From Zoogloea oleivorans (GTDB lineage Bacteria; Pseudomonadota; Gammaproteobacteria; Burkholderiales; Rhodocyclaceae): a stretch of 64,000 bases of DNA. The stretch covers positions 1 to 64,000 of the forward strand of contig NZ_SDKK01000011.1 in assembly GCF_008107625.1 (NCBI RefSeq), in the 5' to 3' direction. The translations under genes were made by a program, and so were the position numbers. Position 1 is the first letter of the stretch. Every line of letters starts with the position of its first letter. Under the pieces are notes generated by a model. The model ran no database searches. It worked only from the letters and a program-made list of their open reading frames with translations, and was not told where the DNA came from. Positions 1 to 64,000 of the stretch are shown piece by piece.

Positions 1-131
1 CGCATGTGTTCCGCCCATTTCCCGCAGCAACCGCAATACGGGCTCTTGTACACATCGACCTGAGCCCCAGCCAGGGCGGTGCCCGCCATCAGGCCCAGAA
101 CGGACGACAAGATCAGCGTCTGCAGTTTCAT
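1..131 (-). CDS. DUF411 metal-binding periplasmic protein, partial (C-terminus off the window)
   Basis: Reading leftward from the ATG at 129-131 gives MKLQTLILSSVLGLMAGTALA, a clear Sec signal peptide, then a mature start containing YKSPYCGCCGKWAEHM. The CGCC pair directly after a short beta strand is the hallmark of DUF411 proteins, small periplasmic proteins usually found in copper and silver resistance clusters. Only the first 43 or so residues are inside the window. A CopR-type box lies about 70 bp upstream and the multicopper oxidase cluster follows, which supports a role in periplasmic copper handling. The metal and exact function are not established by the sequence. Confidence 0.8.
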   Translation of the reverse strand, partial: MKLQTLILSSVLGLMAGTALAGAQVDVYKSPYCGCCGKWAEHM

Positions 132-199
132 GGCGATTCCTTTGGTGATTGGGATGGCTCATTCTGGCAAATGCACTCCGACGGGAAGCTGTCCTGAAA

Positions 200-215
200 A
201 TTACTTTTCTGTAAT
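200..215. promoter_or_regulatory. CopR/CusR-like response-regulator box
   Basis: ATTACTTTTCTGTAAT is an inverted repeat with 6-bp arms (one mismatch) around a 4-bp centre. It matches the general pattern of cop/cus boxes bound by heavy-metal two-component regulators. It lies upstream of the DUF411 gene. A perfect version of the same box occurs at 3508-3523. Confidence 0.6.
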
Positions 216-238
216 CTTCAAGCGGAGGCGCTGAAATC

Positions 239-895
239 CTAGTGCGTATGCTTGAACCCGGGCGGATGGGTGTGCCCCTTTTTCTCCACGGCTACGGGAG
301 GGACGGGCTCATCCTTTGCAGGGTCGCCATGAGCGTCATGGGCATCAAGCCCACCGTGACTGTGTCCCTCGCTGGATGCCACAAGCGCCGTATAGTCGGT
401 CGCAGTCAGCCCTGGCAGCCTCTGGAGGAAGGCGACCAGATCCCAGATCGCTTCATCCTCCATCCCGCCCTTCGACCAGGCGGGCATGCCTGAAGCCTTG
501 ATTCCGTGCTTGATGATCCAGAACTGACGGGCCTGGGCGAATTGGGGATCGAGCGCAGCTTCGGGCTTGACGGTCAGCTTTGGGGGTGTCGGATAGAGCC
601 CTTTCCGGATCTCCGAGTCCTCTGCTTCCGGAGACAAGTGACATCCCACACACATCGCGTCGTAGTTACCCGAGCCCCGGCGGCCCCGTTCCGGATTCGT
701 CAGATCAACAGGCGGCTTGATCTCACTTGCCCGTACGGCAATGGAGCGCTCACGCGCGAATTCGAGCAAACGATAGGTCAGCGGGTGATGGGGCTCGTCG
801 GCGGCAACGTTGATGGCGCCGGAGTAAAGAAGGACGGCCCCTGAAGCCGCACCCACGGCAGCCAGAACCGCCAGGGTGATCAGAGTCTTGTTCAT
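239..895 (-). CDS. Membrane-anchored or periplasmic c-type cytochrome with His-rich tail
   Basis: The 218-residue protein begins with an N-terminal hydrophobic segment (residues about 5-27) that serves as signal or anchor. A single heme-binding motif CVGCH lies near residue 82, and a likely Met ligand occurs in GMPAWS near residue 137, so this is a class I monoheme cytochrome. The last 45 residues are very rich in histidine (GHSHGG, AHDAHGD, GHTHPP, KHTH), which suggests metal binding. It lies 37 bp downstream of the multicopper oxidase gene in the same orientation and is probably cotranscribed. It may pass electrons to or from the oxidase, or buffer copper in the periplasm. Confidence 0.8.
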   Translation of the reverse strand: MNKTLITLAVLAAVGAASGAVLLYSGAINVAADEPHHPLTYRLLEFARERSIAVRASEIKPPVDLTNPERGRRGSGNYDAMCVGCHLSPEAEDSEIRKGLYPTPPKLTVKPEAALDPQFAQARQFWIIKHGIKASGMPAWSKGGMEDEAIWDLVAFLQRLPGLTATDYTALVASSEGHSHGGLDAHDAHGDPAKDEPVPPVAVEKKGHTHPPGFKHTH

Positions 896-932
896 GATGG
901 GGTTCCTCAGTGCTTGTTATCGTGAGTGGAAC

Positions 933-2354
933 TCAGTGACCGGAATGCGGGCCGGGCTTTCGGACCTGCACTTCGGTTGCTGCGGGCTTGCCCGTCGCCG
1001 GCATGGATTGCCCCCCCTGGGTTTTTGCGCGCGGCGGCTCAGCGGCGGGCCCGGTCCATTCATAGGCACGGGTGCCGGGAGGCTGCTTGTACCAGCCGGG
1101 GTCGGAGTAATCGCCGACCTTCTGCTCGGCACGGACTTTCAGGACAGTGAACATGCCGCCCATCTCCACCGCACCATAGGGGCCTTGGCCTGTCATCATC
1201 GGAAGGGTGTTGTCCGGCAGCGGCATCTCCATTTCACCCATGTCGGCCATGCCGCGCTCTCCCATGACCATGTAGTCGGGAATGAGATCGGTGATCTGCT
1301 TGGCGGCTTCCCGGTGATCGACCCCGATCATCGTCGGCACGTCATGGCCCATCGCATTCATCGTGTGGTGGCTCTTGTGGCAATGGAAGGCCCAGTCACC
1401 GGCTTCGTTGGCGATGAACTCGACTTGACGCATCTGCCCGACGGCGATGTCGGTCGTCACTTCCGGCCAGCGCGACCCCTTGGGCGTCGGGCCGCCGTCG
1501 GTGCCGGTGACCATGAATTCGTGACCATGCAAGTGAATCGGATGATTCGTCATCGTCAGGTTGCCGACGCGGATACGCACCCGGTCGTTCTGGCGCACAT
1601 TGAGGGAGTCGATGCCCGGAAATGCCCGACTGTTGAAGGTCCACAAGTTGAAGTCGAGCATCGTGTTCACCTTCGGTGTATAGCTGCCGGGATCGATGTC
1701 ATAGGCGTTCAGGAGGAAGCAGAAATCCCGGTCCACCTCGTCGATAAGGGGGTGCCGCTCCTTCGGATGGGTAACCCAGAAGCCCATCATGCCCATCGCC
1801 ATCTGGGTCATCTCGTCGGCGTGGGGGTGATACATGAAGGTGCCTGGCCGGCGTGCCACGAACTCGTAGACGAAGGTCTTGCCAGGGGGAATCTGAGGTT
1901 GATTGAGTCCGCCAACACCATCCATTCCGCTGGGCAGGCGTTGCCCGTGCCAATGAATGGTGGTGTGCTCAGGCAGGCGGTTGGTGACGAAGATGCGCAC
2001 CCGGTCGCCTTCGACCACTTCGATCGTTGGGCCGGGGCTTTGTCCGTTGTAACCCCACAGGTGGGCATTCATGCCGGGAGCGATCTCCCGCACAACCGGC
2101 TCGGCCACCAGGTGAAACTCCTTGACGCCCTTGTTCATGCGCCACGGCAGGGTCCAGCCGTTGAGGGTGACCACCGGGTTATAGGGCCGACCGGCGCCGG
2201 TGACGCCTCGCGGGAGATGCGGCGGCGCCGTGTTCGGATCCTCCTTCAGGATCAGCTCAGGAAGTGCTGCCATGGCGACGGGACTGACCGAGGCCGCGGC
2301 CACGGCACCGCCGGTCAGGCCCAGGCTTTGGATGAATGCACGACGGGATGTCAT
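933..2354 (-). CDS. Multicopper oxidase with Tat signal (CopA/CumA-like)
   Basis: The 473-residue protein starts with a twin-arginine signal (TSRRAFIQSLGL) and contains all four copper-binding motifs in order: HWHG near residue 135, HPHAD near 177, HPIHLHGH near 274 and HCHKSHHTMN near 330. These form the type 1 and trinuclear copper sites of the family, so the enzyme should oxidise Cu(I) or organic substrates in the periplasm with O2. The Met-rich stretch after the last motif (GMADMGEMEMPLP) is typical of copper-resistance oxidases. GAAAGGA lies about 7 bp before the ATG. It sits between the cytochrome c gene and a truncated TolC-family gene, as in copper-resistance operons. Confidence 0.9.
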   Translation of the reverse strand: MTSRRAFIQSLGLTGGAVAAASVSPVAMAALPELILKEDPNTAPPHLPRGVTGAGRPYNPVVTLNGWTLPWRMNKGVKEFHLVAEPVVREIAPGMNAHLWGYNGQSPGPTIEVVEGDRVRIFVTNRLPEHTTIHWHGQRLPSGMDGVGGLNQPQIPPGKTFVYEFVARRPGTFMYHPHADEMTQMAMGMMGFWVTHPKERHPLIDEVDRDFCFLLNAYDIDPGSYTPKVNTMLDFNLWTFNSRAFPGIDSLNVRQNDRVRIRVGNLTMTNHPIHLHGHEFMVTGTDGGPTPKGSRWPEVTTDIAVGQMRQVEFIANEAGDWAFHCHKSHHTMNAMGHDVPTMIGVDHREAAKQITDLIPDYMVMGERGMADMGEMEMPLPDNTLPMMTGQGPYGAVEMGGMFTVLKVRAEQKVGDYSDPGWYKQPPGTRAYEWTGPAAEPPRAKTQGGQSMPATGKPAATEVQVRKPGPHSGH

Positions 2355-2370
2355 CGGGTGTCCTTTCGGT

Positions 2371-3423
2371 TCAGTGATCCGGACGGCCGGTGCTGGCCGG
2401 AGCGGTACGTGAGGCGGCGGCCAGGGAGGGCTTGCCGATCAGGGCCATTTGTAGATCACTCTGGGCAATCCAGTAGTCACGCAGGGACTCGATATAGCTG
2501 TTCACACTGGTGATCTGGGAGCGGGCGTCGGCAAGCAGCTCGAAGACCCCGATCAGCATGCCGTTGTAGCGCAGCAGGTTCTCTTCGGCGATCCGCTTGT
2601 TGAGCGGCACGATTTCGTCCCGGTAGTGCTTTGCAATGTCGAAGCTGTTGCGATACGCCGAGTAGGCTTCGCGGACTTCCGAACGGGCGTTGATGGCGGC
2701 TTCGGCCGCACGTTCAACGGCCTGGCCATAGATCGCCTCCGCCTTGGCAACCTTGCTGCCGCCAAAGTCGAAGATCGGAAGCTCGAAACTCACTTCGTAG
2801 CCGCGTTTGTAGCCGCTATCCCGCGCGCCCTCCAGGACACGCGCCGGCCCGAACTCCAGCACGTTGATGAAGCGCGTGGCCTGGGTGAGGCCAAGATTTT
2901 TGGCCAGTGCCTCGGTTTCGAGACGGACCGCCTGAAGATCGAGGCGCTGATCCAGTGCCGTTTGCTCGACAGCCGGCAGTTCGTCGGGCAACTTGGGCAG
3001 ATCGGGCAGGCGCTCGGGGAGTCGAATCGCCTGGGGTGATGGCAAGCCCAGCAGCTTGGTCAGCCGCTCCCGCGCCGCAATGCTGGCTTGCTCGGCCCGA
3101 GCCAGATCGAGGGCCGCGGACGCATAGAAACCTTGCTCGCGCGCCTGCTGAAGCCGGTTGAAGTTACCGACTTCCGCCATCTTGCGGGCCAGGCCAGCGC
3201 CGGCTTCCGCCGCCTGCTTTACTTTTCGGAGGTAACGGACCGACTCTTCGGCCGCAATGGCACCAAAATAGGCCTTGCGCGTCTCGGAGGCCAGCCTCGC
3301 CACCTCCAGTGCCGTCATGCGCTGGGTCTGGGCGAAGTTGCGTTTCTCGACCTCCACGGCAAGCGCGTTGGCGGCTCGCCACCCGCTAACAGAAGCAGGG
3401 TTGATCGCATCGGTCGTCTCCAT
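2371..3423 (-). pseudogene. TolC-family outer membrane efflux protein, 5'-truncated
   Basis: From the ATG at 3421-3423 the reading frame encodes 351 residues of the C-terminal three quarters of a TolC/CusC-type protein: long alpha-helical coiled-coil stretches, RLPERLPDLPKLP linker, second repeat with GYEVSFELPIFDFGG. The signal peptide and roughly the first 100-120 residues expected for this family are missing. The frame stays open upstream to 3762, but the sequence there does not look like TolC. I therefore read it as a gene that lost its 5' end by deletion, with a junction near 3400-3423. A secreted channel cannot form without a signal peptide, so it is probably non-functional. No CusA/CusB-type RND genes are nearby. 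Confidence 0.65.
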
Positions 3424-3507
3424 GGGGTCAAAGGGATACCTCGGGAATCTGGTGTTCCCATGGCGAGCAGTGTGCGGCGCAAAAACCGACAGGAGACTGA
3501 CCCGGGA

Positions 3508-3523
3508 ATTACATCTTTGTAAT
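3508..3523. promoter_or_regulatory. CopR/CusR-like box, perfect inverted repeat
   Basis: ATTACATCTTTGTAAT has two perfect 6-bp arms (ATTACA/TGTAAT) and a 4-bp spacer. It is the same motif as at 200-215. It lies about 85 bp upstream of the truncated TolC gene, the first gene of the multicopper oxidase and cytochrome transcription unit, so it likely marks the metal-responsive promoter of that unit. No two-component regulator gene is inside the window. Confidence 0.65.
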
Positions 3524-3668
3524 CTTGGGAAGAATGGAGGTGGCTTGCGCCAGACTAATGCTGCCAAACAGAGAATGCTGCGAGGGAGACCATGAGACTC
3601 CCATGGATGCCGCATCGGTACGGAAGATTCTGGAACCCATCGACCGCTGAACGGCTGAAGGCCAGCCC

Positions 3669-4796
3669 TCAGGCCATCTGCCCGATAGCCTTGCGAAAGC
3701 GCGCCAGGGACAGCGAGAAGAGCACCGCACCAATCACCAGCAGATAGGCGAACGGCTTCCACACCAGATCGAGCCCGGCCCCCCGGTAGAGGATGGCCTG
3801 GCTCAACTCGGTGTAGTGCGTGGTGGGCGCGAGCAGCATCAGGTTCTGCACGAGTTCCGGCATACTCTCCCGCGGGGTGAGGCTGCCGGAGAGGATCTGC
3901 AGCGGCATCAGGGTCAGCATGAGCAGCAAGCCGAACTGAGGCATGCTGCGCGCCAGCGTTGCCATGAAGATGCCCATCGAGGTGGTGGCGAACAGGTGCA
4001 GGGCTGTTCCGGCCAGAAACAGCAGTACCGAACCCTCGATCGGCACATGCAGCGCGCCGCGAATCACCAGATTGAGCGACAGTGTCGCCGCTACCAGCAC
4101 CACCAGTCCGCAGGCCCAGACTTTGGCGAACATGATCTCGGTCGGCGTGACCGGCATCACCAGCAGGTGCTCGACGGTGCCATGCTCCCGCTCGCGGATC
4201 AACGCCGCGCCGGTGAGAATGATCGACAGCATCGTCACGTTGTTCACCACCTCCATCAGCCCGCCGAACCAGGATTGCTCCAGCGCCGGATTGAAGCGCG
4301 CGCGCAGGGCCAGATCCACCGGCGGCACGGTGCTGCCCCGGTAACGCTGGACGAACTCATTCACCTCTCCCATCACAATCTGCTGCACATAGGCATTGCC
4401 GCTGAAAGCCTGGCTCATGCGGGTGGCGTCCACGTTGAGCTGGATCCTGGGCGAGCGACCGGCCAGCACGTCGCGCTGGAAATTCGGCGGAATATCGAGC
4501 ACGAAAGTGTAGCGGCCGGCATCGAGCCCCGGGTCCACCTCGTTCAGGATGAGGCGGGCCGGCTGCGTAAAGCGCGGTGGGTAAAAGGCCGACGCGATCC
4601 GTGCCGACAGGGCCGAAGCGTCCTCGTCGACAATGGCGATCGGCGCGTTGTGCAGCGTCTCCGGCATCGTGGTGGCGGCCATGTAGATGGCTGCGGTGAA
4701 GGTCCAGACGATCAGGAAGATCATCATCGGATCGCGGCGCAAGCTCCACAGCTCTTTGATGCCCAGGCGATAGATGTTCATCAGGTGATGACGCAT
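3669..4796 (-). CDS. ABC-2 type transporter permease (YhhJ-like)
   Basis: The 375-residue membrane protein has one N-terminal membrane segment near residue 25-40, a periplasmic domain of about 120 residues, and five further hydrophobic segments in the C-terminal half. Inside the latter is the ABC-2 signature region with EREHGTVEHLLVMPVTPTEI. It follows the ATPase-permease fusion gene with a 1-bp gap and is the last gene of the four-gene operon. In the related E. coli yhiI-rbbA-yhhJ set this protein is the second permease half. Substrate unknown; the linked TetR regulator suggests a toxic organic compound. Confidence 0.85.
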   Translation of the reverse strand: MRHHLMNIYRLGIKELWSLRRDPMMIFLIVWTFTAAIYMAATTMPETLHNAPIAIVDEDASALSARIASAFYPPRFTQPARLILNEVDPGLDAGRYTFVLDIPPNFQRDVLAGRSPRIQLNVDATRMSQAFSGNAYVQQIVMGEVNEFVQRYRGSTVPPVDLALRARFNPALEQSWFGGLMEVVNNVTMLSIILTGAALIREREHGTVEHLLVMPVTPTEIMFAKVWACGLVVLVAATLSLNLVIRGALHVPIEGSVLLFLAGTALHLFATTSMGIFMATLARSMPQFGLLLMLTLMPLQILSGSLTPRESMPELVQNLMLLAPTTHYTELSQAILYRGAGLDLVWKPFAYLLVIGAVLFSLSLARFRKAIGQMA

Positions 4797-4797
4797 G

Positions 4798-7545
4798 TCA
4801 GGCCTCCTGTTTTTTCAGCAGCAGCACCGCTGCCCCGAGGATCACCGGCACGGCGATCAGCAGCGGCCAGAACGCACTGTGCAGGTCGGCAAAGCCCAGC
4901 GCCTTGCTGAACACGCCGCGGCTGATCATGAACATGTGACTGGCGGGATAGATCTCGCCGAGCAGACGGCCACCGCCTTCCAGCGACGACACCGGATTGA
5001 TCAGGCCGGCAAACTGTATTGCCGGAAGCAGGGTGCCGAGCATGGCCAGGAACATCGCGGCAATCTGGCTGCGCGTGACGGTCGAGGCCAGCAGGCCCAT
5101 GCCTGTCGCACTCAGGCTGAACAGGAAGGCCCCGGCCAGCAAGGTCGGAAAGCTCCCGGTCACCGGCACGTCAAATACAATCACGGCCAGCAGGCACATG
5201 AGCAGAAAGTTGAGCATCGCCAGCGCCACATAGGGTGCCTGCTTGCCAAGCAGAAACTCGATGCGGGTGATCGGCGTGACATACAGGTTGATGATCGACC
5301 CCAGCTCCTTCTCGCGCACAACGGCGAGCGCGGTCAGCATGGCGGGCAACATCAGCAGGAGCAGCGGGATCACCGCCGGCACCATGGCCGGCAGGCTCTT
5401 CACGTCAGGGTTGTAGCGATAGCGGGTCTCGATAGCTGCTGCGCCCAGGCGCATCCGCCCTCCCCGCTCGCGCACCTGTTCGAGCAGCCACAACTGATGC
5501 ATGCCCTGCACGTAGCCGCTCACCGTTTCGGCGCGTTGCGGCATCGCCCCGTCGATCCACGCGCCAATCTGCACCGCCCCGCCGCGCGCCACATCCCGCG
5601 CAAAACCGGGCGGGATTTCAAGCGCCAGCGACAGCTCGCCACTGCGCATGCGCCGGTCGAGTTCGGCGTAGTCGGCAAGCGGCGGGCGCTCGCTGAAATA
5701 GCGCGAGCCAGCCAGGTTGAGGGCGTAGTTACGGCTCAGTGGAGTCTGGTCGCGGTCGAGCACGGCAAAGCGCAGGTTTTCCACGTCCATGCTGATCCCG
5801 AAGCCCATCACGAACATCAGCAGCAGCGAGCCGACCAGCGCCATGGTGGCACGCACCGGGTCGCGCTGCAGCTCCAGGCTTTCACGCCACACATAGCTGT
5901 AGATGCGGCCCAGACTCTGGTGAAAACGGCGCCCGCGAGTCGGCTTGGTGTGCGGTGTAACGCGGTTTTCTGCCGGCGCTGTACGCTCTTCGGCAACTAC
6001 GCCACCTGCGCCGTCCGCCTCGATCAGGTAGTCGATAAAGGCGTCTTCCAGCGTGGCCTTGCCACGCCGGGCGATCAGTGCGGCCGGCGTGTCGCTGTCG
6101 AGCACGCGGCCGGCGTGCATCATCGACATGCGGTCGCAACGCGCCGCCTCGTTCATGAAGTGCGTCGAGATGAAGATGGTCACCTTGTCGCGCCGCGCCA
6201 GCTCGATCATCAGGCGCCAGAAGTTGTCCCGGGCGATGGGGTCGACGCCGGAGGTCGGTTCATCGAGGATCAGCAGCTCGGGCTTGTGCACCATCGCCAC
6301 CGCCAGTGACAGGCGCTGGCGCATCCCCAGCGGCAGGCTCTCGGGCAAGGTGTCGAGCACATCGGCCAGGCCAAACCGCCTGACCATCTCGTCCACCCGC
6401 GCCGGCACTTCGGGCTCCGGCACATGGAAGAGGCGCGCGTGCAGCACCAGGTTCTGGCGCACGCTCAGCTCGCCATACAGCGAGAAGGCCTGCGACATGT
6501 AGCCCACGCGCCGCCGCGTCGCCATATCCTTCGGATCGACGGGCTTGCCGAACAGCCACGCGTCGCCCTCGGTAGCGGCAAGCAGGCCGGTCAGCATCTT
6601 CATCGTGGTGGATTTGCCGCAGCCATTGGAGCCCAGGAAGCCGAAGATCTCGCCCCGCCGGATACGGAAATCCACGTGATCCACCGCCACGAAGTCACCG
6701 AAGCGCATCGTCAAACCCCGCGCTTCGATGGCGATATCGGCTCCGCCGGAATCCTCCAGCGGCGGGATTTCAACCGCCGCATGGCCGCGCCGCTTTTCCT
6801 CCGGCAAGAGCGCAATGAAGGCCGCCTCGAGCGTCGCAGCGCCGGCGTGGGCCATGAGTTCCTGCGGCGTGCCGGTGGCCAGCACCCGACCGTCGTCCAT
6901 GGCCACCAGCCAGTCAAAACGCTGGGCCTCGTCCATGTAGGCGGTCGCGACGATCACGCTCATGCCCGGACGGCTCCGGCGAATGCGTCCGATCAAGTCC
7001 CAGAACTGGACGCGGGCGAGCGGATCGACACCGGTGGTCGGCTCGTCGAGAATCAGCAAATCCGGGTCGTGGATCAGCGCACAGCACAAACCCAGCTTCT
7101 GTTTCATGCCGCCCGAGAGCTTGCCCGACGGACGATCGAGAAACGGGAATAGCCCGGTGCTGCGGGTCAGCGCATCGATGCGCCGACGCCGTTCGGCCGT
7201 GCCGTGGCCAAACAGGCGGGCAAAGAACTGCAGGTTTTCTTCCACCGACAAGGTCGGGTAAAGGTTCTTGCCCAGTCCCTGGGGCATGTAGGCGATACGC
7301 GGGCAGACGAGATCCCGGTGGCGCTTGCTGCCCATATCCCCACCCAGCGCCTCGACCTGCCCCTGCTGCACGGCCCGGGCGCCGGCGACCAGAGCCAGCA
7401 AGCTCGACTTGCCGACACCGTCGGGACCGATCAGGCCGACCATGCAACCGGCCGGTACATCCACCGTCACCCCGTCGAGGGCGGCCGTCCTGCCATAGCG
7501 CAGGTGCACGCCCGCCAGACGGACCACCGGCGCAGCGGAGGTCAT
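4798..7545 (-). CDS. rbbA: ABC transporter with two ATPase domains fused to an ABC-2 permease (RbbA-like)
   Basis: The 915-residue protein carries two nucleotide-binding domains, then a permease. First domain: Walker [10 protein letters not shown] near residue 36, signature LSGGMKQK, Walker [13 protein letters not shown]. Second domain: Walker [10 protein letters not shown] near 285, a degenerate signature LPLGMRQR, Walker [13 protein letters not shown]. From about residue 550 an ABC-2 domain follows with a periplasmic loop and [18 protein letters not shown]. This order matches RbbA/YhiH-type proteins. The ATG at 7543-7545 overlaps the stop of the HlyD gene (ATGA), which decides the start over an upstream candidate. 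It exports an unknown substrate together with the adjoining adaptor, permease and outer-membrane factor. Confidence 0.85.
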
Positions 7546-8612
7546 GGCGCGACCTTCTTCTCCAGTTGCAGCGGCCACGCTGCCTGCGGATCGATCTTCA
7601 CCCAGGCCACACCCGGCAAGCCCGTCTTGACCTGCTGCAGGTGCTGCATCAGCAGCTCGCGATCAATCTGTGCCTTGACGCGGAACATCAGTTTCTGGCG
7701 CTCGCTGACCGTTTCCACCGTTTTGGGGGTGAACTGGGCGGTGCTGGAGACAAACGAAACCCTGGCCGGAATCACGAACTGCGGCGCGGCGTCGAGCACG
7801 ATGCGCACCTCGCTGCCCAGCGCTACTTTGCCAGCCACGGTTTCGGGCAGAAAGAAGCTCATGTAAACCTCGGTGAGATCGACCAGGTTGAGCAGCTTGC
7901 CGCCGGCGCCCAGCACTTCACCCGGCTGGGCGACCCGGTATTGCACCCGGCCGGCGCGCGGCGCCTTGAGCAAACTGTCGGCGAGGTCGGCATCGACGCG
8001 TGCAACGCTCGCCTTGGCCGCCGCCACGCTGGATTGGGCACCGGTAACCTGGGTACGCGCGGCAGTGATGGCCGCCCGCGCAGCTGCCACCTGGGCCTTG
8101 GTGGCCACCACCGCGGCCTGGGCGCTGCGGGCCTTGGCGCGGTCATCGTCCAGCTCTTGCCCCGACGACGCCCCCTCTCGGGCCAGTGTTTCGGAACGCA
8201 CCAGGCGACGCTGCGCCGCGTCGAGCTCGCTTTCACGCTGCACCACCAGCGCCTGGGCCGCCTGATGATCGCTATCGCGCAAGGCCACCTGCGCCTCGGC
8301 CCCGGCCACCGCCTGCAAGGCCTGCTGGTAGCGGGCTACTGCCTCGTCTCGCTGGGCCTGCAAGCTGTCGATCTGCATGCGGGCAAGCGGCTGACCGGCG
8401 CTGACGAAGTCGCCTTCACGCACCAGGATGTCCTCGACCCGGCCGGCCAGCCTGGTGGCCACATCAACTTCGGTCGCCTCGATACGGCCATTACCGCTGG
8501 CCAGCCCCTCATTCGGCCCGTGGTTGCGCAGTGCGCTCCAGGCGTAGTAGCCCAGCGCTACGGCAGCTACCAGGGCAAGGGCGGGAATAAATTTTCTGAC
8601 AGTGGGGTTCAT
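7542..8612 (-). CDS. HlyD-family membrane fusion protein (efflux adaptor)
   Basis: The 356-residue protein has an N-terminal membrane anchor (residues 8-28), a biotinyl-lipoyl-like beta domain ([21 protein letters not shown] near residue 55), a long alpha-helical hairpin rich in Ala, Arg and Gln (about 80-215), a second lipoyl half ([21 protein letters not shown]) and a beta-barrel domain. This is the periplasmic adaptor that links the inner-membrane ABC exporter to the NodT-type channel. Its start overlaps the stop of the outer-membrane factor gene and its stop overlaps the start of the ATPase gene, so the three are translationally coupled. Confidence 0.88.
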
Positions 8613-10066
8613 GGTCTTGCCTGCGTCTCGTTCGTTCCATCGCTACAAACGCCGGGCGTGCCACCGCCCAACGCGGAATACAGCGCCACTTGCGCACTCA
8701 GCAACGCCCGTCGCGTCTGTACCACCTGCTGCTCGACGGCCAGCAACTCGCGCTCGGCATCGAGTACTTCCAGGTAGCGCGCTGCGCCACTGTCGTAACG
8801 CAGCTTGGCCAGCCGCGCCCGCTCGGTCTGCACCGCCAGGCTGGCGCTCAGCATATGTACCTGCTCGCCGAGCCAGTGGCGCGCCGCCAGGGCATCGGCC
8901 ACATCGCGGAAGGCCGCCTGGATGACCTGCTGATAACGCACCACAGCCTGTTCGCGCCGCACCCGGGCCAGGTCGAGGGCCGCCTCGCGACGTCCGCCAT
9001 CGAAAATCGGCAGGGAGACACTCGGCGCGAAGGTCCACGCGGCACTGCCATTGCGGAAAAGTCCGTCCAGTTCGGCGCTGGCGGTACCGAAAGACCCCGT
9101 CAATGCAATACGCGGAAAGAACGCCGCCCGCGCAGCACCAATATTGGCGCTCGCGGCTTTCAGGCTGTGCTCGGCAGCCACAACGTCGGGTCGAGCAGTG
9201 AGCAGATCGGATGGAAGACCCGGTGCCAGGGCACGAAAGGTGGCGTTCTCATCGAGATGATCGGCCGTCCGCAGCTGGCCGACATCCATGCCCGTCAGCA
9301 AGGCCAGGGAGTTAGCCTGTGTGGCCCGCGCCTGTTCAAGCTGAGCCAGCAGCGTGGTGGCTTGCTGCCACAGAACCTCCACCTGCGTCAGCTCGAGTTT
9401 CGAGGTTGCGCCAAGCGCCACCCGGCGCCGGAAAATGCGCAGCGATTCGGCACGGCTGGCAACCGTGCGACGGGTCAGGGCAAGGCGCTCGTCGAGCTCG
9501 CTCAAGCCCAGGTAAGCGTTACTCACTTGGGCGATGAGGCTCAGGGTGCTTGCCGCGTGCGCGGCGTCGGTGGCCAGATAAGTTTCGAGGGCGGCTGTCT
9601 CCAGGCTGCGGACGCGGCCCCAGAAATCCGCCTCCCAGCTATTGAAACCGACGCCCAGCTGGAACTGGCTGCCGATAACCCGCTCGCCACTGGCGCTCAG
9701 GTCGGCGGGAACCCGCGCACGCGCCGCATCCAGGCCCATGGACACGGCCGGAAAACGTTCCGCGCGCTGGATGCCATAGGCTGCGCGTGCCTCTTCGACG
9801 CGAAGCAGCGCACCGCGCAAGTCCCGGTTGTTGACCAGGGCCTGGTCGACCACAGTGAGCAGGCGGGAGTCAGTGAAGTAGTCGCGCCAGCAGATCTCCG
9901 CTGCCGGTGTCATGCTGATCGCGGCACCTGCAGCGGGATAGGTTGCAGGCACCGGCAGCGGCGGCCGCTCGTGGGGTGGCGCCAGGCTTGCACAACCGAC
10001 CAGCAAAACGGAGATCGCCAGCGGTAAAGCCCGCCGTAACCGGGGAAGCATCGCTGTACTTGGCAT
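8609..10066 (-). CDS. NodT-family outer membrane efflux lipoprotein
   Basis: The 485-residue protein starts with a signal peptide ending in the lipobox LLVGC (Cys near residue 25), as in OprM/NodT-type channels. Two TolC-type repeats follow with coiled-coil helices and the motif pairs NSWEADFWGRV and VSLPIFDGGRREA. It is the first gene of the leftward efflux operon, with a TetR-family gene diverging from it. It should form the outer-membrane exit duct for the ABC exporter. Confidence 0.9.
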   Translation of the reverse strand: MPSTAMLPRLRRALPLAISVLLVGCASLAPPHERPPLPVPATYPAAGAAISMTPAAEICWRDYFTDSRLLTVVDQALVNNRDLRGALLRVEEARAAYGIQRAERFPAVSMGLDAARARVPADLSASGERVIGSQFQLGVGFNSWEADFWGRVRSLETAALETYLATDAAHAASTLSLIAQVSNAYLGLSELDERLALTRRTVASRAESLRIFRRRVALGATSKLELTQVEVLWQQATTLLAQLEQARATQANSLALLTGMDVGQLRTADHLDENATFRALAPGLPSDLLTARPDVVAAEHSLKAASANIGAARAAFFPRIALTGSFGTASAELDGLFRNGSAAWTFAPSVSLPIFDGGRREAALDLARVRREQAVVRYQQVIQAAFRDVADALAARHWLGEQVHMLSASLAVQTERARLAKLRYDSGAARYLEVLDAERELLAVEQQVVQTRRALLSAQVALYSALGGGTPGVCSDGTNETQARP

Positions 10067-10159
10067 TTTCGGTAAAACGCACGGAAGCCGCCGTCCACGA
10101 CTGCCGAAACAAAATCAGGGTCAATCCGCTTTCAGGGCGGGGGCTGCGGACCGTTACCG

Positions 10160-10176
10160 ACTAACTAGTCGTTAGT
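10160..10176. promoter_or_regulatory. Operator for the TetR regulator in the divergent promoter
   Basis: ACTAACTAGTCGTTAGT is a perfect inverted repeat with 6-bp arms and a 5-bp spacer. It lies between the divergent efflux operon and the TetR gene and abuts a -10-like TATATT at 10176-10181. Position and symmetry fit a TetR-family operator that controls both directions. Confidence 0.65.
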
Positions 10177-10257
10177 ATATTCTCATGCCAGACGCCAGCG
10201 TGAAGATCTCGCTTCGGTTATCTTACGCACCCCTCAAGCCCCATTGGGCACCATCCC

Positions 10258-10905
10258 ATGCCTGCATCCGACAAACCGGCCGACGAAGCAGAAACACGCC
10301 CTCCACGCCAGCGCCTGTCGCCGGACACGCGCATCCCACTAATCCTCGACGCGGCGCTGGTCGAGTTTTCGGCGCGTGGTTACAACGCCACGCGCATCGA
10401 TGACATCGCGGCGCGGGCCGGCCTGTCCAAGGGCGGGCTCTACGCGCACTTCTCCGGCAAGGACAAGGTTTTTGAAGCCCTGCTCAAACGCTCGCTGGTG
10501 GCCCCTGTGCTGGAGATCGAGTCGCTTCTCGCGCACTCGGCCGACATGCGCACCCTCATCGAACACCTCGTCGATATCCTTCATGCGCAACTGACCAATC
10601 CCGCGATGCGGGCCACCGCGCGCCTGTTGCTCTCCGAGGGCCATCGTCTGCCCGATGTGGTAGCGCTGTGGCGCCAGAACACCCTTGATGCCATGCACTT
10701 TCAGCTCGGTGTGCTGCTGCGCCGCTGTGTCACCCAGGGCTTGTGCAAAGACAGCACGGTGGTCAGGCATCCGTGGCTGATCCTGTCGCCGGTCGCCCAT
10801 ACGCTTATCCAGCAGCTCGCCTTCGGCACGCTGCCGCCCAAGGAGCTCCGGCAGGCCAGGGACGCCCACGTAGACATGCTCTGCGAGCTGCTCCTCATGA
10901 CGTGA
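10258..10905 (+). CDS. TetR/AcrR-family transcriptional regulator
   Basis: The 215-residue protein has an N-terminal HTH (residues about 25-70: ILDAALVEFSARGYNATRID followed by DIAARAGLSKGGLYAHF) and a C-terminal ligand-binding domain that resembles the TetR_C type found with RbbA/YbhG-like exporters. It is divergent from the ABC efflux operon with a palindromic operator between them, so it most likely represses that operon and itself until an inducer binds. The inducer cannot be read from the sequence. Confidence 0.9.
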   Translation: MPASDKPADEAETRPPRQRLSPDTRIPLILDAALVEFSARGYNATRIDDIAARAGLSKGGLYAHFSGKDKVFEALLKRSLVAPVLEIESLLAHSADMRTLIEHLVDILHAQLTNPAMRATARLLLSEGHRLPDVVALWRQNTLDAMHFQLGVLLRRCVTQGLCKDSTVVRHPWLILSPVAHTLIQQLAFGTLPPKELRQARDAHVDMLCELLLMT

Positions 10906-11009
10906 ACGCGTGCGTCAGCCATCTCGGTCGGTGCATCGAAGCGCCATCCCCTATAGAGCTGAAAATACCCGCTGATGCATTCGCTTTAGCGACGCGTAGC
11001 CGTGGCTCC

Positions 11010-11083
11010 GGCCTCACGTCAGGCAATTGTTCGAAATCCTGCGCCTGCTCCTCGACGGGCGGGGTACCGAGGAGATCGGCTGA
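11010..11083 (+). pseudogene. Possible relic of a LuxR-type HTH C-terminus
   Basis: Across two frames the plus strand reads LTS then RQLFEILRLLLDGRGTEEIG before a stop. This resembles the first half of a LuxR-type DNA-binding domain (LTPRQxEILRLL...GxxxxEIA). The stretch is only about 25 codons with a frame change, so this is a tentative call. It lies beside the quinoprotein dehydrogenase, a gene type often controlled by LuxR-family regulators. Confidence 0.3.
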
Positions 11084-11100
11084 GGCCCGGAGCCGGGCCT
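11083..11100. terminator. Hairpin downstream of the quinoprotein dehydrogenase
   Basis: AGGCCCGG-AG-CCGGGCCT is a perfect 8-bp stem placed 5 bp past the stop of the leftward dehydrogenase gene. No U tract follows, so termination efficiency is uncertain. Confidence 0.4.
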
Positions 11101-11104
11101 GGCC

Positions 11105-12865
11105 TCATTTCTTGAGGGTGTAGACCTGGAAGGTATCGCCGGCCTTGTAGCCGAAGATCTGGTTGCCCCCCGCCGCCACGCCCACGTACTGCACGCCGTC
11201 GATCTGCCAGGTGACGGGCGGCGCATTGACGCCGGCATCCAGCTGGTCGCTCCACAGGGTCTGCCCGTTCGCCGCGTCGTAGGCGTTGAAGCGGCCGTTG
11301 CCCTCGCCCATGAAGACGAGGTTTCCCGCCGTGGCGAGCACACCACCCACCAGCGGCTGGGCCGTCTTGTGCTGCCATTTCATCTTGCCGGTGGCGAGGT
11401 CGATGGCCGACAGCACGCCCCAGCGGGGCACGTCCATCAGCGGCTCCAGCGTCGTGTATTCCACCGCCAGCTTGGCGTCGGTGGCGGGAATCACGAGCTT
11501 GGTATACTTCACCGGCCAGTGGATCGCCGGCACGTAGGCCACCAGCAGGCCGGCATCCACCGACGTGGGCGACCAGTTGATGCCCCCCAGTACGCCGGGC
11601 AGGATCACCTGGCCTTCCGGCGTGGGGTTGGTGAAGGTGTTCTGGTGGACGACAAACTCATCCGACTTCTTCAGCAGCTCACCGGTGAGGCGGTTATGGA
11701 TGTAGTACCAGCCGATCTTGGCGGCCTGGCCCACCGCCGGCACCCGCTGGCCGTTGTGGGGGTAGTCGAACAGTACCGCCGGGCTCGCCACGTCGTAGCC
11801 CCACTGGTCGTGAGGCACCTGCTGGTAATGCCAGCGGATCTGGCCGGTCTCCACTTCGAGGCACACCAGCGACACGGTGTACAGGTTGTCGCCGGGCCGC
11901 GAGGTGCCGTCCATCTGCGGCGATGGATTGCCAGTGCCGAAGTAGAGCAGCCCGTTCTCGGCGTCGATGGCCGGGGTGGACCACGCCGAGCCGCCGCCAT
12001 AGCGGGCCGCGTCGGGATACGTGGGCAGTTCGGCGCGTTCCTTCTCGATGTCACGATAGAGCGGCACGCCGTCGGGCGTGGTGCGGCGGAACTCGCCTTC
12101 CCAGTGAGTCGGGGCAATGGTGTCGAACTGCCACATCCGCTTGCCGGTGTTCACGTCAAAGGCCGCCAGGAAGCCCGGCCGGCCATAGTTGCCGGCAAAG
12201 CCCACCACCGCGCCCAGAGGCGCACCATCCCGGTCGGAGTCCAGGTGCAGGCCGTAGCCCACGCCGGTCACCCCGATCAGCACCTTGCCCTTGTGCACCA
12301 CCGGCGCCATTGCAATGCCCACGCCGGACTGCCCGGCGATGGTTGCCTTGCGCAGCGGATCGGACTCGGTGAGGGTGGTGACAGATTCCTGCCGGGCGCT
12401 GCCGGCGTCGGCGACCTCCACATCCCAGAGCACCTTGCCCGACCTGGCATCCAGCGCCACCAACCGCGCATCCACGGTGCCGATGAAGACCTTGCCGTCC
12501 GCCACCGCCACGCCCCGGTTGGCCGGCCCGCAGCACAGGGGGTAATCCTTCTTGCGTGGGTGCTCGTAACGCCACAGTTGCCTGCCGCTCACGGCGTCCA
12601 GCGCCACCACGCCGTTGAAGGGCAGCGACAGATACACCGTGCGATCCACCATGATCGGCGTGGCCTGGAAGGTGGCCTTCACGCCGCTCTGATAGGCCCA
12701 CGCCCGGATGAGCCTGCCCACGTTGCCGGTGTTGATCTGGCTGGGCGCGGCATAACGCTGGTTGCTGAGGTCAAGACCGTAGGTCGGCCATTCGATGTCG
12801 GCAGCAAAGACCGGCGGAAATGCCAGGGTCAGGAGGGTAGGAAGCAGTCGAAAAGGGATGTGCAT
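11105..12865 (-). CDS. PQQ-dependent alcohol dehydrogenase-like quinoprotein
   Basis: The 586-residue protein has a signal peptide (to about residue 21) and an eight-bladed beta-propeller with repeated tryptophan-docking motifs (AVSGRQLWRYE, ARSGKVLWDVE, EVETGQIRWHYQ, LATGKMKWQHK). Adjacent cysteines in LCCGPANRG near residue 112 correspond to the vicinal disulfide over PQQ. No C-terminal heme c domain is present. The segment that normally carries the catalytic Asp in alcohol dehydrogenases (HDxWDY) reads HDQWGYD here, so the Asp position is Gly while the following D, the lanthanide-ligand position of XoxF types, is kept. The substrate is therefore uncertain. A XoxJ-like binding protein gene precedes it with 27 bp between them, probably in one operon. 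Confidence 0.85.
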   Translation of the reverse strand: MHIPFRLLPTLLTLAFPPVFAADIEWPTYGLDLSNQRYAAPSQINTGNVGRLIRAWAYQSGVKATFQATPIMVDRTVYLSLPFNGVVALDAVSGRQLWRYEHPRKKDYPLCCGPANRGVAVADGKVFIGTVDARLVALDARSGKVLWDVEVADAGSARQESVTTLTESDPLRKATIAGQSGVGIAMAPVVHKGKVLIGVTGVGYGLHLDSDRDGAPLGAVVGFAGNYGRPGFLAAFDVNTGKRMWQFDTIAPTHWEGEFRRTTPDGVPLYRDIEKERAELPTYPDAARYGGGSAWSTPAIDAENGLLYFGTGNPSPQMDGTSRPGDNLYTVSLVCLEVETGQIRWHYQQVPHDQWGYDVASPAVLFDYPHNGQRVPAVGQAAKIGWYYIHNRLTGELLKKSDEFVVHQNTFTNPTPEGQVILPGVLGGINWSPTSVDAGLLVAYVPAIHWPVKYTKLVIPATDAKLAVEYTTLEPLMDVPRWGVLSAIDLATGKMKWQHKTAQPLVGGVLATAGNLVFMGEGNGRFNAYDAANGQTLWSDQLDAGVNAPPVTWQIDGVQYVGVAAGGNQIFGYKAGDTFQVYTLKK

Positions 12866-12892
12866 GGATCGGTCCAGATCTCGAAGGCAGGT

Positions 12893-13741
12893 TCAGTAGG
12901 TGCGGAGGGGCACGCCGTGGCGCTTGAAGATCGCGGCGACGGTTCCATCCCTCTGCAGCTCGGTCAGGGCACTGCTGAGGGCGGCGGCAAGCTGATCGGA
13001 ATCGGCCTTAACCGCCATGCCGATCGCCCAGCGCTTGGGGTTGAGTTCGCCCAACCTGGCCTCCTCGACGGCAAAGCGGGACTCGCCTGCCAAGGCACCC
13101 TCCAGCTCGGCCAGCGGCGCCATCACCGCCGCCACGCTGTCGTCCTTCAGTGCCTGGACGGCCTCGCGGATAGAGCGGAAATGGGTGATATTGGAACGCA
13201 GGCGACCTTGCAGCACGCCTCCCAGGAAGGAATCGGCAAAGGTATCGCCCTCAACACCGATCTTCTCGCGGGTAAACACCTCCAGAGCCACCGCCGCGGA
13301 ACCGCTGGGAGACGGGATGCGGCTCGCTACCCGCGCCATTCCCATAACCTCCTGCTGGTAGGCACCAAAGATGCGGGCCTGCTCGTTGTCCTGAGCGAAC
13401 TTCGGGTCCACCGGTACGCGCAACATCACGTCGGCCGGCTCACCCCGCAGGTAATGGCCTTTCCAGACCATGTTGCGAAGGTCGTCGCCCATGTCCTCGC
13501 CGGCTTGGAAGCCAATGATCTCGGCCTGCAGTCCCAATCGGGCGGCCAGCGCTCGACCCAGTTCCACGTCAATCCCCTTACCCGCATCGGAATAGGGCGG
13601 AAAGTTGTTGTACACCGCCACCTTGAGTCGGCCCCGCTTGTGGATGGCGTCCATGTGTTCGTCAGCATGAACCGGCAGGTGACCGGTAAGCAGCAGGGTG
13701 GAGAGTCCCAGCAGAAGCAGTCGGCGAGAGGGGCGTTTCAT
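12893..13741 (-). CDS. Periplasmic family-3 solute-binding protein (MxaJ/XoxJ-like)
   Basis: The 282-residue protein has a signal peptide (residues 1-26, ending VHA) and a two-lobe binding fold: KRGRLKVAVYNNFPPYSD at the start of the mature part and GIDVELGRALAARLGL after it. No ABC permease or ATPase genes are next to it. Proteins of this kind (MxaJ, XoxJ) accompany quinoprotein dehydrogenases and are thought to help activate or mature the enzyme. The 27-bp gap to the downstream dehydrogenase gene supports that role. XoxJ is the closer analogue by context, but this is not proven. Confidence 0.8.
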   Translation of the reverse strand: MKRPSRRLLLLGLSTLLLTGHLPVHADEHMDAIHKRGRLKVAVYNNFPPYSDAGKGIDVELGRALAARLGLQAEIIGFQAGEDMGDDLRNMVWKGHYLRGEPADVMLRVPVDPKFAQDNEQARIFGAYQQEVMGMARVASRIPSPSGSAAVALEVFTREKIGVEGDTFADSFLGGVLQGRLRSNITHFRSIREAVQALKDDSVAAVMAPLAELEGALAGESRFAVEEARLGELNPKRWAIGMAVKADSDQLAAALSSALTELQRDGTVAAIFKRHGVPLRTY

Positions 13742-13884
13742 CAGTGATCTCCAGAAGGACGGATGTCATTGGGAATGTGTGCTTTCATTCGCCAAGATTC
13801 TAGACGTCGGCTCCAACCGCGGAAGCTCACAGGCAAGGGTCGGGCAATTTCGTCAGGCACATCGGGAAATTTGCCCGAGAGGTT

Positions 13885-14235
13885 AGTGAACCGCCCCGGC
13901 TTCCGTGGAGGCCATTTGGTTTAAGTCAGGGCGGCATGGCGGCCTGACTGGCGTACAGGGCTTGTCCCAGGGCGTCCACAACGAAATCGGTGCACATGGA
14001 ACTGCTGACCCGCCAGCCCACGATGCGCCCGACGGGGCAATCTGCAAGACTGTGCAGATCAACTCGCCCCCGCAGGCCTGCAAACGGCGGTCGAGCTCCG
14101 CCTGGGCGAAAAACGCACTGGCCAACTTGAGGATTTCGGGTGAAAAACGGCGTCCCGGACGGCAGCCCCATCGGGCCGAAGCACCGACCCAGCTATGCCA
14201 TTTCAGAACGCGGATTTTCAATGCGGGCGTAAAAG
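13885..14235 (-). pseudogene. Eroded IS3-family transposase remnant
   Basis: Two minus-strand frames carry pieces of an IS3-type OrfA/OrfB. One reads PEILKLASAFFAQAELDRRL then ELICTVLQIAPS, matching the OrfA-OrfB junction. Another, about 14080-13930, reads GRIVGWRVSSSMCTDFVVDA followed by LGQALYASQ, matching the integrase catalytic core. The intervening sections are deleted and the frames shift, so no functional transposase is possible. No terminal inverted repeats were recognised. The pieces fill the gap between the binding protein gene and tRNA-Ser. Confidence 0.65.
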
Positions 14236-14475
14236 AGAGCATCCAACCGTCTGTTGGACTGAAGGTTCAGCACCTCACGGGGAGAAGCAGATGACCAGGG
14301 AGACGCTTACTCTTTCCATGCTCCAAACCAACGGAAGCGAGACAAAACACCCGTCGTTGCCTGCTCAGAGGGTGCCTCTCACAAGTGCCACATGCCTGGT
14401 GTAGTCCAATTTCATCCAGCCACAGCCAAAAGCCAATGGCACACTGAGTGTGCATACCAAGCGAAGCAAAAAACA

Positions 14476-14508
14476 AAAAAGCCCCTGAAATCAGGGGCTT
14501 CGTTGTTT
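14476..14508 (-). terminator. Rho-independent terminator of tRNA-Ser
   Basis: GCCCCTGA-AA-TCAGGGGC (14481-14498) forms an 8-bp stem. On the minus strand it is followed by a U-rich run (TTTTTTGTTTTTT). It lies 16 bp past the 3' end of the leftward tRNA gene. Confidence 0.85.
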
Positions 14509-14513
14509 TTTGT

Positions 14514-14607
14514 TGGCGGAGAGTGAGGGATTCGAACCCTCGATGCAGGTTTGTGCCCGCATGCTCCCTTAGCAGGGGAGTGCCTTCGACCTCTCGGCCA
14601 ACTCTCC
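14514..14607 (-). tRNA. tRNA-Ser(GCU)
   Basis: The minus strand folds as a class II tRNA: acceptor GGAGAGT/ACTCTCC, anticodon stem ACTCCC/GGGAGC with loop CTGCTAA giving anticodon GCU, a long variable arm (TGCGGGCACAAACCTGCA), T-loop GGTTCGAATCC, discriminator G and encoded CCA. It follows lysC, a common arrangement in Betaproteobacteria. Confidence 0.97.
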
Positions 14608-14620
14608 GCAACAGCCAAGA

Positions 14621-14649
14621 AGTATAGACACCTCTTGGCGGTTAGTCAA
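14621..14649 (-). promoter_or_regulatory. Sigma70 promoter of tRNA-Ser
   Basis: On the minus strand TTGACT (14644-14649) and TATACT (14621-14626) are separated by 17 bp, close to consensus. Transcription would start near 14614, 7 bp before the tRNA 5' end. The promoter sits directly after the lysC stop and overlaps an inverted repeat GCCAAGA/TCTTGGC (14614-14639). Confidence 0.75.
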
Positions 14650-14650
14650 G

Positions 14651-15880
14651 TCAAACCGAAGCTTGATCCAAACCAAATGCGCGGTGCAGTACGCGAACAG
14701 CCAGCTCCAGATATTTTTCGTCGATGGCGACGGAAATCTTGATCTCGGAAGTGGAGATCATCTGGATGTTGATACCTTCTTCAGCCAGCGTGCGGAACAT
14801 GCGGGAAGCGACGCCCGGATGGGAGCGCATGCCGACGCCGACGATGGAAACCTTGGCCATGGTACGGTCACCCTTGATCTCGCGGGCGCCAATGTGGGCC
14901 TGGACCTGCTCGAGGATACCGATGGCCTTGTCGTAGTCGGGACGATTCACCGTGAAGGAGAAATCAGTGGTGCCATCGTGGCCGACGTTCTGGATGATCA
15001 TGTCGACATCCACGTTGGCATCCGCCACCGGACCCAGGATCTGATAGGCGATGCCCGGCTTGTCGGGTACGCCCAGCACAGTGATCTTGGCTTCGTCGCG
15101 ATTGAAAGCAATGCCGGAGATGATCGGCTGTTCCATGTTGTTGTCTTCCTCAACGGTAATCAGGGTGCCCTCACCTTCCTCCTGGAAGCTGGAAAGGACA
15201 CGAAGCTTTACTTTGTACTTGCCGGCGAATTCCACCGAGCGGATCTGCAGCACCTTGGAGCCGAGGCTGGCCATTTCCAGCATCTCTTCAAAGGTGATGG
15301 TATCCAGCTTGCGGGCTTCCGGCACGACGCGCGGGTCAGTGGTGTAAACGCCATCCACGTCGGTGTAGATCTGGCACTCGTCCGCCTTGATCGCGGCAGC
15401 CAGCGCAACACCGGTGGTGTCGGAGCCGCCACGGCCGAGGGTCGTGATGTTGCCGGCCTCGTCAACGCCCTGAAAACCAGCCACCACAACCACGCAACCG
15501 GCATCCAGATCGCGGCGGATGTTGTCGCCATCGATATCCAGGATGCGGGCCTTGGTGAACGAGTCATCGGTGAGGATGCGCACCTGACCGCCGGTGTAGC
15601 TGCGGGCCTTGATACCTTCTTCCTGCAGTGCCATGCACAGCAGACCGATGGTGACCTGCTCGCCGGTGGAAATCACCACATCGAGCTCGCGTGGGCTGGG
15701 GTTGGCCGTAATTTCCTTGGCCAAACCGATCAAACGGTTCGTCTCGCCGCTCATGGCGGACAGAACGATAACCATCTGGTTGCCCTGGGCATGGGCCTTC
15801 GCGACCCGCTTGGCGACGTTCTTGATCCGTTCGGGATTGCCGACGGAAGTGCCGCCATATTTCTGAACTATGAGCGCCAT
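14651..15880 (-). CDS. lysC: Aspartate kinase
   Basis: The 409-residue protein catalyses ATP-dependent phosphorylation of aspartate, the first step to lysine, threonine and methionine. It starts with the kinase motif VQKYGGTSVGNPERI, has the substrate loop TLGRGGSDTTGVALAAAI near residue 150-170 and ends with two ACT domains (from about residue 265) for allosteric feedback. Length and layout match the monofunctional LysC of Betaproteobacteria. It is followed by tRNA-Ser with its own promoter. No lysine riboswitch was recognised in the upstream region. Confidence 0.97.
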   Translation of the reverse strand: MALIVQKYGGTSVGNPERIKNVAKRVAKAHAQGNQMVIVLSAMSGETNRLIGLAKEITANPSPRELDVVISTGEQVTIGLLCMALQEEGIKARSYTGGQVRILTDDSFTKARILDIDGDNIRRDLDAGCVVVVAGFQGVDEAGNITTLGRGGSDTTGVALAAAIKADECQIYTDVDGVYTTDPRVVPEARKLDTITFEEMLEMASLGSKVLQIRSVEFAGKYKVKLRVLSSFQEEGEGTLITVEEDNNMEQPIISGIAFNRDEAKITVLGVPDKPGIAYQILGPVADANVDVDMIIQNVGHDGTTDFSFTVNRPDYDKAIGILEQVQAHIGAREIKGDRTMAKVSIVGVGMRSHPGVASRMFRTLAEEGINIQMISTSEIKISVAIDEKYLELAVRVLHRAFGLDQASV

Positions 15881-16025
15881 CTTGACTTCTAAGAAGTTGA
15901 GGGTGTGGAAAGCCCGTGATCTTAGCGGATAACGCGAAACAGCGCACCTGCGAGTTTTATCCGGGCTGCGTGGTCCACGTCACGAAATTTTAGTGTGGAA
16001 AACCCTAAGCAATGCAAATATGGCG

Positions 16026-16080
16026 TTGTATGTGTTGCGAGTAGTGATCTATACTTTCCGACATATAACGAAAGTTATAT
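16026..16080 (+). promoter_or_regulatory. Promoter and operator of the XRE regulator
   Basis: TTGTAT (16026-16031) and TATACT (16050-16055) form a sigma70-like promoter with an 18-bp spacer. Directly downstream, ATATAAC-GAAA-GTTATAT (16063-16080) is a perfect inverted repeat with 7-bp arms placed over the expected transcription start. Its position suggests autorepression by the HTH protein encoded from 16141. Confidence 0.6.
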
Positions 16081-16140
16081 CCAACAACAGCTACCCTGTT
16101 GTAAAAACTGACAGAGTGCAAACCCGTAGAGGATGGCAAA

Positions 16141-16443
16141 ATGAAAACGACCGAAAAAGTTGATGTGCGTGAAATCCGTCGCAAGCTGGGCATGAACCAG
16201 TCCCAGTTCTGGTCCAAGATCGGTGTAACCCAGAGCGGTGGCTCCCGCTACGAAAGCGGCCGCAACATTCCGCGCCCCGTGCAAGCCCTGCTCCGCCTGG
16301 TGCACATCGAACAAGTCGATATCGGCAAGATCAAGAAGGATGACGTGGAAGTGGTCGAGTACCTGAAGGCCACCAACCCGGAGCTCTTCAAGACCCTGAA
16401 GAAGGAAGCCCGCGCCAAGCGCAAGGAACGCGTTCCCCACTGA
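16141..16443 (+). CDS. Small XRE-type HTH regulator
   Basis: The 100-residue protein contains a central HTH (REIRRKLGMNQSQFWSKIGV with TQSGGSRYESGRNIPRP following), then a Lys-rich C-terminal tail (KTLKKEARAKRKERV). Proteins like this are found alone in betaproteobacterial genomes and have no named function that I can assign. It has its own promoter with a palindromic operator and is closed by a terminator, so it is a monocistronic, probably autoregulated unit. Confidence 0.8.
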   Translation: MKTTEKVDVREIRRKLGMNQSQFWSKIGVTQSGGSRYESGRNIPRPVQALLRLVHIEQVDIGKIKKDDVEVVEYLKATNPELFKTLKKEARAKRKERVPH

Positions 16444-16461
16444 GCCTGGGAACGTGTTTAT

Positions 16462-17313
16462 TCAGGGGCTGACTGTAAGGGTCAGCCCTTTTTCATTGAG
16501 CTGACGGGCAATCGCCTTCAGCTCATGTGCCGATAATTGCTGCAGATGCAGGGCTTCCGGCTGGAATGACGGCCGGGCGACACCGTAAAGATGCACGCCC
16601 TTCAGTGCCGCCAGCCCGGCGAGTTCAAGCATCGCAATATAGTTGCTCACAAGTTCGCGGGAAGGCAGTTCGCCATCCCAGCGGAACATGCACGTCTGCA
16701 CCCAGGTCGGGCACAGGGAGGCGCACAGGGCCAGGCGCCTGGCATGGGTTTCCGGATTGACGTCGATACCGTTGATACGCTGGATATCGGCTGCCGTCCC
16801 GGCATCAAACTTGAACCACACCTCGCCGCCCGCCGCCGCCAGAGCCTTCAGCGCAGTCTGCACATAGGGCCGATCAATCAGGCTGCCATTGGTGATGAGC
16901 CGGATCGGCACATCCACCAGCCCCGCCGCGTCGCGCATGACGATCACCCGCTCGACGATCTCCGCAAAGGCCTTGCTGCTGGTCGGCTCGCCATTACCCG
17001 AGAAGGCGATGTCGCGGATCACCCGCGCCTCGACCGGCACGTGCTCTTCCATGAAGCTGCCGTGAAGCAGTGCATGGAGAAAGCTCCGCAGCTCTGTTTC
17101 AAGCAGCTCAAGGTCGATCTCCGGCGCCGCCCCGCGCACCAGCCCCGGCACCTGACAGTAGGCACAGTGCCAGTTGCAGGCATTGTTCGGATTCAGGTTG
17201 ATACCCACCGACACGCCGCCGGCCCGCCGCGACACCACCGGATAGACGTAAGTCATGTCGATGAAGCCGCGGTTGTGATCGGTAACGGTGAGCATTTGCG
17301 GGAGGGTGTTCAT
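16462..17313 (-). CDS. Radical SAM protein of unknown specificity
   Basis: From the ATG at 17311-17313 the protein has 283 residues. The cluster motif is CNWHCAYCQ (CX3CX2C) near residue 46, followed by a SAM-binding GNGEPT motif. It thus binds a 4Fe-4S cluster and generates a 5'-deoxyadenosyl radical. It diverges from a QueD gene with a 67-bp gap, so a function in 7-deazaguanine synthesis (the QueE step) might be suspected, but the sequence does not look like a standard QueE and other functions are possible. The start was chosen because the longer frame runs through the promoter region of queD. Confidence 0.75.
   Translation of the reverse strand: MNTLPQMLTVTDHNRGFIDMTYVYPVVSRRAGGVSVGINLNPNNACNWHCAYCQVPGLVRGAAPEIDLELLETELRSFLHALLHGSFMEEHVPVEARVIRDIAFSGNGEPTSSKAFAEIVERVIVMRDAAGLVDVPIRLITNGSLIDRPYVQTALKALAAAGGEVWFKFDAGTAADIQRINGIDVNPETHARRLALCASLCPTWVQTCMFRWDGELPSRELVSNYIAMLELAGLAALKGVHLYGVARPSFQPEALHLQQLSAHELKAIARQLNEKGLTLTVSP
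16466..16493 (+). terminator. Rho-independent terminator after the XRE gene
   Basis: GGGCTGAC-TGTAAGG-GTCAGCCC forms an 8-bp stem followed by TTTTTC on the plus strand. It overlaps the 3' end of the convergent radical SAM gene. Confidence 0.8.
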
Positions 17314-17380
17314 ACCGGCATCCGGGTGCAAAAACGAGGTGCGTATAATACGGGACCTTTTTTGATACACGGTCCTCCCC

Positions 17381-17824
17381 ATGCGTATCACGCGCCGCCT
17401 GGAATTTGACGCGGGCCACCGCATTCCCGACCACGCCAGCCAGTGCCGTCACCTCCACGGCCACCGCTATGGACTGGAGATCACCCTTTCCGGAGAGATC
17501 ATCCAGGCCGGCGGCTCGCCGGTGAACGGCATGGTCATGGACTTCGCCGATGTAAAGTCAGTGGCCAAGCAACACGTCGTTGATGTGTGGGATCACGCCT
17601 TCCTGGCCTACAGGGGCGACACCGCCGTGGTGAACTTCCTGCAGAGCATGCCCGGCCACAAGACCGTCATTCTCGACATGGTACCCACTGCCGAAAACCT
17701 CGCTGCCGAAGCCTTCCGCATCCTCGACCCGCTGTACCGCGACGTGTACGGCAACCACCTGCGCCTGGAACGGGTGCGCCTGTTCGAAACCCCCAACTGC
17801 TGGGCCGACGCCCTGGCGAAGTAA
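17381..17824 (+). CDS. queD: 6-carboxytetrahydropterin synthase (QueD) / 6-pyruvoyl-tetrahydropterin synthase family
   Basis: The 147-residue protein has the family motifs in order: [10 protein letters not shown], the QueD signature CxxxHGH ([10 protein letters not shown] near residue 24) that supplies the nucleophilic Cys and zinc-binding His, DFADVK, WDHAFL and [11 protein letters not shown]. It converts dihydroneopterin triphosphate to 6-carboxy-tetrahydropterin on the way to queuosine. It diverges from a radical SAM gene and precedes a DJ-1/PfpI gene on the same strand. Confidence 0.9.
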
Positions 17825-17892
17825 CCGGCTACTACCCGCAGCCCGTCTTCCGCCGCCACACTGCCTCCACCCCTCACCCAACGGAGACAGAC

Positions 17893-18471
17893 ATGGCCAA
17901 AAAAATCCTGATGATCTGCGGCGACTTCTGCGAAGACTACGAAACCATGGTGCCCTTCCAGGCCCTGCTGGCTGTCGGCCACACGGTGCACGCCGTGTGT
18001 CCCGACAAAAAGGCTGGCGACACCATCGCCACCGCTATCCATGACTTCGAAGGCGACCAGACCTACACCGAGAAGCGCGGTCACAACTTCGCCCTCAACG
18101 CCACCTTCGCCGACATCCGCGCCGAGGACTACGACGCACTGGTGATCCCCGGCGGCCGCGGCCCCGAATACCTGCGCCTGTACCCGGCCGTGATCGCCGC
18201 CGTGCGCCACTTTTTCGAGGCCAACAAGCCGGTGGCGGCGGTATGCCACGGCGCCCAGCTGCTGGCCGGCGCCCGCGTGCTCGAAGGCCGCACCTGCTCG
18301 GCCTACCCGGCCTGCCAGGCCGAAGTCGAACTGGCCGGCGGCACCTACGCCAACATCCCGGTGGATCAGGCGATCACAGAGGGCAATCTGGTTTCCGCCC
18401 CCGCCTGGCCCGCTCATCCGGCATGGATCGCCCAGTTCCTCGCCCTGCTCGGCACCAAGATCAGCCACTGA
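17893..18471 (+). CDS. DJ-1/PfpI-family protein (class I glutamine amidotransferase-like)
   Basis: From the ATG at 17893, preceded by GGAGACAG, the protein has 192 residues. It shows the DJ-1/PfpI fold: [20 protein letters not shown] at the start, an acidic residue before the loop, and the nucleophile elbow [11 protein letters not shown] with Cys near residue 118. Family members act as deglycases, chaperones or cysteine peptidases, and the exact activity cannot be read from sequence. A hairpin with a 9-bp GC stem follows at 18493-18526. Confidence 0.85.
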
Positions 18472-18492
18472 TCAAACCGGCTGCAGCACAAG

Positions 18493-18526
18493 GCCCCCGC
18501 AGCACCTACAATGGTTTTGCGGGGGC
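18493..18526 (+). terminator. Probable terminator hairpin after the DJ-1/PfpI gene
   Basis: GCCCCCGCA and TGCGGGGGC form a perfect 9-bp stem with a 16-nt loop, followed by TTCCCCGTTT. The T run is poor, so it is a moderate terminator candidate. Confidence 0.5.
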
Positions 18527-18552
18527 TTCCCCGTTTCAGGAGCCCTTCCGCG

Positions 18553-18909
18553 ATGTGCCAGATCTTCATCAACGCCGACCCGGATCTCTACACCACCCGC
18601 AGCCGCTCCATCCGCCTGCATGGTGTTGCCACCAGCCTGCGCCTGGAAAACCTGTTCTGGAACGTGCTTGAAGAAATCGGCGAACGGGACGGACTCAGCG
18701 TGCCGCAACTGGTCAGCCGCCTCTACGACGAACTGGTTGCCAGCCGGCGCCTCGAAGAACACGCGAACTTTACGTCCTTCCTGCGGGTCTCCTGCATGCG
18801 CTACCAGCAACTCCAGCTGGCCGGCCGCATTCCTGCCGACACCCGGGTACCGATTCGCAGCCTCGATCCCGCCTGGGTGCTGGCCGCCGAACGACGCCCC
18901 TCCGCCTGA
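18553..18909 (+). CDS. Ribbon-helix-helix domain protein
   Basis: From the ATG at 18553 the protein has 118 residues. It starts MCQIFINADPDLYTTRSRSI and continues with a ribbon-helix-helix-like region (SIRLHGVATSLRLENLFWNV) and a second helical part (LSVPQLVSRLYDEL). This matches the RHH_4 type of small putative DNA-binding proteins. The GST gene starts 11 bp after it, so they are probably cotranscribed. Target unknown. Confidence 0.75.
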   Translation: MCQIFINADPDLYTTRSRSIRLHGVATSLRLENLFWNVLEEIGERDGLSVPQLVSRLYDELVASRRLEEHANFTSFLRVSCMRYQQLQLAGRIPADTRVPIRSLDPAWVLAAERRPSA

Positions 18910-18920
18910 AAGCCTTCGCG

Positions 18921-19625
18921 ATGATCGACCTGTACTACTGGACCACTCCCAACGGCCACAAGATCACCCTCTTCCTCGAAGAAGCCGGGCTGCCTTACCG
19001 CATCGTGCCGATCAACATCGGCAAGGGCGAACAATTCCAGCCCGACTTCCTGCACATCGCCCCCAACAACCGCATCCCGGCAATCGTCGACAACGCGCCG
19101 GCCGGCGGCGGCGAGCCGATCTCGATCTTCGAGTCCGGCGCCATCCTGCTCTATCTGGCCGAAAAAACCGGGCAGTTCCTGGCCGCCGATCCGCGCGTGC
19201 GCATCGACACCCTGCAGTGGCTGTTCTGGCAAATGGGCGGCCTTGGCCCCATGGCCGGACAGAATCACCACTTCGTGCAGTACGCACCGGAAACCATTCC
19301 CTACGCCATCGACCGCTACGTCAAGGAAACTGCCCGGCTCTACGCGGTTCTCAACAAGCGCCTGGCCGACCGGGAATTCATCGCCGGTGCCGATTACTCC
19401 ATCGCCGACATGGCCTGCTACCCGTGGATCGTGCCTCACGAACGACAGCGCCAGAACCTCGCCGATTTTCCGCATCTCGCCCGCTGGTTCGAGGCCATCC
19501 GCCAGCGACCGGCCACCGTGCGCGCCTACGCGCTGGCTGAACAGATCAACAAGGCACCGGTCATGGACGAAGCCGCAAAGAAGCTTCTGTTCGGTCAGGA
19601 TGCAGACACAGTAACAAAAGCGTGA
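18921..19625 (+). CDS. Glutathione S-transferase family protein (Nu-class-like)
   Basis: The 234-residue protein has an N-terminal thioredoxin-fold domain beginning YYWTTPNGHKITLFLEEAGL, with TTPNGHK typical of the YfcG/YghU (Nu) class. The GSH-binding ESGAILLYLAEK motif lies near residue 75. An all-helical C-terminal domain has YSIADMACYPWI. Nu-class enzymes reduce disulfides and peroxides with glutathione. It follows the ribbon-helix-helix gene with an 11-bp gap. Confidence 0.9.
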   Translation: MIDLYYWTTPNGHKITLFLEEAGLPYRIVPINIGKGEQFQPDFLHIAPNNRIPAIVDNAPAGGGEPISIFESGAILLYLAEKTGQFLAADPRVRIDTLQWLFWQMGGLGPMAGQNHHFVQYAPETIPYAIDRYVKETARLYAVLNKRLADREFIAGADYSIADMACYPWIVPHERQRQNLADFPHLARWFEAIRQRPATVRAYALAEQINKAPVMDEAAKKLLFGQDADTVTKA

Positions 19626-19740
19626 ACCAGGCCCGGGACGCGAAGGCCGGCTTCCGGTAAAATGCCGGCTTAGCTGAAGCCGCTTCTTATTTCCGGGCCC
19701 AAGACCGCTTCACCCTTCACCCGGCCCGCGCCCCTCTCCC

Positions 19741-21585
19741 ATGACTGCTCCCATCGAACGCTTCGACCAGCTCGACCTCCAGGCGCCGCTCCTCGCGGCC
19801 CTCACCGAGATCGGCTACGAAACCCCCTCGCCGATCCAGGCCGCCTGCATTCCGCTCCTGCTCGCCGGCAACGACATCCTCGGCGAAGCCCAGACCGGCA
19901 CCGGCAAGACTGCCGCCTTCGCCCTGCCCGCCCTCGACAAGGTCGACCTCTCCAAGCGCAACCCGCAGGTGCTGGTGCTCGCCCCCACCCGCGAACTCGC
20001 GATCCAGGTCGCCGAAGCCTTCCAGCGCTACGCCAGCAAGATGCCCGGCTTCCACGTGCTGCCCATCTACGGCGGCCAGAGCATGGTCGTCCAGCTCCGC
20101 CAGCTGAGCCGCGGCGCCCACGTGATTGTCGGCACCCCCGGCCGCGTGATGGACCACATGGAGCGGAAGAGCCTCAACCTCGACAGCATCACCACGCTGA
20201 TCCTCGATGAAGCCGACGAAATGCTGCGCATGGGCTTCATCGACGACGTCGAATGGATCCTCGAACGCATCCCAGCCGAACGGCAGACCGCGCTCTTCTC
20301 GGCCACCATGCCGGACGCCATCCGCCGTGTCGCCCACCGCTACCTGCGCGACCCGAAGGAAGTGAAGATCAAGTCGGCCACCACGACCGTCTCCACCATC
20401 CGCCAGCGCTTCCTGCAGATCGCCGGCCCGCACAAGCTCGACGCGCTGACCCGCATCCTTGAAGTCGAAGACGAATTCGATGCCGCCATCGTCTTCGTGC
20501 GCACCAAGACCGCCACCGTCGAACTGGCCGAAAAGCTGGAAGCCCGTGGCTACGCCGCCGCCTGCCTGAACGGCGACATGACCCAGCAGTTGCGTGAGCG
20601 GGTCATCGAACAGCTCAAGAACAAGACCCTCGACATCGTCGTCGCCACCGACGTGGCCGCCCGCGGCATCGACGTACCCCGCGTCAGCCACGTCATCAAC
20701 TACGACATTCCGTACGACACCGAAGCATACGTACACCGCATCGGCCGTACCGGGCGTGCGGGCCGTACCGGCAATGCCATCCTGTTTGTCGCCCCGCGCG
20801 AAAACCACCTGCTGCGCCAGATCGAACGGGCCACCCGCCAGCCCATCGAGGCCCTCAAACTGCCGTCCCGTGAAGCCGTCGCCGACAAGCGCGTCGCCTC
20901 CTTCCGCCAGCAGGTTTCCGAAGTCCTCGAATCCCAGGACCTGGCCTTCTTCCTCGACGTGATCGCCGGCATGGAAGAGAACAACGACTCCGACATCCGC
21001 GAGATCGCCGCCGCACTGGCCTACCTGGCCCAGAAGGATCGTCCGCTGCAAATGCCGGACTCGGGGAAGCCCGACTTCGCCCAGATGTCAGCCTCCGCCG
21101 CCAAGCCCGAGCGTCCGGCCCGTGACAGCCGCGAGCAACCGCGCGAAGCACGTGAAAACCGGGGCGAAATCCTCGAACGCCGGCGTGACTACGCCGAAGG
21201 CCGTCTGGCCCGCTACCGCATCGATGTGGGTCGCGAACACATGGCGTCGCCCAAGGACATCGTCGGCGCGATCGCCAATGAAGCCGGCATCGAAAGCCGC
21301 TTCATCGGCCAGATCAACCTGTTCGAGGACTACAGCACCGTCGAACTGCCGTCCGACCTGCCCAACGACATCCTGCAAATCCTGCGCCGGGCGCGGGTGC
21401 GTCAGCAGCCGCTGAACATCCGCCTGGCCAGCCCCGAGGAAGCCAGCCGCGAACGTGGTGGCCGTCCTGGCCCTGGCGGCCCCGGCGCTGCGCCGCGCAG
21501 TGCCGGCCCGAAAAAGCCTTTCCGCATGGAAGGCTTCGACCGCCCCGCCGGCGGCGACTTCAAGTCCCGCAAGCCCAAGCCCTGA
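19741..21585 (+). CDS. DEAD-box ATP-dependent RNA helicase (DeaD/CsdA-like)
   Basis: The 614-residue protein has the complete DEAD-box motif set: Q motif region with PSPIQAACIP, motif I AQTGTGKT, Ia PTRELA, II DEADEM near residue 157, III SAT, V VATDVAARGIDVP and VI HRIGRTGRAGRTG. A DbpA/CsdA-type RNA-binding domain follows at about 475-555 (RYRIDVGREHMASPKDIVGA), then a Gly/Pro/Arg-rich tail. Such enzymes unwind RNA in ribosome assembly and cold adaptation. It is a single gene with its own upstream region. Confidence 0.95.
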   Translation: MTAPIERFDQLDLQAPLLAALTEIGYETPSPIQAACIPLLLAGNDILGEAQTGTGKTAAFALPALDKVDLSKRNPQVLVLAPTRELAIQVAEAFQRYASKMPGFHVLPIYGGQSMVVQLRQLSRGAHVIVGTPGRVMDHMERKSLNLDSITTLILDEADEMLRMGFIDDVEWILERIPAERQTALFSATMPDAIRRVAHRYLRDPKEVKIKSATTTVSTIRQRFLQIAGPHKLDALTRILEVEDEFDAAIVFVRTKTATVELAEKLEARGYAAACLNGDMTQQLRERVIEQLKNKTLDIVVATDVAARGIDVPRVSHVINYDIPYDTEAYVHRIGRTGRAGRTGNAILFVAPRENHLLRQIERATRQPIEALKLPSREAVADKRVASFRQQVSEVLESQDLAFFLDVIAGMEENNDSDIREIAAALAYLAQKDRPLQMPDSGKPDFAQMSASAAKPERPARDSREQPREARENRGEILERRRDYAEGRLARYRIDVGREHMASPKDIVGAIANEAGIESRFIGQINLFEDYSTVELPSDLPNDILQILRRARVRQQPLNIRLASPEEASRERGGRPGPGGPGAAPRSAGPKKPFRMEGFDRPAGGDFKSRKPKP

Positions 21586-21617
21586 GCCAATAAGCCGGAG
21601 CCTGTTCCGACAGGTTC

Positions 21618-22961
21618 CTAGCTCAGTTCAAAGCCACCGACGATCCGCTGCAGTGCTTCAAAGCAGCGGGCGTCGATGGCTTTTCCTACTTCTGCACCCA
21701 TGATTTCCAACGTTTTATCCACCGGCACCGCCCCCCGGTAGGGGCGTTCGGCAGTGATCGCATCAAAAATGTCTGCGGTAGTAATGATCCGGGTCTCGAG
21801 CGAAATCTGCTCGGCATCAATCCCCCGGGGATAACCCTTGCCATCGAGGCGCTCGTGGTGGGCACCTGCCACCGCAGCCAACTCCGCGAACGCATCGATA
21901 CGCGACAGAATGCTTTCCGTGTAGACGGCATGACGCTGCACGGCGGCCCATTCATCGGCATCCAGCTTGCCTGGCTTGTCGAGAATCGCGTTGCTCACCC
22001 CCAGCTTGCCCATGTCGTGGAGCAGTGCCGCCCGCTTCAGCCAGCGCCGCCGCGGCAGATCCATCCCCAGCTCTTCGGCAATCCGGTCGGTATAGAACCC
22101 CACGCGGGCGCTATGCCCCGAAGTGTAGGGACTCTTCGAGTCCACGACCTGACCGAAGGCTGCGGCAATCTCGTCCAGATAGTCTTCGTCCAGCGGCACC
22201 ACAAAACGCCCGGGCTCCAGCGCAAACACCGCCTTGTCCAGATCGGGTGCCGAAAGGCGCTCCCAGAATCCGGGCATTTCCGCACAGCGCCGAAAGGCCG
22301 ACACCACCGCCGGATCGAACCACGAGCCGCAGCGGTCCTCCACCTCCCAGCACGCCGCATCGACCCCGTCAGAGACATTGAAGACGTCCACCACCTGGGC
22401 CAGCAGGGCAATTCGCGAAAAAACAGGGATATCCTCCCCTTTCAGTTGCCCCGGGCGCCCGCCGCCGTTCCAGTGCTCATCAAGACCGTGAATACCCATC
22501 GCCACCGCCTCGCTGAAACGCAGTTGGCGGGCGATATCGGCACCACGGGTACAGCGGGTCTGGATCAGCTCCTGGGCAATGCCGTCACCGTTCTGGAAGA
22601 TGTTGGCCATGGCCTTGAAGCGCTCGCTCAGGCCCGCACCGAGCCCGGTGTGACTGATGACGAACTTGAGCACCTTGGGCAGCCTGCCATTCACCGTTTT
22701 GAAGTCGCGCTTGAAAGACAGGTCATCGGTCATGTAGAGCTCACAGATCCGTGCCGCATTACTGCTGCAGCCCAGATCCTTGAGGAGCAGCGTGTAATAA
22801 AGCTCCCACAACGCTTCGTCGGACAGCCCCATCGCTCGTCCCACATGCATGCCAATCCAGCAACAGCGCACGCAATGCCCTTCCGGCTGCCCCTCCGTGA
22901 TGTCGAGGGCATGACTGAGCGCCCCGATCAGTTCCGACAGTGTCAATCCGCCAAGTGGCAT
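21618..22961 (-). CDS. HD-GYP domain protein, putative c-di-GMP phosphodiesterase
   Basis: From the ATG at 22959-22961, 6 bp after GGAGAGG, the protein has 447 residues. The C-terminal third holds a full HD-GYP domain: TSGHSARVGFYTDRIA, LLHDMGKLGVSNAIL, QRHAVYTESIL, and HHERLDGKGYPRG with the GYP triad. The N-terminal half looks like a second, degenerate HD domain. The protein lacks a membrane segment and is cytosolic. It should hydrolyse cyclic di-GMP to pGpG or GMP. It is convergent with the DEAD-box gene. Confidence 0.9.
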   Translation of the reverse strand: MPLGGLTLSELIGALSHALDITEGQPEGHCVRCCWIGMHVGRAMGLSDEALWELYYTLLLKDLGCSSNAARICELYMTDDLSFKRDFKTVNGRLPKVLKFVISHTGLGAGLSERFKAMANIFQNGDGIAQELIQTRCTRGADIARQLRFSEAVAMGIHGLDEHWNGGGRPGQLKGEDIPVFSRIALLAQVVDVFNVSDGVDAACWEVEDRCGSWFDPAVVSAFRRCAEMPGFWERLSAPDLDKAVFALEPGRFVVPLDEDYLDEIAAAFGQVVDSKSPYTSGHSARVGFYTDRIAEELGMDLPRRRWLKRAALLHDMGKLGVSNAILDKPGKLDADEWAAVQRHAVYTESILSRIDAFAELAAVAGAHHERLDGKGYPRGIDAEQISLETRIITTADIFDAITAERPYRGAVPVDKTLEIMGAEVGKAIDARCFEALQRIVGGFELS

Positions 22962-23164
22962 CGTGCCTCTCCACCCAAGTTCATCCTGCCCGCTGCCCTG
23001 CATCGGCAAACGGAATCAACGATGGCTAACGGCACAAAACCAGGGGACTGAAGACACGGCGATCCGTTGCGCGCAGCCCACACTTGCGCCGTCCAGAGCC
23101 GTGGAAGCAGAAGGGTCTGATAAAATGTAACGCTACTGCCATTCCTTTGTAACAAATCAAACTC

Positions 23165-23791
23165 ATGTTCGGACGCCTGCTGCCCCAAGAGGGCCGTTTT
23201 TTTGACCTTTTCAACAACCATGCGGAGCAAATCATTCTGGGAGCCCAGGAACTGGTCGCCCTCATGGAAGACCTGGCTGGCGCAGAAAAACATATCGCCA
23301 ACATCGAGACGATCGAACAGGCCGCTGACAAGATCACCCACGAAACCGTCGCCCAGCTCCACAAGAGTTTCATCACGCCCCTCGACCGCGACGAGATCCA
23401 CAGCCTCATCAATGCCATGGACGACATTCTGGATACCGTCCAGGATGTGGCCGAGTGCATGACCCTGTACCACATCCAGCGCATCACCCCCGAGGCCCTG
23501 CAACTGGCCAACGTCAGCCTGTCGTGCTGTACCCGCGTGAAGATCGTCGTCGGATTGATCTCCAACATGGACAACGCCAGCGCCATCCTCCAGACCTGCC
23601 AGGAAATCGACCGCCTGGAAACCGATGCCGACCGCATCATGCGCGGCGCCATGTCCAAGCTTTTCCGCGACGAACGGGATGCCCTGCAGGTCATGAAGCT
23701 CAAGGCCATCTACGAGCAGCTCGAATCCATTACCGATCGCTGTGAGGACGTCGCCAAGATCGTCGAAGGCATCGTGCTCGAAAACGCCTGA
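23165..23791 (+). CDS. DUF47/PhoU-like phosphate transport accessory protein
   Basis: The 208-residue all-helical protein has the DUF47 layout, starting MFGRLLPQEGRFFDLFNNHA with repeated acidic helices (EQAADKITHETVAQL, ETDADRIM). DUF47 proteins are distantly related to PhoU and are almost always encoded just before a Pit transporter. Here the Pit gene starts 9 bp later. It likely regulates or assists phosphate uptake. TGTAAC occurs twice upstream at 23126 and 23149, but I cannot call a Pho box. Confidence 0.9.
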   Translation: MFGRLLPQEGRFFDLFNNHAEQIILGAQELVALMEDLAGAEKHIANIETIEQAADKITHETVAQLHKSFITPLDRDEIHSLINAMDDILDTVQDVAECMTLYHIQRITPEALQLANVSLSCCTRVKIVVGLISNMDNASAILQTCQEIDRLETDADRIMRGAMSKLFRDERDALQVMKLKAIYEQLESITDRCEDVAKIVEGIVLENA

Positions 23792-23800
23792 GCCTCCCCT

Positions 23801-24811
23801 ATGGAACACGTACAGATCGGTTTCTGGGTCATCGCCGGGCTCGTCGTCATCGCCCTGCTGTTTGACTTCATGAACGGCTTTCACGACGCAGCGAATGCCA
23901 TCGCCACCGTCGTCTCCACCGGCGTCCTCAAGCCCCATCAGGCCGTCGCCTGGGCCGCCTTCTTCAACTTCGTTGCCCTCTTCGTTTTCCAGCTCAAGGT
24001 CGCCAGCACGGTGGGCAAGGGCATCATCGATCCAGGCGTGGTAGACCACTACCTCATCTTTGGCGCCCTCATCGGCGCCATCGCCTGGAACGTGGTCACC
24101 TGGTATTACGGCATCCCCTCCAGCTCGTCCCACGCGCTCATCGGCGGTCTGGTCGGCGCAGCCATTGCCAAGGCCGGCAGCACCGATTCGCTGATCGCCG
24201 CCGGCATCTGGAAGACCGTCGCCTTCATCATCATCTCACCGCTGTTCGGCTATGTGCTGGGTTCACTGACACTGGTGGCGGTCGCATGGATATGCCGCAA
24301 CAAGACCCAGCGCCGGGTAGACAAATGGTTCCGCCGCTTGCAGCTCGTCTCGGCAGCGGCCTACAGCCTCGGCCACGGCGGTAACGATGCCCAAAAGACA
24401 GTCGGCATCATCTGGATGCTGCTGATCGCTGCGGGCGTCACCGCCCAGGGTGATCCGGTGCCGATGTGGGTTGTCGTGCTGTGCTACATGTCCATTGGCC
24501 TCGGCACCCTCTTCGGCGGCTGGCGAATCGTCAAGACCATGGGCCAGCGCATCACCAAGCTCAAGCCCGTCGGCGGCTTCTGCGCTGAAACAGGTGGTGC
24601 GATCACCCTGTTCCTGGCCACCAGCCTGGGCATCCCGGTATCCACCACGCACACCATCACCGGCGCCATTGTCGGTGTGGGCTCGGTACGCCGCACGGCG
24701 GCTGTGCGCTGGGGCGTTGCCGGCAGCATCGTGTGGGCATGGGTCCTTACCATCCCCTGCTCCGCGCTGATCGCCGCAGGCGCCTACTGGCTGGGCCGTA
24801 CGCTGATGTAA
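23801..24811 (+). CDS. pit: Inorganic phosphate transporter, PiT family
   Basis: The 336-residue inner-membrane protein has about ten hydrophobic segments and the two PiT signatures: FDFMNGFHDAANAIATVVST near residue 22 and a second repeat with GHGGNDAQKTVGII near residue 193. SSSHALIGG and VSTTHTITGAIVG are typical paired loops. It moves phosphate, likely as a neutral metal-phosphate, by proton symport. It forms a two-gene unit with the DUF47 gene. Confidence 0.93.
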   Translation: MEHVQIGFWVIAGLVVIALLFDFMNGFHDAANAIATVVSTGVLKPHQAVAWAAFFNFVALFVFQLKVASTVGKGIIDPGVVDHYLIFGALIGAIAWNVVTWYYGIPSSSSHALIGGLVGAAIAKAGSTDSLIAAGIWKTVAFIIISPLFGYVLGSLTLVAVAWICRNKTQRRVDKWFRRLQLVSAAAYSLGHGGNDAQKTVGIIWMLLIAAGVTAQGDPVPMWVVVLCYMSIGLGTLFGGWRIVKTMGQRITKLKPVGGFCAETGGAITLFLATSLGIPVSTTHTITGAIVGVGSVRRTAAVRWGVAGSIVWAWVLTIPCSALIAAGAYWLGRTLM

Positions 24812-24887
24812 GGATCAGCGGGGTGCTTGACGTGCGCGAGGAGAAGCCTGATCCTCGCGCCACCCCGCTTTTCCACTACTTCAAACG

Positions 24888-25127
24888 ATGGCCACTCCCA
24901 CCCTCAAGCAGCAAAAAACCTTCGCCCTCATCCGCATCATTGGCGGCCTTGCTGCAGCCACTGTGCTCGGCTATTCCTTTGCCGCCAATATCCTGGCCGG
25001 CCAGCCTGCCGAGGGCCCGGTCCTGATGACCGGCCTCATGGCCTTCATCGGCCTGGGTTACGCCGCTTTCTATACGCGCAGCCTGAGCCGCGTCGCCGAA
25101 GCCGAAAAAGACACGGAGCCGCGTTGA
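24888..25127 (+). CDS. Small two-helix membrane protein of unknown function
   Basis: The 79-residue protein has two hydrophobic helices (about residues 13-33 and 42-62) and a short charged tail. I do not recognise a family. Its stop codon overlaps the TTG start of the following lipoprotein gene (TTGA), so the two are translationally coupled. Confidence 0.6.
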   Translation: MATPTLKQQKTFALIRIIGGLAAATVLGYSFAANILAGQPAEGPVLMTGLMAFIGLGYAAFYTRSLSRVAEAEKDTEPR

Positions 25128-26386
25128 AGCGTGCCATCGGCCTGATCGCCGGGGCTGTCCTGCTCGGTGGCTGTGCGAGCAGCGGCCCGCTCGAATCACG
25201 CCCCTCGCCCAAACTGCCGCCCCTGCCAGGCGAACCGGCCGCCGGGAGCCGTCCCGTGCCAGTGCCCGAGCCCCTCCGCCCGCCCCCGCTGCCGACGCCC
25301 GCAACCCCGCTGCCGCCGCCTGTCGCCGCAAAACCGCCCGTCGCCGCGTATCCCGGGGAACGGGAAGGCCGCACGCTCGTCGCCCGCTTCATTCCGCCTC
25401 AGGTGAAAGACCGGGACGCATGGGCCGGCGACATCTTTGGCGCCTTCTCCGCCCTGCGGATCTCCCCCACGCCCGACAACATCTGCGCCGTCATCGCAGT
25501 CATCGAGCAGGAATCGACCTTTCAGGCCGACCCGCCCGTGGCAGGCCTGCCGCAGATCGTCTGGAAGGAAATCGACAGCCGGCGCGAACGCCTGCATCTG
25601 CCCAGGCTCCTCATCGACGCCGCCTTCCTGAAGAGTTCCCCCGACGGTCGCAGCTACAAGACACGGGTCGATACGCTACGCACCGAGAAACAGATGAACG
25701 AGCTGTTCGAGGACATGATTTCCGAGTTTCCCCACGGCAAATCCCTGCTCGGCGGCTACAACCCGGTGCGCACCGGTGGACCGATGCAGGTCAGCGTGGC
25801 CTTCGCCGAGGATCAGGTGAAGGAAAAAGCCTATCCCTATCCGCGCCGCGGCAGCATCCGCAACGAAGTCTTCAGCCGCCGGGGCGGAGTGTACTTTGGC
25901 ACGGCTATCCTGCTCGACTATCCGGCGCCCTACACCAAGCCCCTGTTCCGCTTTGCCGACTTCAATGCCGGACGCTACAGCAGCCGCAACGCCGCCTTCC
26001 AGAGCGCCGTGGCACGTCTGAGCGGGCAGCCACTCGCCCTCGATGGCGACCTGCTGCGCTACAGCGGCGGCGCACCGTCCGCCGAGCCGAGCACCACACT
26101 CACCGCACTGCAGCGCATAGCCGGCCGCATCGCCCTGTCGCGCCAGGATATCGAGCATGACCTGCGTCTCGAAAAAACCGCCCAGTTCGCCCAGACCCCG
26201 CTTTACACCCGTGTTTTCGCGCAGGCAGAAGCCGCAGCAGGAGGGCGCCTGTCCCGCGAGGCCATGCCGCAAATCGACCTGAAAAGTCCGAAAATCAGCC
26301 GCAAGCTGACTACCGCCTGGTTCGCCGAAAGGGTCGATGCACGCCATCGGACATGCCTGGGACGAGACCCGTCCTCGCTACCCTGA
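25124..26386 (+). CDS. DUF1615-family lipoprotein
   Basis: The start is a TTG that overlaps the TGA of the preceding gene, which gives a 420-residue protein beginning MKRAIGLIAGAVLLGGCASS with a lipobox at Cys 17. A proline-rich linker follows (about residues 25-75), then a large globular domain with ICAVIAVIEQESTFQADP and YNPVRTGGPMQVSV, which I recognise as DUF1615. The ExxTF and GxMQ motifs hint at a lysozyme-like fold acting on cell wall, but no activity is known. A longer frame exists upstream but lacks the lipoprotein signal at its start. Confidence 0.8.
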   Translation: MKRAIGLIAGAVLLGGCASSGPLESRPSPKLPPLPGEPAAGSRPVPVPEPLRPPPLPTPATPLPPPVAAKPPVAAYPGEREGRTLVARFIPPQVKDRDAWAGDIFGAFSALRISPTPDNICAVIAVIEQESTFQADPPVAGLPQIVWKEIDSRRERLHLPRLLIDAAFLKSSPDGRSYKTRVDTLRTEKQMNELFEDMISEFPHGKSLLGGYNPVRTGGPMQVSVAFAEDQVKEKAYPYPRRGSIRNEVFSRRGGVYFGTAILLDYPAPYTKPLFRFADFNAGRYSSRNAAFQSAVARLSGQPLALDGDLLRYSGGAPSAEPSTTLTALQRIAGRIALSRQDIEHDLRLEKTAQFAQTPLYTRVFAQAEAAAGGRLSREAMPQIDLKSPKISRKLTTAWFAERVDARHRTCLGRDPSSLP

Positions 26387-26524
26387 GTCGCCCCGGAACA
26401 GCCTGCAACTTCCTTGATCCAAACCATACGCGGGGGTACGGACGACCTTTACAATCGAGTACAGGCTGTGCCGCAAAGGCATGATTTAATCTACGATAAA
26501 ACGATATCAAAGGGAGAGAAGCAC

Positions 26525-27820
26525 ATGAGTTTCCAGGCGCAATACGCCAGCAAGCGCGTCACCGCGGACGAAGCAATCCGCAACATTCATAACGGCGACA
26601 CCATCGTGGTTCCGACCGCGGTAGCCGAACCTCCGGCGCTGCTCACCGCACTGTCCGAGCACCGCCGCGATTTTCGGGATGTGAAGGTGTCCCAGATTCT
26701 GGCCGTGCGCAAGTTCGGCTACCTTGATCCGGCAACCGCCGAGCACGTGCGTCACGTGGCCTACTTTTTCAGCGGGGCCACCCGCCCCGGCTTCAAGGAA
26801 GGCGCAGTCGACTTCTACCCGAGCTACTTCTCGGAAATGCCGCAGTTGATCGATCGTGGCCTGATGCCTGCCGAGGTGGTGTTCACTCAGGTTTCGCCCA
26901 TGGACAAGCACGGCTACTTCTCGCTGGGCCTCGCGCCGGACTACACGATGGCCGCCATTCGCAAGGCCCGTGCGGTGATCGTCGAAGTGAACCCCAACGT
27001 TCCCTACGCTTTCGGCAACTGCCACATTCATATTTCCCAGGTCACAGCCCTGGTCGAAAATGATGAGCCGGTGCTCGAAGTGGGCCTGCCAACCATCGGC
27101 CCCGTGCAGGAAGCCATCGGCAAGTACGTGGCCGACATGATCGACGACGGTTCAACCCTGCAGATCGGTTATGGCGGCATTCCGGATGCGGTGGTGATGC
27201 AATTGACCCACAAGCACGATCTGGGCATCCACACCGAAATGATCGGCGACGGAATCCTGACCCTGCTCGAGGCCGGTGCCGTGACCAACCGCCGCAAGAA
27301 CTACATGCCGGGCAAGATGGTGGCTACCTTTGCGCTGGGCTCCAAGAAGCTCTACAACTGGATCGATCGCAACCCGATGATCGAGATGCATCCGGTGGAC
27401 TTCACCAACGATCCTTACCTGGCTGGTCAGAACGACAACCTGATGTGCATCAACGCCACGCTGGAAATCGACTTCCTCGGTCAGTGCGGCTCCGAAAGCC
27501 TCGGTCCGCTCCCCTACTCCGGTACCGGCGGCCAGTCCGACTTCGTGCGGGCAGCCAACCGCTCCAAGGGCGGCAAGGCCTTCATCGTGGTCCCGTCCAC
27601 GGCCAAGGGCGACACGATTTCCCGTATCGTCCCGACCCTGACGCCGGGCACCCACGTGTCCACCAGCAAGAATGACATCAACTACGTGGTGACCGAATAC
27701 GGTGTGGCCCAGCTGCGCGGCAAGAGTGCCAAGCAGCGCACCCAGGCCCTCATTGCCATCGCCCACCCGAACTTCCGTGCCGAACTGACGGAAACCGCCA
27801 AGAAGATGCACCTGCTGTAA
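26525..27820 (+). CDS. Acetyl-CoA hydrolase/transferase family protein (4-hydroxybutyrate CoA-transferase-like)
   Basis: From the ATG at 26525, preceded by GGGAGAGAAG, the protein has 431 residues with two class I CoA-transferase domains. Motifs include the N-terminal NGDTIVVPTAVAEPPAL, the GYGGIPDAV motif, and the likely catalytic Glu in GIHTEMIGDG near residue 240. The oxyanion-type GTGGQSDFVRAA lies near 340. The family moves CoA between acetate, butyrate, 4-hydroxybutyrate or succinate. The exact pair of acids cannot be decided here. Confidence 0.9.
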   Translation: MSFQAQYASKRVTADEAIRNIHNGDTIVVPTAVAEPPALLTALSEHRRDFRDVKVSQILAVRKFGYLDPATAEHVRHVAYFFSGATRPGFKEGAVDFYPSYFSEMPQLIDRGLMPAEVVFTQVSPMDKHGYFSLGLAPDYTMAAIRKARAVIVEVNPNVPYAFGNCHIHISQVTALVENDEPVLEVGLPTIGPVQEAIGKYVADMIDDGSTLQIGYGGIPDAVVMQLTHKHDLGIHTEMIGDGILTLLEAGAVTNRRKNYMPGKMVATFALGSKKLYNWIDRNPMIEMHPVDFTNDPYLAGQNDNLMCINATLEIDFLGQCGSESLGPLPYSGTGGQSDFVRAANRSKGGKAFIVVPSTAKGDTISRIVPTLTPGTHVSTSKNDINYVVTEYGVAQLRGKSAKQRTQALIAIAHPNFRAELTETAKKMHLL

Positions 27821-27843
27821 TCAGGGCGGCAATACTTCTTTTA

Positions 27844-27865
27844 CGCTCCGGCCCTGGCCGGAGCG
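27844..27865. terminator. Hairpin between convergent genes
   Basis: CGCTCCGGCC-CT-GGCCGGAGCG forms a perfect 10-bp stem with a 2-nt loop, 23 bp past the CoA-transferase stop and 20 bp before the rlmJ stop. No long T run is present on either side. It probably acts in both directions. Confidence 0.55.
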
Positions 27866-27884
27866 GCTTCAAAACTGTTCCCGC

Positions 27885-28733
27885 TCAAGGGATCATCGCT
27901 TCCAGTTCATACTTGGCGCCTTCGTCCAGGCCCAGTACCTGCACCAGGTAAGGCATCACCTTCTTCAGTGTCGCCGGCAGGTTCCACGGCGGATTGACGA
28001 TGAACAGCCCGCTGCCGTACATCCCGTAGCCGTCTTCCGACGGCTTTTGCACGTCAAGGCTCACATTCAGCCAGCTGGTGATCGGCAGACGCTTGAGCTT
28101 TTCGGGCAACTCGCGCGCCATCATCGAATTCAGGCGCGGGAACCACACCACATAAGTACCCGTCGGAAAGCGGCGCAGACTCTCCTTCATCATCGTCAAT
28201 ACGGTACGGTAATCGGTCTTCACCTCGTAAGGCGGATCGATGAGCACCAGCGCCCGCCGGGTCGGCGGCGGCAGGAAGGCGTTGATGCCGGTGAAGCCGT
28301 CCAGCTCCTGGATCAGAACCTTGTTGCCGGCGTTTTCAAAGGTCTTCTGCAGCAGACGGCTGTCGGACGGGTGCAGTTCAAACAGACGCATCCGGTCGTC
28401 CTCCCGCAGCAGCGGCGCAGCGCAGCAGGGGGAGCCGGGATAAAGGTGCAGCTTGCCCTTGTTCGGGTTCAGGTCACGCACCAGCTTGAGGTAGCTCTTC
28501 AGCTCCGCCGGAATGTCCTTGCGGCCGAGGATGCGGCCGATTCCCTCTTCGTACTCCGCGTTCTTGCGCGCGAAGGCCTGGTCGAGGGAATAGCAGCCGG
28601 CGCCGGCGTGGGTATCGATGTACCAGTAGGGTTTGTCCTTCTGGTTGAAGTATTCCAGCAACTGGACGAGGACGAAGTGCTTGAGCACGTCGGCGTGATT
28701 GCCGGCATGGAAGGCGTGGCGGTAACTCAACAT
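27885..28733 (-). CDS. rlmJ: 23S rRNA (adenine(2030)-N6)-methyltransferase
   Basis: The 282-residue protein starts MLSYRHAFHAGNHADVLKHF, the RlmJ signature, and contains the N6-adenine methyltransferase motif DPPYE (LVLIDPPYE near residue 165). It methylates A2030 of 23S rRNA using SAM. Length and ends match E. coli RlmJ (YhiR). It is a single gene convergent with the CoA-transferase gene. Confidence 0.95.
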   Translation of the reverse strand: MLSYRHAFHAGNHADVLKHFVLVQLLEYFNQKDKPYWYIDTHAGAGCYSLDQAFARKNAEYEEGIGRILGRKDIPAELKSYLKLVRDLNPNKGKLHLYPGSPCCAAPLLREDDRMRLFELHPSDSRLLQKTFENAGNKVLIQELDGFTGINAFLPPPTRRALVLIDPPYEVKTDYRTVLTMMKESLRRFPTGTYVVWFPRLNSMMARELPEKLKRLPITSWLNVSLDVQKPSEDGYGMYGSGLFIVNPPWNLPATLKKVMPYLVQVLGLDEGAKYELEAMIP

Positions 28734-28813
28734 GGCGAATGCGCCCGGAAACGGGTACTAAGGATCAGGGTCGCGATGCTATCACCTCGACCGCCCTGCC
28801 GCCTGCCCGGCGA

Positions 28814-29173
28814 TCACTCCGGTGCGTTGTATTTGCGCCGCGAGCCATGGAAAAGCGCCACCGGGTACTTGGCTTCATTCTTGGCCAGCTTGATGCGCGT
28901 GGCCGCATCCAGGTCGATGCCGGCGCGCTCGGCGATCAACAGCAGGTAGAGCAGCACGTCGGCACACTCGTCCTCCAGGGCCTCGCGCTCGTGCAGATCG
29001 GCCGACAGGCTGGCAATCTCGTCGTCGCTCTTCCACTGGGTCAGCTCCAGCAATTCGCTCGCTTCCAGGTTGAGGGACACGATCAGGTTGCGCAGGGAAT
29101 GAAACTGGGCCCAGTCCCGGGCGTCCCGGAAGGCCGCCACCAGCCGGGTGAGTTCGTCAAGATCGCCAGCCAT
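28814..29173 (-). CDS. MazG-like nucleotide pyrophosphohydrolase
   Basis: The 119-residue protein is a single all-alpha NTP-PPase domain: FHSLRNLIVSLNLEASELLE and EDECADVLLYLLLIAE supply the ExxE and ExxD metal-binding acidic residues. Such short forms hydrolyse dCTP or non-canonical NTPs. Its start follows the hydratase stop by 3 bp on the same strand. Confidence 0.88.
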   Translation of the reverse strand: MAGDLDELTRLVAAFRDARDWAQFHSLRNLIVSLNLEASELLELTQWKSDDEIASLSADLHEREALEDECADVLLYLLLIAERAGIDLDAATRIKLAKNEAKYPVALFHGSRRKYNAPE

Positions 29174-29176
29174 GGC

Positions 29177-29968
29177 TCACCCCTTCTTGCGGTCGAGGAA
29201 GGCCGCCACTGCCGTGTCGTGCTCTTCCGAAGTATGGGTCAGGGCCTGGTAGGCCGCCGACAGTTCAAGAATCGTATCGAGCCGGCTCGTCTGGGCCTCC
29301 CGCATCAGGCGCTTGGTCATGCGCAGGGCCTGGCCCGGATTGGCGGCCATGCGTTCGGCCAGCGCCCGCGCCTCATCGAGCAGACTCGCAGCCGGCACCA
29401 CCTTCGACACCAGGCCGATCGCCAGAGCCTGCTGTGCGTCGAGCAGATCGCCGGTAAAGCTCATTTCCGCCGCCTTGGCGTAGCCCACCACCCGTTGCAG
29501 CAGCCACGCACCACCATCGCCGGGAATCAGGCCGAGTTTGACAAAACTTTCGGCAAAGCTGGCCTTGTCGGAAGCAATGCGGATATCGGCCATGCAGGCC
29601 AAATCACAACCCGCACCGATGGCCGGGCCGTTGACCGCGGCGATGGTTGGCACATCGAGACGGTAGAAAGCCAGCGGAATGCGCTGGATCCCGTTGCGGT
29701 AGTTCTCCCGCACCGCCATCCCGCCGCCTGCCGCCAAACCACGCTTGTCGCGAAAATCCTTGACGTTGCCACCAGCGCAAAAGGCGCTTCCGGCACCGGT
29801 GAGGATCACCACTTTCACCGACTGATCCCGCTGGACCTGCTCGCAGGCCTGCACCACGGCATCCCACTGGGCCTGACTGGAGAGGGCGTTGCGCTCTCCG
29901 GGGGCATTCAGGGTCAGGGTCACGATTCCTCCCTGTTGTTCGAAAACCACAAAATCCATCGTCGCCAC
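29177..29968 (-). CDS. Enoyl-CoA hydratase/isomerase family protein
   Basis: The 263-residue crotonase-fold protein has the oxyanion-hole segments GAGSAFCAGGNVKDF near residue 60 and AAVNGPAIGAGCDLACMADI near residue 110. The family's Glu is replaced in part (FVKLGLIPGDGGAW gives one acidic residue). It likely hydrates or isomerises enoyl-CoAs in fatty or aromatic acid breakdown. A GTG start is chosen because AGGAGG lies 7 bp before it. The MazG-like gene follows with a 3-bp gap. Confidence 0.88.
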   Translation of the reverse strand: MATMDFVVFEQQGGIVTLTLNAPGERNALSSQAQWDAVVQACEQVQRDQSVKVVILTGAGSAFCAGGNVKDFRDKRGLAAGGGMAVRENYRNGIQRIPLAFYRLDVPTIAAVNGPAIGAGCDLACMADIRIASDKASFAESFVKLGLIPGDGGAWLLQRVVGYAKAAEMSFTGDLLDAQQALAIGLVSKVVPAASLLDEARALAERMAANPGQALRMTKRLMREAQTSRLDTILELSAAYQALTHTSEEHDTAVAAFLDRKKG

Positions 29969-30169
29969 CTTGCTCTCCTCCTGTTAACGGGACATTCCCG
30001 GAAGACTTGCCCAAGCCCTCGAAAGACTGAGCTAAGCCCTTATTTCCCTTACGGAAAGGGCAAGAAAAACCCCTTCCCCTTGCGCTCGACTGTCACCCTG
30101 ATATTATGGCGCGCTCTTCGGCTGGCCATTCGGCGGCACGGCCGAAACTTAACTAAAACAGGAAAAAAT

Positions 30170-30691
30170 ATGCCGATATACCGCCTCGGAGAGCTTGCTC
30201 CGCAGTTGCAGGAGGGAGTCTGGATCGCCGAAAACGCCACCGTCATCGGCGATGTTCGGCTTGGACGTAACGTGAACATCTGGTTTGGCGCAATTCTGCG
30301 CGGCGACAACGACCCCATCACGATCGGCGACAACACCAATGTGCAGGACGGTTCTGTCCTGCATACGGACGACGGCGTGCCACTGGACATCGGCGCCAAC
30401 GTGACCATCGGCCACAAGGTGATGCTCCACGGCTGCAAGGTGGGCGAAGGCTCCCTGATCGGCATCAACGCCGTGGTGCTGAACCGGGCGGTCGTCGGCA
30501 AGCACTGTCTGATCGGTGCCAACTCGCTGATTCCCGAAGGCAAGGTGATTCCCGATCGCTCGCTGGTATGCGGCTCGCCAGGACGCATCATCCGCGAGCT
30601 GACCGATCATGAAATCAGCCGCCTGCAGGCCAGCGCCGACGGTTATGTGAATAACGCCCTGCGCTACCAGGAAGAGCTGGTCAAGCTTTAA
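30170..30691 (+). CDS. Gamma-class carbonic anhydrase family protein
   Basis: From the ATG at 30170, preceded by AGGA, the protein has 173 residues. It consists of hexapeptide repeats that form a left-handed beta-helix (VIGDVRLGRNVNIWFGAILR and following). The three zinc-ligand histidines are visible in LHTDDG, IGHKVM and MLHGC. The family includes active gamma carbonic anhydrases and YrdA/PaaY-like proteins. Which of these applies cannot be told from sequence alone. Confidence 0.9.
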   Translation: MPIYRLGELAPQLQEGVWIAENATVIGDVRLGRNVNIWFGAILRGDNDPITIGDNTNVQDGSVLHTDDGVPLDIGANVTIGHKVMLHGCKVGEGSLIGINAVVLNRAVVGKHCLIGANSLIPEGKVIPDRSLVCGSPGRIIRELTDHEISRLQASADGYVNNALRYQEELVKL

Positions 30692-30710
30692 ACGGCTTGC
30701 CAGAAACGCA

Positions 30711-30729
30711 CCGCGGGCCAGGCCCGCGG
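30711..30729. terminator. GC-rich hairpin between convergent genes
   Basis: CCGCGGG-CCAGG-CCCGCGG forms a 7-bp stem between the stops of the carbonic anhydrase and endonuclease-like genes. There is no T run. Confidence 0.4.
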
Positions 30730-30733
30730 GCGT

Positions 30734-31594
30734 TCAGGCAAGGGTCAGCATGATCGGCTGATGATCCGAGGCCGCCGTTGCCTGGTCCACCGCCACCGCC
30801 TCGACCTGGTCCACCAGGTCGGCGCTGACGAAGAAATAATCACAGCAATACGCCCGATCGGGCCATTCCGCGCCGTTCAGTCCCACCGTGCGCAGATGAG
30901 GAATCTCGCTGTAACAGGCGCGCCAGGCATCCTCCCAGCCCGACACATCGGCGCTGATCGGCGCCGTCATGCGGTAATACTCCGGGCTGCCCGGCTCGCA
31001 ATTGAAGTCACCACACACAATGGCCGACGATGAACGCGGCCATATGGCAAACGGCGAATCCACCCCGGCGTTGCGGCCGGCAACCTGCCCGCCCATCTCT
31101 GCCAGACGAACCGCATCCGACTGCAGCATGTGCAGCGCCGCAATCTGGGTCATGCGCTGGATGCGCGAGTAGTACTCCAGGTGGGTGTTCATCACCCGAA
31201 TCGGCCCCCTGGGCCCATCGACGATCACTTCCAGACACACCCGCGGCATGCTCGGCACACCTTCTTCAGGCGGACGCGGCAGGCTGTGACGAAAAACCTG
31301 CCCGACCGGCAGGCGCGACAAGGTCAGATTGCCGAAGCGACTGCGGCCACCGGCACCGTCCGGCACATCGACCCCTTCCGCAAAATGCGCGCTGTAGCCC
31401 GGGAAAGCCCCAGTCAGCACCGCAACCTCATCGACCGGCGCATCCCCCTGCAGGCCGGCAAAACCGACCGCAACCTCCTGCAGGCACATCACATCGAAAT
31501 CGCCCAGCGTACGAATGGCCGAAATCGTGCGGCTGAGGTTAACCACCCCATCGGCACCCCGCCCCCACTGAATATTCCAGCTCAGTAACTTCAT
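30734..31594 (-). CDS. Endonuclease/exonuclease/phosphatase-family hydrolase
   Basis: The 286-residue protein has the EEP-fold motifs in order: LSWNIQWGRG at the start, CLQEVA (the catalytic Glu), NTHLEYYS, CGDFNCEPGS and the terminal ASDHQPIML with the catalytic Asp-His. No signal peptide is visible, so it is cytosolic. Substrate may be DNA, a nucleotide or a phosphoester lipid head group. Confidence 0.9.
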   Translation of the reverse strand: MKLLSWNIQWGRGADGVVNLSRTISAIRTLGDFDVMCLQEVAVGFAGLQGDAPVDEVAVLTGAFPGYSAHFAEGVDVPDGAGGRSRFGNLTLSRLPVGQVFRHSLPRPPEEGVPSMPRVCLEVIVDGPRGPIRVMNTHLEYYSRIQRMTQIAALHMLQSDAVRLAEMGGQVAGRNAGVDSPFAIWPRSSSAIVCGDFNCEPGSPEYYRMTAPISADVSGWEDAWRACYSEIPHLRTVGLNGAEWPDRAYCCDYFFVSADLVDQVEAVAVDQATAASDHQPIMLTLA

Positions 31595-31853
31595 TGAAAA
31601 TCAATTCTCCATGGTTTTCGATCCCTTCCCGAAACAGCTCACGGGGATCGCTATGGACGAGAATAGCAAGCCGGCGGCAGCGCCTCCTCTCCAATCCTCC
31701 GCGCTCTGTGCTCAATTGCCGAAAGGATTACAGGTCTTTGATAAAAACAGGATTTTTGTCACGAACGCAAAAATCAACAAGGCAGTGACAAGCGACTAAA
31801 GCAGGCATCCGCACTGCCGTAAACCCCTTTGTCACCTGCTCACCTGAACGATC

Positions 31854-32702
31854 ATGTCCACGCCTCATGAACTCGTCGCCTGCGTCGAAAAGCTGGCCAG
31901 CCTGCCAGCGGTCTATCACCGTATCCGGGATCTGCTCGACGATCCGGAGAGTTCGGTGCATCAACTGGCCGAAGCAGTTTCCAGCGATCCGGCCATCACG
32001 GCGCGGGTCCTGCAGGTCGTCAACAGTGTCCTGTACGGTTTCCCCGGCAAGATAGAAACCGTCGGCCGGGCCGTCAATCTGATGGGCATGCAGCAGGTCC
32101 ATGATCTGGTACTCAGCACCGCCGTTGTTGGTGCCTTCGCAGGCATCCGGCCGGCCAACATGCACATGACCCACTTCTGGAAGGATTGCGTTTTCCGGGG
32201 CATGGCCGCCCGCGCAGCCGCCCGCCAGCTGGGCATGGGCGATCCGGAGCGGATGTTCGTCGAAGGGCTGCTGGCCGATATCGGCCATCTGGTGATGTTC
32301 CAGGCTGCGCCCGAGGCGACCCACGCCGCACACGAAAAGGCCCGTCATGCAGGAATGCCGCTGCATGAGGCCGAACAGGCCGTCATCGGCTGCAACCATG
32401 CGGAAGTTGGCGCCGCCCTGGCCTCGGCCCTGCATCTGCCGAGCGGCTTTGCCACCGCCATCGGCGCACAACTGATGCCGGCCCTCGGCGGCCCCCATGC
32501 CACCGAGGCCTCGTTGCTCAATGTGGCCAACCAGATCCTCGCCACGGAAGACCTGGAGAACCCCGACGAAGCGGCCCTGCTGCTGCTCGATCCGATGAGC
32601 GCCGCCCGCCTCGAACTCGACGCCGGACGCCTGGCGGCGATCCGGCTTCAGGCGCGGGACGAGACGCCTGCCGTCATCGCCCTGTTCTTTCCGAAGGGCT
32701 GA
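31854..32702 (+). CDS. HDOD domain signalling protein
   Basis: The 282-residue protein is a single HDOD domain: LPAVYHRIRDLLDDPESSVH, SSDPAITARVLQVVNSVLYG and the conserved LMGMQQVHDLVLSTAVVGAF. HDOD proteins lack the catalytic metal site of HD hydrolases and take part in signalling or motility control. The 259 bp upstream hold no gene or signal that I can support. It is convergent with the exopolysaccharide operon. Confidence 0.88.
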   Translation: MSTPHELVACVEKLASLPAVYHRIRDLLDDPESSVHQLAEAVSSDPAITARVLQVVNSVLYGFPGKIETVGRAVNLMGMQQVHDLVLSTAVVGAFAGIRPANMHMTHFWKDCVFRGMAARAAARQLGMGDPERMFVEGLLADIGHLVMFQAAPEATHAAHEKARHAGMPLHEAEQAVIGCNHAEVGAALASALHLPSGFATAIGAQLMPALGGPHATEASLLNVANQILATEDLENPDEAALLLLDPMSAARLELDAGRLAAIRLQARDETPAVIALFFPKG

Positions 32703-32708
32703 ACGGCA

Positions 32709-34688
32709 TTACAGGCGACGAAAGACCGTCTCGACGGGCTCTCCCGCCGGCACCAGACCGCGCCACACCACGGTGGTGCTCGGCACGATGCGGTCGTAGC
32801 CGCGGGACACCCAGCCGGCCAGCGGTTCGTCCGAGCCATGCAGAATGCTCACCTCGCCATCCTGTGGCAGGGTCATGCCCAGGCAAACCCCGCCATTGGT
32901 GATCTTGAGACCTTCCGGCGTACACGTCACGCTGCAGTCCTCGCTGAAATGCCAGTGCAGGGTCAGCGTCTGCGCCGTCGCCGCCGCCACCACATCCTCA
33001 ACGATCAGGCTGGCAGCAAGCTTGTCCACGTGCCAGCTGCGGCGATGCAGCGGACGGCCCGGCAGGCGCCGGTAGCCATCGTGTTCCGCCACCAGGCGGT
33101 CGACGGCCGGGGTGGACTCCCGCTCGATGACCTGGGTCCGGTACTTTTTCATCCACATGAACTTGCCCCCCGACACGGCCTGATCCTGGCCGGCGATGGA
33201 CAGCGTGTTGTGCATGGCGGTACCGCGAAAGCCATCCCGCCAGGTGCGCGGCCCATGATAGGTGCCAGTGCCCGGATCGATGAGAAACTCGCGTCCGGCA
33301 ACCGACAGCGTAAAGGACAGGGCATCTGCGTGGCCATGGGCGGCAATACCGCCGAGCCCGAGCAGGCCCGCATCGGCCACGATGCGAAACTCGCTCGGGG
33401 TATCCAGGTTGGCGCCCAGCACAAACACGCCCCCGTCCGGAAAATCCGTACGAGCCGTCGCCGGCGCAGCCTGCAGCAACAAGCCGTCAAACGGCTGGCA
33501 CGCTTCACGCCCGAGCAGCCAGACGGTACGTGAATCGACGATGCCGGCCTTGCGGGCCAGCCCCGGATTGCCGAACAGAAGGGCTCCCGTAGCCAGCTGG
33601 GAATGGAAGGCACAAGCCTCGGCGCCAAAAGACAAACCCGACACAAGACCGTCATCGGCATCGCCGAACATCGGCACATGCCCGCCGCTGTCCATGATGG
33701 CTGCCACGTATTCGAGCATGGCCTCCATGCGCTGCCAGTAGGCTTCGCTGAACGGCTTGCCGGTGGCCCGCGCAGCGAGGCCGGCAAAAAGCAGGAAATC
33801 CCACACGAACTGCTGATAGGCCGTGGCCTGCTCCCGATTCACCCCGTCCGGCGCATTCTGACGCAGGGCCTCCACTTCCAGCCCGTCCCGGCCGATCCGC
33901 CGCCACGCCTTGGCCTCGTCCCACAAGGGCCAGGTGACCCCGGCGACGAACAGCCCGCTCAGTTCGCCGATCAGATGATTGTTCGCCGAAGAATGGCGCG
34001 AGCGGTGACCACGGATGAATTCCGCATGACGCCACACACTGTTCAGCCAGTCGGTACGCAGCACCTTGCCCACCGGTTGCTCGAAAAGGGGTGACTGCAT
34101 GCCACCGATCAGTTGCCACACGGTCGCCCAGTTGATCAGCCGGATGCCCGCTTCAAGAGAACTCGCCCAGTTGGGGCCCTGCAGGTACGGACACTGGAGG
34201 AACCAGCTTTCGAGCAGGCTGCCGATCGCATCCAGGTAGCGGCGTTCACCGCTGATCTGCCAGGCCTGGGCCAGCGTCACCAGTTCCAGATGACGGTTGG
34301 GCTCCCACAGATACTTGATGTCGCCGGTGACCGTAATGTCACGGAAGCTCATGAGCTTGCCGTAGGTCATCGGCAGCAGCGCGGCATTGTCCGGATTGCG
34401 GTTCCATTCGGGCGGAAAACCCAGGCTGACCGCACCACGGGCGAAGATCCGCCACTGCCCGGAGAGCACTTCGTCGGCCCGTTGCAAAACCGTCCGGCCG
34501 GGCTCCGGCACCTCCCGCGGCAACCAGCGGGCGCCCGGCTTGTCGAGCCGCGGCGACGGCACGGAAATGGGTGGACGGTAACGCTCGACGGCCTGCGTGG
34601 CGCTCGTTCCCGCCCGCTCCACCATTTCCGACACCGACATGCAGCGCAGCCGGTTCCAGTACCACCCCACCCGGGTAAGATTCGACAT
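32709..34688 (-). CDS. Heparinase II/III-family protein of the exopolysaccharide cluster
   Basis: From the ATG at 34686-34688, 11 bp after GGAGAG, the protein has 659 residues. The first half is an alpha/alpha toroid with NNHLIGELSGLFVAGVTWPL, a family motif. The second half is a beta-sandwich with GHADALSFTLSVAGREFLID and the Tyr-Gly-His region GTGTYHGP that matches the lyase active site. No signal peptide is seen, yet similar proteins occur in many EPS operons. It may cut or trim the polymer. It is the last gene of the leftward operon. Confidence 0.85.
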   Translation of the reverse strand: MSNLTRVGWYWNRLRCMSVSEMVERAGTSATQAVERYRPPISVPSPRLDKPGARWLPREVPEPGRTVLQRADEVLSGQWRIFARGAVSLGFPPEWNRNPDNAALLPMTYGKLMSFRDITVTGDIKYLWEPNRHLELVTLAQAWQISGERRYLDAIGSLLESWFLQCPYLQGPNWASSLEAGIRLINWATVWQLIGGMQSPLFEQPVGKVLRTDWLNSVWRHAEFIRGHRSRHSSANNHLIGELSGLFVAGVTWPLWDEAKAWRRIGRDGLEVEALRQNAPDGVNREQATAYQQFVWDFLLFAGLAARATGKPFSEAYWQRMEAMLEYVAAIMDSGGHVPMFGDADDGLVSGLSFGAEACAFHSQLATGALLFGNPGLARKAGIVDSRTVWLLGREACQPFDGLLLQAAPATARTDFPDGGVFVLGANLDTPSEFRIVADAGLLGLGGIAAHGHADALSFTLSVAGREFLIDPGTGTYHGPRTWRDGFRGTAMHNTLSIAGQDQAVSGGKFMWMKKYRTQVIERESTPAVDRLVAEHDGYRRLPGRPLHRRSWHVDKLAASLIVEDVVAAATAQTLTLHWHFSEDCSVTCTPEGLKITNGGVCLGMTLPQDGEVSILHGSDEPLAGWVSRGYDRIVPSTTVVWRGLVPAGEPVETVFRRL

Positions 34689-34692
34689 AAAT

Positions 34693-36075
34693 TTACTGCT
34701 CTCCACTCAACCGGCTGACAATCTGCCGGAACTTGCCATTGCGCGTGCGCTCGATACTGGCCACGCGTTCTATTCGAATATTCACCCGCTCGCCCAGACG
34801 GTCCCGCGCCCGGCTGTCGAGCGCCAGCTCTTCACGGCGGCCGAAATCCGGTCCGGCGACGATGCGGATGCACACCTCGTCGAGGCGCTCCTGCACCACC
34901 TGGGCCTCCATCAGCCCGAACAGGCCCGAAAAAATCCAGTCCAGCATCACCACATGCCGTCCATCCGGCGTGCGGATCACATCGTCCACCCGTCCGAGCA
35001 CCCGCTCCACAACCCGGAAACTGCGTCCGCACGGGCAGCGGTAGGCGGGATCGGCAGGCACCACCACATCGTCGGCCCGGTAGCGGAACAGGGGCATGCT
35101 GCGATTGCCGAAACCCGTGCCGATGAGGTTGGCCGTACCGTCGTCGTTGTGCTCGAACTCGACGCAGCCGTAGTCCTCCATCACGTGGTAATTACCGTGC
35201 TCGCAGGTGCCAATGGCGGCCACCCGTTCAAAGGCCCCGTACCAGTCGAAAACGCGGCAGCCAAAGCGCTCGACGATGACACGCCGGTCGTCCGCACCGA
35301 GGGTTTCCGACGAGGTCACGATGCCACGCAGGGCCTTGCCCCGGTAGGTCAAGTCGTGCTCCTCCAGCCAGCGGGCCAGGTAGCTCACCGATGAGGGATA
35401 GGCCTGGATCATCACCGGATCGAATTTTTCAAGGGCGGCCAGATAGGCGGCGCCGTTTTCCCGGGTCAGGTGATAGGAAGACAGCATCAGCATGTTGTCC
35501 GCCCGGTTGATGCGCCACAGGGGCCCGTCCGCCTGATGTGCCGGCACCACCGGATCGCCCCGCAACCAGGCCCGGCGCTCGCCCTGGCGATAGCCGGCCC
35601 AGCTGGCCTGACGGTCGACGAAGGCTTGCTCGAAGGCAATCGACGCCCGGTCGCGCCAGCCCAGCATGGCCCGCCCTGTGGTACCGCTGGTGGAACCCTT
35701 GAAGCGCAGCCAGGGGCCACCTTCGGCGAGCAGGCTGGCACCGGCGGCGATCACGTCGTCCTTGCCCAGCTCGGGAATGAGATTCAGGTCAGTGAGACTC
35801 GTCCACCGGGCCGGATCGATATCCAGCCGGTCGAACAGGTCCCGATAGTAAGGCACCCGCCGCTGCGCATCGAGCGCCAGCTGGCGCAGGGAGTTCAGTT
35901 GCAGCGTCTGCCACCCTTCCGGGGACAACCACTGGCTGCGCTCGATCGAAGCAGTGGTCTGCGTGAGGATCCGGCGCTGGGTCAGCAGGCCGCGCAAACG
36001 GCTCTGCATGGACAGCAGCCTCTCCTGCAGGGGCAGCGGCGCAGCGCGATAGAAAGGGGAATGACTCGAAAACAT
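34693..36075 (-). CDS. Phenylacetate-CoA ligase/CapK-like adenylate-forming protein
   Basis: From the ATG at 36073-36075 the protein has 460 residues. It resembles PaaK/CapK proteins: ATP-binding loop FKGSTSGTTGRAML near residue 115, WYGAFERVAAIGTCEH, and a small C-terminal domain with RTRNGKFRQIV. A CPCGR motif near residue 325 is the common zinc-like insertion. In EPS clusters such proteins probably activate an acid that decorates the polymer. A second, diverged member of the same family lies two genes upstream. Confidence 0.8.
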   Translation of the reverse strand: MFSSHSPFYRAAPLPLQERLLSMQSRLRGLLTQRRILTQTTASIERSQWLSPEGWQTLQLNSLRQLALDAQRRVPYYRDLFDRLDIDPARWTSLTDLNLIPELGKDDVIAAGASLLAEGGPWLRFKGSTSGTTGRAMLGWRDRASIAFEQAFVDRQASWAGYRQGERRAWLRGDPVVPAHQADGPLWRINRADNMLMLSSYHLTRENGAAYLAALEKFDPVMIQAYPSSVSYLARWLEEHDLTYRGKALRGIVTSSETLGADDRRVIVERFGCRVFDWYGAFERVAAIGTCEHGNYHVMEDYGCVEFEHNDDGTANLIGTGFGNRSMPLFRYRADDVVVPADPAYRCPCGRSFRVVERVLGRVDDVIRTPDGRHVVMLDWIFSGLFGLMEAQVVQERLDEVCIRIVAGPDFGRREELALDSRARDRLGERVNIRIERVASIERTRNGKFRQIVSRLSGEQ

Positions 36076-36082
36076 GTCGGTT

Positions 36083-37171
36083 TCAGTTCCTTGGGCGCGG
36101 GTCGGCATCAAGACACCGCCAGGCGCTGTCGAGCAAGGCCGCCACGCGGTCCACGCCATAGCCGGCCAGCACGCGCTCGCGACCAATTTCGCCCATCCGG
36201 CGGGCCAGTTCGACATCGGCGAGAAGCGGCGCCAGTGCCTCGACCAGCGAAGCCACATCGTCCGGATCGGCGAGCAGGCCGTTAACCCCATCCGTCACCA
36301 CCTGGGGAATGCCGCCCACACGCGTGGCCACCACCGGCAGCCCCGCCGCCTGAGCCTCCAGCAAGGCCATCGGCAAGCCCTCGAAACGGGACGGCAGCAC
36401 AAACAGACCGGCCCGCGCCAGCAGTCGGGCCTTGGCCTCGCCGGCAACCCAGCCGGGCAGCTCGAGACGCTCCGGCACGCCCGCCGCGGTGGCCGCCGCC
36501 CGCAGCGCATCCATGTCTCCTTCTCCGGCCACCACGGCCCGCAGCGCCGGATAGCGCCCGGCCAGCAGCGCCAGCGCCTCGATCAGCACGAAGACGCCCT
36601 TCTCTTCCTCTAGACGGCCAAGGAACAGCAAGGTCTGCGGCTCGCGCACGACCCCGTCAGGCAGGCTCGACGGCAGGACCGGATTGGGCAGCACCCGAAC
36701 ATCCGTATGGCGAATGTTCTGGCGCAGCCAGGAAGCCCAGTTGTCCGACAGCACGAACACCACCCGCGCACCGCGGATCGTGCGTTTAACCCAGGCCCGT
36801 TCAAGCTGCGACGCCCCGGCGTAATAACGGTCGAAGGCGCCGCCGTGCAGATGAAAGACATACGGCTTGCCGGCCAGCCGGGCCAGCGCCAGAAACAGGC
36901 TCTTGCGCCGAAAGCTGGCGTTGGAGGCCGAATGGGCATGCACGGCTGCCACCTGCCCGCTGAACAGCAACACAATGAAGCGCAGCAAGGCCCGCAGCAC
37001 CGCGCCAAGCTTGGCGACCGGGCCACCGTCCACGTAAGTCGGCACATGGATCACCGGACGACCAACGTACAGGCCGGCCTCCTGCCAGACCCGCAACACC
37101 GAAGCGATACCGCCCCGGGCGCCCGAATCGGGCCCCAGCATGACCAGTGCCGACACGCTGGACTCAGACAT
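36083..37171 (-). CDS. Glycosyltransferase family 4 (GT-B fold)
   Basis: From the ATG at 37169-37171 the protein has 362 residues. The N-terminal domain has GPDSGARGGIASVLRVWQ, and the C-terminal donor-binding domain has LFLGRLEEEKGVFVLIEALA and the EX7E motif in SRFEGLPMALLEAQAAGLPV. It should transfer a sugar from a nucleotide donor to the growing EPS repeat unit at the inner face of the membrane. Sugar and acceptor are unknown. Confidence 0.88.
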   Translation of the reverse strand: MSESSVSALVMLGPDSGARGGIASVLRVWQEAGLYVGRPVIHVPTYVDGGPVAKLGAVLRALLRFIVLLFSGQVAAVHAHSASNASFRRKSLFLALARLAGKPYVFHLHGGAFDRYYAGASQLERAWVKRTIRGARVVFVLSDNWASWLRQNIRHTDVRVLPNPVLPSSLPDGVVREPQTLLFLGRLEEEKGVFVLIEALALLAGRYPALRAVVAGEGDMDALRAAATAAGVPERLELPGWVAGEAKARLLARAGLFVLPSRFEGLPMALLEAQAAGLPVVATRVGGIPQVVTDGVNGLLADPDDVASLVEALAPLLADVELARRMGEIGRERVLAGYGVDRVAALLDSAWRCLDADPRPRN

Positions 37172-37252
37172 GGGCCAGACCTGCTGACGTCCTGATCCAC
37201 CGGGGCACATCCGGATACTTGCCAAACCCGCGGTAGAGTCCGTGCTCAATGC

Positions 37253-38716
37253 TCATTGCAGTGTGTTTCCGTTCGCGGCCAGCGTGCCGGCCACGGGCTG
37301 ACGTCGCTCGTCGGTGATGTGCTGGATCATCAGGCGACGCTTGCCGCGGGCCGTCCGCGCAATGTGGCTGACCACCTCCAGCTCGGTGTCCACACAGCCC
37401 AGCAGCTTGACCTTGAAATAGTTGCGGATCACCTCGAGCACCGCCGGATCGAGCGGCGTGGCCGACTGCAGGCGGACGATCAGCTTGCCCGGCGCGAACT
37501 GCTCGTACTGGCACGCCTCGATCTGCAGGAACGCCGGCGGACGCAGCCCGCCGAGCGACGCCACCGGAATCCGGCGGCCATCCGCACCCACAAAATAATC
37601 GTTGTTGCGCCCGTCGATGCGCTCCAGCACCGGATAGCCCGACAACGCCGGATGGGCCGGCTTGTCCGACCACATGGCCAGATCGCCCGTGCGGTAGCGG
37701 ATGAAGGGCATCACCTTGTTGTCGAAGCCGGTGGCCACCACTTCACCCTGCACACCGGGCTGCGTGATCGGCTTGCCCTCGTCGTCGATGAGTTCCACGT
37801 GGCCGTACAGCGGCCACACAAAATAGCGGTGATCGTCCGGCATCGAACCGGCCATCACCGAACGCTCGGAATGGCCGTAGTGCACCAGCACCGGACAGCC
37901 GAACACCCGTTCGATCAGATCGACCATGTCGGGCTCGGCGCATTCCGAGAACAACTGCACGCCGCGCACGGCCTCGGTGAAACGGGGGTGCGGGTTGAAG
38001 TCCAGCCAGCGGGCCAGCTCATACACTGCCGACGAATAGCCCTGGATGAAACTCACCCCGTGTTCAATCGACGCCTCCACGTGACGCGGCATGTAGGCCG
38101 CATCCAGGTGGTTGGGGCTGATCCACAGCATCCGCTTGATCGGCTCGTAGCTGTGCAGAGGGCCGTTGTCCGCCGCCGAACCGCGAATGTTGCGGCCGCG
38201 CAGGGACAGCACCACGTCCTGCCGGGTCAGGCCGATGCGCTGACTGTAGGCCTCGATGTAGGCCGCCTCCTTGGCCCGCGAGACGCCCTTGTGAAGAAAG
38301 AAGCGGAAGGGTTCCGCCACCGAGCCGCTGGTCTGCATGGGCAGACGGTGCTCGGGCGCACAACCGGTGGACAGGTATTTCTCGGGTTCGCGCCGGTAAT
38401 CGAGCTTGGTCATCAGCGGAAACAGCGCCAGCCACTCGGAGGCCGGCATATCGATCAGCAACTGGGCGGCGATGGCCGCATAGGCCGGCACCGTCTGTGC
38501 CGCCCACAGCAGGGTTTCGCGCAGGCGGGCTTCAGCCAGATGGCCAATTTGATCCGCCGACCCGAGGGCCGCTTCGGCCCGGTAGCGCGGATAGTCCCGG
38601 CCATGACGCAGGCTGTCGGGAAGCAGGCCGTAGAGGCGCCCGATGGGTTCCTTGACCCATTGCGGCGCGTCCATGTAGCGCTTCAGCCAGCGGTAGCCCC
38701 AGTCTTCGATTCCCAT
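37253..38716 (-). CDS. Second PaaK/CapK-like adenylate-forming protein
   Basis: From the ATG at 38714-38716 the protein has 487 residues. It shows LPMQTSGSVAEPFRFFLH as the phosphate-binding loop (TSGS form), YGHSERSVMAG, FIRYRTGDLAMWSD and a C-terminal GKRRLMIQHI. The layout is that of CapK/PaaK proteins, with low similarity to the copy at 34693-36075. Two such genes flanking a glycosyltransferase suggests two separate acyl or aminoacyl modifications of the polymer, which is an inference. Confidence 0.78.
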   Translation of the reverse strand: MGIEDWGYRWLKRYMDAPQWVKEPIGRLYGLLPDSLRHGRDYPRYRAEAALGSADQIGHLAEARLRETLLWAAQTVPAYAAIAAQLLIDMPASEWLALFPLMTKLDYRREPEKYLSTGCAPEHRLPMQTSGSVAEPFRFFLHKGVSRAKEAAYIEAYSQRIGLTRQDVVLSLRGRNIRGSAADNGPLHSYEPIKRMLWISPNHLDAAYMPRHVEASIEHGVSFIQGYSSAVYELARWLDFNPHPRFTEAVRGVQLFSECAEPDMVDLIERVFGCPVLVHYGHSERSVMAGSMPDDHRYFVWPLYGHVELIDDEGKPITQPGVQGEVVATGFDNKVMPFIRYRTGDLAMWSDKPAHPALSGYPVLERIDGRNNDYFVGADGRRIPVASLGGLRPPAFLQIEACQYEQFAPGKLIVRLQSATPLDPAVLEVIRNYFKVKLLGCVDTELEVVSHIARTARGKRRLMIQHITDERRQPVAGTLAANGNTLQ

Positions 38717-38732
38717 ATCCGCTCCCGCCCCC

Positions 38733-39473
38733 TCAGCGCTTGATCCACTCGCGCGCAAACAGCGCGACGAAGGCCATGTCATCGATGAAATAACGGCGGA
38801 ACATGCGCCGCGGCTCCTGCAGGAAACGGTAGAACCACTCCAGCCCGGCCTTCTGCATCCACACCGGCGCCCGGCTGACGAGGCCCACGGCCACATCGAA
38901 AGTGCCACCGACGCCCATCGCGAAAGGCACCTTCATGGCCTCCTGGTAACGGGCCAGGAAAGCCTCTTTCTTGGGGGAACTGATGGCCACGAAAAGGATG
39001 TCCGGCCGGGTCGCGGCGATGGCCGCAACGACCCCCTCCTCCTCCTCCGGCGTCCAGTAGCCGTTGCGATAACCGGCCAGGGTCAGGCCCGGGTAGCGCG
39101 CCGGATAGATGCGGGCCACGCCGCTCACCACCTCTTCACGGGCGCCGAGCAAAAAGACCCGCCAGCCCTGCTCGGCCGAGCGCTTCATCAGCGCCTCGAA
39201 CAGGTCGATGCCGGTGACACGCTCCTTGAGCGGCTGGCCGAGCAGGCGTGAAGCCCACACCACCGGCATGCCATCGGCGTTGATCAGGTCGCAGTCGTTG
39301 ATGATCTGGCGCAAGCCAGGATCGCGACTGGCCTTGACGATCTTGTCCACGTTCACGACCACATGCTGGTGTGGCTTGCCGGAACGGATGAAGCCATCGA
39401 CCTGCCGAAGGGTTTCCTCCATGTTCAGGTTATCCACCGCACACCCCATCAATTGAATTCTCATAGTCATCAT
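38733..39473 (-). CDS. WecG/TagA/CpsF-family glycosyltransferase (GT26)
   Basis: The 246-residue protein has the GT26 hallmarks: HVVVNVDKIVKASRDPGLRQ, NADGMPVVWASRLLG, RVTGIDLFE, RVFLLGAREEV and GVGGTFDVAVG. The family transfers N-acetyl-mannosamine-type sugars, glucuronate or similar to a lipid-linked primer. It acts at the membrane face through its C-terminal amphipathic part (PRRMFRRYFIDDM). Three ATG codons are clustered at the start; the outermost is used here. Confidence 0.9.
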   Translation of the reverse strand: MMTMRIQLMGCAVDNLNMEETLRQVDGFIRSGKPHQHVVVNVDKIVKASRDPGLRQIINDCDLINADGMPVVWASRLLGQPLKERVTGIDLFEALMKRSAEQGWRVFLLGAREEVVSGVARIYPARYPGLTLAGYRNGYWTPEEEEGVVAAIAATRPDILFVAISSPKKEAFLARYQEAMKVPFAMGVGGTFDVAVGLVSRAPVWMQKAGLEWFYRFLQEPRRMFRRYFIDDMAFVALFAREWIKR

Positions 39474-39485
39474 CTCGCCCGGGAA

Positions 39486-41072
39486 TTATCCCTGCCCCCC
39501 ACGGCCCGCACCGTGCTGCAAGGCACGCCGCAGGGGTCCCGCCGGGGGTCCCAGGCGTGACCTTCTTGTCAAAAAATCGAAAACAGTCAGTCCGGACTGA
39601 TGACTGAGGGTGTGCACGCAGGCAATCCCCGGCAGCCAGCCCGGATCGATCCGCAGCTCGGTGTGCTCCACGTATTCGCTGGTCGTCAGCCGGTCGATGC
39701 AGCGCAGGCTGAGGGCATGGCCGTATTCCGGCACGCACACCTGGGCCGGGCGCAGCAGCTTGCCGGCATGACTGAAAACCGGCCCCGCCGGACGGGCGAA
39801 GCGGGCGTCGGCCACCACCGGGTTGGCAGCGTGCGGCTGCCACGGCCCGCGTGGCGTCGGCGCATGAAAGATGTGCAGCTCGTCATGCTTGTCGGCGCCG
39901 GGCTCGCTCACATTGCCCATCAGCCACCAGCGCCCGTCATGAGCGAACAGCGTGGCATCCACCAGGTCGATGTCGGTGAGGATGTCCTGCACCTTCTCCC
40001 AGCGGTCTGGCAGCGCCGTGCAGCGATACAGCTCGACGGTGCGATTGGCGCCGCTCTCCGGCACCATCCACAGGGCCCCGTCCCACCAGAACAGGAAGGG
40101 ATAGGACAAGTGCCAGGGCCGCGCCATGACCGGCACCGGCGCCTCCCAGTTACCATCCCGATGAACGCGGATGGCCTGCAGGGTGCCGCGGCCTTCCTTG
40201 TAGATGACTTGCTCTATGAACACCCACCAGCCTTCACCCGCAGCCGGCCACACCATCGGATCGGCCCAGAAACGGTCGGCCGGCGGGAGGATCAACTGGG
40301 CGCGGGCCGGATCGAAACAGATGTCCTCCCCGAAGGCCAGGGCGATGCCCCACTGGTCGCGGCTCAAGGCCTTGACTGCCGAACGCGCCACGCTGCGCCG
40401 CAACAGGGTCGAGAAACGCGCACGGGCGGTGAGGGACGGAAGCGGATGTGGCGCGCACACCGGCCCTTCGCGCAGCGGCGGCAGGCTGCCATCGCCGGCC
40501 AGGCGCAGCAGCGCCCGCCGCACCATGCCCATGCCCTTGGCGATTGCCCGGCGGCGGTTGCGGCGGATCGAGAACGTGCACGAGGCGCCCAGCGAAGCGT
40601 CGATCAAATGGCCGCTGGACACCGATTCGAGACGGATCGTCGTCGTATCGGCCCCCGCCACCACCGGCGCCGCGCCAGCCAGTGGATCGACCGCCGAACG
40701 CCCCGCCAGCATCAGCGACCAATGCCGGGGCGGGCCGGCAGGGATCGGCGCCGGATGGGTACGCAGGTCGAGCAGCACGTCGCAGGCCTGCTCGGCCAGC
40801 CAGTTGCCCGCGTTCATCGGGTCGGCATTGCAGGCCGACCACTCGGCCACGCCGGCCGGCATATGCAGCACGGCACTTTTCAGCGGCGACGCCCCCCGGT
40901 CGAACACCAGCGCATCCAGACAATCGGCCCAGTCGGCACCCGGCAGCGCCTCGCTATCGCGCAGCACGGTGGCCAGCTCGACCCCGGGAATGGCATGGCA
41001 GGCGGCCAGCAGATGTCCGATCCAGGCCGGCAGCGGGCCGGCCGGCAGATAGGCGGCGAAACGGATCTTCAT
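39486..41072 (-). CDS. Glucosamine inositolphosphorylceramide transferase-like / five-bladed propeller protein
   Basis: The 528-residue protein has an N-terminal half without clear motifs, probably formyltransferase-like, and a C-terminal half of beta-propeller repeats: RFWADPMVWPAAGEGWWVFI, LSYPFLFWWDGALWMVPESG and GRWWLMGNVSEPG. This propeller matches the N-terminal domain of plant GINT1-like proteins and is found in bacterial polysaccharide clusters. Its role is unknown. Its start overlaps the stop of the flippase gene. Confidence 0.65.
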   Translation of the reverse strand: MKIRFAAYLPAGPLPAWIGHLLAACHAIPGVELATVLRDSEALPGADWADCLDALVFDRGASPLKSAVLHMPAGVAEWSACNADPMNAGNWLAEQACDVLLDLRTHPAPIPAGPPRHWSLMLAGRSAVDPLAGAAPVVAGADTTTIRLESVSSGHLIDASLGASCTFSIRRNRRRAIAKGMGMVRRALLRLAGDGSLPPLREGPVCAPHPLPSLTARARFSTLLRRSVARSAVKALSRDQWGIALAFGEDICFDPARAQLILPPADRFWADPMVWPAAGEGWWVFIEQVIYKEGRGTLQAIRVHRDGNWEAPVPVMARPWHLSYPFLFWWDGALWMVPESGANRTVELYRCTALPDRWEKVQDILTDIDLVDATLFAHDGRWWLMGNVSEPGADKHDELHIFHAPTPRGPWQPHAANPVVADARFARPAGPVFSHAGKLLRPAQVCVPEYGHALSLRCIDRLTTSEYVEHTELRIDPGWLPGIACVHTLSHQSGLTVFDFLTRRSRLGPPAGPLRRALQHGAGRGGQG

Positions 41073-42310
41073 GCGAACACCTCCGGCGCCCGCCGCAACA
41101 CGGCCCGGCGCAGCAGGATGTTGCGCAGCAGGGTGACCAGCAGCAGCACCGAAAACAGGCTCAGGACCGCATTGAGTCCGGCAGGCACAAGGATCATCAC
41201 CATCCAGCAGGCCAGCACAAAAAAGATCAGCGACAGCAGGTTCACCTGCAGCGGCAACCGGGTTTCTTCAACCGTCTGCAGGTAATTGGCTTCGGGCAGC
41301 ACCAGCTGGCCCACGTAGAAGCTCGCCAGCTGCAGCAGAAAGATCGCCGTCGCCCCGCTCAGAGCAAAATCAGGGCGTTTGCCCCACCAGGCCATCAAGC
41401 TCCAGGCAACAATCGCCAGCAGGCTCAGGCCGCTGTTAAGGCGCACCAGGTTGCTGCGCAGGGTCCCGAGCAAGGCCCGCACCTCCTCGACGCCCTGCTG
41501 ACGGACCACCCGGGCCAGGGCCGGCAAAGCATTGAAAGTGAGCGCCCGCGGAAACAGCAGCAGCACGCTGGTCATACTGCCGATCAGCGCCACCAGACCA
41601 CCGTAACCCTGCCCCGCCACCTGCACGGTCAGCGGCACAAGAATCATCGACATGCCGGCACTGACCAGATTGAGGGCCGCCTGTTCGGCAGCCGTGCGGG
41701 CGGTGCCCGCCGGCAGCGGCACGGCGCCCCCCCCGGCACGGGCCCGAACAATCAGCAGGATCAGCCCGAGGCCGCCCATCAGCACGGTGGGAATCGCCAA
41801 GGCCGCGTAAGCCATCACCGGATGCGTCGCCCCGAACAGGCCCAGCCCGGCCGCCAGCGCCAGCACCACCAGCACCTCCATGACCAGCAAGATCCGATAA
41901 GTGCCCAGCGCCAGACCGTAGTGGCGAATCAGCGTGTAGGCCGTCCACCCGGCCAGCAGCAGCGCCGTCCAGCCCGGCTCGAAAACCCAGCCCGCCCAGG
42001 CCAGCAGCGGCAGCGGCAGGCACGCCAGCAGCGTGAAAACGAGGGCTCCGCGGGCCAGTCCGAGCATCACCGGGGCGGACTGGCCCGCGCCGGCCACCGG
42101 CACCCGCGCCAGGATCAGCGCCGACCAGCCGACCGCCGAGAACAAGCCGAGCATCATCGCGATGGACACATCGTTGGCGAAGCGTCCGAGGGCCTCGGTG
42201 CCGCACAGAATCTGGATGAGCATGAAATGGAGCAGGCGCTGGCCACCCGGCGCCGCCGTCACGGCCAGCACCTCGCCCCGCCGCAGGATCGACTGCAACC
42301 GGCCGCTCAT
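41069..42310 (-). CDS. Wzx-like polysaccharide flippase
   Basis: From the ATG at 42308-42310 the protein has 413 residues with about twelve hydrophobic helices and the polysaccharide-transporter layout. It should move lipid-linked repeat units across the inner membrane. It lies between a Wzy-like polymerase gene and a propeller protein gene, with 4-bp overlaps at both ends, so translation is coupled. The start was selected by the overlap. Confidence 0.8.
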   Translation of the reverse strand: MSGRLQSILRRGEVLAVTAAPGGQRLLHFMLIQILCGTEALGRFANDVSIAMMLGLFSAVGWSALILARVPVAGAGQSAPVMLGLARGALVFTLLACLPLPLLAWAGWVFEPGWTALLLAGWTAYTLIRHYGLALGTYRILLVMEVLVVLALAAGLGLFGATHPVMAYAALAIPTVLMGGLGLILLIVRARAGGGAVPLPAGTARTAAEQAALNLVSAGMSMILVPLTVQVAGQGYGGLVALIGSMTSVLLLFPRALTFNALPALARVVRQQGVEEVRALLGTLRSNLVRLNSGLSLLAIVAWSLMAWWGKRPDFALSGATAIFLLQLASFYVGQLVLPEANYLQTVEETRLPLQVNLLSLIFFVLACWMVMILVPAGLNAVLSLFSVLLLVTLLRNILLRRAVLRRAPEVFA

Positions 42311-43539
42311 GATGTGCTCCGGGCCTGGCGGCGTTGCCAGGCATCCGCGGCCGCCACCAGCGCCAGCGGCATCAGCAGGCTGGCCTGCGGGCGAAACATG
42401 ATGCCGTTGCTGAATGCAGTGGACGCCACCAGGGCGGCCAGCAGCGGTGCGGCAACCCCGGGCGGAAAAACGCGCGCCCACACGGCCAGCACCAGCAACA
42501 CCCCGCCCAGGCCAAGCAGCCCCTGCTGGTTGAGCAGACGAATGAAGTCGTTGTGGGAGTCCTTGGCGCTCCACCACCACACTTCGGAAACAATCCAGTC
42601 CGAGCCCTCACCGTGGCCAAACAGCCATTCGAGCAGGCTGCTGTTGGCCATGATGTCGGCCTTCTGCAGCCACATCGAAACCCGCCCCGACGACAGCTCA
42701 ACCATCTCGTCCCACGAGGGCAGGTGGATCAGGCCGAAGAGCAACGGCACAAAGGCCAGCGCCAGTCCCACCGCAGCAAGCACGAAAAAAACCAGCGGCA
42801 CCATCCGGCTGAGCTGGATCAGGTACACCGCGCCAAAGGCCACGGCGGCCACCATCGAGGTGCGCACACCCCAGCCATAGAACACCAGCACCACCGAAAA
42901 CAGCGCCAGACCGATCAGCAGGCGACGCCCCAGATGCCCCCCTTCATACAGGTACAGGGACAGGCCGGCGCACACCACGATCAGGTAGGACGTTGTATGC
43001 AGGGATGCAAAATACACCGGCCAGAACACCTCGCCCCCGCGGTTCAGGGACGGCGGCAGAAAGACCAGCCCGCCGATCACCGCCAGCCACACCAGGCCGA
43101 GGGTGACCCGCAGCAGGCGCAGGAGCAGCGCAGGCTCACGCCCGAAAAGCTGCATGAGCACCACCGACATCAGCACCGGCGTGACGATCTTCAGGTATTC
43201 GAAGCTTGCCGTGGTGAAGTTGTGCCCGGTCAGCAACTCCGTGGTCACGAAAGACGCCATGCCGAGGAGCACCGCCACCAGCACCAGCGGAGCGCGCTGC
43301 AAAATCGCATCAGCGTAGGTCAGGAGACCCGAGAAAATAACCCCCAGCAAGAGCATGTCGGCCAGCCGGTTGTAGACGGAATCCCCTTCCGCATCGACCA
43401 CCGGGTGGGTCAGCAGCACCGACAGTGCCAGCTTGCCCCACAAACCGATGAACAGCGCCCAGCAGAAGCCCCGCGCCACCCGCGTTTCAAAGGGACTCAG
43501 CTCGTCAGCCGCAAGGTTCATCGCCAGCGCCATGCCCAT
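42307..43539 (-). CDS. O-antigen ligase/Wzy-like polymerase
   Basis: The 410-residue protein has about ten membrane helices and a large periplasmic loop between about residues 255 and 320 that carries SAKDSHNDFIRLLNQQG. A conserved H-N-x(3-4)-L motif in that loop is typical of Wzy and WaaL proteins. It likely polymerises the repeat units in the periplasm. Its start overlaps the epsG stop. Confidence 0.85.
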   Translation of the reverse strand: MGMALAMNLAADELSPFETRVARGFCWALFIGLWGKLALSVLLTHPVVDAEGDSVYNRLADMLLLGVIFSGLLTYADAILQRAPLVLVAVLLGMASFVTTELLTGHNFTTASFEYLKIVTPVLMSVVLMQLFGREPALLLRLLRVTLGLVWLAVIGGLVFLPPSLNRGGEVFWPVYFASLHTTSYLIVVCAGLSLYLYEGGHLGRRLLIGLALFSVVLVFYGWGVRTSMVAAVAFGAVYLIQLSRMVPLVFFVLAAVGLALAFVPLLFGLIHLPSWDEMVELSSGRVSMWLQKADIMANSSLLEWLFGHGEGSDWIVSEVWWWSAKDSHNDFIRLLNQQGLLGLGGVLLVLAVWARVFPPGVAAPLLAALVASTAFSNGIMFRPQASLLMPLALVAAADAWQRRQARSTS

Positions 43540-44429
43540 CAGAAGTCGAGGAGTACGCCGCCGATGACGGTCACGCCCGCCTCGCGCAGGCTGGCCGACA
43601 AAACGGCCAGACGCTTGTGGGCGGTCGCATGCCGGCGCGCCACCACGAGGGCGCTGCCGCAGGCGGCAGCGACCAGTTGTGCATCGGCGCCGACTTCGTC
43701 CGCCGGCGTATCCACCAGCGTCATGTCGAAATCTTCCCGGGCCGCCGCCAGCTGCGCCGCAAAGGACCGACGGGCGAGCAGCTCCTGGGGGTTCGGCGGC
43801 ACGATGCCGGCCTGCAGCACCGACAGGTGGGCAAAGCGCGCATGCGGCGGAATCTGTCCGCTGTCGCTGCGCTCGGCCAGACGCGCCGCCAGCCCCCCCG
43901 CCGGACTCATGCGAAACAGGCTCTGCTGGCGCGGAAAACGCAGGTCACCATCGATCAGCAAGGTCCGCTCACCCAGCTGGGAGAAGACCACCGCCAGATT
44001 GGCCGCCAACCAGCTGCGCCCCTCGCCGCGCGACGCGCCGACAATCGCCACGGTCTTTTGCAGCGGCCTGGCCATGCGCCGCAGCACCAGTTGGCTGCGC
44101 AGCTTGCGCAGGGCTTCGACCCGGGGTGAATCGGGCTCGAAGGCCGCCACCAGTTCCGGATCGACACCCTGATCACCGGCACGCAGCACCGGGTAATCGA
44201 ACTGGCTGGCAAGGGCGCCCTGCACATCGGCGCTCGTCACCAGGCCCAGCTCGACTGCCGCCTCACCGAACGGAATGCCGCGCTCCTGCTGGCGTGCCGC
44301 CACGCGACTGACCGCATCGGCCGGCAAGCGGCCGCTGGCAACCAGGATTTCGCCCAGGCTGGGCGCCATCGGTCGGGCTTTCTCGAAGGCCGAGACGTTC
44401 AGGCGGCCGATCGTATTCTTCATGTCCAT
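43539..44429 (-). CDS. epsG: Chain-length regulator tyrosine kinase-like ATPase (EpsG-like)
   Basis: The 296-residue protein has an N-terminal MshEN-like segment (LGEILVASGRLPADAVSRVA) and a ParA/MinD-type domain: degenerate P-loop GASRGEGRSWLAANLAVVF, Walker A' TLLIDGDLRFP and Walker B MTLVDTPADE. EpsG proteins in methanolan-type clusters pair with EpsF as BY-kinases. The P-loop lacks the usual Gly-Lys-Ser/Thr; the position holds Gly-Arg-Ser, which is common in this family. There is no clear C-terminal tyrosine cluster. Confidence 0.82.
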   Translation of the reverse strand: MDMKNTIGRLNVSAFEKARPMAPSLGEILVASGRLPADAVSRVAARQQERGIPFGEAAVELGLVTSADVQGALASQFDYPVLRAGDQGVDPELVAAFEPDSPRVEALRKLRSQLVLRRMARPLQKTVAIVGASRGEGRSWLAANLAVVFSQLGERTLLIDGDLRFPRQQSLFRMSPAGGLAARLAERSDSGQIPPHARFAHLSVLQAGIVPPNPQELLARRSFAAQLAAAREDFDMTLVDTPADEVGADAQLVAAACGSALVVARRHATAHKRLAVLSASLREAGVTVIGGVLLDF

Positions 44430-44438
44430 CTCTGTTCC

Positions 44439-45824
44439 TTAAGCCCGCCGGGCCGCCGCCGGAAAAAAGCGCGCCAGCAGTCCGGCGGCGGCACGCGGGC
44501 CACTGCCGATTTCCACCAGCAGCGGCGCGCCAAGGGCGTCGCTCAGATCGCCGGCACCCCGGATGCGGCGATCCAGCAGTTCGCGCACGATGACTACCGC
44601 CATGCCGAGCAGACCGCCGATGAATACCGCCAGGCCCACATTGAGCATCAGCTTGGGACTGGCCGCCTCGGTGGGCGCAACCGCCGACGACAGCAGGGCC
44701 ACATTGCCCTGGCGCGACTTGCTCTCGAGGGAGGTCTGGGTCAGGCGTGCCATTACCAGGTCATAGGCCTTCTGGGCGCTGTCCACTTCACGCTGCAGCA
44801 CGCCCATTTCGTCGCGCTGCTGCTTGAGGGCCAGCACCCGTTGCTTCTGGGTTTCGAGGCGGCTCTTGATGTCGCCTTCCCGGGCCTGGTTGATGCGGCT
44901 GTTGGTGCCGACCACCGCCGCCACCTGGCCCGATTCGACGCGCAGGCGGCCGCGCAGGGATTCCACTTCGCCCTTCACGCGCTGATATTGGGGATGGTTT
45001 TCGCCGAGGTAGCCGGACAGCTCGATGAGCTTGGCTTCCTGGCGGGCCAAATCCACCTTGAGGGCCTGGATCAACGGATTGCTCGCCACTTCGTTCATGC
45101 CACCGCCCTGGCGCTGGCGCGACGACGTTTCGGTACTCAAGCCCTGGGCTGCGGTGAACTGGGTGGAAAGCTCGGTGAGGCGGGCGGTTTCGAGGTCGAG
45201 CTTCTCGTCACCGACAAGACCGTGGGCGCTCTGGAATTCGGACAGGCGAACCTGGGCCTGTTCGAGGTTGGCACGCAGCGACTTGGTGTGCTCGTCGAAC
45301 CACAGGGCCGACTGGCGGGCCGGCTCGACCTTCAGTTCGAGGTCGATCTCGATGTAGGCGCGGGCCAGTGCGTTGGCGTAATCGGCGGCAAACTTCGGGT
45401 CTTCGGCGGTCACGGTGATCGTCAGCACATTGCTTTCGTGGGAGGGGCTGACCTTGACGCCCTTTTTCAGGCGACCGGCAATCCAGCGGTCCACATCGCC
45501 CTGCCCGCCCGACGCCTTCTGCCAGCGTTCCGTCCAGCGCGGCTGCGTCGCCACCTTGAGGGCGGCGACAGCGCGGGCCCCGACCCGGTCGCTGGCGATG
45601 ATGTCGGCCTGGGTGGCCAGAAAGCCGGGCGTCGTCGCCCCACTGCCCGGATGCCCGACCAGCGGATCGGTGCCGCGCGCCTCCACCACCACATCGGCGG
45701 TGGCCGTGTACTGGCGCGGCAGGATCAGGCTGACCAGCAGGGCCAGCAGGACGACCCCGCCCCACACCAGGTAAAGGCTTCGGCGACGAGCCTGCAGGAC
45801 TGCCAGGAGTTGTGAGAATCCCAT
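44439..45824 (-). CDS. epsF: Chain-length determinant protein (Wzc-N/EpsF-like)
   Basis: The 461-residue inner-membrane protein has a Wzz domain: an N-terminal helix (residues 15-37), a periplasmic coiled-coil region (about 160-370, with LRANLEQAQVRLSEFQSAHG), the proline-containing SAVAPTEAASPKLMLNVGLA and a second helix near 410. It sets polymer length and gates export together with EpsE and EpsG. It is placed between epsE and epsG, as in other exosortase-type EPS clusters. Confidence 0.88.
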   Translation of the reverse strand: MGFSQLLAVLQARRRSLYLVWGGVVLLALLVSLILPRQYTATADVVVEARGTDPLVGHPGSGATTPGFLATQADIIASDRVGARAVAALKVATQPRWTERWQKASGGQGDVDRWIAGRLKKGVKVSPSHESNVLTITVTAEDPKFAADYANALARAYIEIDLELKVEPARQSALWFDEHTKSLRANLEQAQVRLSEFQSAHGLVGDEKLDLETARLTELSTQFTAAQGLSTETSSRQRQGGGMNEVASNPLIQALKVDLARQEAKLIELSGYLGENHPQYQRVKGEVESLRGRLRVESGQVAAVVGTNSRINQAREGDIKSRLETQKQRVLALKQQRDEMGVLQREVDSAQKAYDLVMARLTQTSLESKSRQGNVALLSSAVAPTEAASPKLMLNVGLAVFIGGLLGMAVVIVRELLDRRIRGAGDLSDALGAPLLVEIGSGPRAAAGLLARFFPAAARRA

Positions 45825-45836
45825 TTTCGTTTCCGC

Positions 45837-46673
45837 TCAGAACAGTGCTTCGCGCACGACAATGACATCGTCCGGTTGCACGGCGTCGTTCAGTTGGGGA
45901 GTGAGGATGCGGGTCGCCCCGTCTTCACCCCGGCGATGGATGCGGATACCCCGCTCGGTGCCCCGCGGGTTGAGACCGCCGCCCAGGGAGAGCGCCTGCA
46001 GCACGGTCATCTGGCGCTCAACCCGGTAGGCGCCGGCGCGCTGCACCTCGCCATACACGTAGAACTGGGGCGCACGGTGCACATACAGGGTGTCGCCGGC
46101 CTGGATCGGCACGTCCTTCTCCGGCGTCCAGCTCACAAAAAGTTCGGTCACGTCGATCTCGGCGCGTACCCGGCGACCGTTGCGCATGCCGGTCAGAATC
46201 ACCTTGTCGCCGGCCTGCGGGCTGCCGCCGCCGGCCAGGGCCAGCGCGTCGGTCACCTTCATGGTAGTGCTTTCGAGCGGATAGCGGCCTGGGCGAGCCA
46301 CCTGGCCAAGCACCGAAACCTGGGCGCCACGCACCTGCTGCAGCACCAGCGTGACTTGCGGCTGAAGCACGAAGCCCCCCTTGCGCAAGCCCTCGGCAAT
46401 AGCCTGCTCGGCAGCCGCCACCGACAGTCCGCCGATATGCACGCTGCCGACCAGCGGATAGCTGATGACGCCGGTTTCCGACACCCGCGTTTCGAGGCTC
46501 AGGTCCGGGTTCTGGAAAACCGAAATTTTCACCCCGTCACCCGGCCCGAGGCGGTATTCCTGCGCCGCCGGCTCGCTGGCGCGCAGCACTGCCGGCGCCA
46601 GCACAAGGGCCAGCATCACGGCCGCCAGCACCCGGCCCAACCAGGCTTTCCTTCCGATCCAGCATTCCCTCAA
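45837..46673 (-). CDS. epsE: Polysaccharide export outer membrane protein (Wza/EpsE-like)
   Basis: The start is set at a TTG (46671-46673) that overlaps the epsL stop (TTGA); a GTG at 46682 is an alternative. The protein then has 278 residues, with a signal peptide ending near LRASEPA, a Poly_export domain (YRLGPGDGVKISVFQNPDLS) and two SLBB domains (VSVLGQVARPGRYPL and FYVYGEVQRAGAYRV). It forms the periplasmic and outer-membrane part of the export channel. No lipobox Cys is seen, unlike classical Wza. Confidence 0.85.
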   Translation of the reverse strand: MRECWIGRKAWLGRVLAAVMLALVLAPAVLRASEPAAQEYRLGPGDGVKISVFQNPDLSLETRVSETGVISYPLVGSVHIGGLSVAAAEQAIAEGLRKGGFVLQPQVTLVLQQVRGAQVSVLGQVARPGRYPLESTTMKVTDALALAGGGSPQAGDKVILTGMRNGRRVRAEIDVTELFVSWTPEKDVPIQAGDTLYVHRAPQFYVYGEVQRAGAYRVERQMTVLQALSLGGGLNPRGTERGIRIHRRGEDGATRILTPQLNDAVQPDDVIVVREALF

Positions 46674-48064
46674 AACAGCCACTGAAGACTCCCTGCCAAT
46701 GTCCAATAGTTGAAACTCAAGCCAGCCTCGGTCGAATCCCGGTTCTCTCGCGTCAGGCTTGTCACCCAACGGGTATGTGCGGCCACCTGCCAGGTGGCGG
46801 CCACCGAAGTGAACAATCCCTGGTCCTTCCGCCGGGAAGCCAGCTGCGCACCAAAACCCGGATCGCCCCGATACTCGGCATCACGCCATTCCATACGTCC
46901 CTCGACGCGCAGCTTCGGCGAGTAATCCCACACCAGGCCGCCGCCCAGGCGCTTGGTCGCCACGTAGCTCGACACAAAATCCTGGGCCGGCTCCACGTCG
47001 TAGCGCAGCGTGCCGCTCAACTGCGTGCGCGGCGTAAGCTGCCACTCCAGCCCCAGCAAAGCGTTACGCCCGGAAAAATCATTCTGCGGATAACGCCCGT
47101 AACTGCGGCTGATCGTCCCCATCCGCAGCAGGCTGCGTGTGCCACTGCGCAGCGGCAGCGAAGCCTCCACAAAAACCTCTTCCTGCTCGAAACGCTTCTC
47201 GGCCAGCGAACCGGCCTCGGTCGGCAGGTTGGGGTATTGGCCGCGGGCCCGCCGGCGGGTGATCGCCACCACCGCGCCCGAGTCCGGCACGTAACGCAAA
47301 ACCGTATCCACGCCGGCAAAGTCGATCTCGTTGCTCGGCCGCGTGCCATCCGGATAGCGCCGCTTGCCCTGCGCCGCCTGCACGCCCACTTCCCAGCCCG
47401 GTGCCACACGGTAAAACGCACTGCCGGTGTTCTGGCGCGTCACTCCGAGGCTGCGCTGGCGGCTGCGGTAGTAGGCAAAGTCATCCAGCGCCTCGCGGTA
47501 CTCGGTACTCAGCTCGCCCTTCCAGCTGGGGCCGGCCGTCCACCGCCAGCGCCCGACGGCGCTGCTGGCGTTGTGATCCAGAAAATCGAAGGCCCCATAG
47601 CGGGCCAGGCTCAGGTCGTAATCGAGCGCCAGTTGCTGTCCCGCGTAAGACTTTTCCAGCCCCACACCCACACGAGTTGTGCTGAGCCAGTCGCCCATCT
47701 GCGCCAATCCCGCCGCCGTGGCCGCTGCCGCGCCGGAAAGACGAAACACATTGCTGTCGTAGCCCACCGTCTCGCTGACCCGGAACCGGCTGCCGATCCC
47801 CTTGCCCAGCGGCAGATCGAGAGGATCGCGGCCCCGGGCTTCTGCAGCGACCTCCGCCGACGCGGCACTGAGGGCACGGCTGGGTTCGAGTTGCAGCGCA
47901 TCGGGCTCATCGCTCTCAAAAACGGGGCCGGCACGCCGCGGTTCGCCGAGCAGGGTCGAAGTACGCAGGGCCGGCAGATCGCTGGCCAAAGCCGGCACGC
48001 CCGCCCCCAACAGCAACAGGACACCCCCCACACGAACGCTAAATTCGCCCAAATCGAAATCCAA
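46670..48064 (-). CDS. epsL: EpsL-type outer-membrane beta-barrel protein
   Basis: The 464-residue protein begins with a signal peptide (VLLLLGAGVPALA) and is built of alternating amphipathic strands (RFRVSETVGYDSNVFRLSG, RWRWTAGPSWKGELSTEYRE). It ends in an aromatic residue (SLQWLF), as outer-membrane barrels do. EpsL-like proteins accompany EpsE/EpsF/EpsG and probably form the exit pore. The start is uncertain; a TTG at 48062-48064 or a GTG further inside is possible. It is the first gene of the operon. Confidence 0.75.
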   Translation of the reverse strand: MDFDLGEFSVRVGGVLLLLGAGVPALASDLPALRTSTLLGEPRRAGPVFESDEPDALQLEPSRALSAASAEVAAEARGRDPLDLPLGKGIGSRFRVSETVGYDSNVFRLSGAAAATAAGLAQMGDWLSTTRVGVGLEKSYAGQQLALDYDLSLARYGAFDFLDHNASSAVGRWRWTAGPSWKGELSTEYREALDDFAYYRSRQRSLGVTRQNTGSAFYRVAPGWEVGVQAAQGKRRYPDGTRPSNEIDFAGVDTVLRYVPDSGAVVAITRRRARGQYPNLPTEAGSLAEKRFEQEEVFVEASLPLRSGTRSLLRMGTISRSYGRYPQNDFSGRNALLGLEWQLTPRTQLSGTLRYDVEPAQDFVSSYVATKRLGGGLVWDYSPKLRVEGRMEWRDAEYRGDPGFGAQLASRRKDQGLFTSVAATWQVAAHTRWVTSLTRENRDSTEAGLSFNYWTLAGSLQWLF

Positions 48065-48123
48065 AAACAGGAAGAGGACGCATCTTGAGTCAGTTTCGGG
48101 CGAAAAAAAGCCAACTCCTACTC

Positions 48124-48165
48124 AATTTGCAAAAACTTATCATCGACGTGTTTGAATTTGCAAAA
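48124..48165 (-). promoter_or_regulatory. Paired TTTGCAAA boxes upstream of the eps operon
   Basis: AATTTGCAAAA occurs at 48124-48134 and again at 48155-48165. Each contains the palindrome TTTGCAAA, and they are 31 bp apart, three helical turns. A weak sigma70 pair TTGCAA (48156-48161) with GATAAG 16 bp away overlaps them. They are good candidates for regulator binding. Confidence 0.45.
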
Positions 48166-48256
48166 GAGTTCACATTCCATGCGATTTTGACGAATTCACA
48201 CGCCCCTTTCCCCGCCTGGCAGCGTCAATTCCGCTCTGCGCAAGCGCACCAAATGC

Positions 48257-48283
48257 AAACAGCCCGCACGAGGCGGGCTGTTT
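48257..48283. terminator. Bidirectional rho-independent terminator
   Basis: AAACAGCCCGC-ACGAG-GCGGGCTGTTT forms a perfect 11-bp stem. It ends the leftward excisionase-like gene transcript before the eps promoter. Confidence 0.7.
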
Positions 48284-48322
48284 CATGAAACGCCGGGCTA
48301 AAGCCGGCAGGCTTGCCGGCAA

Positions 48323-48598
48323 TCAGGCTGCAATCAAGGCTTTACGGCTCTTGGCGGACAAGGCGCGCGGTGACTTGGCCGTCCCCGTCTTGACGCTTGC
48401 CGCGGCGCGTTTGGTCAAACCACTTGCCGCCCAGGCATCGTAGCCTTCCGCGTCAATCAGAATGCGGCCATCGGGCGCCTTCACCCAGACCTCCCCCTCC
48501 CGCCATACCTTGTCACGAATCTTCGCCCGGATGGCATGCTGCGTATAACCGGACTCCAGCGCGTGCTTGTCAATGGTGACGAATCGGACCATGTTCAA
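48323..48598 (-). CDS. Excisionase-like winged-helix protein
   Basis: The 91-residue protein reads FVTIDKHALESGYTQHAIRA then KIRDKVWREGEVWVKAPDGR, which resembles small phage excisionases (AlpA/Xis-like). It has an Ala/Lys-rich tail. It lies 12 bp downstream of a short-chain dehydrogenase gene on the same strand. It may belong to the older element remnant at 49.5-50.8 kb or act as a regulator. Confidence 0.6.
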   Translation of the reverse strand: MNMVRFVTIDKHALESGYTQHAIRAKIRDKVWREGEVWVKAPDGRILIDAEGYDAWAASGLTKRAAASVKTGTAKSPRALSAKSRKALIAA

Positions 48599-48610
48599 CC
48601 TTCCGGGAAA

Positions 48611-49405
48611 TCAGGTAATGCTCTCGACGATACCGCCTTCCACGCGCAGCGCCGCCCCCGTCGTGGCACTGGCCTGCGGTGAGGCTGCATAGACGCACAG
48701 ATTCGCCACCTCCTCCGGGCTGGCAAAGCGCCGGATCAAGGTAGACGGCCGGTTCTCCTTGAGGAACAGGGACTCCATTTCGCCCTGCGACACCCCGCGC
48801 TGCTCCGCCATCTTCGCAATGAAGGCCACTGCGCCTTCCGTGCGGGTCGGCCCCGGCAAGATCGAATTGACGGTGACCCCGGAACCCGCCAGCGCCTTCG
48901 CCAGCCCCCGCGACAGCCCTTGCAGTGCCGCCTTGCTGACACCGTAATGGACCATTTCCGCCGGGATGTTCAGCGCCGACTCGCTCGAGATGAACTGGAT
49001 CCGTCCCCAGCCCCGGGCCTGCATGGACCTGGCGTAATGGCGCGACAGGCGCACCCCGCTGAGCACGTTGACCTGGAAAACCTCCTCCCAGTCCGCATCC
49101 TCGATCTCGAAGAAATCCTTGACCCCATAGATACCGAGATTGTTGATCAGAATGTCAGCCTCCGGCTCGGCGGCAATCAACGCCTGACAACCGGCAGCAC
49201 CGGCGAGGTCGGCAACCACACCGCGGGCCAATGCGCCACCTTGGGTCCCCCGCAAAGTGGCCAGCGCCGCATCGACCTTGCCTTGCTCGCGACCACACAC
49301 AACGACCGCAGCCCCCGCATCCGCCAGGCCGCGGGCAATCGCCAGACCGATGCCGCCGGTCGACCCGGTCACGATGGCAGTTTTGCCGGAAAGATCGATG
49401 ATCAT
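48611..49405 (-). CDS. Short-chain dehydrogenase/reductase
   Basis: From the ATG at 49403-49405 the protein has 264 residues. It shows the classical SDR motifs: TGSTGGIGLA for NAD(P) binding near residue 10, INNLG instead of NNAG, SSES and the catalytic YxxxK in VHYGVSKAALQGLSRGL near residue 150. The substrate is unknown. Upstream is a palindrome-rich, AT-rich stretch that probably holds its promoter. Confidence 0.9.
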   Translation of the reverse strand: MIIDLSGKTAIVTGSTGGIGLAIARGLADAGAAVVVCGREQGKVDAALATLRGTQGGALARGVVADLAGAAGCQALIAAEPEADILINNLGIYGVKDFFEIEDADWEEVFQVNVLSGVRLSRHYARSMQARGWGRIQFISSESALNIPAEMVHYGVSKAALQGLSRGLAKALAGSGVTVNSILPGPTRTEGAVAFIAKMAEQRGVSQGEMESLFLKENRPSTLIRRFASPEEVANLCVYAASPQASATTGAALRVEGGIVESIT

Positions 49406-49520
49406 GCACAGACTCCTGTTGATTGAAGAAAATGGAAAGGCGCAGGGCACCGCCCCCAAGCATGATTATGCCGGCGCATCCATGTTCGGATGTCAGGCGT
49501 CATTCTTTCTTCCCCAATCG

Positions 49521-49680
49521 TAGATTTAATATGCCCGGAGCTGGATTAAATAATCCGGGTTGTAGATTAAAGGATGAATTTCGATATTAAATCCACGTCC
49601 ATCGTGGATCTTTCTCCGTCCTGAATCGATTAATCATCGGCAGAGATCGAAAAATCCACGATGGACGTGGAAAATTCGAT
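49521..49680. repeat. Palindrome-rich non-coding stretch
   Basis: The 49406-49846 gap holds no gene that I can support. Within it ATCCACG-TCCAT-CGTGGAT (49591-49609) is an inverted repeat, and an inverted copy ATCCACGATGGACGTGGA lies at 49654-49671, so the two also pair with each other across 44 bp. GGATTA-AA-TAATCC at 49543-49556 is nested between CCCGG and CCGGG. TAGATTTAAT and TAGATTAAA are repeated nearby. The composition is AT-rich compared with neighbours. This could be operators or a recombination or replication site. Confidence 0.6.
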
Positions 49681-49750
49681 GTCTGGCGGGGATATTTGGA
49701 TCGCGCAGGCTATTTAATCGACGGCGGGACGGTACCGCAGGATGCGGAAT

Positions 49751-49790
49751 CATACCCCCCAAAACCGAAAAACCCGCAGCAGCGGGCCCT
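49751..49790 (-). terminator. Terminator of the toxin-antitoxin operon
   Basis: CCCGC-AGCA-GCGGG forms a stem which, read leftward, is followed by TTTTTCGGTTTT. It lies 60 bp past the antitoxin stop. Its sequence is similar to the tRNA-Arg terminator copies at 50693 and 63773. Confidence 0.6.
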
Positions 49791-49846
49791 TCCGTGGCAT
49801 GACAAGACCAGCCGACGTGTCTTCGAGCTGGCGAGACATGCGACGC

Positions 49847-50206
49847 CTACGCCGCCCGCTTCAAGTGCATGTCCACGTGAATATCATCGAAGGGGCACAC
49901 CAACCCGCCGCGCTCGGTGCGTTCGATCAGCCCCAGTTCCACCAACACCCCGGCATCTTCATGAACGCGCTTCACATCCCGTTCAAGCCGGCGGGCAAGC
50001 TCTCGCACGGGCACTTCTCCGGCCCCTTGCAGGGCGTACAGCATCGCCCACCGCTTTTCGGTCAGGCGCGAGAAGAACGCAGCCGGCGTCTCGAAGTTAA
50101 GGGTTTCGCCCTGGTAGGCATCGGCGGCGAAGGCATCCCGTGCAGCAGCCCGCAGGGCGGACCGCCAATCAGGCTTGATCGTCACGGTCAATGTTCGCTT
50201 TTCCAT
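49847..50206 (-). CDS. HTH antitoxin-type protein of a TumE/TumA-like pair
   Basis: The 119-residue protein has a C-terminal winged helix (EVPVRELARRLERDVKRVHE then DAGVLVELGLIERTERGG), as in the putative DNA-binding proteins that accompany DUF6516/TumE toxins. The N-terminal half starts MEKRTLTVTIKPDWRSALRA. Its start lies inside the 3' end of the toxin gene (19-bp overlap), so the pair is coupled. It should bind the operator upstream of the toxin gene and neutralise the toxin. Confidence 0.75.
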   Translation of the reverse strand: MEKRTLTVTIKPDWRSALRAAARDAFAADAYQGETLNFETPAAFFSRLTEKRWAMLYALQGAGEVPVRELARRLERDVKRVHEDAGVLVELGLIERTERGGLVCPFDDIHVDMHLKRAA

Positions 50207-50475
50207 CGCTCTACCTCCTGAATGAAGTCATCGATCAGCCGGTCAACGTCCACGAAAGTGTAGGACTCTTCCTGGTCGCCAAAGTGCTTGTGATCGCCCT
50301 TGCCGCGCTCGTTGTCGAAGCCGACAACCCGCCGGCCGGACTCCACATAAACGAGGCGGTATTTGAAGCGATGGCCAGAAGGCGGGACCGGATCAGGCAC
50401 CCGCCAGACCACCATTTCAAGGCCGGTGCCATCGTCGGCAATATCCCGGAAGCGGGTAATCAGCTCGGCTTTCAT
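50188..50475 (-). CDS. TumE-family (DUF6516) toxin-like protein
   Basis: From the ATG at 50473-50475 the protein has 95 residues: MKAELITRFRDIADDGTGLE, VVWRVPDPVPPSGHRFKYRL, VGFDNERGKGDHKHFGDQE and YTFVDVDRLIDDFIQEVERW. The GKGDHKH and RVPxPVP motifs are typical of the TumE toxin family. Family members are toxin halves of type II toxin-antitoxin systems; biochemical action is not settled. The gene is first, the antitoxin second, and an echo of this gene's 5' end occurs at 52161-52200. Confidence 0.78.
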   Translation of the reverse strand: MKAELITRFRDIADDGTGLEMVVWRVPDPVPPSGHRFKYRLVYVESGRRVVGFDNERGKGDHKHFGDQEESYTFVDVDRLIDDFIQEVERWKSEH

Positions 50476-50511
50476 GTTGGCGACTATGCCAACGGCGCGA
50501 GGTGTTGTCAA
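50476..50511 (-). promoter_or_regulatory. Promoter and operator of the toxin-antitoxin pair
   Basis: Read leftward, TTGACA (50506-50511) and CATAGT (50483-50488) are 17 bp apart. The -10 region is embedded in the inverted repeat GTTGGC-GACTAT-GCCAAC (50476-50493), a likely operator. The start codon is only about 7 nt past the -10 box, so the mRNA would be leaderless or nearly so. Confidence 0.65.
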
Positions 50512-50524
50512 TGTCGCCAACGGA

Positions 50525-50637
50525 CAGCGGTAGGGCCTTTCTTCCCACTGTCCGGGGCGAGCCTCCACCCACTTCGGCCAGGACGCCACGCGCAGGCCGA
50601 AGGACGGGATGCCCTTGCGTTGCAGATACGGTCAAAA
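50525..50637 (-). pseudogene. Fragment of a primase gene from an earlier related element
   Basis: In a shifted frame the minus strand reads GIPSFGLRVASWPKWVEARP followed by GQWEERP, matching GVPSFGLRVGSWPKWEETRP in the intact primase-helicase (57493-60450). At DNA level about 90 bp align with 59969-60062 at roughly 80 percent identity by eye. The rest of the gene is missing. It shows that a second element of the same family once stood here. Confidence 0.8.
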
Positions 50638-50652
50638 ACACTGCAATGTGAC

Positions 50653-50774
50653 GGTATCGCCTGACGCACAACGATACGCCCCAAAAACAAAAAAGCCCGC
50701 AATCGCGGGCTTCTTCGTGTGCTCCTGATACTGCTTGATGCGGCCTGAAACAGTACCTTGGTCCCCCGACAGGA
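50653..50774. repeat. Left direct repeat: terminator copy plus att core (attL)
   Basis: This segment repeats 63733-63855 imperfectly. It includes the tRNA-type terminator AAGCCCGC-AATC-GCGGGCTT (50693-50712) and ends with TTGGTCCCCCGACAGGA (50758-50774), which matches the 3' end of tRNA-Arg(CCU) except for one missing C. It marks the left boundary of the integrated element, and because homology extends left of the core, also the remains of a previous insertion. Confidence 0.8.
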
Positions 50775-50880
50775 CTGCAATAAGGCTTCAAAATCCGCTT
50801 AAAATAAGGGATTGTTCAACAGACATGAACACAAATACCCCCATTTATACCCCCGCATCCTTCGAGACAGATGCCGAAGC

Positions 50881-51441
50881 TTAACTCTTCGAGCAAGCCC
50901 GCTTCACGCTCGCCGCCGAAATCCCGAAGCGCTCCGCCGTCGCCTTGATACTGGCGGAGTTTTCGCCACGCCAGGCCAACACGGCCGCGTCATCAATCGC
51001 CTTCGTCCTGCCCAGGCTCTTGCCCTCGGCCCTCGCCCGCTCCAGGCCGGCGAGCTGACGAACCTTGAGGTTTTCCCGTTCCAGCTCGGCAACCGCGGCC
51101 AGCATCGTCAGCATGAGCTTGCCGGCTGGTGTCGCCAGATCGAAGCCCTCACGCATTGAAACCACCGATACGCCCTTCGTCTTCAACGCCTCCACCGTGT
51201 TAAGTATGTCAATGGTGTTGCGCCCGAGTCGGTCAATCGCGGCAACCACCACCGTGTCACCCTCTCGCACGTAGGCGAGCAAGGCCGCCATGGCGGGACG
51301 CTGGGCAGCGGCAACCATCCCGGAGACCCCATCATCGGAAAACCACTTACCGACCGCATACCGGGCCGCGATGGTGCGGCGCTGGTTCTCGCAGGTCTGG
51401 TCATCGGTCGAGACGCGGGCGTAAGCAACGATGGAAGACAT
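50881..51441 (-). CDS. Small serine recombinase (resolvase/invertase family)
   Basis: The 186-residue protein begins MSSIVAYARVSTDDQTCENQ with the catalytic Ser in ARVSTDDQ. AAIDRLGRNTIDILNTVEAL carries the conserved Asp-Arg. The E-helix region is MLTMLAAVAELERENLKVRQ, and a C-terminal HTH follows (SIKATAERFGISAASVKRA). It has the size of Tn3-type resolvases and DNA invertases. It lies next to the left att site, and six short repeats upstream look like a res site. Role may be dimer resolution or inversion. Confidence 0.88.
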   Translation of the reverse strand: MSSIVAYARVSTDDQTCENQRRTIAARYAVGKWFSDDGVSGMVAAAQRPAMAALLAYVREGDTVVVAAIDRLGRNTIDILNTVEALKTKGVSVVSMREGFDLATPAGKLMLTMLAAVAELERENLKVRQLAGLERARAEGKSLGRTKAIDDAAVLAWRGENSASIKATAERFGISAASVKRACSKS

Positions 51442-51455
51442 GGCGGGCTTCTTTC

Positions 51456-51569
51456 TGGCTCAAAATGTATAGCTCAGATATTAACCTAGCTCAAATATCA
51501 AAACAACAGTTTTGAGCCATTCATTCAGCTCTGTTTTCGCATGGCTCAAAACCCCTACCTTTTGAGCTA
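51456..51569. repeat. Candidate res site: six TGGCTCAAAA-type repeats
   Basis: Repeats: TGGCTCAAAA at 51456-51465, TAGCTCAGAT at 51470-51479, TAGCTCAAAT at 51487-51496, the inverse TTTTGAGCCA at 51510-51519, TGGCTCAAAA at 51542-51551 and the inverse TTTTGAGCTA at 51560-51569. The last pair spans 28 bp, the size of a resolvase crossover subsite. They begin 15 bp upstream of the recombinase start. The following 51570-51833 stretch contains no gene that I can support. Confidence 0.6.
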
Positions 51570-51607
51570 TCGGCCAAAACGCGAAAATCAAGAAACGGCA
51601 GAAAGAA

Positions 51608-51623
51608 GTGCAGACGTATGCAC
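51608..51623. repeat. 16-bp palindrome, copy 1
   Basis: GTGCAGACGTATGCAC, one base off the perfect palindrome GTGCAGACGTCTGCAC. One of five copies in the element. Confidence 0.6.
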
Positions 51624-51833
51624 ACGCCGGCCAGCGGCCCGACGCAGCATCGCGAACAGATCGCCTCGAGCGGAACCAAGGCACCACACAGGCGAAGCCT
51701 TCGACCTGGTGCGCATCGGGACTGCCCGGCCGCCGGCCGGTCATCCTCGCCGGTCTTTCCGATACCAGAAGACAAAGCGCCGAGACTTGCCCGGCGCTGG
51801 TAATCATGGCGCCTGCATCAAGCAGGCCAGTCC

Positions 51834-52127
51834 CTACCCCTGCAACGCCTTCACGGCCGCCCGCGGGTCATGCTGGAAGATGCGCAACAGCGCACGGGCT
51901 GGGCCGGTCGGGCGGGTTCGGCGTTGCTCCCAGTTCTCGACGGTGCGGCGAGACACGCCAAGTAGTGCAGCAAGTTCCTTTTGGGTCACGGCGGCAGCCT
52001 CACGAATGGCGTGCACGTCAGGGTCCGCGACGGTCGTTACCCTCAAGCCGGGAACGTCCTCTCCGCGGACGTGGGCAACCATTTCCTTTACCCCGTGCAT
52101 GAGGGCGGCGAAGTCTTTTTCATTCAT
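51834..52127 (-). CDS. HigA/NadS-like HTH antitoxin
   Basis: From the ATG at 52125-52127 the protein has 97 residues, beginning MNEKDFAALMHGVKEMVAHV. The C-terminal HTH (AIREAAAVTQKELAALLGVS then RRTVENWEQRRTRPTGPARA) matches NadS/HigA-type antitoxins. No toxin gene is directly next to it. A piece resembling the 5' end of a TumE gene lies just upstream, so a partner may have been lost. Confidence 0.8.
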   Translation of the reverse strand: MNEKDFAALMHGVKEMVAHVRGEDVPGLRVTTVADPDVHAIREAAAVTQKELAALLGVSRRTVENWEQRRTRPTGPARALLRIFQHDPRAAVKALQG

Positions 52128-52160
52128 TGCGAAGCCCCCCTTCAATCAAAGGACGAAGTG

Positions 52161-52200
52161 ATCGTCGGCAATATTCAGGAAGCGGGTAATCAGGGCGGCT
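52161..52200 (-). pseudogene. Echo of the tumE 5' end
   Basis: About 40 bp match 50431-50470 closely (around 36-38 of 40 by eye). Read leftward it gives AALITRFLNIADD then a stop, against ELITRFRDIADDG in the intact toxin. Its own start codon is lost. It lies in the gap upstream of the NadS-like gene and overlaps the 3' end of the HTH gene 52190-52543. Confidence 0.65.
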
Positions 52201-52543
52201 TCAGGCCGCGTAAGGATTTCCGCATGTCATCCCGCTTCTGCTTGGTGAGCTTCTGAGCAAGCTCAAGCGCCTCTTCAAATGGCAGCTCGCCTCCTAGAGT
52301 CACAGTGCCCGGGCGCTTTGTTGTTTTACCGTATCGACATGTTACGGGCTCAATTCGCTTCAAGGTCTCGCTCAGAAATGCAACCAACGATGTGCCATCA
52401 ACCCGATGCAGGCGAGGTCCAATAACATGTACGGATAGCCTTCCTTGAGCGCACAGGCGAGCTATCGTCGATTTGCTTACCTGCAACTCTTCGGCTGCCT
52501 GCGCGTAGGTTAGAAGGGTGCGCTGCGTTGTCTTCACATTCAT
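52190..52543 (-). CDS. HTH excisionase-type DNA-binding protein 1
   Basis: The 117-residue protein has an N-terminal MerR/excisionase-type HTH (LLTYAQAAEELQVSKSTIAR) followed by RLSVHVIGPRLHRVDGTSL. A second protein with the same layout is encoded just upstream at 52597-52920, so the two are paralogues. Function may be excision control or transcription regulation. Confidence 0.7.
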   Translation of the reverse strand: MNVKTTQRTLLTYAQAAEELQVSKSTIARLCAQGRLSVHVIGPRLHRVDGTSLVAFLSETLKRIEPVTCRYGKTTKRPGTVTLGGELPFEEALELAQKLTKQKRDDMRKSLRGLKPP

Positions 52544-52596
52544 CGGTCAATCCTTCTGGCGATAGCGCCTTTTCATACGGGAGCATCAGGCCACAG

Positions 52597-52920
52597 TTAA
52601 TCGCCTGGCTTGCTCTTGGTGCTGAATCGCTCTTGCGCTTGTTTCAGCCTGTCAGCAAGAGGAAGTCCATTGCCAAGGGCTTCAGATCGCCGTTTTGTCA
52701 GCCTTCCTGCTTGCACCGACAAGACCGCAATTTGCTTGACGCTCTCCCGAAGGTAGGCGCCTAGAGATTTCGGGTCGATGCGGTGACAGCGAGGCGCCAG
52801 AACATGGACTTTGATCTTCCCCTCGGCGCAAAGGCGAACGATTGTGGACTTGCTGATACCCAGTTCTTTCGCCGCCTCGGAGTAGGTCAGCAGGCCAGAG
52901 AACTTCATACCGTCTGTCAT
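52597..52920 (-). CDS. HTH excisionase-type DNA-binding protein 2
   Basis: The 107-residue protein reads LLTYSEAAKELGISKSTIVR then KIKVHVLAPRCHRIDPKSLG, clearly a paralogue of the protein at 52190-52543 with about half the HTH residues identical. The upstream gap contains a 13-bp inverted repeat at 52971-53012 that could be its operator. Confidence 0.7.
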   Translation of the reverse strand: MTDGMKFSGLLTYSEAAKELGISKSTIVRLCAEGKIKVHVLAPRCHRIDPKSLGAYLRESVKQIAVLSVQAGRLTKRRSEALGNGLPLADRLKQAQERFSTKSKPGD

Positions 52921-52970
52921 TGGTGGTCACCCGAAATATCGATTATCTAGCCATGCCCCCCTACGGGGTC

Positions 52971-53012
52971 ACTGCCAAAACTGCCAAATTGAGAAAAGAC
53001 AGTTTTGGCAGT
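52971..53012. repeat. 13-bp inverted repeat with nested CTGCCAAA repeats
   Basis: ACTGCCAAAACTG (52971-52983) and CAGTTTTGGCAGT (53000-53012) are perfect inverse copies separated by 16 bp. CTGCCAAA occurs twice in tandem in the left arm, so there are three CTGCCAAA-type boxes. It lies between the DUF3987 gene stop and the HTH gene start, without a T run. Operator or attenuator-like hairpin. Confidence 0.6.
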
Positions 53013-53049
53013 ACGGCCCGAGGGGTGCATGGGCGGAAATTCTCCCCAC

Positions 53050-54639
53050 TCAATGTGTGGCAAGAGCCAAGGGCAAGGACTTCGGGTTAATCACGTAAAG
53101 GGTTTTCGGCTTCGTGCGGGTCGGCTCCTGCCAGCTCTCCAGGTGCCCCAGTTCCGTCAGCAGCTCCAGACCATCGGCCACGCGCTTTTGATCGGCCAGA
53201 CCCGCCCAGCCCGGCCGCCATACGTCCCGACTCCCGAAGCCCTCCCGCTGCAAATCCCCCTTCGTGATCCGCTCCAGAATCCGCCGGGCCGTGTCCGCCT
53301 CTCCCGACTGAGCCACTCCGTAGCAGCGCCGGGCGTGTGTCTGCAGGTAGGTGCTCCAGTGCAGCGCCCGCAGCGTCGAAGCGAAGCCCACCGGGCCGCT
53401 ATGTCCATCCGCCAGGTGAAAGACCAGAGCGAGCGCCGGGACCAGTTTGCGGTACTTGGCCAGGTGGCTCTCCAGCGCCGGAAACAGGTCGCCCGACCGT
53501 AGCCCGGCCTCGAAGTCGGTGCGCCAGTCGGTGAAGACTTCGAGGGCTTCCGGGGTGAAGCGCAGGAAGGGCGGGCCTTCTCCGTCTTCCTGCTCGGCTC
53601 CGCGGGCCAGTGGATCGAGGGCTTCGAGTTCATCGAACACAGCGAAGGCAGACGCCTTGGCCGGGCCGTCCGGGTAGCGGTCGACGTTCTTCCACTTCCC
53701 GCCGGTCTCAGGCCACACCAAGAGGCCGAAGCGGGCCAACATGCCGTCATCAGATGCACCACCTCGCATGGCCGCCCGCAGGTATTCGCCCAGGGGGCCG
53801 GGCTGGGCGCCGCCGATCACGCCCAGGCAGACGGCTGGAACGCGCCGATGCCCGCGGCCGATGCGGTCGAAGGTCCATCCGTCCTTACCGTTCCAGCCCG
53901 TCATGAGGAAGGCGCGCAGCTCGGCCGCGTCTTCCCGGTCGAGGCCGGCGAGCCAGCCGGGCAGCTCGTCACGCACCACCAGCAGGCCGCGGGGGTTCTC
54001 GATCAGCTTCTCGGCCAGGGCTTCGACGGTGGCCGATGCCACGGTGTAGCGGCGCAGGATCGGGGCTTCGTCCTGGTCGGGCGTGCAGAAGCTGGCCACG
54101 TCCACCAAGGCGTTCGGGTCTTTGCGTAGCGCCCGGGTAGCTTCGCCTTTGCGGGCTTCGGCTCGGGCCTTGGCAATCTCCGCCTCTGCCCGCCACTGAC
54201 CTTGGGCTGCGGTCCATTCTTCCAGGGCACGGGCCTCCAGGCGCACCACCGGGGCCAAGGCCGCCATCATGGCCGGGCTTTTCATCATGCCGGGGCGGCC
54301 GACGATGCAGCCCCACAGGTTGGGAAACTCCTGCCAATCGCTCCAGGCCTGCGGACGGATAGCGCAGCGCCGGCCGATAAGGTTGCCGGCCGCGGCAACC
54401 ATCGGTACGGCCACGAAGTCCGGCGGGCACTGCATGCGGTCGGCCACGTCCTGCACCCAGGGGCGCAGGCGATCCGGGAGCATGGCGTAATCGAAGGGGG
54501 CGACCGGCGCCAGCCCTTCCGGGAGCGACTGGGGATCTGGCCAGGAGGAAACCGGCCAGGTGCGCGGGTCGCCCACGGCCGGGGCCAAGGCGGCCCGCTC
54601 GTCACGGCTGGCCGGTTCGTAGGGTGGCGGGGCCTTCAT
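53050..54639 (-). CDS. DUF3987-domain protein (P-loop helicase-like)
   Basis: The 529-residue protein contains a P-loop GRPGMMKSPAMMAAL near residue 125, an acidic Walker B-like LLVVRDELPGWLAGL near 225 and a sensor-like VIGGAQPG region near 280. Such DUF3987 proteins are common in phages and integrative elements and probably act as helicase or primase partners in replication. It belongs to the leftward block whose start overlaps the preceding gene by a TCATG junction. Confidence 0.82.
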   Translation of the reverse strand: MKAPPPYEPASRDERAALAPAVGDPRTWPVSSWPDPQSLPEGLAPVAPFDYAMLPDRLRPWVQDVADRMQCPPDFVAVPMVAAAGNLIGRRCAIRPQAWSDWQEFPNLWGCIVGRPGMMKSPAMMAALAPVVRLEARALEEWTAAQGQWRAEAEIAKARAEARKGEATRALRKDPNALVDVASFCTPDQDEAPILRRYTVASATVEALAEKLIENPRGLLVVRDELPGWLAGLDREDAAELRAFLMTGWNGKDGWTFDRIGRGHRRVPAVCLGVIGGAQPGPLGEYLRAAMRGGASDDGMLARFGLLVWPETGGKWKNVDRYPDGPAKASAFAVFDELEALDPLARGAEQEDGEGPPFLRFTPEALEVFTDWRTDFEAGLRSGDLFPALESHLAKYRKLVPALALVFHLADGHSGPVGFASTLRALHWSTYLQTHARRCYGVAQSGEADTARRILERITKGDLQREGFGSRDVWRPGWAGLADQKRVADGLELLTELGHLESWQEPTRTKPKTLYVINPKSLPLALATH

Positions 54640-55046
54640 GGCTGCACCTCCAGGCCGCGGGCTTCACTGACGATGAACTCCGCCGCCGGCATGTTGCCCT
54701 GGCGCAGCAGGATGAGGCGCTTCGGGCGGGCCGCCACCAGCTCGGCCAGCAGCAGGCGCAGGCGTTCCGCATCGGGCGCCGGCGGGGTCAGCACCAGCAC
54801 CGACAGGGCCGCCAGGTAACGCCAGTCGAGGCGATCCGGACGGCTGGCCGGCGGGCAGCAGATGGCCAGCCCCAGGCCGGTAACCGGGCTGGCCGGCCAG
54901 CGGTCGAGATAGACCACCACCTGCCGCCGGGCGGGCACCAGATCACGGGCGCGGGCGTCGGCCAGTTCTCGGGCATGGGCGGGAAGGTGTCGGCCGGGAG
55001 AGCACCGCCAGGCCGGGGCTGGAGTGTCGGACCGTGGGGCACTCAT
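54636..55046 (-). CDS. Hypothetical element protein (136 aa)
   Basis: From the ATG at 55044-55046, shared with the end of the neighbouring gene, the protein has 136 residues, rich in Arg, Ala and Leu. It contains RRQVVVYLDRWPASPVTGLG and ARPKRLILLRQGNMPAAEFI. I do not recognise a family. Start and stop overlap neighbours by 4 bp, so it is translated as part of the coupled block. Confidence 0.6.
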   Translation of the reverse strand: MSAPRSDTPAPAWRCSPGRHLPAHARELADARARDLVPARRQVVVYLDRWPASPVTGLGLAICCPPASRPDRLDWRYLAALSVLVLTPPAPDAERLRLLLAELVAARPKRLILLRQGNMPAAEFIVSEARGLEVQP

Positions 55047-55369
55047 GATGCAGACCTCCCGGATGCCTTGGCCAGGACGGCCGCCAGGGCATCGATAGCC
55101 CGGCCGCAAGCAACGGCGCGGGCCGGGATAGCCTCGGCCAGCACGCCAGCCGTGAGGAAGCCGGCATTGATCCAGCCGAAGACCTCGGCCGCCGCGGCGT
55201 ACAACTCGGGCGCGGACTCGATCAAGGCTTCATTGGCGTCCGCCTGGTCAATGCCGACACCACCGGAGAAGACTTCGCAGATCGTTACCGTATCGAGGCC
55301 GGTACCGGCGGCAATGGTGCGATGCCCGACACGGCGCCAGGGGCCGGGCGTGAAGGTCGGCATGCTCAT
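55043..55369 (-). CDS. Hypothetical element protein (108 aa)
   Basis: The 108-residue protein starts MSMPTFTPGPWRRVGHRTIA and has DQADANEALIESAPELYAAA near the middle. This TPGPW...ANA.LI..APELY pattern is common in short phage and island proteins of unknown function. It overlaps its neighbours by 4 bp at both ends. Confidence 0.7.
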   Translation of the reverse strand: MSMPTFTPGPWRRVGHRTIAAGTGLDTVTICEVFSGGVGIDQADANEALIESAPELYAAAAEVFGWINAGFLTAGVLAEAIPARAVACGRAIDALAAVLAKASGRSAS

Positions 55370-55734
55370 GGGGCCGCCCTTTCGCAGGATGAATCAAAGG
55401 AGCGTTCGTAATCCTCTTCATCCGCCAAGTCGGACAACGCATCCCAACCTTCCGCCACCGGCAACCGACCTTCAAACGGACGAGCAATCCAGCAGGCGAA
55501 GGCGTCCCAGAAACCGGCGGCCAGATCCCCGTTGCCGTGCTGCTCGAAGGCGCGCCGCAAGATCGGCAACGCTGTTGCCGCCCCAAAGGGAAGACTTTCC
55601 GGAATGCAGCGGTGCTGCGCATACTCAATCTCAAGCAATGCGGCCTGAAAGGCTCGCACACCCGCCTGATACGACGCGTGCAGGGTGTTCGCGGTTTGCG
55701 CCTCTGGCGCGGCTTGGTAAGCACGGGCATTCAT
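55366..55734 (-). CDS. Hypothetical element protein (122 aa)
   Basis: From the ATG at 55732-55734 the protein has 122 residues, with an acidic end (DALSDLADEEDYERSFDSSC). I do not recognise a family. The start overlaps the preceding stop, so it belongs to the coupled block. Confidence 0.6.
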   Translation of the reverse strand: MNARAYQAAPEAQTANTLHASYQAGVRAFQAALLEIEYAQHRCIPESLPFGAATALPILRRAFEQHGNGDLAAGFWDAFACWIARPFEGRLPVAEGWDALSDLADEEDYERSFDSSCERAAP

Positions 55735-56003
55735 ACTGCCACCCCCTGCGCCATGCCCTGAGCGATCTGGGAGAGCTGGCGGATTTCGTCGAAGAGGGAG
55801 TTGCACGCCCACATGAAGTTTTCCTGCACATCGTCGGAGAGCATCCGGAAGGCCGTGCCCTGCTCGCCGTAAGTCATGGAGAGCAAAGCATCAAGGTGGC
55901 GCTGCCGGGCCGAAAGCTGGTCGGCAATCGCAATCGAGGAAACCCCATCGGCCAGGATGTACAACGGGTCCGGCGTAACCGGGAACGTCATCTGTGTGCT
56001 CAT
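55731..56003 (-). CDS. Hypothetical element protein (90 aa)
   Basis: From the ATG at 56001-56003 the protein has 90 residues with helical parts (AIADQLSARQRHLDALLSMT and WACNSLFDEIRQLSQIAQGM). It resembles small proteins near the left operons of P4-like and Pseudomonas islands by type only. It overlaps its neighbours by 4 bp at both ends. Confidence 0.65.
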   Translation of the reverse strand: MSTQMTFPVTPDPLYILADGVSSIAIADQLSARQRHLDALLSMTYGEQGTAFRMLSDDVQENFMWACNSLFDEIRQLSQIAQGMAQGVAV

Positions 56004-56143
56004 GCTGCAGCCCTCCAGGCGAAGGACAGGCGATAGGCGAGCACCGGGCCGGTGACGACGCGAAGTACGCGGTACAGATTCAGGGTACGGAGAGGGGAAG
56101 CGGGGGCGTGCAAACGTGTGCACGCCAAGGCGTGAATTGCCAT
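56000..56143 (-). CDS. 47-residue basic protein, first gene of the leftward block
   Basis: ATG at 56141-56143 is preceded by AGGAG with an 8-bp gap, and the stop overlaps the next start (ATGA). The product reads MAIHALACTRLHAPASPLRT then LNLYRVLRVVTGPVLAYRLS and FAWRAAA: small, basic and probably amphipathic or membrane-active. It is the first gene after the structured leader. The AGGA of its ribosome binding site lies in the seqC-like element, so RNA pairing could control the whole block. No name is assigned. Confidence 0.65.
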   Translation of the reverse strand: MAIHALACTRLHAPASPLRTLNLYRVLRVVTGPVLAYRLSFAWRAAA

Positions 56144-56439
56144 GGTGTGATGCTCCTATGTCGCGGACTATTCCGCACCCCGCTGCTAAACGGGGGGCGG
56201 GCCAAAGCGGGGTTAGCAGACCGGGACATAGGAACCGGCAGCCCGTGAGGGCTCCCCACCCGGCCCGCCATTGATCGGGGCGCACCATGGGCGTTACGGA
56301 CGTAAAAATAGCCGCTGGGCGGCTTGTGTCCGCCTATGTCGTTCGGGCTGCTAAACCCGGCCGCTGTTGTTTCAGCGACGAGCGGAGTATCGGCCCGGCA
56401 TGGGGCGGGCGTCAAGCAGGACAGTGCAGACGTTTGCAC
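56080..56439 (-). CDS. Ash-like ORF overlying the leader RNA, uncertain coding
   Basis: A 119-codon frame covers the leader and contains GAPRSMAGRVGSPHGLPVPM then SRSANP, which resembles the phage Ash family (MAGRxGxPxGxPxxxxxxSxNP) annotated in P4-like elements. The same bases form the seqA/seqB/seqC-like pairing elements. The start at 56437-56439 lies upstream of the predicted transcription start near 56379, so if real, translation must start inside. I consider it possible that such frames are a by-product of RNA conservation. Confidence 0.35.
   Translation of the reverse strand: MQTSALSCLTPAPCRADTPLVAETTAAGFSSPNDIGGHKPPSGYFYVRNAHGAPRSMAGRVGSPHGLPVPMSRSANPALARPPFSSGVRNSPRHRSITPWQFTPWRAHVCTPPLPLSVP
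56108..56123. repeat. 16-bp palindrome, copy 2
   Basis: GTGCAAACGTGTGCAC, two bases off GTGCAGACGTCTGCAC. It lies inside the 47-residue gene, 20 bp after its start codon. Confidence 0.55.
56154..56358 (-). ncRNA. P4-type immunity leader with complementary elements (seqA, seqB, seqC-like)
   Basis: On the minus-strand transcript three elements occur. First (56358-56332): GGGTTTAGCAG then CGACATAGG. Second (56233-56211): TCCTATGTC then TCTGCTAACC. Third (56191-56154): GTTTAGCAG, a small GCGGA-ATAG-TCCGC hairpin, then GACATAGGA. The second is complementary to both the first (8 + 7 bp plus a CCG core) and the third (9 + 7 bp). CCGG-TTCCTATGTC-CCGG presents half of the second element in a 10-nt loop, and AGCCC-TCAC-GGGCT lies just before it. 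Phage P4 CI RNA uses the same A-B-C order. Sequence of P4 itself was not compared. Confidence 0.6.
56386..56415 (-). promoter_or_regulatory. Sigma70-type promoter of the leader and leftward block
   Basis: Read leftward, TTGACG (56410-56415) and GATACT (56386-56391) are 18 bp apart. The expected start is near 56379, followed by CGCTG-AAACAA-CAGCG and then the seqA-like element. A 16-bp palindrome lies just upstream of the -35 box. Confidence 0.65.
56424..56439. repeat. 16-bp palindrome, copy 3, upstream of the leader promoter
   Basis: GTGCAGACGTTTGCAC, one base off the perfect palindrome. Its centre is about 52 bp before the predicted start site, a typical activator position. Confidence 0.65.
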
Positions 56440-56508
56440 GATCCACGGAAAACCGGGGGGTGATCGCTTGCGCCAATCAGCGCAGGGCGAGAGCCAAAGG
56501 GCTGGAAA

Positions 56509-56621
56509 TGTTCCGACTGTTCCGGCTTAGTAAACAGAGAGTCGGAACAACTAGCCCCCTTCGAAAGCGGCGCCCCGCTTGGCTTTCCGGTTTCTGTTCC
56601 GACTGTTCCGACTGTTCCGAC
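56509..56621. repeat. Iteron cluster 1: six TGTTCCG(A/G)C repeats
   Basis: TGTTCCGAC or TGTTCCGGC at 56509, 56518, 56595, 56604 and 56613, and the inverse GTCGGAACA at 56541-56549. The last three are exact tandem copies. The 56622-57030 stretch that follows has no gene that I can support; it holds C-rich runs and a 14-bp palindrome AGGGGGTACCCCCT at 56936-56949. Candidate replication origin with cluster 2. Confidence 0.7.
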
Positions 56622-57032
56622 CTGTATTTTTACCCGCAGCCGTTTGGATATATGCCCACGGGCTTTTTCAGAAGCTCCCGGCGTGCATCTACCAACAGGC
56701 AGGCGGCGACAAATTGCCCTTCGTCTCAAAGCGGGCGCTCTGGTTGAGCCTGGCGACTCAGGCGGAGACATCTCTGGCCAGATATGAAAAATCGACAAAC
56801 GGCCGTTCGTTGTTACTCCAGCACGCGTTCTTGTTACCCCCCCCTCCTCCTAAAAATCGCTCCATAAAAGTGGGGCTAACCGTCCGGTCCCAAGGGAAAA
56901 GGTGGCAGAGATTTGCCCCCCTACCCCATCCTTGAAGGGGGTACCCCCTGTTCATTACGCGGTGGTGCACAGAACAAGTACCGAGCGGTCTAAGGCCAAT
57001 GCCGCCCCTACTTCCGACCACCCCCCTCATGC

Positions 57033-57500
57033 TCAAAAGCCGGGGTGAATCTTCCAGGTCGAGCAGCTCGCCCCACCATCGGGGGGCAACTGGCGGAGAG
57101 GATGCCCCGGCCCATAGGCTGGCGGCAGATCATCACGCCCTCCACAGTGGCCATCCGACAGGCCTGGGCGGCCAAGGTGGGCACACGTCCGGCAAGACGA
57201 TTCGCAGGCTTTTTTATGCGGCGCAGATTGCCCTTCAACTCCACCCCCGACCGGCTCGACAAATGACGATGGATTGTTATTTTGGTGTTCTTCAACCCTT
57301 GGCCTTTCAAAAGGGGCCGGAACACCCGGAACAGCCGGAACAAAACCTCGAAACCCAATACCAGAAAGGGTTTCGACTGTTCCGGCCTTTTGTGAATTTT
57401 GGGGTTTGTTCCGGCCTGCTAGGTCGGAACAGGGCATTTTTGCCTCATTGATAGGCAGATTCAGGGCCGAATCTGCCACCAGTGCAGCCCAGTCAATCAT
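57033..57500 (-). CDS. Cys-rich small protein downstream of the primase
   Basis: The ATG (57498-57500) overlaps the primase stop by 8 bp, giving a 155-residue product. The C-terminal part has a likely zinc-binding arrangement: CESSCRTCAHL, GHCGGRDDLPPAYGPGHPLR and ASCSTW. The middle contains a VP repeat (FVPAVPGVPAPF) which is the translation of the 9-bp repeats of cluster 2. Proteins with this YGPGHPL tail occur in Pseudomonas and beta-proteobacterial islands; function unknown. Confidence 0.6.
   Translation of the reverse strand: MIDWAALVADSALNLPINEAKMPCSDLAGRNKPQNSQKAGTVETLSGIGFRGFVPAVPGVPAPFERPRVEEHQNNNPSSFVEPVGGGVEGQSAPHKKACESSCRTCAHLGRPGLSDGHCGGRDDLPPAYGPGHPLRQLPPDGGASCSTWKIHPGF
57316..57431. 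repeat. Iteron cluster 2: six TGTTCCG(A/G)C repeats
   Basis: Three tandem inverse copies GCCGGAACA, CCCGGAACA and GCCGGAACA at 57316-57342, direct copies TGTTCCGGC at 57378-57386 and 57407-57415, and an inverse GTCGGAACA at 57423-57431. The cluster lies inside the Cys-rich gene, just downstream of the primase gene. Two clusters some 700 bp apart recall the two iteron regions (ori and crr) of P4. Confidence 0.7.
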
Positions 57501-60450
57501 AGTCGGCACCCCACCCGAGAACGTCCGGGTTTATGCAATACAGGCGGCTAGTTCCACCTGCTCCCGGCTCCCGTACTTTGATGGGAATATTCCTGCCGTC
57601 TTCACGCTCCAGCACCCCAGCCTTCAGCAACTCCTTGGCCACCTGTGCCGGGTCAAAGCCGTTGCACAGCTCCTGCTTGAAGACGGCCGGATAGATCAGG
57701 TATTCAAACACCTGGTCCTTCTCGTGAAGGGCGGCAGTCTCGGCCGTCGGACGCTTCCACCCGGCCCGGTTCATCGTCCGCGGGGCGTGGCTATCGACGA
57801 CTGACGGCCGCCGCCAATCCTCCAGACGCGCCCCGGCATGGGCCTGAATCCACGCCTGCACCTGCTCCACCATCTTGCGGGGCTCCCGGTTCTCTTCACC
57901 GCCAAAGGCGTGTAGCCAGTCCTTGAACATGCGCATGCAGGCCCTCACCGCTTCGCCTTGTGGCCAGCCAGTAAGCCCCCATTCCGTGGCCTTCTCGCCG
58001 GCATAGGCCACCGCGGCAAAGCGGGTAGCGGCCCGGATCGCCTGCCCGCCGGCTTTCTCGGACAGGCCGTGCTTCTCGAAGCTGGTGCGCAGGGTTTCAA
58101 ACTCGGCGGGCAGGGCCTCGCGGTGGGCGATCACACGGCGAATGAACTCCGGGTACGCCGTGCCGTAGTGCTTGCCGGCATTGCGTTGCAGGGTTTCAGA
58201 GAAGCGCGCGCCATCGGCCAGGCCGTGCAGGGCATCCCAGCAACCGAAGCCGGCGCCGGCATCGGCGGGCAACTCGCAGAAGCGCACCTCCTGGCCAGCG
58301 TAGGCGCGCTCCTGGTTCTCTTCGAGGAACTGGGTCAGGCCGATTTCCCCGTTTGACTGGAACAACAGGCTGAAGCTGGCGGTTTCCCGCAGACCGCCCG
58401 CCGCTTGGCCACGTCCCTTGCCTTGGCCGCTGGTCAGCATGTAGGCCGCCTGTGCCACGTCCTTCGGGTTGCCGGCCTGCTTGAGTTCATCGAGCAGCAA
58501 GGGGGCGTCACAGTGCCCGGCCGCCACGCCTTCAATGGCGGTGGCCGTCAGCAACCAGGTGCGGCGGTAGTTCGCCGGGCCGCACAGGCTCGCCGCCCCG
58601 TAGAGCAAAGCGGACTTGCCCAGGCTCGAACCACCGGCCCAATGGAAGCCGCCGGACACGTTGGGATGCAGCCAGCACAGGCCACCGGCGAAGCCCGCAG
58701 AGAGCGCGAACAGCAGCCGGCTATTGCCCACCGCCAGGGCGGCGACGTTGGCCCGCCAGTCTTCGAGGGTGCCTGCGGTCTTGAACTGGGCGTGGCCGCT
58801 GCCTTGCGCCTGGTGGAGCCACAGTTCCGCTCCTTCGGGCGCGAGCGGATCATGGTCACCACCCAGGACGAAGGACCAGCGGCCGGGCTCGGTGCAGTCA
58901 TCGTGCCAGCCGATGCGGGACGTGAGCCGGGCACGGGCCGGCGGCCGGGAGCGGTTCACGTACATCTTGAGCAAGCCGCCCTTGTTGTCGCCAATGAACA
59001 GGCCTTGAGCGCGCAGCAGACGCGCCAGGGCGGCACCGTCGCCTTCGAGCATTTCGTCAGGGACGAGCACCCGGCGGCGCCGGCAGTCGTGATCGTTGAA
59101 GGTGGCCAGGCGTTGCCAGTTTTCGCCGCGGGCGTCACGCACCTGGTGCGTGACCTCCAGTGGGGCGCATACGAATTGCGCCACCTCGCCCCAGGTGTCG
59201 CCGCGCTTCTCGACCTTGAGCCGATAGACGCCCCGGCCTTCGTTGCCTTCGCGCAGCTCGAACACATCACCGCCCTGTGCAGGCGTCTGCACGCCATCTG
59301 CCTTGGTCTTCGGCTTCGAGCGGGAGCGCTTGGCAGGCTTGGTGGCATCGTCGAGAGGCGCAGCAGGGGCTGATTCCGGGGCGCTGGCGGGGTTTTGTGC
59401 TTCGGGTGGGGTTTCGGGTGCTGCCGGGGTCGAATCGTCGCAGACAAGGCCGGCTATCGCGTCCCGTGCGGCTTCGAGGATGCGGCGCAGCGCATCGAGG
59501 CCTTCGAGCGCGGCCAGGTCGTTGAAGTCGGTGGCGCCGTCCGGACGATCCGGGCCGAAGGCCGGCACCGCCACCACGCCACCGACTGTGCGGGCAGCGG
59601 CTTCGGCTTTGCTGCGGCCGGGGTTGCCGGCGGTGCGGTGATCGTCATCGGCGCAGATGATGAAGCGGGCGCCGGGATTCGCTTCACGCAGGGCACGAGC
59701 CACGGGTTCGAGGCTGCCGGCGTCGAAGGCCACCGCCACCGGCCAGCCGGTCGCCCGGTGAAGACTGGCGGCGGTGGCGTAGCCCTCAGCAATGCACAGC
59801 GGCACGCCGTCGGCCAGCTCGCCTATCAGGTGGAACTTGCCGGCCTTCTCGCCATGCGGCAGAAAGTCCTTATCGCGGCCGTCGATCTTCTCGGGGTAGA
59901 TCGCCTGCAGGCTGTGCAGGGTGCCGGACGGGCTGCGCATGGGCACCAGCAACACGCCGGGAAGGCGGTTTTCTCGCCACTCTCCGGGGCGGGTCTCTTC
60001 CCACTTCGGCCAGGAGCCGACGCGTAGGCCAAAGGACGGCACGCCCTTGCGGTGTAGATAGGCGTGATCGTCCGGCGCTGGCTTGGCGCTGTTCCAGATC
60101 GCATGCGCTTTCTTGCGGGCCTTGTCTCGCTTGGCCTTGGCTTCGGCGTCGCGTTCGGCGCGCTGGGCTTCCATGCGGGCACGGTTGGCGGCTTCCTCTT
60201 CGGACGTGAGCTGGCGGCCAATGTCGGCCCGCCAGTTCTCCCAGTCGAGACCATCGCGGAAATTCTGGAAGCCCCCGGCCGGCACGCCATCCAGGTGCAG
60301 CAGATAAGCCCCGTCCTTCTTGCCGTGCGCACCCTCCCACAGCGGGCAGCGGTGCAGCTTGCCGTCTGCTTCGAGGTGGTCGGGCAGCAGGATGCCACGG
60401 GCTTCAGCGGCGGTGCGGAACTGGTCGAGGATCGAGGCGGTATCAATCAT
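57493..60450 (-). CDS. Toprim primase fused to a DUF927-type helicase
   Basis: The 985-residue protein has an N-terminal DNA-binding/primase part (about 1-160), a Toprim domain (CIAEGYATAASL near residue 217, VAFDAGS, IICADDDH near 265), a charged linker (about 350-400) and a DUF927 helicase domain: HWAGGSSLGKSALLYG (Walker A near 630), LLLDELKQAG (Walker B) and LLFQSNGE (sensor). It is the likely replication initiator of the element, like P4 alpha, and may bind the 9-bp repeats downstream. Its start overlaps the preceding gene. A relic of a homologue lies at 50525-50637. Confidence 0.88.
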   Translation of the reverse strand: MIDTASILDQFRTAAEARGILLPDHLEADGKLHRCPLWEGAHGKKDGAYLLHLDGVPAGGFQNFRDGLDWENWRADIGRQLTSEEEAANRARMEAQRAERDAEAKAKRDKARKKAHAIWNSAKPAPDDHAYLHRKGVPSFGLRVGSWPKWEETRPGEWRENRLPGVLLVPMRSPSGTLHSLQAIYPEKIDGRDKDFLPHGEKAGKFHLIGELADGVPLCIAEGYATAASLHRATGWPVAVAFDAGSLEPVARALREANPGARFIICADDDHRTAGNPGRSKAEAAARTVGGVVAVPAFGPDRPDGATDFNDLAALEGLDALRRILEAARDAIAGLVCDDSTPAAPETPPEAQNPASAPESAPAAPLDDATKPAKRSRSKPKTKADGVQTPAQGGDVFELREGNEGRGVYRLKVEKRGDTWGEVAQFVCAPLEVTHQVRDARGENWQRLATFNDHDCRRRRVLVPDEMLEGDGAALARLLRAQGLFIGDNKGGLLKMYVNRSRPPARARLTSRIGWHDDCTEPGRWSFVLGGDHDPLAPEGAELWLHQAQGSGHAQFKTAGTLEDWRANVAALAVGNSRLLFALSAGFAGGLCWLHPNVSGGFHWAGGSSLGKSALLYGAASLCGPANYRRTWLLTATAIEGVAAGHCDAPLLLDELKQAGNPKDVAQAAYMLTSGQGKGRGQAAGGLRETASFSLLFQSNGEIGLTQFLEENQERAYAGQEVRFCELPADAGAGFGCWDALHGLADGARFSETLQRNAGKHYGTAYPEFIRRVIAHREALPAEFETLRTSFEKHGLSEKAGGQAIRAATRFAAVAYAGEKATEWGLTGWPQGEAVRACMRMFKDWLHAFGGEENREPRKMVEQVQAWIQAHAGARLEDWRRPSVVDSHAPRTMNRAGWKRPTAETAALHEKDQVFEYLIYPAVFKQELCNGFDPAQVAKELLKAGVLEREDGRNIPIKVREPGAGGTSRLYCINPDVLGWGADYD
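59277..59292. repeat. 16-bp palindrome, copy 4
   Basis: GTGCAGGCGTCTGCAC, one base off the perfect palindrome, within the primase-helicase coding region. Confidence 0.5.
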
Positions 60451-60929
60451 TCCATCAGCCCCTCGAACACGTCCGGCTTCATACGCTCGCCTTGAACGGC
60501 CTCCATGGCCATGCGGTGCAGATCGTCGTTTGAGAGCGCATCAAGGCGCGCATTCAGCACGTGAAGACGATTCGGCGCGGACAAGCCCAGATCGATGACC
60601 CGGTAAACGACCGAGAGCCGGCCGGTGTCCGTCATGCGATCCACACACGCCAAGGCGTGAAGCCATTGGCCGACAGGATCGAAGCTCCATTCCCCAGGAA
60701 AGGACGTGCCTGACACGCGAAACAGCTTGAGAGCAGCGAGGCCCAAGACTTCCCCGAGCAAATGCCCGATGCCGAATTCATCGACCGGAAATTCGTCGGG
60801 GAAATCTTCGGCGTTCGGGAGTTGAGCCAGGCCGCTGCAATCGGCGATGCCGATACGAAAGCGGAGCACGTTTTTCCAGCGAAAAAAGAGGCGGGCCGGG
60901 GTATCGCTGGTGAGAATGTCGTGATCCAT
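60447..60929 (-). CDS. Hypothetical element protein (160 aa)
   Basis: From the ATG at 60927-60929 the protein has 160 residues: MDHDILTSDTPARLFFRWKN, a possible pair of helices, and VYRVIDLGLSAPNRLHVLNA. I do not recognise a family. It lies immediately before the primase gene and shares a 4-bp overlap with it, so it is probably part of the replication module. Confidence 0.65.
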   Translation of the reverse strand: MDHDILTSDTPARLFFRWKNVLRFRIGIADCSGLAQLPNAEDFPDEFPVDEFGIGHLLGEVLGLAALKLFRVSGTSFPGEWSFDPVGQWLHALACVDRMTDTGRLSVVYRVIDLGLSAPNRLHVLNARLDALSNDDLHRMAMEAVQGERMKPDVFEGLME

Positions 60930-61249
60930 CACCGGCCGCCTTTCTTCATGGCGCTGGCAATGCGGGCACGGTATTCGGACCAATTTTCTTTCGGTCGGGC
61001 TTCAATTCCCAGCTCCCGGCCCTTGGCCTGCGTTGCCGCTTCGCTGGATCGCCAGTCATCGGTCTGTGCAGACGCCTGCACGGCATGGCGCAGGCGCTCG
61101 ACGGCAATCCAGATCGCCGCCAGGAAGAGCAGAACGGGGTGCGTCTCGGGAAAGGCCTTGCCGTAGATTGAGGAGAGCAAACCGCCGGCCTGGTGAAGAT
61201 CATCGGCGAGAGAGGCCCCGGCAGTGGAGGCGGGCTTATTCGTGCTCAT
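60929..61249 (-). CDS. Hypothetical element protein (106 aa)
   Basis: The 106-residue protein has one hydrophobic helix (HPVLLFLAAIWIAVERLRHA) and a charged C-terminal half (ENWSEYRARIASAMKKGGR). No family is recognised. Its start overlaps the stop of the AlpA-like gene, and its stop abuts the next start. It contains palindrome copy 5. Confidence 0.6.
   Translation of the reverse strand: MSTNKPASTAGASLADDLHQAGGLLSSIYGKAFPETHPVLLFLAAIWIAVERLRHAVQASAQTDDWRSSEAATQAKGRELGIEARPKENWSEYRARIASAMKKGGR
61066..61081. repeat. 16-bp palindrome, copy 5
   Basis: GTGCAGACGCCTGCAC, one base off the perfect palindrome, inside the 106-residue gene. Confidence 0.5.
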
Positions 61250-61536
61250 TGCCAGGCCTCGCCGCTCAGTGCTTTACGAAGCTCGGCAACACGCCAAGCC
61301 GTCACGCCCTCAGATAGCTTTCGCGGCGCAGGCAGGGTGCCTTTTTTCACACGACGCCAAACGGTGGCGGGCGAGCACGCAAAGAGAGCCGCCACGACGG
61401 GCAGGCGGACGTTTGCGGCGCCGGGCAATGCATCGAAGTTTTCGAGGGCGGCCGGAATTGATGCCGTGGCAGGCGTAGGAAACGCCTTGATGGCGTTATG
61501 GGGCGCTACTTTGATGCAGGTGTTTTGGGTTTTCAT
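61246..61536 (-). CDS. AlpA-like regulator/excisionase
   Basis: The 96-residue protein has a C-terminal MerR-type HTH, VVAALFACSPATVWRRVKKG then TLPAPRKLSEGVTAWRVAEL, typical of AlpA/phage excisionase proteins that act both in excision and in switching on the replication genes. It is the first gene of the coupled block that leads into the primase. Three GACACGGCA repeats lie just upstream. Confidence 0.8.
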   Translation of the reverse strand: MKTQNTCIKVAPHNAIKAFPTPATASIPAALENFDALPGAANVRLPVVAALFACSPATVWRRVKKGTLPAPRKLSEGVTAWRVAELRKALSGEAWQ

Positions 61537-61553
61537 GCCATGTCCTTTTAAAG

Positions 61554-61608
61554 AGACACGGCAGGCGGTTAGGTGACATGCCGTGTCTTTGGTTGATGCG
61601 ACACGGCA
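61554..61608. promoter_or_regulatory. Three GACACGGCA repeats upstream of the AlpA-like gene
   Basis: AGACACGGCA (61554-61563) and its inverse TGCCGTGTCT (61579-61588) are a perfect 10-bp pair 15 bp apart. A third copy GACACGGCA is at 61600-61608. Spacing of 21-24 bp is close to two helical turns. Likely operator for the AlpA-like protein or a repressor. Confidence 0.6.
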
Positions 61609-61624
61609 AGGCTAAAAAACTGGA

Positions 61625-61649
61625 TTCCCGGTTTGTCGGAGACCGGGAA
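61625..61649. terminator. Hairpin after the 220-residue cargo gene
   Basis: TTCCCGGT-N9-ACCGGGAA forms an 8-bp stem directly downstream of the leftward gene at 61652-62314. There is no clear T run. Confidence 0.4.
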
Positions 61650-61651
61650 AA

Positions 61652-62314
61652 CTAATCAGGTGATGGGATAAGTTTTTTTATGTCGCTTACCCTGTTCGAG
61701 AATGCTTTGAATGTTGTCGGCTCGCCCTTCCCCCTGGTGAATATCTCGCCCCCGTTTTCATCGTCCGTGATCTCTTCAACCACATCACCGCCTTGGTGTT
61801 TTTCTAATAGTTTCCAAAGCACTTTTGCCGAGGTGTCGCGTCCGTTCTCTATCAGGAGGTCGCGAACCAATGCATACAGCGGCGAGAGTCCCCGTTTGTT
61901 GCCGGTGAAGCGCTCGCCTTTTGCTGCACTGAGCTTCAGTGTTCCGGCCTTTAGCTCCAGGCTGATAACCCATGCATCCATCAGCAAGAGTTTAAGCGGG
62001 GAGAGATTCGCCCTCAGAACGGAGGGGCGGGCACAAATGAAAAGCAGAAAATCCAGCTCAGCAAGAATGTCTGACTGGTGTGAGTGGATGAGCCTTCGGG
62101 GCGGCTTGGTGTTCTTTGCTTCTAACGCGGCAAGCTTCTCGGATAGTTCTTTGACCTTCGTCCTAAATAGGCTCTTACTGCCCGAGACAAGATTGTCTAA
62201 ACAGTACGAATCTTCCATATCCGGACCTGCCCATTCATTTTCGAGCGAGTCAAAGACATGCTCGCGCTCTCCAAAATCATCGAACACACTTGCGCCCCTT
62301 CGTGCGCCCTTCAA
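61652..62314 (-). CDS. Unknown 220-residue protein in the cargo position
   Basis: The protein contains a short coiled coil (TKVKELSEKLAALEAKNTKP), a hydrophobic helical centre (ILAELDFLLFICARPSVLRA) and a charged C-terminal domain (VVEEITDDENGGEIF). I recognise no family. Base composition is visibly less GC-rich than in the rest of the element. It lies between the integrase and the AlpA-like gene, the usual place for variable cargo such as anti-phage genes in P4-like islands. The role is not known; the start could be internal. Confidence 0.65.
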   Translation of the reverse strand: MKGARRGASVFDDFGEREHVFDSLENEWAGPDMEDSYCLDNLVSGSKSLFRTKVKELSEKLAALEAKNTKPPRRLIHSHQSDILAELDFLLFICARPSVLRANLSPLKLLLMDAWVISLELKAGTLKLSAAKGERFTGNKRGLSPLYALVRDLLIENGRDTSAKVLWKLLEKHQGGDVVEEITDDENGGEIFTRGKGEPTTFKAFSNRVSDIKKLIPSPD

Positions 62315-62399
62315 AAAGGTGCCGCGCCAGCGGGGCGAAGGTTTCCCCGTTTTCGGTTGGCCGACCTAGGCGCGGCGTACTGCTCGGATGATCTTCAAG

Positions 62400-63644
62400 T
62401 CATGCAGCGGTGTGCCCGTGTAACGGGATGACGTTCCCCCGTCCCACCTGGTCGAGGTAGTCGGCCCACTGCTGCATCATCTTGCGGCGCTCGGCCAAGT
62501 ATTCAGCCTGGTGCGAGTAGGCCCCGAAAACTTCCTTCCGCTCCCGGTGCGCCAACTGACGGTCGATCACCTCTGGCCGCCATCCCAATTCGAGTAGTGC
62601 CCCCGTCGCGGTTGTCCGGAAGCCGGCCCCGGTGACTTCGTCGCCGGCATAACCCATTGCCCGCAAGGCGGTGTTGATTGTGCCGTCGCTCATCGGGCGT
62701 CTCGGGTCGTTACGGTTGGGAAAGACAAGGTCACGTTGGCCCGTCATCTCGTGAAGCTCCTTGAGCAAATCGACGGCCTGCGTCGAGAGCGCAACCGTGT
62801 GGGCCTCTTTCATCTTCATACCGACAAGCCCCCTACTCCGGTCCCGTTCCGCCGGCACAACCCATACGCCAGCTTGCAGATCAATTTCACTCCAGCTGGC
62901 GCCCCGCAGCTCACCAGGACGGAGGAAGGTCAGAGCGAGCAGGCGAATGGCGTTCTTGACCATCAGCGTGATGCGCACCGCGTCCAGACGGATGAAGAAC
63001 TCCCGCAGCCCTGTTGGGTACAACGCGGCCCGGTGCTCTACCGAAGCAACCTTGAGGGCCTTGTGGAGACCCGTTACCGGATTGTTCTCGGCACGGCCGG
63101 TGGCAATGGCGTAGAGGAAGATATCGCCGGCCCGCTGCCGGACACGCTTCAAGGTTTCCAGGGCACCCCGGGCTTCAACCTTGCGGAGAACCGCCAGCAT
63201 CTCGGCGGCACTGATCTCGGAGACCGGGCGATGCCCGAGAGCGGGAAACAGATCCTGCTCCAGGGAGGTGAGTACCTTGGCCGCGTAGGTGTCCAACCAC
63301 TCTCCCCGCTTCTTCTCGTGCCACTCCCTGGCCACGATCTCAAACGACGCATCGGCGGCGACCTTCCGGGCGATCTTCTCTGCTCGACGGGTCTCACTGG
63401 GATCTTTCCCCGCATCCAGAAGCCGGCGAGCATCGTCCCGCTTCTGACGAGCCACCTTCAGGGGCACTTCTGGATAGACCCCGAGTGCCAGCAGTTTCTC
63501 CTTGCCGGCGAAACGGTATTTCAAGCGCCAGTAAAGGGCGCCGGGCTTGATTCCGACCAGCAGGAAGAGGCCCTTTTCATCTGCCAGCTTGTAGGGCTTT
63601 TCACCGGGCCGGGCCTTGCGAATCGCAGTATCTGTAAGGGCCAT
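62400..63644 (-). CDS. int: Tyrosine integrase, P4/DUF4102 type
   Basis: From the ATG at 63642-63644 the protein has 414 residues, starting MALTDTAIRKARPGEKPYKL, the arm-binding DUF4102 domain. Catalytic parts: Arg in LTFLRPGELRGASW, GAGFRTTATGALLEL (box II Arg kept; the usual His of HGFR is Ala), QLAHRERKEVFGAYSHQAEY with His and the tyrosine nucleophile. A TTG start 30 bp further up is possible. It reads away from tRNA-Arg, whose 3' end is the insertion site. Confidence 0.92.
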   Translation of the reverse strand: MALTDTAIRKARPGEKPYKLADEKGLFLLVGIKPGALYWRLKYRFAGKEKLLALGVYPEVPLKVARQKRDDARRLLDAGKDPSETRRAEKIARKVAADASFEIVAREWHEKKRGEWLDTYAAKVLTSLEQDLFPALGHRPVSEISAAEMLAVLRKVEARGALETLKRVRQRAGDIFLYAIATGRAENNPVTGLHKALKVASVEHRAALYPTGLREFFIRLDAVRITLMVKNAIRLLALTFLRPGELRGASWSEIDLQAGVWVVPAERDRSRGLVGMKMKEAHTVALSTQAVDLLKELHEMTGQRDLVFPNRNDPRRPMSDGTINTALRAMGYAGDEVTGAGFRTTATGALLELGWRPEVIDRQLAHRERKEVFGAYSHQAEYLAERRKMMQQWADYLDQVGRGNVIPLHGHTAA

Positions 63645-63732
63645 GGGGGAATTCGGGGGTATCTGTTTGGCCAAAAATCGGGGGTATCAAGAAAGCCCCC
63701 CGGATATACCCCCACAAACGATGCGATTGGAG

Positions 63733-63855
63733 GGTATCGCCTGATGCACGATGATACGCCCCAAAAACAAAAAAGCCCGCAATCGCGGGCTTCTTCGTAT
63801 TCCTCTGCTACTTCCTGATACTGCTTGAGACCATAATTTGGTCCCCCCGACAGGA
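63733..63855. repeat. Right direct repeat: tRNA terminator plus att core (attR)
   Basis: This segment matches 50653-50774. It includes the tRNA terminator AAGCCCGC-AATC-GCGGGCTT (63773-63792, followed leftward by TTTTTTGTTTTT) and ends in the tRNA 3' sequence TTGGTCCCCCCGACAGGA (63838-63855). Confidence 0.8.
63761..63792 (-). terminator. Rho-independent terminator of tRNA-Arg
   Basis: GCCCGC-AATC-GCGGGC with AA/TT extensions and a leftward T-rich run. It is 47 bp past the tRNA 3' end. A near-identical hairpin is at 50693-50712. Confidence 0.8.
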
Positions 63856-63913
63856 ATCGAACCTGTATCTGGCGCTTAGGAGGCGCCCGTTCTATCCATT
63901 GAACTACGGAGAG
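63839..63913 (-). tRNA. tRNA-Arg(CCU)
   Basis: The minus strand folds as a 75-nt tRNA with acceptor CTCTCCG/CGGGGGG (two G-U pairs), D-stem GTTC/GAAC, anticodon stem GGCGC/GCGCC with loop CTCCTAA (anticodon CCU), T-arm ACAGG/CCTGT and encoded CCA. It is the integration target of the element. A -10 box TAGAAT lies about 13 bp upstream of its 5' end. Confidence 0.96.
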
Positions 63914-63954
63914 AGGAAGCGCCGCATTCTATCCCGGCGGGGCCTGAAAATGCC

Positions 63955-64000
63955 ATGTCCGATAGAGCCGAAGACGAAGAAAAAGCCGGCAAACCGCGCC
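63955..64000 (+). CDS. Possible start of a gene running off the right edge
   Basis: An ATG at 63955 opens the frame MSDRAEDEEKAGKPR, still open at the window end. Only 15 codons are visible and the ribosome binding site is weak, so this is tentative. Confidence 0.35.
   Translation, partial: MSDRAEDEEKAGKPR

Follow-up and report, generated by a model that had tools for sequence, protein, structure and literature searches.

P4-like satellites are recognised by an integrase at a tRNA gene, an AlpA regulator and a primase, and they exploit their helpers through sid, delta, psu and a cos site. The CI RNA of phage P4 is described as pairing with seqA and seqC of its own leader and thereby causing early termination (PMC4825925), and IsrK was stated in 2016 to be a structural homologue of the P4 SeqA (PMC4825925). 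In phage P1, C4 is described as acting on the operon that holds icd and ant (PMC8198154), and for P1/P7 the b' loop of C4 is described as covering part of ribosome-binding sites (PMC5320573). A listing of the C4 motif together with its target goes back to 2010 (PMC2864571), adjacent C4 and isrK annotations have been printed for Xylella (PMC12189769), and C4 is mentioned in Burkholderiales (PMC5320573).

The window analysed here is a stretch of 64,000 nucleotides from Zoogloea oleivorans (contig NZ_SDKK01000011.1, positions 1 to 64,000). It contains a leader region (Table 1) which, taken as a whole, very probably serves a P4-like integrative island as its immunity module and belongs to the C4/CI antisense-RNA family, with a C4 RNA that would silence the operon via both seqC and seqA.

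Table 1. Features of the module and of the island that carries it, with positions in the window, ordered along the minus strand.
Feature	Position	Strand	Remarks
Direct repeat	63706-63847 and 50626-50767	.	142 nt, 80%; reaches into tRNA end
Tyrosine integrase	62400-63674	-	beside tRNA-Arg (63839-63913)
int-alpA RNA (RF02996)	62307-62376	-	71.6 bits, cut-off 35.8
AlpA-like regulator	61246-61536	-	21.6 bits, Pfam cut-off 21
Toprim/DUF927 primase	57493-60450	-	Pfam/PHROG; upstream of module
Promoter, sigma-70-like	56386-56415	-	TTGACG-N18-GATACT; promoter scan
c4-a1b1 C4 target (RF03163)	56340-56392	-	44.8 bits, just under cut-off 46.7; overlaps isrK match
isrK-type leader RNA (RF01394)	56305-56379	-	58.3 bits, cut-off 50; includes seqA
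seqA	56333-56354	-	half-sites TTAGCAG (56354-56348) and GACATAGG (56340-56333)
Intrinsic-terminator-like hairpin and T run	56305-56324	-	hairpin 56324-56310, then ATTTTT; closes isrK element
C4 antisense RNA (RF01695)	56190-56275	-	68.1 bits, cut-off 45
seqB	56212-56234	-	a' loop TTCCTATGTC (56234-56225), flanked on both sides by CCGG arms; then b' TCTGCTAAC (56220-56212)
seqC	56154-56189	-	TTAGCAG (56189-56183); small hairpin 56176-56163; GACATAGGA (56162-56154) including Shine-Dalgarno
Leader ORF, 47 aa	56000-56143	-	first ORF behind seqC; stop overlaps next ATG (ATGA)
ORF, 90 aa	55731-56003	-	overlaps leader-ORF stop
DUF3987 protein (PHROG: DNA helicase)	53050-54639	-	further down same strand

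An earlier note on this DNA, made from the letters alone, had proposed a P4-type system in which one promoter is followed by three elements, the middle one complementary to the other two, and its reading of them holds almost to the base. As in the P4 CI region, seqA, seqB and seqC stand in this order, on one strand and behind one promoter, and they would share a single transcript. The promoter is the sole promoter-like site in 56000-56700, where 0.1 is expected in shuffles, while the terminator-like hairpin between seqA and seqB is one of three such sites in that interval, against 0.8 expected. The half-site GACATAGG of seqA (56340) is present again in seqC at 56162, and the complements of the half-sites, CTATGTC at 56231 and CTGCTAA at 56219, lie in seqB. 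Half of seqB is held in the 10-nt a' loop closed by CCGG/CCGG, just as the note had read it; the small hairpin within seqC was likewise read directly off the sequence. In both seqA and seqC, the blocks complementary to seqB stand in reverse order. This ordered two-block complementarity adds up to 15 nt on the upstream side and 17 nt on the downstream side; neither total was attained in 2000 dinucleotide shuffles (0/2000 each), which settles in its favour the question of whether the complementarity is any better than in shuffled sequence. When the whole leader is folded, seqA and seqB are predicted to pair in cis (18 pairs) and no seqB-seqC pairs are formed; such pairing could compete with the trans action of C4. 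Directly upstream of the promoter, at 56509-56624, the iteron TGTTCC occurs five times, in four cases as TGTTCCGAC, together with a single inverted GGAACA; this is possibly the replication origin of the island.

The locus belongs to the C4 and isrK families by their curated covariance-model cut-offs, both of which are passed, and the a' and b' of its C4 find their complement in a neighbouring target which extends over a ribosome-binding site. The c4-a1b1 model stays below its curated cut-off, as it does in phage P4 (44.1 bits). As far as sequence comparison goes, the P4-type principle of the earlier note is upheld by these C4 and isrK matches, by the same array of three models in P4, and by covariation among relatives. 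In a sample of 20 sequences (19 relatives and P1), C4 exceeds its cut-off in 20/20, isrK in 6/20, and c4-a1b1 in 1/20, namely P1, so that Rfam recognises the leader element in part of the family only. When 83 distinct C4s were treated plainly with MAFFT/RNAalifold, the resulting structure was poor (-7.8 kcal/mol, 13 pairs), and direct hairpin counts were used instead: hairpin P2 is found in 82 of the 83, where shuffles would give 23.1, and it has 17 different stem sequences.

C4 matches are present in 30 of 100 genomes, made up of the window's own and its relatives, as opposed to 0 of 14 control genomes. The first set of loci comprises 93 of the 96 matches, the three omitted all lying under the family cut-off; two identical loci were removed, leaving 91 for the half-site test. 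In this test, every a' and b' is reverse-complemented and then sought in the flanks of its own locus and in those of other loci, the latter being loci that differ in a' or b'. The mean match of a' is 7.2 nt in its own seqA and 7.8 nt in its own seqC, against 4.3 nt in both cases elsewhere; for b' the values are 6.9 against 4.3 nt (seqA) and 7.0 against 4.0 nt (seqC). For each of the four pairings, none of 10,000 permutations attained the observed sum, and the same held when one locus per distinct sequence was kept, a run which, for this set and the second alike, is the sole correction for kinship among loci. All four matches reach at least 6 nt in 74 of the 91 loci, and 17 loci are without at least one of them. 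Since own-flank matches exceed those in other flanks, the targets covary with the C4 RNA, and the covariation in homologues that the earlier note had called for is found.

Two further sets were examined. The second consists of 122 of 301 matches, among the matches listed, with five of ten genomes covered beyond their first loci and 110 loci coming from five Pseudomonas genomes. Loci L192, L201 and L202 were left out. Own-flank matching is seen again (0/2000 permutations), with all four matches in only 69/122, a figure partly explained by 13 loci in which loop placement is doubtful. The third set holds 75 named loci from a pattern scan that itself fixes part of a' and b', 71 of them with both flanks. 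Among these 71, matches of at least 6 nt occur in 57 for a'-seqA, 67 for b'-seqA and 66 for b'-seqC; a'-seqC reaches at least 7 nt in 63, and a start codon lies behind it in all 63. At one relative (L039:759-835, genome G016), an AAC_AAD_leader / attI-like match of 61.4 bits (cut-off 56) lies about 0.7 kb from a C4.

The position of seqC bears on how the RNA would act. Its last four letters, AGGA (56157-56154), end 10 nt ahead of the ATG at 56143 and form the ribosome-binding site of the first gene, as had been noticed earlier. Among the 81 of 93 first-set loci whose seqC match is 7 nt or longer (12 are without one), an ATG follows seqC by 2 to 12 nt in 81/81, against 2 to 11 of 81 at nine shifted control positions, and in 75 of the 81 the matched seqC stretch includes AGG. 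The ATG opens a leader ORF that carries a coding signal: across 15 pairs of six 47-codon homologues, changes at codon positions 1, 2 and 3 number 119, 97 and 214, and there are 133 synonymous codon differences in frame versus 53 and 34 in the other frames. In all six homologues, the leader ORF ends in an ATGA shared with the start of the following ORF, which is of three kinds; a block on the leader ORF would therefore probably extend to the genes behind it. In the window, the next ORF is the 90-aa one, for which no Pfam family over cut-off (WXG100 at E 0.019 only) and no PHROG were found.

These data have to be set against the classical model of P4 CI, described in PMC4825925 as acting on termination. 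Regulation by transcription termination alone, with a Shine-Dalgarno overlap that has no effect of its own, would draw on the terminator-like hairpin that follows seqA here and on the hairpin and T run found between seqA and C4 in 75/90 loci, a raw count without a shuffled control. In the same survey, which used 90 of the 93 loci, a promoter score of at least 9/12 before seqA is seen in 76/90, versus 3/90 at a control distance. The constant placement of seqC just ahead of an ATG, also seen in P4 and P1, and the coding signal of the leader ORF argue against termination alone, which we regard as rather unlikely. It is plausible that a translational and a terminational layer both fit. The idea of the earlier note that translation is affected as well is strengthened by the start codons behind seqC; as a novelty it does not hold, because partial occlusion of ribosome-binding sites is described for P1/P7 (PMC5320573) and the spacing is the same in P4 and P1.

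The preferred reading, silencing via seqC and seqA together, can be laid out by comparing the locus to the described systems. One promoter would give a transcript that starts with the isrK-type element (seqA and the terminator-like hairpin) and then runs on through C4. The C4 RNA would be excised from this transcript as a stable RNA of about 77-80 nt, much as RNase P processes the C4 of P1/P7. Its a' loop and b' strand would pair with seqC in two blocks, covering the ribosome-binding site of the leader ORF, so that the ORF and the genes coupled to it would be blocked. Pairing of a' and b' with seqA would favour early termination. As long as the island is integrated, the downstream operon, which leads to the DUF3987 helicase-like gene, would remain silent, and any incoming island that has these half-sites would meet silencing in trans. 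P1, P4 and Gifsy-1 are the models from which we infer that there is one transcript, that it is processed, that the RNAs pair in the cell and that immunity results. By this analogy, the operon is most likely silenced by blocking the 47-aa leader ORF and by favouring early termination at once.

C4 is present in many copies per genome, with four in the window's own genome and up to 18 in one genome of its genus. This multiplicity would suit a C4 that has been co-opted by the host as a trans-acting sRNA on chromosomal mRNAs, as proposed for Acinetobacter baumannii, where host targets are deemed potentially likelier since a' varies (PMC5320573). In the relatives of the window, a' and b' vary too, but each fits the targets on either side of the C4 to which it belongs, and a start codon lies behind every clear seqC. 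The variation is thus explained without host targets, although additional ones would be compatible with it, and we consider co-option very improbable. That the complementarity stems instead from a 119-aa ORF on the minus strand (56439-56080), whose frame is open across the element, is scarcely conceivable and the ORF was rejected as a gene, as it has no Pfam family and a single PHROG at E 0.083, and the covarying half-sites and hairpins fit an RNA.

With an antisense RNA acting on its own flanks as the preferred reading, the half-sites may be examined as determinants of specificity. The pair carried by the window is absent from the other 92 first-set loci and from the 122 second-set loci. It is not unique: the same pair occurs among the 75 named loci, in Parazoarcus communis (L161). 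In the first set the half-sites assort freely, TTCCTATGTC being combined with four types of b' and TCTGCTAA with eight types of a'. Four Pseudomonas genomes (G101, G102, G104 and G105) have 41 to 46 C4 matches each, the highest number being that of G101 (P. gingeri A8002 locus). Pairs of loci sharing both half-sites number 0/391 within the same genome versus 22/2459 between genomes in the window's genus, and 0/1064 within versus 40/3307 between in four Pseudomonas genomes (Fisher p 1.35e-05). Between genomes, sharing mostly reflects orthologous islands. When flank-similar pairs are removed, the counts become 0/364 within versus 6/2343 between in the genus (raw counts), and 0/910 versus 2/2821 in Pseudomonas (p 0.57). 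A fifth Pseudomonas genome, G100, contains identical duplicates, with one combination present twice and another three times, which brings the within-genome figure to 4/1184; three of its C4 loci (L295, L296 and L297) are identical, and two of these lie in opposite orientation on one 13.8-kb contig. Exclusion of shared half-sites from the same genome was therefore rejected: it is not significant without flank-similar islands, and, sharing being mostly orthologous and G100 having its duplicates, it is not claimed here.

What may be suggested, tentatively and with more doubt than confidence, is that a' and b' assort independently as a two-key specificity code. Such a code would sort P4-like islands into immunity groups. 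Many islands could then co-reside with neither mutual silencing nor mutual release, and islands belonging to the group of this one would be found in distant hosts such as Parazoarcus. A limited search of the open-access literature found no description of a two-key code. Genomes with many co-resident C4s would allow testing of how antisense-RNA immunity groups are defined.

The island around the module displays the hallmarks of a P4-like satellite, having an integrase at a tRNA gene, an AlpA-like regulator and a primase. The direct repeat is probably the attachment-site repeat that marks the island ends. The stretch 50538-50767 resembles in parts the primase gene (59970-60060) and in parts the attachment region (63706-63847), and is maybe what is left of another copy of the island. 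A resolvase and two HTH_17 proteins are encoded at the far end, at 50881-52920. Relatives of sid, delta and psu were not identified among the ORFs scanned (eight ORFs in the case of PHROGs). Elsewhere in the window, an ALIL pseudoknot (RF01497; 58 bits, cut-off 50) is present at 14033-14117, near tRNA-Ser (14514-14607).

One of the closest counterparts is Parazoarcus communis SWub3 (L161, NZ_QKOE01000007.1), whose half-sites are identical in seqA, seqB and seqC. Its ATG also lies 10 nt behind seqC, and the leader is 73.6% identical over 390 nt, but the leader ORF has 41 aa with a partly different sequence, and the C4 stem sequences differ. The "new sequence" announced by the earlier note finds no support, these half-site letters being shared.

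Phage P4 has the same order of elements, with C4 at 74.9, isrK at 60.8 and c4-a1b1 at 44.1 bits, and its C4 match falls inside the cI gene of the record. It shares the two-block half-sites, its seqC half TTCACAGGA ends 10 nt before an ATG, and it too is an element with an integrase and a primase. The half-site letters are different, and the gap between isrK and C4 is 107 nt in P4 versus 29 nt in the window. Unlike P4, the island has DUF927/Toprim and DUF3987 proteins, and no capsid or transactivation gene was identified among the ORFs scanned.

In P1, C4 scores 68.8 bits and c4-a1b1 51 bits, and the seqC half GTTAGTGA again ends 10 nt before an ATG. We take the ORF of this ATG to be icd, following PMC8198154. 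P1/P7, with their c4-icd-ant operon, differ from the window in their half-sites, and in the first two ORFs of the window no Icd/Ant relative was recognised (no Pfam over cut-off, no PHROG). By description, IsrK/STnc1160 of Gifsy-1 in Salmonella resembles the window in that another stable RNA comes after its isrK element, and differs from it in its published downstream genes orf45, anrP and antQ. The C4-like Group 1 sRNAs of A. baumannii are similarly multi-copy with a variable a' (PMC5320573); they are discussed as possible host regulators, whereas in the relatives of the window targets flank most copies.

This kind of system being already published, and the same half-sites being present in Parazoarcus, no novelty attaches to the system or to its specificity: the locus is a well-preserved ordinary example of a known system. 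It shows that an immunity mechanism of enterobacterial phages also occurs, its geometry unchanged, in an island of a betaproteobacterium, and that the target sites coevolve with the RNA.
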